Of a stretch of DNA of 36,735 bases, positions 1 through 36,735 are shown piece after piece. Source of the stretch: Janthinobacterium sp. (GTDB lineage Bacteria; Pseudomonadota; Gammaproteobacteria; Burkholderiales; Chitinibacteraceae). The position numbers were made by a program, and so were the translations under genes. Where the stretch lies: positions 1 through 36,735 of the forward strand of contig JANYCY010000097.1 in assembly GCA_025360045.1 (NCBI GenBank), written 5' to 3'. The notes below the pieces were generated by a model. The model was given only the letters and a program-made list of their open reading frames with translations, was not told where the DNA came from and searched no databases. Positions within the stretch are counted from its first letter, which is position 1. Each line of letters starts with the position of its first letter.

Positions 1-9
1 ATCATGCAT

Positions 10-91
10 TTTTCGTAGGGTGCAAAACGCCGTAGGCGTTACGCACCAAGGGCTGGTGCGCAAGAAAGGCACTTGCACACCCTACGAAAAT
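10..91. repeat. Dispersed palindromic element, copy 1 (REP/MITE-like)
   Basis: The ends form an inverted repeat: TTTTCGTAGGGTG at 10-22 is the exact reverse complement of 78-90. Inside are two further perfect stems, AACGCC/GGCGTT (26-31 with 35-40) and CGCACC/GGTGCG (42-47 with 55-60), so one strand can fold into a branched hairpin. A related copy lies at 19391-19469. No transposase is encoded, so it is either a non-autonomous element or a REP-type repeat. It sits just past the mrp stop codon and could also act in termination or mRNA stability; that role is inferred. Confidence 0.7.
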
Positions 92-142
92 CACATATTT
101 TTTCCTTTAAAAATACGTGATAACTTATGTCGAACTACTTAA

Positions 143-1282
143 TTAAGTATTTTTCTGAATCACAATTTTTGGAAATTTACTGGAAAAATCCTGCGATTTA
201 GCTGCAATTTTTACCGCCACTTTACGGGCAATGGCTTTATATAACTCGGCAATTTTGCCTTCAGGTTCCGCCACTACTGAAGGATGACCTGCATCGGCAT
301 TCAGGCGAATCGATAAATCAAGCGGTAATTGGCCGAGCAATTCAATGCCATAATCCGCCCCCATTCTTGCCCCACCACCCTCACCAAAAATAGGCTCGGC
401 ATGGCCGCAATTGCTGCAAATATGTACGCTCATATTTTCGACCAAGCCCAAAATAGGCACGCCGACTTTTTCAAACATTTTGATACCCTTACGCGCATCC
501 AGCAGGGCAATATCTTGTGGCGTAGTCACGATCACCGCGCCGGTTACCGGCACTTTTTGACTTAAAGTCAGCTGAATATCACCCGTGCCAGGTGGCAAAT
601 CAATGACTAGATAATCCAAATCTCCCCAAAGGGTTTCATTCAGTAATTGGGTTAATGCTTGCGTGACCATCGGGCCACGCCAGACCATGGGCTGTTCGGT
701 ATCAATTAAAAATCCAATCGACATGGTTTTAATGCCGTGATTTTCAATCGGTAAAATATATTTGTTTTCCACCGCTTCAGGCTTTTGATCGGCAACACCC
801 ATCATGGTGGGCTGCGATGGGCCATAAATATCCGCATCTAATAAGCCCACGCTTGCACCCTCAGCCGCTAAAGCCAAAGCCAAATTCACCGCCGTGGTTG
901 ATTTACCTACGCCGCCCTTGCCACTGGCCACCGCAATAATATTTTTAATGCCTTTTTGCAAAGGCAAGCCGCGCTGAGCAGCATGCGCCACAATATGGCT
1001 AGACACTTTCACTTGCACCGACAATGTGCCTGCAACGGCAAGTAAAGCACGCTCAATTTGCTGGGCAATTGCTACTTGTTGGCTCCTTGCTGGATAACCC
1101 AACTCCACATCAAGACACACAACGCCCTGCTCAGCTTTTAAATTTTTAATACATTTAGCCGAAACAAAATCACGCCCAGTATTGGGGTCTATTTCAAGAG
1201 CAAGCGCGGCAAGTAAAAGGTCGTGAGAGGGCATGGCAGATATTCCAGTGGACTTGCGAAATAAACGATCAAAAAAGGTCAT
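143..1282 (-). CDS. apbC: Mrp/ApbC-family iron-sulfur cluster carrier ATPase
   Basis: This is a 379-residue cytoplasmic P-loop NTPase of the Mrp/NBP35 family, which holds a transient Fe-S cluster and delivers it to apoproteins. An N-terminal MIP18/DUF59-like domain covers about residues 20-95. It is followed by the deviant Walker A motif GKGGVGKST at 121-129. A CxxC pair (Cys289 and Cys292, in ENMSVHICSNCGH) is expected to bridge a cluster between two subunits. The length is typical for the family. The ATG at 1282 has only a weak ribosome-binding site; the in-frame ATG at 1234, with GGA nine bases upstream, is an alternative start that keeps the whole DUF59 domain. The gene is monocistronic here. 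The family assignment is firm; the client proteins are unknown. Confidence 0.95.
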   Translation of the reverse strand: MTFFDRLFRKSTGISAMPSHDLLLAALALEIDPNTGRDFVSAKCIKNLKAEQGVVCLDVELGYPARSQQVAIAQQIERALLAVAGTLSVQVKVSSHIVAHAAQRGLPLQKGIKNIIAVASGKGGVGKSTTAVNLALALAAEGASVGLLDADIYGPSQPTMMGVADQKPEAVENKYILPIENHGIKTMSIGFLIDTEQPMVWRGPMVTQALTQLLNETLWGDLDYLVIDLPPGTGDIQLTLSQKVPVTGAVIVTTPQDIALLDARKGIKMFEKVGVPILGLVENMSVHICSNCGHAEPIFGEGGGARMGADYGIELLGQLPLDLSIRLNADAGHPSVVAEPEGKIAELYKAIARKVAVKIAAKSQDFSSKFPKIVIQKNT

Positions 1283-1358
1283 AGCGAGAACTTAGGACGA
1301 TGAATAAGAAAACAAGTAATAGAAGTTTAATTCAATAGATGGGGATGATCTAAGCAAA

Positions 1359-1381
1359 TGCAAGCGGCCTAACCGCTTGCA
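1359..1381 (-). terminator. Hairpin downstream of the PsiF-like gene
   Basis: A perfect 9-bp stem, TGCAAGCGG/CCGCTTGCA, closes a 5-base loop sixteen bases past the PsiF-like stop codon. On the minus strand it is followed only by a short T-rich stretch (TTTGCTT), so it is a weak or atypical intrinsic terminator. Confidence 0.45.
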
Positions 1382-1396
1382 ATAAAACGAGGGAGC

Positions 1397-1678
1397 TTAA
1401 GTGGTTTTTTTAAGACAAGAACTCATAAAGGCTTTGCGCTCGTCACCTTTCTTGCCCGTCGCATCTTTATTGCATTGTTTCATTTTATCTTGCTGCGTGA
1501 TGGGGGCGGCAGGGGCGACGTCTTTTTTAAGGCAGCCACTCATAAATGACTTGCGCGCATCCCCTTTTAAAGCTGCGGCATCTTTATTGCACGTCGCCAT
1601 TTTTTCTTGTTGCGGCCCAGCATAAGCCGTACCCAAGCTAAGCGCCAACAAAGCCATCAATAAACTCAGTTTCAACAT
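1397..1678 (-). CDS. PsiF-repeat family secreted protein
   Basis: This 93-residue protein has a clear signal peptide (MLKLSLLMALLALSLGTAYA), so the mature part is probably periplasmic and only about 73 residues long. The mature part consists of two PsiF repeats with the pattern KMxxCNKDAxxxKGDxRKxFMSxCLKK (about residues 26-52 and 65-92), each with a pair of cysteines. PsiF proteins were named from a phosphate-starvation-inducible gene of E. coli, and their biochemical role is not known. AGGAG lies just upstream of the ATG, supporting this start. It stands alone between mrp and the patatin gene, all on the minus strand, with a hairpin after the stop. The two repeats are similar enough to suggest internal duplication, which is normal for the family. 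Confidence 0.9.
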   Translation of the reverse strand: MLKLSLLMALLALSLGTAYAGPQQEKMATCNKDAAALKGDARKSFMSGCLKKDVAPAAPITQQDKMKQCNKDATGKKGDERKAFMSSCLKKTT

Positions 1679-1730
1679 TCCGTTCTCCTAAGTAAAAAAA
1701 ATACGCGTTACAAATAAAACCATCCAACCT

Positions 1731-3935
1731 TTAAAACTGATTACCCAGCATCAAATAATAACGCAACTGTTTATTATCGCCATAGGATGCCCCCAAATAA
1801 AAAGGCCCTAAATAAGTATCTGCAGCCCAAAACCCGGTTAAGGAATAATGCCAGCCGTCATTATTTGTATCTAAAGGATTAAATATACGTCCCGCCTCTG
1901 CTGCCCCGCCTAAATAACTGCCTCCCACACTCAAACCTAACAATGAAACCGGTTTATAAACTTGGACTTTTGCATAAACAGAATTATCACCAATCAGCTC
2001 ATTTTTGCGATAGCTGGATAAATTCATAAAGCCACCGAGCGATTGGAAGTCTGGTAAAAATGGCCCATCATTATAGGAATAACTCCCTTTGGCCATGATA
2101 TTGCCTTTAAATTCACCCACAGTAAACGCATGCTCAGCATTCACACTCACGCGTCCATAGGCATTAAAATCACCCTGCCCTTTCATTGCATAATAAGTTG
2201 ATAAATTAAATAAATCCCCATTCCCAGGAAAATAGAGATGATCTAATTGATCGTAATAAACATTAAAACTAACACCATAATCCCCAGCCACCGCATCTGG
2301 ATAAATATTCTCACCAATTTGCTTAACCGCATCATAGTGCTGATACTTCAAACCCAGCCGTACCTCCCCAAAGCGGGTCAGGCTAGAACCAATATCCACC
2401 CCAATTTGAGATTGTGAATAGCGATACTGAGCTAAATTTTCCCCACCTTTCCAAACCGAAACGGGGCTCGACTTATACTGCACATAGGGTGCAATAAATG
2501 CATAACCATCTAATTGTAATGGTTGATAAAATTCCGACTGAAAAGACAAAGCATCACCGACTCTGATCGATGATTTCCACTCTGCCCCTAATGAATTCAT
2601 CCAAGTTCGACGATACATAGCTGTAAGGCTATATGGATTATTGCCTTCAAAATCAGTCCCCATTCCTAATCCAAAGGAAAGATAATTAGGTCCCCAGTCT
2701 TTTTCTAGCGGAATAAGCGTTAATTTTTGCGAGCCATTATGATCGGTTAATTCATAATCGAGTTGTGAGAAATCACCGCGTGCATACACTTCAGCCAAGC
2801 GATTATGGAATTTAAACGTATCCAGTGGCTCGCCCATTTGCACATCCAGCGCTTCCTTCAAGACATCAGGGTTTACTTTGCGCATAGGTACAACTTCAAC
2901 TTCCTGAATAGGCTGAGGGCTAATTTTTCTGCCTAATTTCTCCTGCTGCCATGCTTTATATTCAGCTTCAGATAACGCATATTTATGTAGCTGATATAGG
3001 CTTAAAGTAGCGGCTTGCTCACCCTTTTCAATAAATTCTTTACCGCGTTTAAAGTCAGCAGAACTTAAATCACCTAACTCTGGGGTAATTAAAATATCAC
3101 TCGGTTTTAAACTATCTAATTGTGGCTTAACATTTTGCGCAACCATTAAGCGTGTATATTGATCTGCCGTGCTTAAAATACTATTAATTTGCAAACGACT
3201 TAAAGGCTGTGCCCCTACATCCACGGCAATAATGACATCGGCACACAAAGAGCGCGCTACATCAACCGGTACATTTCTTGCCAAGCCACCATCCACAAGT
3301 AAACGAGAGCCCAAGGTTACGGCAGGAAATAAACCAGGGACGGCCATACTGGCACGCATAGCGGTCACAATATCGCCGTCTTTCAGCACCACCATTTCAC
3401 CACTTTCAATGTCAGTTGCCACCGCCCGATAAGGAATAGCCAAAGAATCAAAGCTGGCTATTGTTCCGCCAAAAGTCATTTCGCGTAAAAATAATGAGAT
3501 TTTTTGTGTACTAATAGCCGCCGAGGGCAAGGCCACTTCGCCACCATCGCGCAGACCTAGTTCAATACCCACTAAATTAAGTTTATCGTCTTGTTTTTTG
3601 CGAACTGCACTCAGTTGCCGAGGTAAGCTTGAGCTTAATAAATAATCCCAATTAGCTTTCGTGGCTCTCAGCTCTAACTCCTCAGGAGTACGCCCTGCCG
3701 CGTAGGCCCCGCCTACCAGCGAGCCTATGCTGGTGCCAACCACACAATCGATCGGCACCCTCGCTTCTTCCAACACTTTAAGAATGCCAATATGAGCTAA
3801 ACCTCGGGCACCACCACCACCCAATACCAAACCAATTCGAGGTCGATCCGCAGAAAACGCGAGGTGAGACAAACAACTCGCTCCAATAAGCAGGACAAAT
3901 GCTGATTTATTCAGAAAAGTTCTAGCACGAAGCAT
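1731..3935 (-). CDS. Patatin-like phospholipase with outer-membrane beta-barrel (PlpD/type Vd-like)
   Basis: The 734-residue product starts with a signal peptide (about residues 1-29, ending LAFSA). The patatin domain that follows shows the oxyanion-hole loop GGGGARG (39-45), the nucleophile elbow GTSIG (Ser69) and the catalytic DGG (Asp215), so the Ser-Asp dyad is complete. A linker of about 60 residues resembling a POTRA domain (about 345-410) leads into a C-terminal barrel of the surface-antigen type that ends in Phe, the usual outer-membrane assembly signal. This order is that of PlpD-like type Vd autotransporters, lipases displayed on or released from the cell surface. The frame stays open to 4007, but ATG 3935 (AGGA eight bases upstream) gives a proper signal peptide and avoids overlap with the divergent gene; ATG 3944 is the other option. 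The lipid substrate cannot be read from sequence. Confidence 0.92.
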   Translation of the reverse strand: MLRARTFLNKSAFVLLIGASCLSHLAFSADRPRIGLVLGGGGARGLAHIGILKVLEEARVPIDCVVGTSIGSLVGGAYAAGRTPEELELRATKANWDYLLSSSLPRQLSAVRKKQDDKLNLVGIELGLRDGGEVALPSAAISTQKISLFLREMTFGGTIASFDSLAIPYRAVATDIESGEMVVLKDGDIVTAMRASMAVPGLFPAVTLGSRLLVDGGLARNVPVDVARSLCADVIIAVDVGAQPLSRLQINSILSTADQYTRLMVAQNVKPQLDSLKPSDILITPELGDLSSADFKRGKEFIEKGEQAATLSLYQLHKYALSEAEYKAWQQEKLGRKISPQPIQEVEVVPMRKVNPDVLKEALDVQMGEPLDTFKFHNRLAEVYARGDFSQLDYELTDHNGSQKLTLIPLEKDWGPNYLSFGLGMGTDFEGNNPYSLTAMYRRTWMNSLGAEWKSSIRVGDALSFQSEFYQPLQLDGYAFIAPYVQYKSSPVSVWKGGENLAQYRYSQSQIGVDIGSSLTRFGEVRLGLKYQHYDAVKQIGENIYPDAVAGDYGVSFNVYYDQLDHLYFPGNGDLFNLSTYYAMKGQGDFNAYGRVSVNAEHAFTVGEFKGNIMAKGSYSYNDGPFLPDFQSLGGFMNLSSYRKNELIGDNSVYAKVQVYKPVSLLGLSVGGSYLGGAAEAGRIFNPLDTNNDGWHYSLTGFWAADTYLGPFYLGASYGDNKQLRYYLMLGNQF

Positions 3936-3989
3936 GCATCGCATCCTAAAATTAAGGTATTCATTTTGCCCAAGAGTGTAACCGATTCT

Positions 3990-4664
3990 ATGTTGCGACT
4001 CGCACATCGCGGTTTACACCGCACAGCAGCAGAAAACACCCTTGCAGCGTTTGCTTTAAGTTTAACCGCGGGCTTTGCAGGGATAGAAACAGATGTTCGG
4101 CTCTCTGCCGATGGAGAAGCCGTTTTATATCACAATCGAAACGCCCCCAATGGGATCGCCGTTTCTGCATTAAGTCGGAGCGAATTATCCCATTTATCTG
4201 GGTATATCGTCCCAACTTTATCCGAAGCACTGGATGCATTTCCTGATGCTTATTGGAATATAGAAATAAAAACCCCATCGGTTTTACCTAACTGCCTAGA
4301 GATTCTTCAAAATTATATCCACCAGCGACAACTGCTCATCAGCTCATTCCATCATGACATTGCTTTGCAGGTCGAAAAAGAGCTACATATAAATTGTGGA
4401 TTGTTAATAGCCCATCGCCCAGCTCAACTCAATGAGCTACTTTTATCGGCCATGCCACACCGACATTTGCGTACGCTCATTTGGGATTATGAAATTCTTG
4501 ATTTAGAGCTTTTGCAGCAAAGTTATGCGCAAGGTTTTAATAATTATGTGTATGGCGCACAAACAGAGCAAGAGCACCTTATTTGCCATGAATTTCCATT
4601 GCAAGGCATCATTACAGATTATCCAGAGTTTGTCGGCCTGCCTGTTATTCCTATACGGCAATGA
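3990..4664 (+). CDS. Glycerophosphodiester phosphodiesterase family protein
   Basis: This TIM-barrel enzyme of about 224 residues belongs to the GDPD/UgpQ family, which hydrolyses glycerophosphodiesters to sn-glycerol-3-phosphate and an alcohol. The N-terminus shows the catalytic AHRG, the ENT metal-binding segment and GIETDVRLSADG followed by the second catalytic His in LYHN (most relatives have HD). NIEIK supplies a further acidic metal ligand, and DYPE stands near the C-terminus. There is no signal peptide, so it should act in the cytoplasm. ATG 3990 gives the normal family N-terminus. An upstream in-frame TTG at 3966 has AAGG eight bases before it and would add eight residues; the choice is uncertain. 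It is head-to-head with the secreted patatin phospholipase, which fits phospholipid breakdown and salvage. Confidence 0.9.
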   Translation: MLRLAHRGLHRTAAENTLAAFALSLTAGFAGIETDVRLSADGEAVLYHNRNAPNGIAVSALSRSELSHLSGYIVPTLSEALDAFPDAYWNIEIKTPSVLPNCLEILQNYIHQRQLLISSFHHDIALQVEKELHINCGLLIAHRPAQLNELLLSAMPHRHLRTLIWDYEILDLELLQQSYAQGFNNYVYGAQTEQEHLICHEFPLQGIITDYPEFVGLPVIPIRQ

Positions 4665-4714
4665 TCAAATAATGGCTATTTATTAAAATATATAATTTTA
4701 TAAAGGCATCGGCA

Positions 4715-5482
4715 ATGAAACTGTTCAGCTCAATTTTAGCGCTTAGTTTATTTTATTCACCACTTAGCCATGCCAGCAATGATCCTATTAAAATTCGCTT
4801 ATCCAATCAAGAGTGGGCGCCCTATATGGGCAAAAATCTTGCTGAATTTGGTATTCTTTCCAAGCTGGTTTTCGAAGCCTTTGCCCGTGAAAATGTGCAA
4901 GTGGTATATGAGTTTTACCCCAACAATCGCACGCTTGAAGTGGCACGTAAAGGGATTTTAGATGGCAGCTTTGGCTGGGCGATATCTGCTGAAAGACAAA
5001 AAGATTTGCTTTATACCGATCCAGTTCTATCGGCCAATATGGTTTTTTTTGAACGAGTTAATTCAAAAATACCTTGGAAAAAACTCAGTGATTTAAAAAA
5101 CAATCGGATTGGCGTTACACTCGGCAATTATTATTCTGATGAATTTGCACAGCTTGAGAAACAAAAAATACTCAACACAGACCGTGCCGCTGATGATTTA
5201 ACTGGATTCAGAAAGCTCATTGCAGGCCATATTGATCTATTTCCTATAGATATAGAAGTGGGTCAATATTTATTACAACAAAATTTTCCAGCAGAAAAAC
5301 GTGTTCAAGTCACTTGGCAAAAACAAGCATTCTGGATTGCACCGATGCATGTTGTGATTTGGAATAAGCATCCACGCGGAAAAGAATTAATTGATCGATT
5401 TAATCTCGGATTAAAAAAACTTAAATCAAGCAGTGATTTTCAAAAAATTGTAGATGAAACAAGAAGTAAAATTAACCAATAA
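4715..5482 (+). CDS. Periplasmic substrate-binding protein, SBP_bac_3 family
   Basis: This is a 255-residue protein with a signal peptide (MKLFSSILALSLFYSPLSHA). The mature part has the bilobed layout of extracellular solute-binding protein family 3, the amino-acid-binding type: lobe-1 start KIRLSNQEWAPYMG, middle LLYTDPVLSANMVFFERV, and hinge/lobe-2 segment LKNNRIGVTLGNYYSDEF. No permease or ATPase gene is adjacent, so it is an orphan that may serve a transporter elsewhere or feed a periplasmic sensor. The ligand cannot be predicted. It starts 51 bases after the GDPD stop codon on the same strand and might be co-transcribed, though it shares no obvious pathway with it. Confidence 0.85.
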   Translation: MKLFSSILALSLFYSPLSHASNDPIKIRLSNQEWAPYMGKNLAEFGILSKLVFEAFARENVQVVYEFYPNNRTLEVARKGILDGSFGWAISAERQKDLLYTDPVLSANMVFFERVNSKIPWKKLSDLKNNRIGVTLGNYYSDEFAQLEKQKILNTDRAADDLTGFRKLIAGHIDLFPIDIEVGQYLLQQNFPAEKRVQVTWQKQAFWIAPMHVVIWNKHPRGKELIDRFNLGLKKLKSSSDFQKIVDETRSKINQ

Positions 5483-5596
5483 CTCAATGGCATATAATTA
5501 GTTTATTGGCGAATATTGTTCTGTAAAAATGCAGCACACCACGATCTCTTTAAAAGCCGTAAAATACAGCTCTTCTCGCTTTTGTAGAACCTGCCC

Positions 5597-7921
5597 ATGC
5601 TACCTTCAATTCACCAACGTATTGCTACCGAAATCGCCTGCCGCGAAGCCCAAGTGATTGCCGCTGTTACTTTGCTAGACGATGGGGCCACCGTGCCATT
5701 TATTGCCCGTTACCGTAAAGAAGTCACCGGCGCTCTGGATGACACCCAGCTGCGTAATCTGGAAATGCGCCTTGGCTATTTACGTGAATTGGAAGAGCGA
5801 CGCATCAGTGTGATCAATAGCATCACCGAGCAAGGCAAGCTGAGCAACGAGCTAAAAATACAGATTCTGAGCGCAGATAATAAACAACGCCTAGAAGACC
5901 TTTACCTACCGTTTAAACAAAAACGCCGCACCAAGGCGCAAATTGCCAGAGAGGCAGGGCTTGCACCGCTGGCCGAGCAACTGCTTGCCAATCCGCAACT
6001 TAATCCTGAACAAGCTGCCAGCGCCTTTATTAAGGCGGATGCCGATGTGAAAGACAGCAAAGCCGCACTCGATGGTGCGCGCGCGATTTTAATTGAAACC
6101 TTTAGCGAAGACGCCGAGCTAATTACCAAGCTACGTAGCTTTTTGCAAGGCAATGCCAGCAGCAAGACAGCGGTGATTGCCGGTAAAGAAGCTGAGGGCG
6201 CTAAATTTGCGGATTATTTTGATTACCACGAAAAAATATCCGCCATGCCCTCGCACCGTATTCTGGCGATTTTGCGCGGCAGAAACGAAGGCATTCTGAA
6301 TCTATCTATCCTCTTGCCCGAAGAGCTTGCCGCCAGCCTCGCCAATGAAAAAACCCGCAATAGCCCGCCGAATGTGTGTGAAATGCGGATTGCAGAGCGC
6401 TTTGGCGTCAAAAACCAAGATCGCCCAGCAGACAAATGGCTGAGTGACACGGTAAGGCAAAGCTGGCGCACCAAGATCTTTTTAAGCTTGGAGTCCGAGC
6501 TATTAAGTCAGCTACGTGAGCAGGCCGATATTGAAGCGATTAAAGTATTCGCCAGCAATATGAAAGATCTGCTCTTGGCTGCACCAGCTGGCCCTAAAGT
6601 CACCCTCGGCCTTGATCCGGGCTTGCGCACCGGCGTAAAAGTGGCCGTGGTTGATCGCACCGGCAAGCTGCTCGACACCAGCACCATTTATCCGCACGAG
6701 CCACGTAAAGCATGGAATGAATCGCTGGCCACACTGGCGGCCTTATCCAAAAAACATGGCGTAGAGCTAATCTCCATCGGCAATGGCACGGCCAGCCGTG
6801 AAACCGATAAGCTGGCCATCGAGCTGATTAAGCTAATGCCTGAGCTGGCAATGCAAAAGCTGGTGGTTTCCGAAGCGGGCGCATCGGTTTATTCTGCTTC
6901 TGAGTTTGCCGCCAAAGAATTTCCTGAGCTGGATGTTAGCCTGCGCGGTGCGGTATCTATCGCCCGCCGCTTGCAAGATCCTCTGGCCGAATTAGTTAAA
7001 ATCGACCCGAAAGCTATTGGTGTGGGCCAGTATCAGCACGATGTAAATCAAAACGAGCTGGCACGGATGCTCGATACCGTGATCGAAGACTGCGTGAATG
7101 CAGTGGGTGTAGATGTGAATTCGGCCTCGGTGCCACTCCTAACGCGGGTATCAGGCCTGACCTCCACCATGGCGGCAAATATTGTGGCCTACCGCGATCA
7201 GCACGGGGCATTTAACGAGCGTAAAGCGCTGCTAAAAGTACCCCGTATCGGCGATAAAAGCTTTGAGCTGGCCGCAGGATTTTTGCGGGTGATGGCAGGG
7301 AAAAACCCACTGGATGCATCCGCCGTTCACCCCGAGGCCTATCCGCTAGTAGAAAAAATCATCGCTAAAGTTGGTAAAAATATTGGCCAGATTATTGGCG
7401 ATAGCGCCCTACTCCAAAGCCTGAATCCGTCCGACTTAGTTGATGCGCAATTTGGTGTGCCCACGATTAAAGATATTTTGACCGAGCTGGAAAAACCCGG
7501 CCGCGATCCTCGTCCAGAGTTTAAAACGGCCAGTTTTCTGGAGGGAGTAGAAAGGATTCAAGATTTAAAACTGGAAATGGTGCTGGAAGGCGTAGTGACC
7601 AATGTCACCAACTTTGGCGCATTTATTGATATTGGCGTGCATCAGGATGGCTTGGTACACATCTCGGCGCTTGCCAACCGCTTTATTAAAGATCCGCGTG
7701 AAGTGGTTAAAACCGGCGATGTGGTCAAAGTAAAAGTGGTGGAAATTGATGTCGCCAGAAAGCGCATTGCACTGACCATGCGTTTAACAGATAGCGCAGC
7801 ACCAAGTACTGAAACGGCCAAGCAAAGCATGACACCTAGGGATAGAAAAATAGTTGAACGTCAGCCAGAGGCTCAGGGCGCAATGGCTGCGGCACTCGCC
7901 GCTTTAAAAACCAAACGCTAA
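5597..7921 (+). CDS. tex: Tex family transcription accessory / RNA-binding protein
   Basis: At 774 residues it is full length for Tex, a conserved cytoplasmic nucleic-acid-binding protein linked to transcription and stress tolerance. The order is standard: N-terminal Tex helical/HTH region (start [20 protein letters not shown]), YqgF/RNase H-like fold from about residue 334 ([17 protein letters not shown]), helix-hairpin-helix repeats at about 500-560 (LNSASVPLL-like segment, then [20 protein letters not shown]), and a C-terminal S1 domain at about 663-730 ([20 protein letters not shown]). A lysine-rich tail follows. It has its own upstream region of about 110 bases and no operon partners. 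The precise role remains unsettled in the literature. Confidence 0.97.
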
Positions 7922-7929
7922 AAAAGGCG

Positions 7930-7961
7930 AAAAAAAAGGCAGCCACTAGGCGTTGGCTGCC
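7930..7961 (-). terminator. Intrinsic terminator of the small unknown gene
   Basis: A perfect 8-bp stem (GGCAGCCA 7938-7945 with TGGCTGCC 7954-7961) is followed, on the minus strand, by eight T (complement of 7930-7937). The stop codon of the minus-strand gene (7946-7948) lies inside the 8-base loop, so terminator and coding end overlap. It probably also limits transcription leaving tex from the other side. Confidence 0.85.
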
Positions 7962-8347
7962 AGACTTGCTCCTGATTCCGTCTTGGTGACAATAGCCCGA
8001 TAATTTGCTAGGGCGTTTTCAACCCTAGGCGGAGGGCGCACCGAAGGTGCCAAATCTTGCCTTGCTGCCGACATAGCAAACTGAGGCCAATAGAGCGCCG
8101 AAGCCATCAGCATTTGCGACACAATCAGTTGTGCATCTAATACCTTGCTCTCAGCAATACTGCGGTGCACTTGCGAATCAAGCGGCAAAGCAATATCTAC
8201 CTTTGCAGCACTGATTTCATCCTTAAAAGATGCTTTTTCAGCACGCGCAGCCACCCTCGCCAGCAATTGCTGCTGCCTGTTGTGCACGTCATCTTGTTGA
8301 TTACGTACACTCCAGCTTTCCGATGAGGTCTGAATTTGGGTATCCAT
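7946..8347 (-). CDS. Hypothetical protein, unrecognised family
   Basis: I do not recognise this protein of about 133 residues (ATG at 8347; the frame is open to a TTG at 8377). It has no signal peptide or clear membrane segment. The first half is polar and Gln/Arg rich (QQDDVHNRQQQLLARVAARAEK) and probably helical. The second half carries a short hydrophobic stretch (LIVSQMLMASALYWPQFAMSA) and an RPPPRVENAL segment. The intrinsic terminator wrapped around its stop codon, on its own strand, supports a real transcription unit. No strong Shine-Dalgarno sequence is visible at either start. It lies between tex and the dicarboxylate carrier. Confidence 0.6.
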   Translation of the reverse strand: MDTQIQTSSESWSVRNQQDDVHNRQQQLLARVAARAEKASFKDEISAAKVDIALPLDSQVHRSIAESKVLDAQLIVSQMLMASALYWPQFAMSAARQDLAPSVRPPPRVENALANYRAIVTKTESGASLAANA

Positions 8348-8389
8348 AACCGTATCATCGACGATTTTTCTGATCAATGACTAGGAAGG

Positions 8390-8411
8390 ATTACCCAAAC
8401 TCATGGGTAAT
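8390..8411 (-). terminator. Possible terminator hairpin after the dicarboxylate carrier
   Basis: A 7-bp perfect stem, ATTACCC/GGGTAAT, with an 8-base loop lies eleven bases past the carrier's stop codon. The T-rich run is better on the plus strand (TTTTCTTT) than on the minus strand, so orientation and strength are uncertain. Confidence 0.35.
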
Positions 8412-8421
8412 TTTCTTTATA

Positions 8422-9735
8422 TTACAAGAGGATATGCGACAAGGCGAAACCAGAACCGACTGAAACCGCCGAGCAAACAAGGCCCGGCAGCATAAAGCTG
8501 TGATTCAGTAAATACTTGCCTATCCCCGTTGTACCCGTGCGATCAAAGTTAATTGCGGCAATCACAGTGGGGTAATTAGGAATAAAGAAATAGCCGTTTA
8601 CGCTAGGAAACATCGCAATTAAAGCCGGAGCAGGAATCCCCAAGGCAATCCCCAAGGGGAGCAAAGCGCGAATGGTTGCGGCTTGTGAATACAACAGGAT
8701 CGACATGCCAAAAAGGGCAATTGAAAACAACCAAGGCTGAGCGGTAACGATCTCTTTCAGCGAGCCAGAAAACAGCGCCATATTGGCCTGAATAAACGTG
8801 TCCCCCATCCAAGCCACACCAAATATCCCAATCACCGCAGCAGAGCCGGCCCTAAATACCGAGCCTTTCACCACTTCATCGGCCTTTACCTTGCAAAAGA
8901 GCAAAATTAAAGCGGCAGTCGACAACATCACAATTTCAATCGCTTGCGCCATATTCAACTGCACGCTTTTGCCTGCCACCAGCCACTCTGGCCGCAGGGA
9001 TGGAAAGGTGCCCAGCATGACCACCGAAATCACCGCCAGCAGAAATAGCCATACTGAACGGCTGGCTTCCTTAGGCAAAGCCAAACGCTCCTCAGCTTGC
9101 AGCGCTTGAATTTCCCCACGCTCTAATTTGCCCCGATATACCGGATCCAGCTGCAACTCACAGCCTTGGCGACTGGCCGCTAATGCCCCTGCCATCGTCC
9201 CCAAAAGGGTGGCAGGAATGGCAACCATTAAAATATCGCCTAAATGAATCCCTGCGGGTGAAAGCAATGAAAGTAAGGCCACCGTTGCCGCAGAAATAGG
9301 GCTGGCCGTGATCGCTGCTTGGGATGCAATGACCGCAATAGATAAGGGCCGCTCTGGACGAATACCTGATTCATGCGCAACCTCGGCAATCACCGGCAAC
9401 ACGGCATAGGCCACATGGCCTGTGCCTGCGAAAAGCGTAAAAAAATACGTGACCAATGGCGCGTAAAAAGTGATTCGCTTTGGATCTCGGCGTAGCAATT
9501 TTTCAGCAATACGCACTAAAAAATCCATCCCGCCCGCCGCTTGCAAACAGCCTGCCGTGGTGATCACAGCAAGAATCATGAGCATCACATCAATCGGCGC
9601 AGTGGTAGGCTGCAAACCAAAAATAAACACCAAAATGGCCAAGCCCAAACCGCCCATTACCCCTAAGCCGATCCCAGAGAGCTTGGCACCAAGTAAGATT
9701 GCGGCAATCACCACAAAAAACTCTAGAGCAATCAC
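8422..9735 (-). CDS. Anaerobic C4-dicarboxylate transporter, Dcu (DcuA/DcuB) family
   Basis: This polytopic inner-membrane carrier of 437 residues matches the usual DcuA/DcuB length. The family exchanges or takes up fumarate, malate, aspartate and succinate, mainly under anaerobic conditions. Family-like segments include AKLSGIGLGVMGGLGLAILV near the start, QAAGGMDFLVRIAEKLLRR, TLFAGTGHVAYAVLPVIAEV, SQAAITASPISAATVAL and FIPNYPTVIAAINFDRTGTT. The frame is open to 9825, but a GTG at 9735 preceded eight bases upstream by AAGGA gives an N-terminus (IALEFFVVIAAILLGAKLSG) that aligns with known Dcu starts, so I use it. No dicarboxylate two-component pair, fumarase or aspartase is adjacent. DcuA and DcuB cannot be told apart from sequence alone. 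Confidence 0.93.
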   Translation of the reverse strand: MIALEFFVVIAAILLGAKLSGIGLGVMGGLGLAILVFIFGLQPTTAPIDVMLMILAVITTAGCLQAAGGMDFLVRIAEKLLRRDPKRITFYAPLVTYFFTLFAGTGHVAYAVLPVIAEVAHESGIRPERPLSIAVIASQAAITASPISAATVALLSLLSPAGIHLGDILMVAIPATLLGTMAGALAASRQGCELQLDPVYRGKLERGEIQALQAEERLALPKEASRSVWLFLLAVISVVMLGTFPSLRPEWLVAGKSVQLNMAQAIEIVMLSTAALILLFCKVKADEVVKGSVFRAGSAAVIGIFGVAWMGDTFIQANMALFSGSLKEIVTAQPWLFSIALFGMSILLYSQAATIRALLPLGIALGIPAPALIAMFPSVNGYFFIPNYPTVIAAINFDRTGTTGIGKYLLNHSFMLPGLVCSAVSVGSGFALSHILL

Positions 9736-9829
9736 AATAAATATCCTTAAAAATGCTATTTGGCATATTGCCATAAGCGGCCATACCACAAACGGAGGCA
9801 ACGCAAACCCATCTAATTTAGACAATGTA

Positions 9830-9858
9830 TAACCGCAGGTCTGTGCTACGGCCGATCT
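9830..9858 (+). promoter_or_regulatory. Possible sigma-28-like flagellin promoter
   Basis: GCCGATCT at 9851-9858 matches six of eight positions of the sigma-28 -10 consensus GCCGATAA and lies 64 bases before the flagellin ATG. The best -35 candidate, TAAC at 9830-9833, is 17 rather than 15 bases away. The spacing is imperfect, so this is only suggestive. Confidence 0.35.
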
Positions 9859-9921
9859 GGATTGAAGCTCAGCCTGAAGCAGAGTATGGTTTAGAACAGG
9901 ACTTATGCAGGAGTCACTATC

Positions 9922-10737
9922 ATGGGCCTTGGAATTTCTACCAACTTGCCATCACTCAATGCACAAAATAGCTTGAGCGGCACACAAAATGCACTGAGCA
10001 GCTCGCTGAGTGAGCTTTCTTCTGCCAAGCGCAGCAGCCAAACTGATCCCGCTAGTACCGTGCTAATTGAGCAATTTGCAGCACAAATTGCCGGTAGTAA
10101 TCAAGCTAGAGCCAATCTAAACGATGGTGTTTCGCTCACCCAAGTCGCCGATGGGGCCTTGAGCACCATACAAGATAATACCCAACGCATTCGGGAGCTA
10201 ACCGTTGCCGCTGGCAATGATACCCTCAGCACCCAAGATCGCGCGGCGATCCAAGAAGAATCAAATCAACTGTCTTTAGCCAATGCCGATATTGTGCAAA
10301 ACACCAGTTTTAATGGCACTTCTCTATTACAGGGGCAGGGGAATTTAAATTTTCAGGCGGGTGCCAATGCAGGCGATCAGCTTTCTATATCTAGGCCCGA
10401 TCTGACTAAGCTTAATAGCAGCACCGGCCAAATTGATTTATCCAGCGCAGCGGCTGCAGGGCAAACCTTATCTAGGCTTGATAGTGATTTAACATCTGTT
10501 TCTAGCGCCCGTTCAGATTACGGCGCGGTGAGTAATCGACTAAGCGCAAGTGCGGCTAATTTACAAAATCGCTCAGAAAATTTATCCGCAGCAAAAAGCC
10601 GAGTTGCCGATACCGATTATGCTGCGGCTACAGCCAATCTAGTGCAACAACAAGTAAGAGCACAGGCTAATACCGCGGCATTAGCTCAGGCCAATGCCGC
10701 ACCGCAGCAGGTACTCTCCCTACTCAGAGCATCTTAA
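9922..10737 (+). CDS. Short flagellin-family protein
   Basis: The 271-residue protein has flagellin N- and C-terminal D0/D1 helices and almost no central variable domain. N-terminal family segments are LNDGVSLTQVADGALSTIQD and TQRIRELTVAAGNDTLSTQD; the C-terminal end has AAKSRVADTDYAAATANLV and LAQANAAPQQVLSLL. It differs from common flagellins where the motif LSSGLRINSAKDDAAG should be: here it reads LSSAKRSSQTDPAST, so this is a divergent paralogue. AGGAG lies eight bases before the ATG. No other flagellar gene is in the window. Its stop overlaps that of the convergent GGDEF gene by two bases. It could be a minor or alternative filament subunit; export would be by the flagellar type III system. 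Confidence 0.88.
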   Translation: MGLGISTNLPSLNAQNSLSGTQNALSSSLSELSSAKRSSQTDPASTVLIEQFAAQIAGSNQARANLNDGVSLTQVADGALSTIQDNTQRIRELTVAAGNDTLSTQDRAAIQEESNQLSLANADIVQNTSFNGTSLLQGQGNLNFQAGANAGDQLSISRPDLTKLNSSTGQIDLSSAAAAGQTLSRLDSDLTSVSSARSDYGAVSNRLSASAANLQNRSENLSAAKSRVADTDYAAATANLVQQQVRAQANTAALAQANAAPQQVLSLLRAS

Positions 10738-11639
10738 ATCAGAGCCGCATCTTGCACCACGCAATTGCGGCCTGATGTTTTAGCAATATATAGCTGGATA
10801 TCAGCCCGCTGATAAAGATGATTTGAATCTATGCCGCTCGATGTGGCAATGCCTACGCTGACGGTGACATACGGCGAGGTTGAGGATGTTTGATGGGGCA
10901 TTGCTAAAGACAGCACCGTTTGCCTAGTTCGCTCTGCCACCACATAAGCACCTGCCAACGTTGTCTCTGGTAGCAAACACGCAAACTCTTCCCCTCCGAT
11001 CCTTGCCGTCAAGTCAGCAGGGCGGCGTAGCTCAGCCGAAATCACCGAAGCAATGCGCCTTAAACATTCATCGCCTTCTGGATGCCCATAACAATCATTA
11101 AACCGCTTAAAAAAATCCACATCAATCAAAACTAAAGAAAGCTGCCCACCCTGTCTTTGTAAGCGCTGCGTTTCTTGTTTTAATGCTTCATCAAAATGAC
11201 GACGATTAGCAAGATTAGTCAGCCCATCCGTAATCGCCAGCCGATGAAGCAGCTCTCTTGTGCGTTTCATTTCAAGCTGATTACGAATACGCGCTTTAAT
11301 ACTCAAAGCCCTGCAAGGCTTCACAATATAATCCGCACCGCCCACGGCAAAGCCTTTTTCCTCTTGCTCTGGGTCGCCCAAAGAAGTCACAAAGATAATA
11401 GGAATATCTGCGGTAATCGGGTCTTCTTTAATCCGCTCACAAATGGCATAGCCATTCATATCTGGCAACATCACATCAAGCAAAATAAGATCGGGCTTAG
11501 GCATCTCTTTAATTGCAGCTAATGCATCTTGTCCAGTCACTGCGAATCTAAGCTCGTATTGATCCTCCAACATGGCGGCCAGCATTTCGATATTGCTTGG
11601 CTCATCATCAACAAGAAGCAGAATAGGCTGGTGAATCAA
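10734..11639 (-). CDS. Response regulator with GGDEF diguanylate cyclase domain
   Basis: The protein of about 301 residues has a CheY-like receiver followed by a GGDEF domain, as in WspR/PleD-type c-di-GMP synthases. The receiver carries the acidic pair VDDEPSNIEML, phospho-acceptor Asp in LILLDVMLPDMNG, the Thr in FVTS and Lys in IVKPC. The cyclase domain begins DGLTNLANRRHFDE, and the active site reads GGEEF. An intact inhibitory RxxD site (RPAD) lies five residues before GGEEF, so product feedback is expected. The start codon is a TTG: 11639 has GGAG six bases upstream and is preferred over TTG 11663. The gene follows the large hybrid kinase on the same strand with a gap of about 190 bases, so the two may work together. 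Its 3' end meets the flagellin gene. Confidence 0.93.
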   Translation of the reverse strand: MIHQPILLLVDDEPSNIEMLAAMLEDQYELRFAVTGQDALAAIKEMPKPDLILLDVMLPDMNGYAICERIKEDPITADIPIIFVTSLGDPEQEEKGFAVGGADYIVKPCRALSIKARIRNQLEMKRTRELLHRLAITDGLTNLANRRHFDEALKQETQRLQRQGGQLSLVLIDVDFFKRFNDCYGHPEGDECLRRIASVISAELRRPADLTARIGGEEFACLLPETTLAGAYVVAERTRQTVLSLAMPHQTSSTSPYVTVSVGIATSSGIDSNHLYQRADIQLYIAKTSGRNCVVQDAALI

Positions 11640-11825
11640 GAAAAGCTCCAATACATTTAGCAATCATACTTCTGAGCAAAAAAGCGACACACGCTTTCCA
11701 ACAAAGCTTGCAATAAAAACTGTACGTGTAATACGGCAAGGAGGCACAGGGCTTTGCGTAGCGACTTATAATACGTTTCATGTATGCCTTACGCATCAAT
11801 GAATCATACCTCAATATGGCTTATA

Positions 11826-14800
11826 TCAGCCAAAGTCTCTTTTTATATCAATGGATTGCAACGCGACTCTGGCAGAGTGATAGTCTAACTGCTCCAAGGC
11901 CGTCGCGATTTGTATGGTTTTATTTTTATCTAAACACGCCAAATCCGCTTGCAATTTAATAAAGCACTTTCGAGCACGCAAACTTCTTAGCCTGAGCAAT
12001 TCGTCTAACTCTGTCGCATTTTCCCAAGTGAGTAGAACTGATTCTGCAGCCTGAATCAGCGGTATTGTGTTGCCATTTAACCAAGAATCAATGCTACTAA
12101 TAACCTCATCTAATGCACACTTCAGCTCTACAAGCAGTTCTTCAATTTGCGTATTGCCTGCGTGCAATTGCTCTTCTATTTTTTGAGCAATAAGATACAC
12201 AGATAATGCCTCTAAAGTGCCCGCCACCCCCTTTAATGAATGCGCCAAGCGCTCGGCCTCAAACAGCTCAGCTTGCCGCAATAATTGGCGTAAGCGCTGA
12301 GGTGTATCTGCATATTGATCACGTAATCTAGGTAACATGCGCTTGAGTAAAGCCAAGCTGCCCAAACGATCCAGAGCCCGCTCTAGCCCTAACCCAGGCA
12401 AATCTGGTAAACGATTTATCACGTCATCCACTTTTAATAGAGGGCTGGCATCATTGGCGGCTCCCCCTGTCCAACTGAGTAATACTTTCAGTAATTGTTG
12501 TGGATTAATCGGCTTAGCCAAATGATCATTCATCCCCACTTCTAAGCAGCGGCGGCGCTCGGCTTCCATCGCATGAGCAGTTAAAGCAATAATCGGCAGC
12601 TCAGTTGCAGATAAATGAGCACGAATTAATCGAGTGGCTTCCATGCCATCCATTTCAGGCATTTGGACATCCATTAAAATCACATCGTATTTTTTATGCT
12701 GATTTAAAATAAGCTCAATCACTTCTTGGCCGTTGCCTACCGCATCCACAATCGCACCTAATGAGCTTAATAGTGAAACACTCATTTCGCTTAAAAGCTG
12801 CGTATCTTCAGCAAGTAAAATATTTACCCCCAGCAAAGGCTGCACCCTTGTTTGGGTATAAGTAATCACATTTGAACTTGATTCCTTATTTGACTCTAAG
12901 CTATTAACAATGGCTGTATATAATAAATGAGCAATAATGGGTTTACTTAAGGGATAAACAAAAGTACGAGCCCCCCAATCCCCCATTATTCGATCATGAC
13001 TTAATATGGTCGTCAATAATACAATCGTCATTTTTTCACGAATACAGCATATTTTATGCACGACTTCAGACTGACACTGATCAAGTAAAGTCGCATCCAT
13101 AATCAATAAATCAAATGCGTTTTTCTGCATGCTGGTGATCACTTCTTGCGCAGAGCTCACCACGCTAGGCTGTATGCCCATTTCTTTTAAATATAGGCAT
13201 AATTGAATCCGCGTCGCCGAGTGCCCTTCAGCGACCAAAACACGAGACCCTGTGTATTGGGGAATCGTAAAATGACTTTGCTGCCCTTTTTTTAAACACA
13301 AGGTAAATTCAAATACAGAGCCTTTACCTAATACACTCAGCACATTGATATTCCCTCCCATAATATGAGCTAATTGTTGGCTAATGGCTAAACCTAGGCC
13401 TGACCCACCAAAACGACGTGTTGTAGAGGAATCTGCTTGTGTAAATGGGCTAAATAAATACTCTAATATATTTTGACTGATACCAATACCCGTATCATGA
13501 ATACTAAATTTAAACTCTACCCGCTGCTCGTCCTTCTCCTTGCACAATACGGCAAGCTCAACTTCACCTTTTTCAGTAAACTTAATTGCATTATTAATTA
13601 AATTAAGCAGTATTTGCCCCAAACGCAACGAATCACCAATAAGCCATTGCGGCGCTTGGGTGTCCACACTATATATCAACGATAATTTTTTATTCTCGGC
13701 TTGAATAGCCGCAACGCCTGCTAAGTTTTCTAATAATAGATACAAGTCAAACTGTGACTCCTCAAGCTCTAATTTACCCGCTTCAATTTTAGAAATATCC
13801 AATATATCATTAATAACACCGAGTAAAAGATTGGCGGAGGATTGTACTTTAGCGAGATAATCACGTTGTCTATTGACTAATTGTGTATCTAATATTAAAT
13901 GGGTATAACCCAGAATAGCCGTTAGAGGCGTTCTAATTTCATGACTCATATTAGCCAAAAACTCCCCCTTTACTTGCACAGCCGCTTCAGCCTGATCACG
14001 AGAAATAATTAATTCTTCTGATTGAGTTCTTAATAAAATACTGGCGTTACGAAAAACGAGTAAGCTTTTCGCCATAATTGAAATCTCATCTCGACCACTC
14101 ACATCAATAGCTATATCAAAATGACCTTTAGCAATGCTCTGCATATTTTCTGATAGAGTTACCAGCCTTGAACTAATTCTTCTTCTAATATAAATAGAAC
14201 CGATAGCAAATGAAATTAATAAACTAAACAAAGTTAAGCCAGCCAACAACCATGTGCTTTTTTCTAAGCGCTGCGACAGCATGAGTGTTTCATCATTAAG
14301 CTCAAGCTTAAGTGTTTGTTCTGTTTTTTCGGCTTGATTAACTAATAACTGCGTTGCACTCTGGTTTTTTACAATAAGCTGCTGTAGCTCATTATTTAAT
14401 ATTAATTTTTTTAAACCAATAGAAAAAACGCCATCCTCTGCCTTGGCTAAAGCAAGCACGGTCGATAACTCTAACTTTAATTTCTTTAACTCCTCACCAT
14501 GATTTATGCCTTGTAATGTTTTATGTGCTTTTGCACTTGTTTGAATAAATGATCGCTCAATCTCATCTAATCGTATAACGCTTTGCGCATTGGCAGCTTG
14601 TGCAATTAAGCTGGCCAACAAAACCACATCGCCACGAAAATGTTGCACAGCACTTAAAGTCGCCACCTGCTCTGCAACTAAGACGACAACGGCATTGGTT
14701 GAGTCCAAAGTAATTTGATCGCTACGTGAAATCATCTTCAAAGTAATCTGGCTAATGAGCGGCATCATTACTTCATCAAATACAGCAACCGCATGGGCAA

Positions 14801-15605
14801 CCTCGCGCCTAGGATCGGTTACGGGGCGGTGCAAGCTAGCCGCTAAATTTTTCCCTGCCTGCTGAGCCAGTGGATCCGCTTTTTGCAAATAGCCTTGAAT
14901 CCCAGTCAGTAAGCTACTTCCCCGTTTACGCAGAGCAGGCTCCCCCTGCTCCCCTACCACCGCCGCCAAACGAAAGGCATCGGCCCTCGCTTGTTGCAGT
15001 GCATTTAATTCTGAAAATTCGTTATCAATCAGGGAGTGGACCGATGCACCTGCGGCCACCGATGCACGGCGGGTTGCTGCAAGTAAATCAGCATTTTTAG
15101 CCAATAATACGGGGTCAATCGCTTGCAAAAAGCGCTGCTGTGCATCCCCCACCTGCTGCAAAATATTATTTTTACGCTCATCTAGGTGTAATTGTTGGCT
15201 CACCAGCCGATCTGTTACCGGCACATTTTTGGATAACTCCAGCACCAACTCAGATAATTTTTCTGCATCATTAGGACGATTCACCACCAAAGCGTCAATT
15301 TGCTTGGGTAAATCGGCAAGGGCTAATTTCACCCGAAATAAAGCACTGTCTCGCATCTTTATATTTTGTGCATTGGCAAGACTAGCCAGAGCGGATGAGA
15401 ACTCTAAGCTGCTGGCTTCTAAACGAGCGGCGGCAATGGCGGCAGGAAAACTCTGTTTTGAAACGGCGGAATAAGTGCTATCCACCGAGTGAAACGCCCA
15501 TAGGGCTGCGCCTGAAGCAAGCAGCGTTGTGGCTGCAACCACACCAAAAGCCAATCGCAGGCGTAGTGCAATGGATTGCCTGAATGAGCCTTCTGTTGCT
15601 TGCAT
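11826..15605 (-). CDS. TorS/BarA-like hybrid sensor histidine kinase with two receivers and Hpt
   Basis: This 1259-residue membrane kinase has TM1 at about 16-38, a long helical periplasmic sensor of about 410 residues resembling the TorS sensor type, TM2 at about 451-473, and a HAMP domain to about 530. The HisKA domain has NMSHEIRTPLTAILGY (His555). The ATPase domain carries NLINNAIKF, DTGIGIS and FGGSGLGLAIS. Receiver 1 (about 788-901) has lost the acidic pair (VLVAEGHS) but keeps Asp837. Receiver 2 (about 927-1046) is intact, with LLAEDTQ and phospho-acceptor Asp979 in LMDVQMPEMDG. A C-terminal Hpt has AHSLKGVAGTL (His1122). The ATG at 15605 has GGAG nine bases upstream; the upstream ATG 15647 has no ribosome-binding site. 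The natural partner may be the GGDEF regulator just downstream. The ligand is unknown. Confidence 0.93.
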   Translation of the reverse strand: MQATEGSFRQSIALRLRLAFGVVAATTLLASGAALWAFHSVDSTYSAVSKQSFPAAIAAARLEASSLEFSSALASLANAQNIKMRDSALFRVKLALADLPKQIDALVVNRPNDAEKLSELVLELSKNVPVTDRLVSQQLHLDERKNNILQQVGDAQQRFLQAIDPVLLAKNADLLAATRRASVAAGASVHSLIDNEFSELNALQQARADAFRLAAVVGEQGEPALRKRGSSLLTGIQGYLQKADPLAQQAGKNLAASLHRPVTDPRREVAHAVAVFDEVMMPLISQITLKMISRSDQITLDSTNAVVVLVAEQVATLSAVQHFRGDVVLLASLIAQAANAQSVIRLDEIERSFIQTSAKAHKTLQGINHGEELKKLKLELSTVLALAKAEDGVFSIGLKKLILNNELQQLIVKNQSATQLLVNQAEKTEQTLKLELNDETLMLSQRLEKSTWLLAGLTLFSLLISFAIGSIYIRRRISSRLVTLSENMQSIAKGHFDIAIDVSGRDEISIMAKSLLVFRNASILLRTQSEELIISRDQAEAAVQVKGEFLANMSHEIRTPLTAILGYTHLILDTQLVNRQRDYLAKVQSSANLLLGVINDILDISKIEAGKLELEESQFDLYLLLENLAGVAAIQAENKKLSLIYSVDTQAPQWLIGDSLRLGQILLNLINNAIKFTEKGEVELAVLCKEKDEQRVEFKFSIHDTGIGISQNILEYLFSPFTQADSSTTRRFGGSGLGLAISQQLAHIMGGNINVLSVLGKGSVFEFTLCLKKGQQSHFTIPQYTGSRVLVAEGHSATRIQLCLYLKEMGIQPSVVSSAQEVITSMQKNAFDLLIMDATLLDQCQSEVVHKICCIREKMTIVLLTTILSHDRIMGDWGARTFVYPLSKPIIAHLLYTAIVNSLESNKESSSNVITYTQTRVQPLLGVNILLAEDTQLLSEMSVSLLSSLGAIVDAVGNGQEVIELILNQHKKYDVILMDVQMPEMDGMEATRLIRAHLSATELPIIALTAHAMEAERRRCLEVGMNDHLAKPINPQQLLKVLLSWTGGAANDASPLLKVDDVINRLPDLPGLGLERALDRLGSLALLKRMLPRLRDQYADTPQRLRQLLRQAELFEAERLAHSLKGVAGTLEALSVYLIAQKIEEQLHAGNTQIEELLVELKCALDEVISSIDSWLNGNTIPLIQAAESVLLTWENATELDELLRLRSLRARKCFIKLQADLACLDKNKTIQIATALEQLDYHSARVALQSIDIKRDFG

Positions 15606-15782
15606 TCCTCCTTTCTCCAACTGCAGACGATCACTGGTGCAGCTCATCTATTTAAATTTCTGCAACCTTGCAATTAATATTAATCTACCGAATAGAAACA
15701 TCCACTTAAATTTCCATAATCTTACGTATAAATTTAATTTATGATTTTAAAAACATGGAAAGATACGCTATGAAGATAGTTT

Positions 15783-17441
15783 ATGTTTAACTCATTTCTG
15801 GAACCTGTCATGACCAGCTCTGCGCCCATGTTTGCAAGTGTGCCACTTCACAAAGCATCGTTACGAGCAGCTTACGAAGCGTGGTTAAAAGCGCGTACGC
15901 CTCTCGTTTCTACTCAAAAAAAATCACCCGTTTCCAATCAAAGAGTAGGCATCGTCGGCGCAGGCATGGCGGGGCTTTACGCCGCTTTATTACTCAAAAA
16001 TCGTGGCATCGATTGCCGCTTATTTGAGGCCCATCCTGATCGCCTAGGTGGGCGCGTCTACACCCATCGCTTTAATCAAGAGCCTAATCAATATTTTGAA
16101 GCAGGTGCAATGCGCTTACCACAAACACCTGAGCAGCAGCCGGTCTTTGATCTGATCAACTACCTCAATGAACACATACCCGATTCATCGAAAATTAATT
16201 TAATTCCTTACAATTTATACGATCCAAATGGCAATTTAGTGTACGTGAATGGTAAACGTGCTTTTGGCGGCGCAACCATGACCCTCGATTATGCCAATCA
16301 GCACCCCGAGGCCTTGGGTTTTAACTTAGATCCGGAAGATCGCAATAAAACGGCCTCACAATTGCTCGATGAAGTATTACAACCTTTTTTCGATTTATTA
16401 GAAGAGAATTTCGAGCTGGGCTTTGCCAAAATTGTTAAATACGATAATTACTCGCTCTATACCTATCTCACCGAAATTGCCGGTTGGAGTATGGAAAAAG
16501 TAAATTATGTAGAAGTCATGAATTCTGCAACCAATCAATTCCAAAGCAGCTTTACCGAAATGGTGATTGAGAGCATGGATTTTTCTGGTGCGAAATGGAG
16601 CACCATTGCCAATGGCATGGATAGGCTGCCCTTGGCTTGCGCCAGCTTAATTGGCACTGATTCAATTTCAATGAATACGCCAGTCACGCAAATTGAAAAT
16701 CTACAAGATGGCCGAGTGGCGGTTCATTACGGTGAGCTAGGCGAATTTGACACCTTTGATAGCGTGATTATGGCCATTCCGCCTGCTGCCCTAAGAATGA
16801 TCTCCTGCCCCCAATGGTCGCCCACCAAGACACAAGCCATTCGTGCCATGCATTTTGAGCCGCTGTATAAAATCGGCCTGCGCTTTAAAACGCGCTTTTG
16901 GGAGCAGCTACCCAATGCGGCGATGGGCGGGCAATCTAGTAGCGATCTGCCGATGCGCTGGTGCGTTTATCCCTCTTATGGCTTGGGGGACGCGGGTGCG
17001 GGCGTCTTGCTGCTGTATTCGTGGATGAGCGATGCCTATAACTGGCTACCGCAAAACTCGGACGAGCGGATTCGCTTAGCACTGAGAGACTTACAAACGC
17101 TCTACCAAGGCACGGTGGATATTCATGCACAATTTATTGAATCTTACGATGTGGCATGGCCCTCTGAGTGGGCAACGGGGGACGCTATGTTTTTCCCTGG
17201 GCAATTTAGGCAGCTCTTTAATACAGCCCGCCAGCCAGAGCAAAATATCTACTTTGCGGGTGAGCATTTAAGTGTGCATCACACATGGATTGTGGGCGCG
17301 CTGGATTCTGCCTTACTCGCCTGCCAGCAACTGTTGAATGATGAAACGCTAGCACCACTGTGTTCTGCGGCTCAGCCACCGCAAAGCCCTCACGACTACA
17401 ATTACAGCCAATGTGCCGCCTCACCCATTTTGCATCGATAG
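15783..17441 (+). CDS. FAD-dependent amine / L-amino acid oxidase family protein
   Basis: This 552-residue flavoenzyme has the amine-oxidase layout. A Rossmann FAD-binding start shows VGIVGAGMAGLYAALL (dinucleotide loop at 59-64) with the ribose-binding Glu82, followed by RLGGRV (87-92). GAMRLP (108-113) is the pattern seen in L-amino acid oxidases. The C-terminal FAD motif reads YFAGEHLSVHHTWIVGALDS. An N-terminal extension of about 50 residues precedes the FAD fold and is not a signal peptide. The likely reaction is oxidative deamination of an L-amino acid or amine, giving H2O2 and ammonia. Length and motifs resemble L-amino acid oxidases more than tryptophan oxidase VioA. ATG 15810 is an alternative start. 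It is divergent from the hybrid kinase across an AT-rich gap. The substrate is not predictable. Confidence 0.88.
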   Translation: MFNSFLEPVMTSSAPMFASVPLHKASLRAAYEAWLKARTPLVSTQKKSPVSNQRVGIVGAGMAGLYAALLLKNRGIDCRLFEAHPDRLGGRVYTHRFNQEPNQYFEAGAMRLPQTPEQQPVFDLINYLNEHIPDSSKINLIPYNLYDPNGNLVYVNGKRAFGGATMTLDYANQHPEALGFNLDPEDRNKTASQLLDEVLQPFFDLLEENFELGFAKIVKYDNYSLYTYLTEIAGWSMEKVNYVEVMNSATNQFQSSFTEMVIESMDFSGAKWSTIANGMDRLPLACASLIGTDSISMNTPVTQIENLQDGRVAVHYGELGEFDTFDSVIMAIPPAALRMISCPQWSPTKTQAIRAMHFEPLYKIGLRFKTRFWEQLPNAAMGGQSSSDLPMRWCVYPSYGLGDAGAGVLLLYSWMSDAYNWLPQNSDERIRLALRDLQTLYQGTVDIHAQFIESYDVAWPSEWATGDAMFFPGQFRQLFNTARQPEQNIYFAGEHLSVHHTWIVGALDSALLACQQLLNDETLAPLCSAAQPPQSPHDYNYSQCAASPILHR

Positions 17442-17459
17442 CTTACCCGTTATATAAAC

Positions 17460-17516
17460 AGCGTCATTTTCGCTCATCTTTGGCGGAAATCCAGCAGCGT
17501 GCTCGGGGATGACGCT
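17460..17516. repeat. Degenerate CGTCATTCCCGC-type intergenic palindrome
   Basis: AGCGTCAT (17460-17467) is the exact reverse complement of ATGACGCT (17509-17516). Between them TTTTCGC and GGCGGAAATCCAG form an inner imperfect stem. The arrangement GTCAT-CGC-GGCGGAAATCCAG-GGGGATGACG resembles a dispersed proteobacterial palindrome, here partly decayed. It lies in the gap before the TRAP receptor gene and could influence transcription there. Confidence 0.5.
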
Positions 17517-17560
17517 CATGTTGGGCGCTGATTTAAAACCCAGTCCTAAGGACCCTCATC

Positions 17561-18604
17561 ATGCGCAAGCTCTTTTATATAATGCTGCTGCTTTTACTCA
17601 GTAAAAGCCTCTTTGCCGCTGAAGAAGAGTTTCCGTCCGAGCCATTAAAAGCGATTGGTTCATGGAGTATGTTGAGCCAATTTAAAGATTATGAAAAACC
17701 ATTCTGGACCAAGCAGCTTCCCGCTTTAAGCGAGGGCAGGATCAAGGTCAATCTGAATGCCTTTAATGATATGGGTTTAAAAGGCAGCGAAGTCTTGCGC
17801 CTGATGAAGCTGGGGCTGACTGATTTTGGCACCACCATTTTGTCGTATATATCCGAGCAAGATCCACGTGCAGAAGCCATTGATCTAGCGGGCTTAACCG
17901 GTAATTTAACGATGGAGCGACGGGTGGTCGATAGCTATAAGCCCGTGCTTGAGCGCTATTTTGAGCAAAAACACGGCATAAAAGTGCTCGCCATGTGGCC
18001 CTATGCTGCGCAGCTTTTGATGTGTAATAGCCCCATCAAAAATTTGGAAGGACTCAAAGGAAAAAAAGTAAGGGTCAGCATGCGTACCACCAGCGATCTG
18101 ATCGAAGCTTACGGCGCAATCACGCTGAGTATTCCTTTCGATCAGGTTTACATGCAAATGAAAGATAAGCAGCTCGATTGCTTAGTTACCTCGGCTCTCG
18201 CTGCGCATAGCGCTCATTTTTACCAAGTAGCGTCATATATTTATAATTTGCCGCTGGGTTGGAGCATGGTGATGCTAGGGGTGAACCAAGTTTCGTGGGC
18301 TAAAATTGAAGCGCAAGATCAACAAGTCATTGAAACAGGCGTCACGCAATTGGCCAATGATCTTTGGCAAGCTGCCGACACCCAAACCGCACTTGGCATC
18401 GCTTGCAATACGGGTAAAAACTGCTCCTTAGCCGAGCAAGGATCAATGACCCTCATCAAACCCAGCAGCAATGACGATGCACGCCTCGCCAAGACGGTCA
18501 AACAAGTTGTACTTAAGCGTTGGGCAGAACGTTGTGGCAAAGACTGTGTGGCAGAATGGAATGACAGCATCGGTAAAACACTGAATATCACTCTGCAGCC
18601 CTAG
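17561..18604 (+). CDS. TRAP transporter solute receptor, DctP family
   Basis: The 347-residue protein has a signal peptide (MRKLFYIMLLLLLSKSLFA) and the fold markers of DctP/SBP_bac_7 receptors: start WSMLSQFKDYEKPFWTKQLP, VLRLMKLGLTDFGTTI, LEGLKGKKVRVSMRTTSD with the Arg that normally pairs with the ligand carboxylate, and PFDQVYMQMKDKQLDCLVTS. It should bind an organic acid in the periplasm and hand it to a DctQM-type membrane pair. No such permease is adjacent, so this receptor is orphaned or works with genes elsewhere. Four Cys near the C-terminus (CNTGKNC and CGKDC) could form disulfides, which is unusual for the family. The substrate is unknown. Confidence 0.9.
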   Translation: MRKLFYIMLLLLLSKSLFAAEEEFPSEPLKAIGSWSMLSQFKDYEKPFWTKQLPALSEGRIKVNLNAFNDMGLKGSEVLRLMKLGLTDFGTTILSYISEQDPRAEAIDLAGLTGNLTMERRVVDSYKPVLERYFEQKHGIKVLAMWPYAAQLLMCNSPIKNLEGLKGKKVRVSMRTTSDLIEAYGAITLSIPFDQVYMQMKDKQLDCLVTSALAAHSAHFYQVASYIYNLPLGWSMVMLGVNQVSWAKIEAQDQQVIETGVTQLANDLWQAADTQTALGIACNTGKNCSLAEQGSMTLIKPSSNDDARLAKTVKQVVLKRWAERCGKDCVAEWNDSIGKTLNITLQP

Positions 18605-18713
18605 TTGCGTCATAACTACGAAGTAAAAAACCACCGTTTAGTAGCAATGCACAAAAATTAAGCAGCGCTATTTTTACCATAAAATACAGATAGTTAGTCA
18701 TAGAACTAACAGC

Positions 18714-18722
18714 TTATCCACA
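18714..18722 (+). promoter_or_regulatory. Perfect DnaA-box consensus TTATCCACA
   Basis: This is an exact 9-base match to the consensus DnaA box, in the gap upstream of tag. Two other perfect matches occur in this window, both intergenic. Binding is inferred from the match only. Confidence 0.45.
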
Positions 18723-18756
18723 GACCGACATAACCTTTTGGGGGATAAAAGCCAAG

Positions 18757-19326
18757 ATGTCCACAAGTGATATAAACCGCTGCGCTTGGTGCAGCAGCGA
18801 TCCGCTTTACCAGCATTATCATGATGAAGAATGGGGGCAACCGCTCTTTGACGATCAAGCCCTGTTTGAGCTGCTCTGCTTAGAAGGCGCGCAAGCGGGC
18901 TTATCGTGGATTACCGTTTTAAAAAAGCGCGAACACTATCGGCAAGTATTCGATGGTTTTGATGCACAAAAAATAGCCCTCTACGATGCAAGCAAAGTCG
19001 CCAACTTGCTTAGCGATGCAGGCATTATCCGCAACCGCGCCAAAGTCGCCGCCTTTATCAGTAACGCCGCTGCCTATCTGCAATTAAAACAGACTGGCCG
19101 CTTTAGTGATTTTCTATGGTCTTTTGTTGGGGGTAAAACGATTGTCAACCACTGGCCCAATATCAGCGACACGCCTGCTGCCACGGCAGAATCGACAGCG
19201 ATGAGTAAGGCCTTAAAAAAATGCGGCTTTAAATTTGTCGGCCCCACCATCTGTTACGCCTTTATGCAAGCCAGCGGCATGGTGGACGACCATAGTCCTA
19301 GTTGCTGGAGACGCAAGGGAATGTAG
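18757..19326 (+). CDS. tag: DNA-3-methyladenine glycosylase I
   Basis: This 189-residue base-excision repair enzyme removes 3-methyladenine from alkylated DNA. It is strongly Tag-like along its length: RCAWCSSDPLYQHYHDEEWG at the start, CLEGAQAGLSWITVLKKRE with the catalytic Glu, and KALKKCGFKFVGPTICYAFM near the end. Zinc-binding residues are visible as the N-terminal Cys and His and the C-terminal His/Cys in DDHSPSCW. The stop codon is part of a palindromic intergenic element (ATGTAGGGTGGG), so the last residues (KGM) may derive from that repeat. It is monocistronic, with a consensus DnaA box in its upstream gap. Confidence 0.97.
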   Translation: MSTSDINRCAWCSSDPLYQHYHDEEWGQPLFDDQALFELLCLEGAQAGLSWITVLKKREHYRQVFDGFDAQKIALYDASKVANLLSDAGIIRNRAKVAAFISNAAAYLQLKQTGRFSDFLWSFVGGKTIVNHWPNISDTPAATAESTAMSKALKKCGFKFVGPTICYAFMQASGMVDDHSPSCWRRKGM

Positions 19327-19349
19327 GGTGGGCACGGTTTTGTGCCCAC
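19324..19349. repeat. GTAGGGTGGGC palindromic element
   Basis: GTGGGCAC (19328-19335) and GTGCCCAC (19342-19349) form a perfect 8-bp stem around a 6-base loop. It begins at the tag stop codon and shares the opening GTAGGGYGGG with the element at the right end of the window. It could act as an mRNA 3'-end hairpin for tag; no T-run follows. Confidence 0.55.
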
Positions 19350-19390
19350 TTGAGACATCCAGTTAATACTCTGTCATAGAACGAATCGGC

Positions 19391-19469
19391 ATTTTATAGG
19401 GTGTACAACGACGCAGTCGGAGTGCAAAAAACGGTGCGCAAGAAAAACGACTTGCACACCCTATAAAAT
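19391..19469. repeat. Dispersed palindromic element, copy 2 (REP/MITE-like)
   Basis: Terminal inverted repeats 19391-19408 and 19452-19469 (ATTTTATAGGGTGTRCAA) pair over 18 bases with one mismatch. The interior shares GGTGCGCAAGAAA and CTTGCACACCCTA with copy 1 at 10-91, and the length is about the same (79 against 82). It sits between the convergent 3' ends of tag and trhP. Where the outer arm differs from copy 1, both arms differ together, so pairing is kept. Confidence 0.7.
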
Positions 19470-19541
19470 CATTTTTGCTATGTTTTTACCTTAACTTAAT
19501 GCACATAGGGCTAAAAGCTTTATCAGCCCAAGCCACTGATC

Positions 19542-20915
19542 TTATTCAGTAGCCATTTCTTGTGCAGTAAACAAGCGCGAAATGAGCGACTTTTCAAAGC
19601 CTTCTTCCATCGGAATAGAGATTTTCACGCCATTGCCAGCAGCTACCTCACAAGGATTGCCGCTCTTATCGCGCATGGCTGACAGAGTGATGATTCGGTT
19701 GCCGCTTGGGTGAATAATTTCTAGCTGATCGCCAACAGCAAAGCGATTTTTCACTTCGATTTTGGCCCAGCCATCTTTAATACTAATCACTTCGCCCACA
19801 AACTGGCTTTGTTTGGCTTTGGAATGGCCATCCAGGTAATTTTGCGCCTCGTGGGTGTAATGACGCTGATAAAAGCCATCGGTGTAACCACGATTGGCCA
19901 AACCATCCAGATCGGCCAAGAGCGCCGGATTAAATGGACGCCCAGCCACCGCATCGTCAATCGCTTGGCGATAAACCTGAGCGGTACGCGCCACGTAATA
20001 CAGCGATTTAGTGCGGCCTTCAATTTTCAGCGAATCCACGCCGATCTTGGTCAGGCGTTCGATATGCTGCACCGCACGCAAATCTTTGGAATTCATAATA
20101 TAAGTGCCGTGCTCGTCTTCCAGAATCGGCATCAGCTCATCCGGGCGGCTTTGCTCGGCGATCAGATAGGTTTTATCGGCAGCAGGATGGCGCTCAGCAC
20201 CACCACAAGCGGCAAAGCTTTGGTTCGCCTCTGCCATAGCCTTATTAAAATCAAACTGAATCACCTGCGGCTTCACATCCCCAGCATCGTCTTCCACCGT
20301 GTCATTCATTTTGTAATCCCAACGACAGGCATTGGTGCATGTGCCTTGATTAGGATCGCGGTGGTTAAAGTAACCCGATAAGAGGCAGCGGCCAGAATAG
20401 GCAATACACAAGGCGCCGTGCACAAAGACTTCCAGCTCCATATCCGGGCAGAGCTGGCGGATTTCTTCGACTTCATCGAGGCTCATTTCTCGCGATAAAA
20501 TAACGCGCTCTAGCCCCATCGATTTCCAGAATTTCACCCCAGCGTAGTTCACGGTATTGGCTTGCACCGATAGGTGGATCACCTGCTCAGGCCATTTTTC
20601 CCGCACCATCATAATCAGGCCGGGATCGGCCATAATCAGTGCGTCGGGCTTCATGGCGATCACCGGCTCCATATCGGCAAGGTAAGTTTTGACCTTGGCG
20701 TTATGCGGCAAAATATTGCTGGCTACAAAGAACTTCTTGCCACGCTGATGCGCCTCAATAATCCCTTGGCCAATTTGCTCAAGCTTAAATTCATTATTGC
20801 GGGCACGCAGTGAATAGCGCGGCTGACCGGCGTAAACCGCATCCGCACCAAAGTCATAAGCGGCGCGCATTTTGTCCAAAGTGCCAGCGGGGAGGAGAAG
20901 TTCAGGGGCTTTCAT
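19542..20915 (-). CDS. yegQ: U32 family protein YegQ/TrhP, tRNA U34 hydroxylation
   Basis: The 457-residue protein is highly similar by eye to E. coli YegQ, now called TrhP, needed with prephenate for forming 5-hydroxyuridine at tRNA position 34. Marker segments are PELLLPAGTLDKMRAAYDFG, GADAVYAGQPRYSLRARNNE, IHLSVQAN, ERVILSREMSLDEVEEIR, and the cysteine-containing HGALCIAYSGRCLLSGY and GTCTNACRW. In related U32 proteins such cysteines hold an Fe-S cluster. The C-terminal domain (from about residue 360) is a beta-barrel, GEVISIKDGWAKIEVKNRF. The old name U32 peptidase is probably misleading. The gene is alone, with a 406-base upstream gap that includes DnaA-box-like sites. Confidence 0.95.
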   Translation of the reverse strand: MKAPELLLPAGTLDKMRAAYDFGADAVYAGQPRYSLRARNNEFKLEQIGQGIIEAHQRGKKFFVASNILPHNAKVKTYLADMEPVIAMKPDALIMADPGLIMMVREKWPEQVIHLSVQANTVNYAGVKFWKSMGLERVILSREMSLDEVEEIRQLCPDMELEVFVHGALCIAYSGRCLLSGYFNHRDPNQGTCTNACRWDYKMNDTVEDDAGDVKPQVIQFDFNKAMAEANQSFAACGGAERHPAADKTYLIAEQSRPDELMPILEDEHGTYIMNSKDLRAVQHIERLTKIGVDSLKIEGRTKSLYYVARTAQVYRQAIDDAVAGRPFNPALLADLDGLANRGYTDGFYQRHYTHEAQNYLDGHSKAKQSQFVGEVISIKDGWAKIEVKNRFAVGDQLEIIHPSGNRIITLSAMRDKSGNPCEVAAGNGVKISIPMEEGFEKSLISRLFTAQEMATE

Positions 20916-21321
20916 GGTTTAGTGTCTCGTGCGGCCTGAATTATGCAATTCAAGCGAGGAAAAACCGCGATTATAGCACGGTCTTTTTGCCTATTTTTTA
21001 ATCAGCCACAAAAACACATCTGAAAACAGCCACTTAATCGGCTTATCCACAAGCCATCCACGGACTTGCTGGATTATTTCTTGGATAATAAATCGGCCTG
21101 ATTAAAATTTAAGCAGTACAAAAAAAACCAGCCAGAGCAAGGACTTGGCTAACTTGTCCACAGGACGTACACAGCCTTGTCCGCTCTGAACGGGGATAAG
21201 CGGTAGAAATAGCGGCTAAAGACTCAGCAAAGCAGACGCTGAACCCCACATACAGCGAGCTTTACAAGGCTAATTTACTCCGCTTGCTAACAAAAGCATC
21301 ACGATAGCAGCATCTTAAAAA
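20916..21321. other. 406-base intergenic region with DnaA-box-like sites
   Basis: No open frame with coding character is visible here. The region should hold the trhP promoter. It contains a perfect DnaA box (TTATCCACA, 21043-21051), a one-mismatch box (TTGTCCACA, 21154-21162) and a weaker related GGGATAAGC at about 21192-21200. There is no AT-rich unwinding block, and no dnaA, dnaN or gidA neighbour. Confidence 0.5.
21043..21051 (+). promoter_or_regulatory. Perfect DnaA-box consensus TTATCCACA
   Basis: This is an exact consensus match in the gap upstream of trhP. A one-mismatch site (TTGTCCACA) follows 111 bases downstream, at 21154-21162. Confidence 0.45.
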
Positions 21322-21591
21322 CTAACTTTTTACCAGTAGAGCGGTTAGCTTTTTCACCAACGGTAGCACCAGCAAAAGGGTGGGAAATGCCACCAACCAT
21401 GATAAGCCCCACGCACTAGGCCATAGCTCTAATAAGCGATAACTAAAGCCAACACCACGTAAAGTGCTAATCAAGGAAACAACGCAGGTCATAAAAATGG
21501 AAAGTAAAAAAGGCAGTACGAGATGTGCGTACTTAGCCGGAACTTTTAACCCAGATTTTGTTGCAAGAGAGGAAAAATTTGAAGATTTCAT
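21322..21591 (-). CDS. DUF2798 family small membrane protein
   Basis: The 89-residue protein has a short basic N-terminus and two predicted membrane helices (about LVLPFLLSIFMTCVVSLIST and WGLSWLVAFPTLLLVLPLVK). The pattern VPAKYAHLVLPFLLSIFMT, with WLVAFPTLLLVLPLVKKL near the end, fits DUF2798, a family of two-helix inner-membrane proteins of unknown function. The frame is open to 21651, but the ATG at 21591 has GGAG six bases upstream and is clearly the better start. Just upstream lie a perfect 14-bp palindrome (21655-21668) and a longer inverted repeat (21682-21712) that may be operators. Confidence 0.8.
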   Translation of the reverse strand: MKSSNFSSLATKSGLKVPAKYAHLVLPFLLSIFMTCVVSLISTLRGVGFSYRLLELWPSAWGLSWLVAFPTLLLVLPLVKKLTALLVKS

Positions 21592-21654
21592 AGCAGACTC
21601 CATAAGCCGAACAAGCAAGCGCCCTCTTTTTACTAAAAGCAAAAGAGACAAGCA

Positions 21655-21668
21655 CCGGACATGTCCGG
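21655..21668. promoter_or_regulatory. 14-bp perfect palindrome upstream of the DUF2798 gene
   Basis: CCGGACATGTCCGG is a perfect palindrome 64 bases before the DUF2798 start, with a CTCTTTT/AAAAGAG inverted repeat (21624-21630 with 21641-21647) between it and the gene. Its symmetry and position fit an operator for a dimeric repressor; no regulator is identified. Confidence 0.4.
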
Positions 21669-21681
21669 CGGCTTAGGCGCG

Positions 21682-21712
21682 TTGATTGACGTAAACGCTT
21701 ACGGTAAATCAA
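21682..21712. promoter_or_regulatory. Near-palindromic inverted repeat between two small genes
   Basis: TTGATT-CGTAA on the left mirrors TTACG-AATCAA on the right around ACGC, with spacers of two and three bases. It lies between the DUF2917-like stop and the DUF2798 start. There is no T-run, so an operator is more likely than a terminator. Confidence 0.35.
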
Positions 21713-21750
21713 GGGATGATTTACGCAAATATCATAACAAAACATGATTA

Positions 21751-22038
21751 TTACTGCAATAAACTTACCCATTGTTGAATTTTCCAAGCCCATCGCTTAA
21801 TCAGCAATGGCGGGGTAAAAATCATAAAGGCACTATCCCCAGTACAGCTCACCCAGCCAGCCTCCTCAATCAGGAAAGCCTCACCCTCCACTAGCACCAC
21901 AGTTTGAGGCAGTAATAACTCGCCCAAGTAATGAGGTGTAAGTTGCAAATGCAGCTTACCCTGCTGCACCACAATCTGGGTTCCTGCTTTTATATAGCCG
22001 CGTACGATTTGGCCTTTACGCAATAATTGCTTTTCCAT
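21751..22038 (-). CDS. DUF2917-like small protein
   Basis: The 95-residue cytoplasmic protein has no signal peptide. The alternating hydrophobic pattern in the first two thirds (GTQIVVQQGKLHLQLTPHYL, LLLPQTVVLVEGEAFLIEEA) suggests a small all-beta, cupin-like fold as in DUF2917 proteins. The tail has Trp residues (IKRWAWKIQQWVSLLQ). It is divergent from a MocR regulator across a 192-base gap, an arrangement I have the impression recurs in betaproteobacteria, so control by that regulator is plausible. The function is unknown. The DUF2917 match is by eye and moderately sure. Confidence 0.65.
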   Translation of the reverse strand: MEKQLLRKGQIVRGYIKAGTQIVVQQGKLHLQLTPHYLGELLLPQTVVLVEGEAFLIEEAGWVSCTGDSAFMIFTPPLLIKRWAWKIQQWVSLLQ

Positions 22039-22183
22039 GGTGAAGCCCCCATTCAGTGAAAGCCATTCTATTGCGCAACTAAACGCAAAAACAGTGACAA
22101 GAAATGAGTATCTGCTACGCAGCAGAAGCCAAAAATACGTGCTGTTATGCTGTTATTTTTAGCGATCTATATCTATGGCAAAG

Positions 22184-22202
22184 GCATGATTTAAAGCATG
22201 AT
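22184..22202. promoter_or_regulatory. Direct repeat GCATGAT, candidate MocR binding site
   Basis: GCATGAT occurs at 22184-22190 and again at 22196-22202, twelve bases apart, within 50 bases of the MocR start. A tandem GCTGTTAT repeat (22141-22156) lies further upstream. MocR regulators commonly bind direct repeats near their own divergent promoters; the assignment is inferred. Confidence 0.35.
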
Positions 22203-22230
22203 GATCTTGAGATAAAAAGCAGAGGCAGCC

Positions 22231-23670
22231 ATGGATTACCTTTATCAGCGTTGGGCCGCACATTATCTGGCCGCTATCCTTGCAGGTGCGCTCAAGGTTG
22301 GCGAGCGCATGCCATCCCTAAGGGAGCTGATGCGCATGCACGACATCAGCCTCTCTACCGCCTTGCAGCTATGCCGCCAGCTCGAATCAGAGGGTTATCT
22401 AGAGGCTAAGCCACGCGCTGGTTATTTTGTTCGCCCGCGTATGCAAATCAAACCGGTTACCGAGCCGCAGCTGAATATCGATCCAGCGCAATATGTAGGG
22501 ATTCATGCCCGTGTATCAGATTTTATTGCGCGCGGCAGGCTACAGCCAATTAAGCATAATTTTTCTGTAGCACGTTGCTCTCCCGACCTATACCCAGGCG
22601 AAGCACTTAAAAATGCCGCCATGCGGGCACTGCGGCAAACGCCCAATCTATTTGTTAGCGCGGTGCCCAATAAGGGCGAGCTAACGTTCAGATCGGTGCT
22701 GGCCAAACGGGCCATGAAAATGGGGGTGCTGATCTCGCCCGACGAGGTACTGATTACCCACGGCTGTATCGAAGCGCTGAATCTGGCGCTAAGGGCAGTG
22801 GCCCAGCCTGGCGACACCATCGCGGTAGAATCGCCCACCTTCTATGGCCTATTGCAGGCTTTAGAGAGCTTAGGCTTACAGGCGATTGAGATCCCCACCA
22901 GCCCACAAACCGGCATTTCTATTGAGGCGCTGGAGCTGGCTTGCCAGACCTACCCCCATATTAAAGCCGTGGTAGTGGTACCGCATTTGCAAAACCCACT
23001 GGGCAGCATCATGCCAGAGGCGCATAAAGACCGGCTGGCAGCACTATGCGAAGCGCGCAATATCACCTTGATCGAAGACGATACCTATAGCGAGCTGGTG
23101 AACGATGACATCACGCTGCGCGCCATTAAAGCGCGGGATAAAACCGGCAATGTGATTTACTGCGCCTCGCTGCATAAAATTTTGGCCCCTGGTATGCGCT
23201 TGGGCTGGATGACGGGCGGACGCTGGCAAGCACGAATTGAGATGCTGAAATACGCCCAAACCCGTGATAACGAAGCATGGTCACAAATTGCTGCCGCCGA
23301 ATATATGGGCTCCAGCGCTTACGATCGGCATTTGCGCAAGCTGCGCAGCACACTCAAAACCCAGCGAGAACGCACCGCCGAGGCGATTGCCCGCTATTTT
23401 CCAGCGGGTACGCGGCTGAATGTGCCCAATGGTGGGCTGGCTCTGTGGGTGGAATTACCCGAGCCATTGTCGTCTAGAAGGGTTTTTGATGCGGCGCTGA
23501 AAAAAGGAATTTTAATTGCGCCCGGGCTGATGTTTTCTAATTCAAATCGCTTTGAGCACTTTATTCGGATTAATTGCGGCTGGCCATTTAGCCCAGAAAT
23601 TGATCGTGCCCTGCAAAGCTTAGGAGAATTAATGAATGAAATGAGCATCAGCAGTGTGCAAGCGGCCTAG
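22231..23670 (+). CDS. MocR-type GntR/aminotransferase-fold transcriptional regulator
   Basis: This 479-residue protein fuses a GntR winged helix-turn-helix (about residues 5-68; GERMPSLRELMRMHDISLST, then LESEGYLEAKPRAGYFVRPR) to a fold-type I aminotransferase domain. The pyridoxal-phosphate lysine is Lys316 in YCASLHKILAPGMRLGW. Other cofactor-pocket residues are visible: Asn255 in PHLQNPLGS, and Asp283-Asp284 in IEDDTYSEL. MocR proteins sense amino acids or vitamers through PLP and control divergent genes, here the DUF2917-like gene. AGAGG lies six bases before the ATG. The linker from about 70 to 110 is of normal length. The effector is unknown. Confidence 0.93.
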   Translation: MDYLYQRWAAHYLAAILAGALKVGERMPSLRELMRMHDISLSTALQLCRQLESEGYLEAKPRAGYFVRPRMQIKPVTEPQLNIDPAQYVGIHARVSDFIARGRLQPIKHNFSVARCSPDLYPGEALKNAAMRALRQTPNLFVSAVPNKGELTFRSVLAKRAMKMGVLISPDEVLITHGCIEALNLALRAVAQPGDTIAVESPTFYGLLQALESLGLQAIEIPTSPQTGISIEALELACQTYPHIKAVVVVPHLQNPLGSIMPEAHKDRLAALCEARNITLIEDDTYSELVNDDITLRAIKARDKTGNVIYCASLHKILAPGMRLGWMTGGRWQARIEMLKYAQTRDNEAWSQIAAAEYMGSSAYDRHLRKLRSTLKTQRERTAEAIARYFPAGTRLNVPNGGLALWVELPEPLSSRRVFDAALKKGILIAPGLMFSNSNRFEHFIRINCGWPFSPEIDRALQSLGELMNEMSISSVQAA

Positions 23671-23675
23671 CAACC

Positions 23676-24968
23676 TTAAATAGCCCGTAAATGAAAAATC
23701 AAATCGTTCAGTGCCTCTTGTGAAATGCCATCTAAATGAGGTGCACGGCGCTCTATTTCATTAGCAAGGTCGTAAAGCATCCATTCCATTTCACTCAGCA
23801 TCGCTTGTAATTCAGCCAACATTTCTGGGTCATCTTGCCCAAAGGAATGCATGGCCTGCACATCTTCAGGGTTTAGACCCGCCTGTAAGATCAGCGCACG
23901 AATACTATCCATACGCTCAAATAAAAAGCCCAAAGGAGACTCCGATTTAGCACCCTCTTTCACTTGCCCCGCAAGCATGGCGTGCAAGGCCAGCCATGCT
24001 TGCAAAAAATCCGCAATATGCGCCAATTGCAATGAAGTATCTTTACCAACCACAGCATGATGTTCTTCATTTGTAACTGAGCGCAGTAAGTCACGTAAAG
24101 CCTTGACTATTATTGGGTCAAATCGAGATTGATTTAAAGTAAATAAAGCGTCCAGCCTTTGTAAATCAAATCGTCGCAATACCGCATCTGATACATCGGC
24201 AATCGCAATAATTTGGGCCAAGCGGCTAATCTCAGCTTTACGTAAACCATAGGGATAACCACTGCCGTCCAGCCGCTCATGATGATGCAAAATGGCCTGC
24301 TCAGCGGCAGGAGAAAACTCAGGAAAAGCATGCACCACCACATAGCTGGTAATGGGATGCACATGGATATAGCGGCGCTCTTGCGACGTAATTCGATGAC
24401 CAGAAGTCAACAACTCTGGATCAGTATGCATTTCACCTAAATCATGACAGAGCGCTGCCAGCGTCAAAGCCGCCATATCAGGATCTGTTAATTTCAGCTG
24501 CTGAGCCAAGGCATAAGACACAATACAATTTCTAAGCACATGCTCAAATAAATCAGGCCGTTGATTTTGCATCACAGTTAGCCGAAATCGAATCGGCAAG
24601 GGTAAAGATAATCTGGCCAGCTGATGCTTAATCGCTAAAGGATCTCCTCCCCTCGTCACAATCCTAGCAATCAGTGGATCTTTCTCTATGATTTTCCCTG
24701 CTTCAAAAGCCAGCTGCCCACCATCAACTGAACGCTCCGTTGCAAGCACCTGATCCAGTGGCGTAGACAATTTATGCTTAGCTAACATATCAAACTGACG
24801 GCTGCTAATTTTGGAGCCTTTCGCCAATAGCTTCATGCCATTTGCCGCAAAAATATCCTGATCAGCAATCACTTCCCGTTGATCCCCCATCTGGGTCGCT
24901 GCACGTAAGTAATGGGGATTTTCTTCTGGCAACTCAGATAACTGAGTAAGGGGATCTGGCGTCATCAT
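23676..24968 (-). CDS. HD-GYP domain phosphodiesterase, tandem copy 1
   Basis: The 430-residue protein is predicted to degrade c-di-GMP. Residues 1-165 form an uncharacterised N-terminal region (start PLTQLSELPEENPHYLRAAT), followed by an HD-GYP domain. Catalytic elements are complete: CHDLGEMHTDPELL with His175-Asp176, IHVHPITSY with His204, AILHHHERLDGSGYPYGL with the GYP at 237-239, and IAIADVSDAV. The usual Lys of HDIGK is Glu here. A C-terminal helical extension of about 120 residues (GFLFERMDSIRALI, MLSEMEWMLYDLANEIERR) is shared with its neighbour. It is a paralogue of the gene at 25106-26407, which lies upstream on the same strand after a gap of about 140 bases. Its own ribosome-binding site is weak. 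Confidence 0.9.
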   Translation of the reverse strand: MMTPDPLTQLSELPEENPHYLRAATQMGDQREVIADQDIFAANGMKLLAKGSKISSRQFDMLAKHKLSTPLDQVLATERSVDGGQLAFEAGKIIEKDPLIARIVTRGGDPLAIKHQLARLSLPLPIRFRLTVMQNQRPDLFEHVLRNCIVSYALAQQLKLTDPDMAALTLAALCHDLGEMHTDPELLTSGHRITSQERRYIHVHPITSYVVVHAFPEFSPAAEQAILHHHERLDGSGYPYGLRKAEISRLAQIIAIADVSDAVLRRFDLQRLDALFTLNQSRFDPIIVKALRDLLRSVTNEEHHAVVGKDTSLQLAHIADFLQAWLALHAMLAGQVKEGAKSESPLGFLFERMDSIRALILQAGLNPEDVQAMHSFGQDDPEMLAELQAMLSEMEWMLYDLANEIERRAPHLDGISQEALNDLIFHLRAI

Positions 24969-25105
24969 CGTGCGCTACAGCAGGGAGACTTAATTAGCTT
25001 AGTCTATTTAGGAAAAATCAAACTAAACAGGTCATTTCAATCGAAAAAAACAATCGTTTGCCCTCAAAAAAACGGGCATGGGTTCCAAGCATGGTGGGCC
25101 AATTG

Positions 25106-26407
25106 CTATTCAGGCTCTATGGATTCGCGTAGCTGATGCACTAAATCATCAAATACCGCTGGTGGCACGCCATCGAGCGAGGGAGATCGACGATCAATTT
25201 CATTGGCCATATCATTTAATATCCACTCCATTTCATCCAACATCGTTTGCAGCTCAATCTTCAGACTTGGATTCTCTTGCGCGATGGTTTGTATGCCATG
25301 AATATCATCAGGATTAAAACCCATTTTCAGCACTAAGGAACGAATACCATCCATTCTTTCAAATAGAAAACCAATTTTTGAATCTTGAGCGGCCCCTGCC
25401 TTGATTTGTATTTTAAGCATGGCATACAAAGCGAGCCAGCCCTCAAGCAGATCGGCAATATGATGTAATTGCAGAGATGAATTGCCGGTTTTAAAGTGCA
25501 AATTACGCTCGAAAGGTAGCCCTTGCACCAGCTCGCAAACAGCGTGGATTAATTGGGAATCAAAGCGAGTTTTATTTAAGGTAAATGATACTAATAAACG
25601 CTGTACATCAAAGCGCCGCAAGATGGCGTCGCACACATCAGCCACGGCAATAAACTGGGAGAGCGGGTGAATCGCGCCTTTACGTAAACCATAGGGATAG
25701 CCACTACCATCGAGGCGTTCATGGTGATGCAAAATAGCCTGCGCCGCCATGGTTGGAAAATGCGCTAATTTATGCACTAGCAAATAACTCGTAATGGGAT
25801 GCATATGAATATAACGGCGCTGCACCGGCGCAATCAGATGAGCCGAGGTCAGTAGCTCTGGGTCGGTATGCATTTCACCCAGATCATGACAAATCGCGGC
25901 CAGCATCAGCTTAGATCGATATTCACTAGGCAGTTGAGTCTGCTGAGCTAAGGCATGCGTCCAAATGCAAGCTCGCAAGGCGTGTTCAAATAACTCTGGC
26001 CGCTGATCTTTCATCACAGTGAGCCGAAATTGAATAGGCGCAGGCAGCACCATCTCGGCAAGCTGTTGCTTAATGGCTAAGGGGTCCCCCGCTCTGGCCG
26101 CTACACGAGCAATAAATAAATCTGTTCCCAATATTTTACCCACCTCGATGGCGAGCTGATGGCTATCGACGGGATGGGTCGTAGAAAGACATTGATCTAT
26201 CGGGGAAGATAATTGGTGCTGCGTCAGCAAATCAAATTGATGACTATCAATGCGTGAGCCTTTGGCGATCAACTTCATACCATTGGCGGCAAGAATATCT
26301 TGATCGGCCACCACCTCACTATGATTACCCATCTGTGTGACTGCCCGCAGATAGTGTGGGTTTTCTTCTGGCAGCTCTGACGCCAAAACTAAGGGATCTT
26401 GCATCAT
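25106..26407 (-). CDS. HD-GYP domain phosphodiesterase, tandem copy 2
   Basis: The 433-residue protein is the tandem paralogue of the product at 23676-24968. Similarity runs the full length, from LASELPEENPHYLRAVTQMG through ICHDLGEMHTDPELL, IHMHPITSYLLVHKL, AILHHHERLDGSGYPYGLRK and IAVADVCDAILRRFD to the C-terminal GFLFERMDGIRSLV and MLDEMEWILNDMANEIDRR. All HD-GYP metal and motif residues are kept. The frame extends to a TTG at 26413, but ATG 26407 is preferred (GAAG upstream). The gap behind it holds the dxs terminator, so it heads a two-gene unit. Both copies look active, so differences probably lie in the N-terminal half, which is less conserved. Confidence 0.9.
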   Translation of the reverse strand: MMQDPLVLASELPEENPHYLRAVTQMGNHSEVVADQDILAANGMKLIAKGSRIDSHQFDLLTQHQLSSPIDQCLSTTHPVDSHQLAIEVGKILGTDLFIARVAARAGDPLAIKQQLAEMVLPAPIQFRLTVMKDQRPELFEHALRACIWTHALAQQTQLPSEYRSKLMLAAICHDLGEMHTDPELLTSAHLIAPVQRRYIHMHPITSYLLVHKLAHFPTMAAQAILHHHERLDGSGYPYGLRKGAIHPLSQFIAVADVCDAILRRFDVQRLLVSFTLNKTRFDSQLIHAVCELVQGLPFERNLHFKTGNSSLQLHHIADLLEGWLALYAMLKIQIKAGAAQDSKIGFLFERMDGIRSLVLKMGFNPDDIHGIQTIAQENPSLKIELQTMLDEMEWILNDMANEIDRRSPSLDGVPPAVFDDLVHQLRESIEPE

Positions 26408-26601
26408 CTTCAAACTTCAATAATGAGACTTCATTAGCTTAGGATATTTAGCTGACCATTAAGGAAATACCTAGGTAATCAAAAATAATTTAGCTTTTTA
26501 TTGCGTAAAATATGCGAAAAACAGACATTAAAACAAAAAATAAGCCGATAAATTATTTTATTGCCATATAGAGTACAACCGGTATTTAAGGTACTTGGCG
26601 C

Positions 26602-26628
26602 AAAAAAAAACGAGGCATGCCTCGTTTT
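26602..26628 (-). terminator. Intrinsic terminator of the xseB-ispA-dxs operon
   Basis: A perfect 22-base palindrome centred on GGCATGCC (26607-26628) lies 13 bases past the dxs stop codon and runs, on the minus strand, into nine T (complement of 26602-26610). The plus strand also ends in TTTTCTTT, so it may work in both directions. Confidence 0.85.
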
Positions 26629-26640
26629 CTTTAAAAAGCG

Positions 26641-28503
26641 TTAGATTTTCCAACGCTCACGAATACTTGCTTCTATCCCTGCCGCATCCAGCCCACATTC
26701 AGCCAATTGCACATTTTGATCTGCATGCTCCACATAGCGATCCGGAAAGCCGAGTTGTAATACTGGCTTGCACAAATCCTGAGCCATCAAGCTTTCTAAT
26801 ACCGCAGAGCCTGCTCCGCCCATAATGGCGCCTTCTTCAACCGTCACCAGATAATCATGGCTAGCCGCTAGCTCAGCAATCAAAGCACTATCGAGCGGTT
26901 TTACAAAACGCATATTGACGACCGTTGCGTTCAATGTGTTCCCTGCTTCTAAAGCAGCAGCCAGTACTGGGCCAAACGCCAAGATGGCGATCTTGCTGCC
27001 ACGGCGGCGCACTTCAGCACAGCCCATTGTAATCTCAGTCATCGTGCTTTGTACTTCAACTCCGGGTCCCGTGCCGCGAGGGTAGCGCACCGCGCTTGGG
27101 CCATCATGCAAGAATGCGGTATAGAGCATCTGCCGACATTCATTTTCGTCAGATGGCGTCAGCACCACCATATTGGGAATACAGCGCAGATAGGCAAGAT
27201 CAAATGATCCGGCATGCGTCGGGCCATCAGCCCCTACTTGCCCTGCACGATCAATCGCAAACATGACCGGTAAATTTTGCAAAGCGACATCATGAATCAG
27301 CTGATCATAAGCGCGTTGCAAAAAAGTAGAATAAATCGCCACCACGGGTTTTAAGCCTTCACAGGCCAAACCACCCGCGAAGGTCACCGCATGTTGCTCG
27401 GCAATGCCCACATCAAAATAGCGATCAGGGTGTTCTTGCTCAAAACGCACCAGCCCCGAGCCTTCACGCATGGCTGGGGTAATACCTAGCAGACGCTTAT
27501 CCATTTTGGCCATATCGCACAGCCAATCACCAAACACCTTGGTGTAGCTGACTTTAACGGCCTTCGCGCCTTGCATGCCGTCTTCTCTCTCAAACGGAGT
27601 GACCGCATGGTATTTCACCGGATCGGCAACGGCTTTTTTATAACCCTCGCCTTTGCGCGTCACCACATGCAAAAACTGCGGGCCTTTAAGCTGCTTAATA
27701 TTCGCTAACGTCGTCACTAGCGTATCTAAATCGTGGCCATCAATCGGGCCGATATAATTAAATCCAAACTGCTCGAACATCGTGCCGGGGGTCAGCAAGC
27801 CTTTAACGTGTTCTTCGCCTTTTTTGGCCAACTCTTTTAGAGGCGGCACCACATCCAGCACTCGGCCAGAGGCGCTGCGAATGCCGTTATAAAACTTGCT
27901 CGATAATAATTTAGACAGGTAATTAGTCAGAGCGCCCACATTTGGGGAGATCGACATTTCATTGTCGTTCAGCACCACCAGTAAATTCACATCCCGATGA
28001 CCCGCATTATTGAGTGCTTCAAATGCTTGACCTGCGGTCATCGCTCCATCGCCAATCACAGCAATCGCGTGGCGATCTTCGCCCTTAAGCTTAGCGGCTT
28101 CGGCAAAACCCAATGCAGCACCAATCGACGTGCTGGAATGCCCCACGCCAAAAGTGTCGTACTCGCTTTCTTCGCGCTTTGGAAAACCCGCAAGGCCATG
28201 CTGCTTACGCATGGTGTGCATTTGCCCACGACGACCGGTTAAGATTTTATGCGGGTAGCTTTGATGGCCCACATCCCAAACCAAGCGATCGTGCGGGGTA
28301 TCAAATACATAATGCAGCGCAACGGTTAGCTCGAGCGCGCCTAGATTAGAAGCAAAATGCCCACCGGTTTGGCTAACAGAATCCAGCAGATAGTTGCGCA
28401 ATTCATTGGCAAGCTGGGGCAAATCGGCTTTAGCCAATTTTTTAAGCTCCAGCGGACAAGACACCTTATCGAGCAGGGGATAACTCATATCGAGTTTCTT
28501 CAT
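26641..28503 (-). CDS. dxs: 1-deoxy-D-xylulose-5-phosphate synthase
   Basis: This 620-residue, thiamine-diphosphate-dependent enzyme makes 1-deoxyxylulose 5-phosphate from pyruvate and glyceraldehyde 3-phosphate, the first step of the MEP isoprenoid pathway. Visible markers are [16 protein letters not shown], the ThDP/metal motif [18 protein letters not shown] (151-168) followed by NDNEMSIS, the catalytic Glu in [15 protein letters not shown], and [20 protein letters not shown]. The length is normal. The start ATG shares one base with the ispA stop (TAATG), indicating translational coupling. It is the last gene of xseB-ispA-dxs, closed by a strong hairpin. Confidence 0.98.
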
Positions 28504-29396
28504 TAGTTAGTGCGTTCCACAATAAAATCGGCCAAGAGCACCAAACCACGGGCTTTTTCACCAAAAGGTGCAATCGCAAGCAGCGCATCCGCTTTCAACT
28601 CTGCCGCCTTTTGCTTAGCTGCCGCTAAGCCGAGCAATGAAACATAAGTGGGCTTGTTATTTGCGGCGTCTTTGCCCGCTGTTTTGCCCAAGGTGGCCGA
28701 ATCTGCCTCTTCATCCAAGACATCATCGACCACTTGAAACGCCAAACCGATACATTTGGCATAGTGATCTAAGCGAGCGCGATCTACATCACTCATGGCC
28801 ACGCCACAATAAGAGCCCAACAAGACCGCTGCACGAATCAAAGCACCGGTTTTTAAGCCATGCATTTGTTCTAGCTCAGGCAGGCTCAACGCTTGGCCCA
28901 CGCTGTAAAGATCGATCCCTTGGCCGCCACACATCCCTAAACTGCCTGATGCGCGAGCGAGGATATTCACCATTTTTAGCTGGTCGCTAGGATCATTGGC
29001 TAAGGTACAGGAAGTCAATATTTCAAATGCGGTAGTTTGCAATGCGTCCCCCGCCAATAATGCCGAAGCTTCACCAAAGGCAATATGACAAGTTGCCTTG
29101 CCACGACGCAACACATCGTTATCCATCGCAGGCATATCGTCGTGCACCAGCGAATAAGCATGGATCAGCTCTACCGCAGCAGCCACATATTGCAAACGCT
29201 CCGGCGAGGCATCAACCACTGCGCCCGCAGCAAACGCCAATAAAGGCCGCACCCGCTTGCCGCCATCCAAAACAGAATAGCGCATGGCAGTATGTAATTG
29301 AGCAGGAAGGTGATTGTCGCTTGGTAGCAGCGCCGCAAGCGTCTGTTCCATGCGATTCTGGACGTCTTGCATCCAGTTTTTAAATTCTAAGGTCAT
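28503..29396 (-). CDS. ispA: Farnesyl diphosphate synthase
   Basis: This 297-residue prenyltransferase condenses DMAPP/GPP with IPP to farnesyl diphosphate. Both aspartate-rich motifs are intact: the first, DDMPAMDND, at 86-94; the second, DDVLD, at 224-228. Also present are the substrate-binding GGKRVRP near residue 45, [22 protein letters not shown] and GLAFQVVDD. The length and the two residues between the Asp pairs in the first motif (bacterial type) fit IspA rather than a longer-chain synthase. It sits directly between xseB (abutting TAA-ATG) and dxs (one-base overlap), the common proteobacterial operon that supplies precursor and enzyme together. Confidence 0.97.
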
Positions 29397-29627
29397 TTAT
29401 TCTTTATCCGCAGAGAAGGGCTTGAGTTCGGCACCTTCAAGCACTCGAATACGCTGTTCGGCATCGGCTAAGCGGCTTTCGCAAAATTGCAGTAGCTCGG
29501 TTCCGCGTTGATAAGTCGTGAGGGCTGTTTCCAGCGGTAAGGAGCCCGCTTCCATTTCAGCAATCAAACTTTCTAACTCTTGGAGACCGACTTCAAAGCT
29601 AACGGGGCTTTTAGTGGCTTTCGGCAT
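29397..29627 (-). CDS. xseB: Exodeoxyribonuclease VII small subunit
   Basis: The 76-residue protein has the typical XseB pattern: SFEVGLQELESLIAEMEAGS, PLETALTTYQRGTELLQFCE and a C-terminal coil SRLADAEQRIRVLEG. It binds several-fold to XseA and is needed for the exonuclease that degrades single-stranded DNA. XseA is not in the window. It is the first gene of the operon with ispA and dxs; its stop codon directly abuts the ispA start. The upstream 29628-29963 gap must hold the operon promoter. Confidence 0.96.
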   Translation of the reverse strand: MPKATKSPVSFEVGLQELESLIAEMEAGSLPLETALTTYQRGTELLQFCESRLADAEQRIRVLEGAELKPFSADKE

Positions 29628-29963
29628 GCGCTAAATATCCCGAATAAAGGCGCAAACTTTAATCCTCTGAGGCTATACAGTCAATATTCATCGGGCTTTT
29701 AGCAAGGCGCTGCTATTTTAAATGCCTGATTGCCGCACAATTAATTAACAATACAATCATGGCAGCGATGATTTAATTGATTCATGTGGATAAAGACAGT
29801 CATATTTTACTTACAAGTTTTATTATCCCCTCTATTTAAAACAAAATATCAAGCTCAACACCCGCAGTACCAGCACACGGCATGGCCCCTCATCGTGCAT
29901 AGCATCATTGATTGATTGCCTATTCAGGTTAAAATCAAGGACTATTCCCGATGGATACTCAGA
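29628..29963. other. 336-base divergent intergenic region
   Basis: No coding frame is evident. It separates the start of xseB from the divergent glycosyltransferase gene and so carries both promoters. It is AT-rich, with a perfect DnaA box (TGTGGATAA) at 29785-29793. No hairpin with a T-run was seen. Confidence 0.5.
29785..29793 (-). promoter_or_regulatory. Perfect DnaA-box consensus, minus strand
   Basis: TGTGGATAA is the reverse complement of TTATCCACA. It lies between the divergent xseB operon and the GT14 gene, about 160-180 bases from each start. Confidence 0.45.
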
Positions 29964-30815
29964 ATGCGTATTGGCTATTTAATCCTTTGCCACGCCCACC
30001 CTGCGCAATTAGGCCGGCTTTGCCAGCAAATTTCTGAAGAAAATACCCAGCTTTATATTCATGTTGACGCCAATACATCGGAGCATGAATTTAATGCCAT
30101 GAAAGCCGCCGCCCCCATAGATACACACTTTATCGAGCGGCAACGCTGCCGTTGGGGAGGATTTTCCTTGGTAAGTGCCAGCTTGGCCTTGATTCAGGCG
30201 GCGCTGAAAGACGATTGCGATTATATGGTTTTATTATCTGCACAAGATTTCCCGATTAAATCGCAGCAAGAAATCGTTACGCAATTACAAGGCACGGCTG
30301 GATTTATTGAGTATCGCCGCCAACCTGATCCTGCGTTTGATATTCGCTATCGCTACCAAAGCTATCACCCTGAATGGCTAAAAGGCAGCCTTGCAGGCAA
30401 GTTGCTACAAAAAATACAGCGCCCCATTCACAAACTTGGCTTATTCACGCGTAGCCTGCCCGCGCCATTAACCGCCATTTATTCTGGCTCTCAATGGTGG
30501 TGTTTATCCAAACGAGCCTGTGAAACATTGATTCATTTTTGTGAGCAAAATCCAAACATCATTACTTACTTTCGCCAAACTTTAGTGCCTGATGAAATGT
30601 TTGTACAAACCATCTTGATGCACACCCCAATCAAAGATGAGCTCATCAATAATTCACAGCATTATCTGGAATGGGAAACAGGGGCTTGGTCGCCTCGCAC
30701 TTTTGAGCTAAGCGATATCGAACGCTTACTGGCGAATCCTGCACTCTTTGCCAGAAAATTTTCGATTGATGGCCAAGTCACAACACAAATCAGCCAGCGT
30801 TTAAACCATATATAA
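29964..30815 (+). CDS. GT14-like (core-2/I-branching type) glycosyltransferase
   Basis: The 283-residue protein resembles bacterial members of glycosyltransferase family 14, relatives of beta-1,6-N-acetylglucosaminyltransferases and xylosyltransferases. Markers are IGYLILCHAHPAQLGRL at the start, RCRWGGFSLVSASLAL (WGG at 64-66), MVLLSAQDFPIKS (about 88-100), SGSQWWCLSK (174-183) and VPDEMFVQT with the conserved Asp-Glu (210-211), plus a C-terminal LFARKFS. No signal or membrane segment is seen, so it probably acts on the inner face of the membrane. ATG 29964 (GGA eight bases upstream) is preferred over TTG 29916. It is followed about 100 bases later by the GlmS-like gene on the same strand, which fits a glycan with an amino sugar. 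Donor and acceptor are unknown. Confidence 0.85.
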   Translation: MRIGYLILCHAHPAQLGRLCQQISEENTQLYIHVDANTSEHEFNAMKAAAPIDTHFIERQRCRWGGFSLVSASLALIQAALKDDCDYMVLLSAQDFPIKSQQEIVTQLQGTAGFIEYRRQPDPAFDIRYRYQSYHPEWLKGSLAGKLLQKIQRPIHKLGLFTRSLPAPLTAIYSGSQWWCLSKRACETLIHFCEQNPNIITYFRQTLVPDEMFVQTILMHTPIKDELINNSQHYLEWETGAWSPRTFELSDIERLLANPALFARKFSIDGQVTTQISQRLNHI

Positions 30816-30911
30816 CCATATGCTTATTCATAATATCTTACTCAATGAGTCATGAATTTTTTGTTTTTATATCAGATAATACAAAGGACTATATCAATCT
30901 AGAGACACAAA

Positions 30912-32699
30912 ATGGGTGCTTTGATCGGAATCGTTTCTCAGAACAATGTTCTGAGCAATATTAATCAACAACTCGCCCCTCTGATTGAGCAAGGCCATTG
31001 CAGCGCAACCTTAATTAGCGATCAAGTCGATGCGCAAATTCTATCCTGCCCTATTCTCACCTTACACCGACATCTAAACGAGCAAACTGCACATCGGGTT
31101 TTAATCCGCTTAGATTGGGATAAGCCTAATAACAGTAGTGTGGCCAACTGCCGACAATTTATATCCGTGTGTTGTCGAGGCTTAATTGAAAATAGTGAAG
31201 CCTTGCAAGATAAATTGGCCATCTTGGGCTATTTAAACGAGCGAGTAAGCACCGCCCAACTTACCGCCGATTTAATTCACTGGCATTACCGCACTCAACA
31301 TGACTTATTAAAAGCGGTTCATTTAGCCGCCAGTGAAATCATTGGGGTTTATGCCTTAGGGGTGATCTCGACAGATCACCCTGATGAAATCATCTGCACC
31401 TCAAGGCAGATTCCACTCTTTATTGCACTTGGGGAAAGCTGTGCAGCTTTTTCTGATCAGCCACAAGTACTTCAAAGCATTGCCCCAGAAATGCACTGCT
31501 TGGCCCTCGGCGATACCGCAAAATTTAGCACTAAGGAATTCACCATCCTTGATCAGCAGGGCGAGCCCTGCCAAAGATTGGCAAGCGATATTCAGCAAGC
31601 CAGCATCAAGCTGCATGGCTTTCATCACTATATGCAAAAGGAAATCAAAGAGCAGGCCGCCATTTTTGCCGACATCCTTGATGACACCGGTTGCGATGCC
31701 AATTTGGCTCAGCTACTCAATAGCGATGCCGCACGGGTACTTTGCGATATCGAAGGCATTTCATTACTGGCCAGCGGTAGTAGTTATCACGCGGCACTGA
31801 TCGCTCGCTACTGGTTTGAAGCCTTAGCTGGCCTACCCTGCACAGTGGAATTAGCCAGTGAATATCGCTATCGCGATGCTGTTCAGCACCATAACACGCT
31901 GATTATTGCCATCTCCCAATCAGGGGAAACGGCCGACACCATTGCCGCACTGAAACATGCACAAAGCCAAAATCACGAACATACACTGGCCATCTCTAAT
32001 GCCTCCCCCAGCACCTTGATGCAATTGGCGCGTTTCCAGCTCTTTTTAGCTGCGGGGCCAGAAATTGGCATTACCTCAACCAAAACCTTTAGCACTCAAT
32101 TACTTGCCTTATATCGGCTAGCACTCAGTTTTGCAAAATTACGGGGTCATCTTGCTCCCGCAGCAGAAGCGGCTGCCTTTGATGACCTGCAGCGCCTACC
32201 TCGTGCGGCAAGCGAGCTAGATAGCATCACCGAGCAATTACAAGAATGGGCACACAAATTATATAATTGTAAGCATCTGTTTTTTGTTGGCCGACATCTT
32301 TATTACCCACTCGCCCAAGAAGCGGCTTTAAAGATGCAAGAAGTCGCTTATATCCATGCCTATGGCTTCCCTGCGGGTGAACTGATCCACGGGCCACTTA
32401 CATTAGTAAACAAAGACTTACCGGTCATCGCCTGCTTACCATGGAACCGCCTAACCGAAAAACTACTCGCTAATTTGCAAGAAGTCAGAGCACGAGGGGG
32501 CGAATTATTTATCTTATCGGATGCAGGGCTCGCCTCAAGCGATCACTTTAATGTGATTTGCATGAGCCACAATCTGCACGATTTAAACCCGGTGTTATAT
32601 GGCATTGGCTTACAAAAACTAGCCTATTTAACTGCCATATTACAGAATAACGACGTGGATACCCCAAGATTCCTAAGTAAATCAGTAATAAAATCTTAA
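30912..32699 (+). CDS. GlmS-like protein with a degenerate glutaminase domain
   Basis: The 595-residue protein aligns with glucosamine-6-phosphate synthase over its whole length, but only the isomerase half looks functional. GlmS begins MCGIVG, with Cys1 as glutaminase nucleophile; here it is MGALIGIV, without Cys. The RWATHG motif is absent, HNGIIEN has become CRGLIEN (Asn98 lost), and the TDTEV segment with Asp123 is gone. The two SIS domains are well kept: LASGSSYHAAL, SQSGETADT, GPEIGITSTKTFSTQL, and EAALKMQEVAYIHA holding Glu470, Lys474, Glu477 and His482, then HGP (His493) and the C-terminal Lys590 in SKSV. It could be an ammonia-dependent synthase, a deaminase or isomerase working on hexose phosphates, or a regulatory pseudoenzyme. 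A normal glmS should exist elsewhere. It sits behind the GT14 gene. Confidence 0.88.
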   Translation: MGALIGIVSQNNVLSNINQQLAPLIEQGHCSATLISDQVDAQILSCPILTLHRHLNEQTAHRVLIRLDWDKPNNSSVANCRQFISVCCRGLIENSEALQDKLAILGYLNERVSTAQLTADLIHWHYRTQHDLLKAVHLAASEIIGVYALGVISTDHPDEIICTSRQIPLFIALGESCAAFSDQPQVLQSIAPEMHCLALGDTAKFSTKEFTILDQQGEPCQRLASDIQQASIKLHGFHHYMQKEIKEQAAIFADILDDTGCDANLAQLLNSDAARVLCDIEGISLLASGSSYHAALIARYWFEALAGLPCTVELASEYRYRDAVQHHNTLIIAISQSGETADTIAALKHAQSQNHEHTLAISNASPSTLMQLARFQLFLAAGPEIGITSTKTFSTQLLALYRLALSFAKLRGHLAPAAEAAAFDDLQRLPRAASELDSITEQLQEWAHKLYNCKHLFFVGRHLYYPLAQEAALKMQEVAYIHAYGFPAGELIHGPLTLVNKDLPVIACLPWNRLTEKLLANLQEVRARGGELFILSDAGLASSDHFNVICMSHNLHDLNPVLYGIGLQKLAYLTAILQNNDVDTPRFLSKSVIKS

Positions 32700-32855
32700 G
32701 AAAAAACCAGCCAATAAAATATTCAAGACAGCTATTGTTATAACTATAAGGATGGACACATACTTCGCTTTTTAAGCCAAGAACTTGTCATTAAAACGCA
32801 ATGTAGTAGTCATATTCTTCGACGCTTTTCTGCACCACAGATTTAGAGACGCCTG

Positions 32856-34502
32856 ATGAAAATGACCACGCAACTAAAATGGGTAAGCAGCTTAACCGTC
32901 GCTGCTCTTATTTCTCTTGGCGGCTGGATGGCCTGGGAAACTCATGCACTTGCACATGATTTTACCGTAGACAGAGATAGCCAAGATGCCGTAAAAGCAC
33001 TGAATCAAACCCGTAATACCATGCTGATTATTTCCCGCCTAGATCCACTAACAGAATCTGCTAATAACCAATTAAACACTGCCCAGCAAAGCGTGCAAGC
33101 AGCCATTCCCATCATCAAAAAATACTTAAGCCCTGCCGCTAAGCAACAATTAGATGGCATGCTCAATGAGCATTGGCAAAATTATCTAAAACAGTTTCAC
33201 AGTGCCATCACCATTGCCGCAGACAGCCCGCAAGATGCTTTAAGCATTCCTGAACAAATTTATAAAAATGAATTAGAACCTAGCCTAGCAGTGCTCAATC
33301 AAATTGAAATGGCTTTGCAAAGCCAATCACAAGCGGCCAATCACCTTATTGATTCACGAATTAATCATTTATTATTTGTTGTGCTCTTGCCGCTATTGTT
33401 GTGCGCACTCTTTATTGTGGCCAGCCAACTGCATTTTGCTCGCAAACTAAAAAGCCGCTTACAAGCCATGGCGATTGAAACAGCAAAACTTGAAATGGGA
33501 GATTTAACCTGCCGTATTGCAGAAACACCCGACGAAATGGGCGAGCTGGGTCGTGGCATTAATCGATTTTTAAATCAGCTAGAAAGCACGCTGCAACAAG
33601 CACGACTCGCCTCACAGCTGTCTAGAGAAGAAGCGGGACATGTAACGCACCTTGCACAAGCCAACCATGAAGGTGCCACATTACAAACTAATCACTTACT
33701 AGAAATCGGCTCAAGTAGCGTGCTACTGCAAGATTCTATTAACCATATCAGTGTACAAGCCTCACGCACCGCCAGCATCAGTCAACAATCGCTACATAGC
33801 GTACAAGCCGCTCATTCGGCAGGCCACGACTCAAGGCTCAAGCTAGAAGCACTGGTGGGCGACTTTAATCAAATCGAAACCACCATGCAGGCTTTAAGCC
33901 ATGCCATCCGCCAAATTGTAAATGTCTCAGGCATGATCGAAGACATCGCAGGGCAAACCAATCTGCTGGCACTCAACGCCGCCATTGAGGCCGCACGCGC
34001 TGGCGAGCATGGCCGAGGTTTTGCCGTAGTGGCTGACGAGGTGCGCAAACTATCGCAACTCACCGCCGAATCCACCAAAGATATTCGCCGTATTTTGGGA
34101 GACACCCAAACCTGCACCCAAGACACACTAGAAGCAATGCAATCTGCTGCCACCCGCGTAGTAGAGTGCCAGCAAGATAGCCAAACGATTAGTAGCGCAT
34201 TAGGCGATATCAATCAGGCCGCAAGTAAGGTTCACGATATGATGGCCACCATCACCACCTCAGTAGAAGAGCAAAGCTTTTCTAGCGAAGCGATCAATGA
34301 AAGATTGCGGGATATTGGCGGCAACGCGCAGGCCAGCAGCCAACGTAGCGAACAAATGCTGAGCGAAATGAGCGAGCTGACTTTTGCCGCCAATCATCTG
34401 GATACACAGTTGGCCTTCTTTAAATTTCGCCGTCATGTTCTAACTAATACAGAAGAGCCGACTTCCATCAAGCCTCATCTGAACTTACGCCTAGCGGCCT
34501 AA
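32856..34502 (+). CDS. Methyl-accepting chemotaxis protein
   Basis: This 548-residue chemoreceptor has an N-terminal TM helix (about 8-25), a periplasmic four-helix-like sensor of about 150 residues, a second TM helix (about 170-190, [21 protein letters not shown]), a HAMP domain (about 190-245), and a cytoplasmic signalling coiled coil. The kinase-control tip is clearly present: [20 protein letters not shown] followed by [16 protein letters not shown]. There is no C-terminal CheR/CheB tethering pentapeptide. The ligand is unknown. The gene stands alone and ends at a strong intrinsic terminator. It probably signals to the flagellar motor through CheA/CheW encoded elsewhere. Confidence 0.95.
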
Positions 34503-34524
34503 ACTTAGAAAATACAAATTATTA

Positions 34525-34553
34525 AAAAACCCGAGACAAGTGCTCGGGTTTTT
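34525..34553 (+). terminator. Intrinsic terminator of the chemoreceptor gene
   Basis: A perfect 11-bp stem (AAAAACCCGAG/CTCGGGTTTTT) with a 7-base loop lies 22 bases past the stop codon and ends in five T. Because the A-run precedes the stem, it could also stop minus-strand transcription coming from the YqjK-like gene. Confidence 0.9.
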
Positions 34554-34580
34554 CATGTGTGAGCGCTCAGCCATCAAAGC

Positions 34581-34853
34581 TCAAGATTTACGCCGTTTAT
34601 TCATTACAAAACGAGCGATCTGCACCACGCCAAGCACAAGGGCAAGGTGCTTTTTTAGGCCTTCAGAGCGTAGCGCATATCCGGCTAATTTTAACCAACC
34701 TAAAACGCCGCCTTTAGGCTGACTCATCGCCAAGCCTTCTTGCAAGATATTCATCGGTTGCGAAAACGCGTTCAACTCTTGCCTCAACGCTTGCCGCTGC
34801 TGCTCGGCCTTCAGTTGTAGAAATTGCTTACGGTAGAAGCGTGCAAGTTTCAT
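34581..34853 (-). CDS. YqjK-like small membrane-associated protein
   Basis: The 90-residue protein is basic at both ends (MKLARFYRKQFLQLKAEQQR and VMNKRRKS) with one or two hydrophobic stretches (VLGWLKLAGYAL, LALVLGVVQIARFV). Size, position and gene order after DUF883 and holin-like genes match the YqjK member of the yqjD-yqjE-yqjK cluster, whose function is not established. A strong ribosome-binding site (AGGAGAAGGGAG) lies inside the end of the preceding frame, and start and stop overlap as ATGA. Its first 24 residues are nearly repeated in the preceding 41-residue frame, the result of a local duplication. It is the last gene of the operon. Confidence 0.75.
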   Translation of the reverse strand: MKLARFYRKQFLQLKAEQQRQALRQELNAFSQPMNILQEGLAMSQPKGGVLGWLKLAGYALRSEGLKKHLALVLGVVQIARFVMNKRRKS

Positions 34854-34880
34854 GCTCCCTTCTCCTGACTGACTGGCAAT
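34789..34880. repeat. Operon-internal direct repeat, left unit
   Basis: This 92-base stretch matches 34911-35002 without gaps at an offset of 122 bases, with roughly four fifths identity by eye. It spans the start of the YqjK-like gene and the tail of the 41-residue frame. Confidence 0.8.
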
Positions 34881-34975
34881 TTATCCAACGGCGGAGGAAA
34901 TATTTTTAAGGCTTGCCGCTGCTGCTCAGCCTTAAAATTTATAAATTGCTTACGGTAGAAGCGGGCGAGTTTCAT
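34850..34975 (-). CDS. 41-residue chimeric frame (YqjK-like start, holin-like end)
   Basis: The 41-residue frame begins MKLARFYRKQFINFKAEQQR, almost the start of the following YqjK-like protein, then ends in PVSQEKGA, which resembles the QAGQEEDA tail of the preceding holin-like protein. It overlaps both neighbours by ATGA. The simplest reading is a by-product of a tandem duplication covering the junction of the two genes; it may be translated but need not have a function. The frame is open further upstream to 35092, but that extension lies inside the holin-like gene in another frame and is not credible. Confidence 0.55.
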   Translation of the reverse strand: MKLARFYRKQFINFKAEQQRQALKIFPPPLDKLPVSQEKGA

Positions 34976-35002
34976 GCGTCCTCCTCCTGACCGGCTTGCA
35001 AT
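34911..35002. repeat. Operon-internal direct repeat, right unit
   Basis: Partner of 34789-34880. It spans the end of the holin-like gene and the start of the 41-residue frame, so the repeated unit covers a gene junction. Confidence 0.8.
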
Positions 35003-35364
35003 AAAGCTTTTCGGTCCCGTGCTAGCTCGGCACACGTTGCAGGAAATAAATCGGCAGCATGCCTGAGCCGATAACGCAAATAGGCAACGCATGCCAACGC
35101 AGCAGCACCATAAACCAAGGTTAAGCCCAGCGCGACCGCGATCCGATGGCTATCCCAAAAAATAATCAGTAGCAGTATTGCAGCGAGCGCTAAACACAAT
35201 CCCCCCAAGATGATGGCGATCACCCCTAAAATGAGATGGCCTAAAAAGCGCTGCAAAGCATCTTGCAGCTCTAAGCCAAACAACTCTAAGTGCGTGCCCG
35301 CCAAGCCGATGCCATGCGCTAAAATTCGCCGCACGCCTGTAAAAAAAGGAATTGAAGGTTTCAC
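34972..35364 (-). CDS. Phage holin family / YqjE-like inner-membrane protein
   Basis: The protein of about 130 residues has two strongly predicted membrane helices (HLILGVIAIILGGLCLALAA and VALGLTLVYGAAALACVAYL) in the layout of YqjE, the Holin_3-6 superfamily protein found beside DUF883 genes in proteobacteria. Despite the name, no phage is involved. No ATG gives a sensible start: the frame runs back to 35433 within the DUF883 gene. A GTG at 35364, two bases after the DUF883 stop, gives the start KPSIPFFTGVRRILAHGIGL, which I use. Its end overlaps the next frame by ATGA. It likely acts in the inner membrane together with the DUF883 protein. Confidence 0.78.
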   Translation of the reverse strand: MKPSIPFFTGVRRILAHGIGLAGTHLELFGLELQDALQRFLGHLILGVIAIILGGLCLALAAILLLIIFWDSHRIAVALGLTLVYGAAALACVAYLRYRLRHAADLFPATCAELARDRKALLQAGQEEDA

Positions 35365-35366
35365 GA

Positions 35367-35666
35367 TTAGCGGCGTGAAATCAACATGCCTACCAGTGCA
35401 CCCACCGCAGCAGCCACACCAATTGCCTGCCAAGGATGATCATGAACATACTCGTCGGTTACTTTTGCCGCTTGTTTCGCCTTAGCAACCGCCACTTGTT
35501 CTACTTCAACTAAACGCACTTTAGCCGTACGTAAGCGCTCAACGGCGCGGGCGTACAACGCTTCAGCGTCTTTACCACCTGCTTGTGATGCTTCCAGCAA
35601 AAGCTGCTCAGCTTCTAATAAGATATCTTGTGATTGATCGAGTAAAGTTTCGCTATTGGTATTCAT
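35367..35666 (-). CDS. DUF883 family (YqjD/ElaB-like) membrane-anchored protein
   Basis: The 99-residue protein has an amphipathic, Glu/Ala-rich helical N-terminal part (LLDQSQDILLEAEQLLLEAS), a central coil (LVEVEQVAVAKAKQAAKVTD), and a C-terminal segment DEYVHDHPWQAIGVAAAVGA ending in a membrane helix and ISRR. That order is typical of ElaB/YqjD, tail-anchored inner-membrane proteins; the E. coli members associate with ribosomes in stationary phase. AAGGAG lies eight bases before the ATG. It is the first gene of a four-frame operon with the holin-like and YqjK-like genes. Confidence 0.9.
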   Translation of the reverse strand: MNTNSETLLDQSQDILLEAEQLLLEASQAGGKDAEALYARAVERLRTAKVRLVEVEQVAVAKAKQAAKVTDEYVHDHPWQAIGVAAAVGALVGMLISRR

Positions 35667-35744
35667 AAGAAAGACTCCTTAGAAGTACATGAGAAAAAAA
35701 ACTGACACAAGTTACAGAGTGATTTAGCTGGAAAAGTTCAGTCT

Positions 35745-36578
35745 TTAAACAAAACGCATCGATAAATCAATCGCTTGAATATCTTTGGTCAGCTTACCAA
35801 TCGAAATACGTTGCACACCCGTCTCGGCAATCTCGCGCACGGTCCGCTCATCTACACCACCCGAGGCTTCTAAAATGGCGCAGCTTCCTGCTAATGCCAC
35901 TGCCGCGCGTAAATCTGTTAAGTTCATATTATCGAGTAAGACCGATGTAGCACCTGCATGTAAGGCTTGTTCTAGCTCATGAATGGTTTCTACTTCAATT
36001 TGAATACTAACATCAGGCGGGGCCAGTTTCACAGCAGCATGTAAGGCTGCGGCAATACTACCGGCAGCTAGAATATGATTTTCTTTAATTAAAATACCAT
36101 CGTATAAGCCAAGGCGTTGATTTTGGCCACCGCCCACCGTGACCGCATATTTTTGTGCCAAACGCAGCCCAGGCAAAGTTTTACGGGTGTCATGAATTTT
36201 TGCCGTGGTATGCGCAACTAAATCAACATAGCGGCGCGTTTCTGTCGCGACAGCCGATAAAGTTTGTAAGAAATTCAAGGCACTTCGTTCTGCTGTTAAT
36301 AAGCTACGTGCCAGGCCATCGATACGGCAAAGGGTTTGATTGTCCGCAACACACTCACCTTCTTTAACCAACCATTCGACTTTGACCTTGGCATCGACTT
36401 GGCGAAACACTTCGTTAAACCAAGCCTGCCCACACAACACAGCGCTTTGGCGAGCCACCACCGTGGCCGTACCTTGGGTGTCGCTAGCAATCAATAAGGC
36501 GGTCCAATCACAAGCAGCAATGTCTTCTAATAAGGAGCTTGCCACTTGAGCGGCAATCAGATGCGGAGCAGGAATCAT
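35745..36578 (-). CDS. nadC: Nicotinate-nucleotide pyrophosphorylase (quinolinate phosphoribosyltransferase)
   Basis: The 277-residue enzyme converts quinolinate and PRPP to nicotinate mononucleotide, CO2 and pyrophosphate in de novo NAD synthesis. Type II PRTase markers are present: LLTAERSALNFLQTLSAVAT, HDTRKTLPGLRLAQKYAV, VGGGQNQRLGLYDGILIKEN, IQIEVETIHELEQAL and LEASGGVDERTVREIAETGV. The frame is open to 36656, but ATG 36578, with GGA seven bases upstream, gives the family's normal start and length. The 79 bases between this point and 36656 are non-coding leader. The nadA and nadB genes are not in the window. Confidence 0.97.
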   Translation of the reverse strand: MIPAPHLIAAQVASSLLEDIAACDWTALLIASDTQGTATVVARQSAVLCGQAWFNEVFRQVDAKVKVEWLVKEGECVADNQTLCRIDGLARSLLTAERSALNFLQTLSAVATETRRYVDLVAHTTAKIHDTRKTLPGLRLAQKYAVTVGGGQNQRLGLYDGILIKENHILAAGSIAAALHAAVKLAPPDVSIQIEVETIHELEQALHAGATSVLLDNMNLTDLRAAVALAGSCAILEASGGVDERTVREIAETGVQRISIGKLTKDIQAIDLSMRFV

Positions 36579-36681
36579 TGTTTTTTCCAAAAATAAATCT
36601 ACACGTGTCAGTAAAGTCTTACTTAGAGTAATACAAGTCGACCCTATAAACATCACACTAAGGTCGTATAGTAAAAATCAT

Positions 36682-36735
36682 GTAGGGCGGGTGAAACCCG
36701 CGAGCAATCGTGCATAAATACGCGGGTTTCACCCG
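36682..36735. repeat. GTAGGGCGGG palindromic element, cut by the window end
   Basis: CGGGTGAAACCCGCG (36688-36702) pairs perfectly with 36721-36735 around an 18-base loop. It opens with GTAGGGCGGG, like the element at 19324, and probably continues past the window edge with the matching arm. It lies about 100 bases upstream of nadC. Confidence 0.65.

Follow-up and report, generated by a model that had tools for sequence, protein, structure and literature searches.

The window, the 36,735-nt stretch of DNA analysed here, carries a gene whose product is a GlmS paralogue with the full GlmS layout and a glutaminase half that, judging from its residues, is catalytically dead (Table 1). The whole GlmS architecture at 595 residues, as described in the first-pass annotation, was borne out, and with its relatives the gene almost certainly represents a real, selected and family-wide pseudo-glutaminase GlmS. 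The window corresponds to contig C72 in a 97-contig, 4.02 Mb assembly of a genome that belongs to the genus Iodobacter (g1), classified by NCBI in the Neisseriales, Chitinibacteraceae. Our search of the open-access literature, judged by titles and the starts of abstracts, returned no description of a Cys-less GlmS paralogue.

Table 1. Features of the window discussed in the text (positions in the window)
Feature	Position	Strand	Basis
dxs and ispA, divergent neighbours marking the orthologous locus family-wide	26641..29396	-	neighbour comparison; presumed gene names
GT14-type (Core-2/I-branching, PF02485) glycosyltransferase gene, 96 bp upstream of the paralogue	29916..30815	+	Pfam, neighbour comparison
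Cys-less GlmS paralogue, whole gene, 595 aa	30912..32699	+	ORF, Pfam, NCBIfam, site alignment, tree
Class-II glutaminase (GATase) domain (residues 1-228), predicted to be dead, with a Q-loop that is shorter after Trp69	30912..31595	+	site table, dN/dS, pLDDT
Isomerase half (residues 229-595) with two SIS domains and an intact sugar-phosphate site	31596..32696	+	Pfam SIS (two stretches), site table, Foldseek

The protein begins with MGALIGIV. Upstream of Met1 the frame is open for only three codons (598 aa in all), so that no alternative start brings back MCGIVG and a start that would supply Cys1 was ruled out. Pfam detected the two SIS domains and left the glutaminase domain undetected, and the NCBIfam glmS model TIGR01135 matched with 453.1 bits (cut-off 418.05) in an alignment that begins only at residue 79. 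The NagB-II model NF046059 gave 114 bits, below its cut-off of 430, and the window protein with its N-domain exceeds the SIS-only length (595 aa versus a model length of 330); the GlmD deaminase model NF041128 gave 71.5 bits, below its cut-off of 580.

To locate the losses, the protein was aligned to E. coli GlmS, with residues numbered as in the mature E. coli enzyme and with site roles that we take to be those of the GlmS literature. In the glutaminase half, Cys1, Arg26, Arg73, Asn98 and Asp123 are replaced by Gly2, Gln27, Asp68, Arg89 and Thr114, respectively, and Thr76 and His77 are deleted, in agreement with the residue loss claimed earlier, while Trp74 (Trp69 in the window protein) and Gly99 (Gly90) are retained. 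The isomerase half retains Ser303 (Ser291), Ser347, Gln348 and Ser349 (335-337), Thr352 (Thr340), Ser401 (Ser389), Glu481 (Glu470), Lys485 (Lys474), Glu488 (Glu477), His493 (His482), His504 (His493) and Lys603 (Lys590). The last six are those that the first-pass annotation had listed as kept, all correctly, but it had overlooked Lys503, which is Ile492 here and Ile or Val in all seven Iodobacter copies. A set of 30 GlmS rows shares 63 invariant columns in the glutaminase half and 116 in the isomerase half; the window protein keeps 29% of the former and 70% of the latter, so a single domain bears most of the loss.

The same pattern recurs in the 42 full-length paralogues from the family. None of them retains Cys1, R26, T76, H77, N98 or D123, and R73 is present in nine, whereas S303, S347, Q348, S349, T352, K485, E488, H504 and K603 are retained in all 42, Glu481 in 40, and Ser401, His493 and Lys503 in 35 each. 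A substitute Ser/Thr nucleophile was ruled out, since the residue following Met1 is unconserved among the copies (Gly, Ser, Asn, Asp, Ala, Pro, Thr or Ile) and the remaining catalytic residues are gone. Of the 42 copies, 33 retain Trp74; the nine that have lost it belong to clade 1 and come from g6 and g11 (the clades are described below).

We sampled 43 Chitinibacteraceae genomes from 11 genera (g1-g11) and found at least one intact Cys-less paralogue in 33 genomes and eight genera: g1 (7/9), g2 (2/2), g4 (3/3), g6 (6/6), g7 (3/3), g8 (3/3), g10 (2/2) and g11 (7/7). An intact copy was not found in the four g3 genomes, the one g5 genome, the three g9 genomes and two Iodobacter genomes, G002, which holds only stop-containing remnants, and G004, in which no trace was found. 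The copies form two clades. Clade 1, to which the window protein belongs, comprises 27 full-length and four short copies; clade 2 (MPELIALIAPQNVLPA...) comprises 15 copies (L067-L070, L085-L088, L090 and L123-L128) from g6 (five of six genomes), g10 and g11, which lie at other loci than clade 1 and all have Trp at the Trp74 position. Outside the family sample, we searched 399 genomes of the order, 13 of them from this family, and 369 genomes of the class; both sets are samples and not all genomes. A clade-1 N-domain profile scored at least 250 bits in 11 of the 399 genomes, all from this family, and the next-best scores were at most 168 bits (19 such loci were inspected, all of them MCG-type GlmS). 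Among the 369 class genomes (E <= 1e-45) a high score was obtained only in the window's own genome, the other match, of 157 bits, being an MCGIVG GlmS. A clade-2 profile (E <= 1e-25) matched five of the 399 genomes of the order, all Chitinibacteraceae. Both Cys-less clades were thus confined to the Chitinibacteraceae in the samples searched.

The dead glutaminase domain is under purifying selection, as the first-pass annotation had proposed from its retention. Among five Iodobacter copies, dN/dS was 0.075-0.141 in the dead domain (nine computable pairs of ten) and 0.042-0.079 in the isomerase half (ten pairs), although nine of the ten pairs have a synonymous distance above 1; the sole unsaturated pair (G000/G008, dS 0.28-0.29) gave 0.093 and 0.063, respectively. 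For comparison, GlmS from four Iodobacter genomes (six pairs) gave 0.010-0.074 in the glutaminase half and 0.011-0.055 in the isomerase half. Single pairs from g2, g4 and g8 reached 0.31-0.35 in the dead domain, still below 1. That the gene is a decaying pseudogene or a sequencing artefact, a view to which the remnants in G002 and the missing copy in G004 would lend themselves, is very improbable given intact copies in seven genomes of Iodobacter and in a further seven genera and dN/dS far below 1 in both halves; for the window copy itself these intact relatives and dN/dS values refute it. Since the Cys-less start is common to all these genomes, a sequencing error that would restore MCGIVG is not the case either.

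An AlphaFold2 model of the window protein (47-row alignment) reached pLDDT 89 and pTM 0.92, with mean pLDDT per ten residues of 82-97 at residues 1-220 and 73-77 at residues 221-240; the last ten residues are the only longer stretch below 50. The dead domain is predicted to keep the GATase fold, as judged from the model and from Foldseek TM scores computed over the whole chain. The best full-length PDB matches were E. coli GlmS structures, including the C1A mutant 3ooj (TM 0.56-0.68, rmsd 6.8-21), values which indicate that the relative domain placement in the model differs from that of full-length E. coli GlmS; the isomerase-domain structures of E. coli GlmS (7dnr, 1mos, 1moq and 2vf4) matched with target-normalised TM of 0.91-0.94.

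The paralogue lineage has a single origin on the tree. In a tree of the isomerase half, 46 paralogue rows are split from 30 GlmS rows by a 100/100 branch. In a second tree, with a NagB-II type outgroup, 19 sampled paralogues form one clade (97/100) among the GlmS of the order and group with GlmS, not with the three NagB-II type proteins; the base of this tree is poorly resolved, and the outgroup does not fall on one side of a branch because one very long AgaS row strayed. There, the clade-1 copies of g6 and g11 are the sister group of clade 2 (97/94), which therefore looks like a later duplication. The g8 paralogue clusters with its g2, g4 and g7 counterparts (99/95), and g8 dxs does likewise, whereas g8 GlmS groups with g9 and g1, apart from g2, g4 and g7 (100/100). 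The paralogue and GlmS therefore lack one shared history, and the position of g8 GlmS suggests that this essential enzyme was replaced in g8. The true GlmS proteins of the family fall into well separated lineages (L107-L131 and L137 versus L002 and L103-L106).

In four g11 genomes (G051, G052, G053 and G049), each a different species, the clade-1 gene at the same locus lacks the entire N-domain and encodes only 351-368 aa (L080, L081, L082 and L083, respectively). A tblastn search with one g11 N-domain found no N-domain remnant of these copies, which also carry five changes in the isomerase site (S347A, Q348E, T352A, S401A and E488A) and are still constrained (dN/dS 0.15-0.18 in the three pairs tested). 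All four genomes additionally carry a clade-2 copy. In that branch the short protein probably serves for binding or as a partner, and its residues suggest that it is not catalytic. Either this counts against an exclusively catalytic function across the lineage, or the role changed a second time here.

This bears on whether the paralogue could be a regulatory pseudo-subunit that forms a hetero-oligomer with true GlmS and tunes flux into UDP-GlcNAc, as the first-pass annotation had considered. GlmS isomerase halves dimerise, and the paralogue retains that half, with both domains under selection; in favour of such a role, too, the short form is still constrained although it lacks the glutaminase domain and key isomerase residues. 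A precedent is the AdoMetDC prozyme of Trypanosoma, a dead paralogue that works with its active partner in the same cell (PMC6221367). Unlike the prozyme, the GlmS paralogue has one of its two active sites seemingly intact. Nine isomerase-site residues invariant in 42 of 42 full-length copies would be needless in a pure regulator, and the different histories of g8 GlmS and the g8 paralogue, with a GlmS of another lineage than in near relatives, somewhat weaken the claim without refuting it. We regard a regulatory subunit as unlikely.

The wider gene content of the window's genome shows that the paralogue is not its only GlmS. A search for a canonical glmS in the same genome, which the first-pass annotation had called for, found one on contig C55 (605 aa, with MCGIVG, RWATHG and HNGIIEN), so the paralogue is not the sole GlmS, and contig C69 encodes a NagB over the TIGR00502 cut-off. 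GlcN-6-P synthesis and deamination therefore each have an ordinary enzyme, and with NagB present the paralogue fills no obvious pathway gap. A deaminase replacing a missing NagB was ruled out, as TIGR00502 is over its cut-off in 40 of the 43 family genomes, the window's included; NF046059 (NagB-II) is over its cut-off in none of the 43, yet also in none of 14 control genomes. The earlier interpretation thus held as to a GlmS paralogue with a dead, selected domain beside a separate canonical GlmS, while, of the roles it offered, deamination is unneeded as a stand-in for a missing NagB step; ammonia-driven synthesis or deamination is the role favoured below as the likeliest. In g6, g10 and g11, NagB is over the cut-off but TIGR00221-type NagA has no match better than E ~1e-5, a set that nearly coincides with the carriers of the clade-2 paralogue. 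Elsewhere in the window's genome (L007, 910-3350, minus strand), an AgaS-like SIS protein adjoins a tagatose-bisphosphate aldolase-like subunit, a pair which presumably belongs to a galactosamine pathway.

The clade-1 locus is conserved, with dxs at most 3.5 kb away in 31 of 31 copies. Distances to dxs were taken from gene positions and not from the length-greedy neighbour clustering, which took an antisense ORF instead of the paralogue at 6 of 39 paralogue-bearing loci (L058, L059, L063, L068, L072 and L073). The recurrent neighbours identified were dxs, ispA, the GT14 gene, a chemotaxis protein and a cytochrome c, with no sugar operon; in four g6 genomes the clade-2 gene adjoins a photolyase-type gene. 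In g10 the GT14 gene lies near a clade-2 gene, whereas it adjoins the clade-1 gene throughout Iodobacter and g11 and in one g6 genome. It occurs in 33 of the 43 genomes (in G004 only as a broken copy), but its carriers include every genome of the paralogue-less g3, g5 and g9, and g2, g4 and all but one of the six g6 genomes have the paralogue without it; an obligate partnership was ruled out on this distribution, and the glycosyltransferase is probably not an obligate partner. No promoter was predicted between the GT14 gene and the paralogue; over the full region the predicted promoter sites number four, below the shuffle mean of 7.0. The G004 assembly breaks both dxs and the GT14 gene, each into two frames (L176 and L200); these breaks may be assembly errors because dxs is usually essential.

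The Chitinibacteraceae are a largely chitin-degrading family, and we counted GH18 chitinases (E <= 1e-20) in its genomes. The ten genomes without an intact paralogue have 0-4 versus 3-20 in the 33 with one, the window's own genome having three (Mann-Whitney p = 1.2e-5, a test that ignores relatedness). Independent pairs supporting the association number three (four on all branches), and the opposite direction was never seen at four thresholds; with only three to four independent losses the link cannot reach 0.05 once relatedness is counted. Two of the losses lie inside Iodobacter, where the counts are 3 and 4 versus 3-5. The association between paralogue and chitinases is suggestive only.

We tentatively favour a neofunctionalised, glutamine-independent hexose(amine)-6-phosphate enzyme in which the dead domain may be kept as a scaffold or lid. 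We infer its activity, direction, substrate and lid role as follows. Glutamine hydrolysis would have been lost once, early in the Chitinibacteraceae, in a GlmS paralogue. The isomerase half would bind a sugar-6-phosphate, with ring opening by the His504 equivalent, a Schiff base formed via the Lys603 equivalent and proton transfer via the Glu488 equivalent. With the internal ammonia source absent, the paralogue would either exchange free ammonia (fructose-6-P + NH3 <-> glucosamine-6-P) or simply isomerise, deamination being likelier than synthesis in chitin feeders, and the dead N-domain would serve as a structural lid shaping the active site. The channelling of ammonia from one active site to another has its textbook example in the glutamine amidotransferases. 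In GlmS, Trp74 is the gate of the ammonia channel (as described in PMC7000685 and PMC7948480), and its retention amid lost catalytic residues fits a lid role, in an alignment that is not certain in the shortened loop. Residue 404 is Ala in 30 of 30 GlmS rows and Ser or Thr in 42 of 42 paralogues, as well as Ser in all three NagB-II type proteins and in the window genome's own AgaS-like protein. This shift is a hint of glutaminase-free chemistry, not proof of it, and could be drift in the stem lineage.

The change at 404 has also to be weighed as a sign of a new substrate, that is, of activity as an isomerase, deaminase or deglycase on a different aminosugar or sugar phosphate, with a specificity that shifted near 400-404 and, in Iodobacter, at 503. 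The GlmS-invariant positions that differ in 90% or more of the 42 paralogues, both clades pooled, include 297, 400, 404, 489 and 579, and Lys503 is Ile or Val throughout the Iodobacter copies, but the phosphate- and sugar-binding residues are unchanged and the recurrent neighbours make no sugar operon, and we consider such a shift doubtful. A plain phosphoglucose-isomerase-like enzyme (Fru-6-P <-> Glc-6-P) that has lost amine chemistry is quite improbable: organisms normally possess a dedicated Pgi, and it is difficult to see why a second, slow one would be selected for, even if human GFAT2 does such isomerisation of Fru-6-P without glutamine (PMC7948480).

The glutamine-independent enzyme draws support from the invariant isomerase site, the single clade, the selection on the dead domain, the shift at 404, Trp74, the GFAT2 example and the GH18 counts. 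It is weakened because NagB-I and GlmS are already present, E. coli GlmS is not known to use free ammonia well, the NagB-II model scores 114 versus 430 bits, and Trp74 is missing from clade 1 of g6 and g11. A bolder version, possible but rather unlikely, is that of an undescribed pseudo-glutaminase GlmS lineage that, with an obligatory lid, would use free ammonia for hexosamine-6-phosphate chemistry or run that chemistry backwards, the family preserving a series from live glutaminase to dead domain, lost domain and lost second active site. If true, the series would show an amidotransferase becoming a sugar-phosphate enzyme and then a binding protein within one family.

Compared with known systems, the paralogue resembles GlmS (TIGR01135) in its two-domain length, score over the curated cut-off, intact isomerase site and predicted fold, and differs in lacking the nucleophile and glutamine-binding residues, in the shortened Q-loop of clade 1 and in forming a separate clade. 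An automatic TIGR01135 call would consequently label it a glutamine-dependent GlmS despite the loss of the glutamine-cleaving residues. With NagB-II (NF046059) it shares an SIS isomerase fold without a working glutaminase and Ser/Thr at the Ala404 position; unlike NagB-II it has the 228-residue N-domain and the GlmS motif SQSGETADT, and it groups with GlmS. Beta-lactam synthetase, compared with asparagine synthetase B, has a class-II glutaminase domain without Cys1 that is structural and stands beside a working second domain, but its synthetase domain is unrelated and its chemistry another. Human GFAT2 (PMC7948480) resembles the proposed enzyme in using Fru-6-P without glutamine and differs in that its glutaminase works. 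Because this GlmS is inherited vertically and under selection while its glutaminase is dead, it amounts to a natural experiment: why does a domain that supplies no ammonia persist, and can a GlmS-type site work on free ammonia or in reverse?

Downstream of the paralogue, two adjoining small ORFs (34581-35092, minus strand) share a 95-bp direct repeat, 84% identical between 34786-34880 and 34908-35002, and the pair (34786-35002) is a partial tandem duplication.
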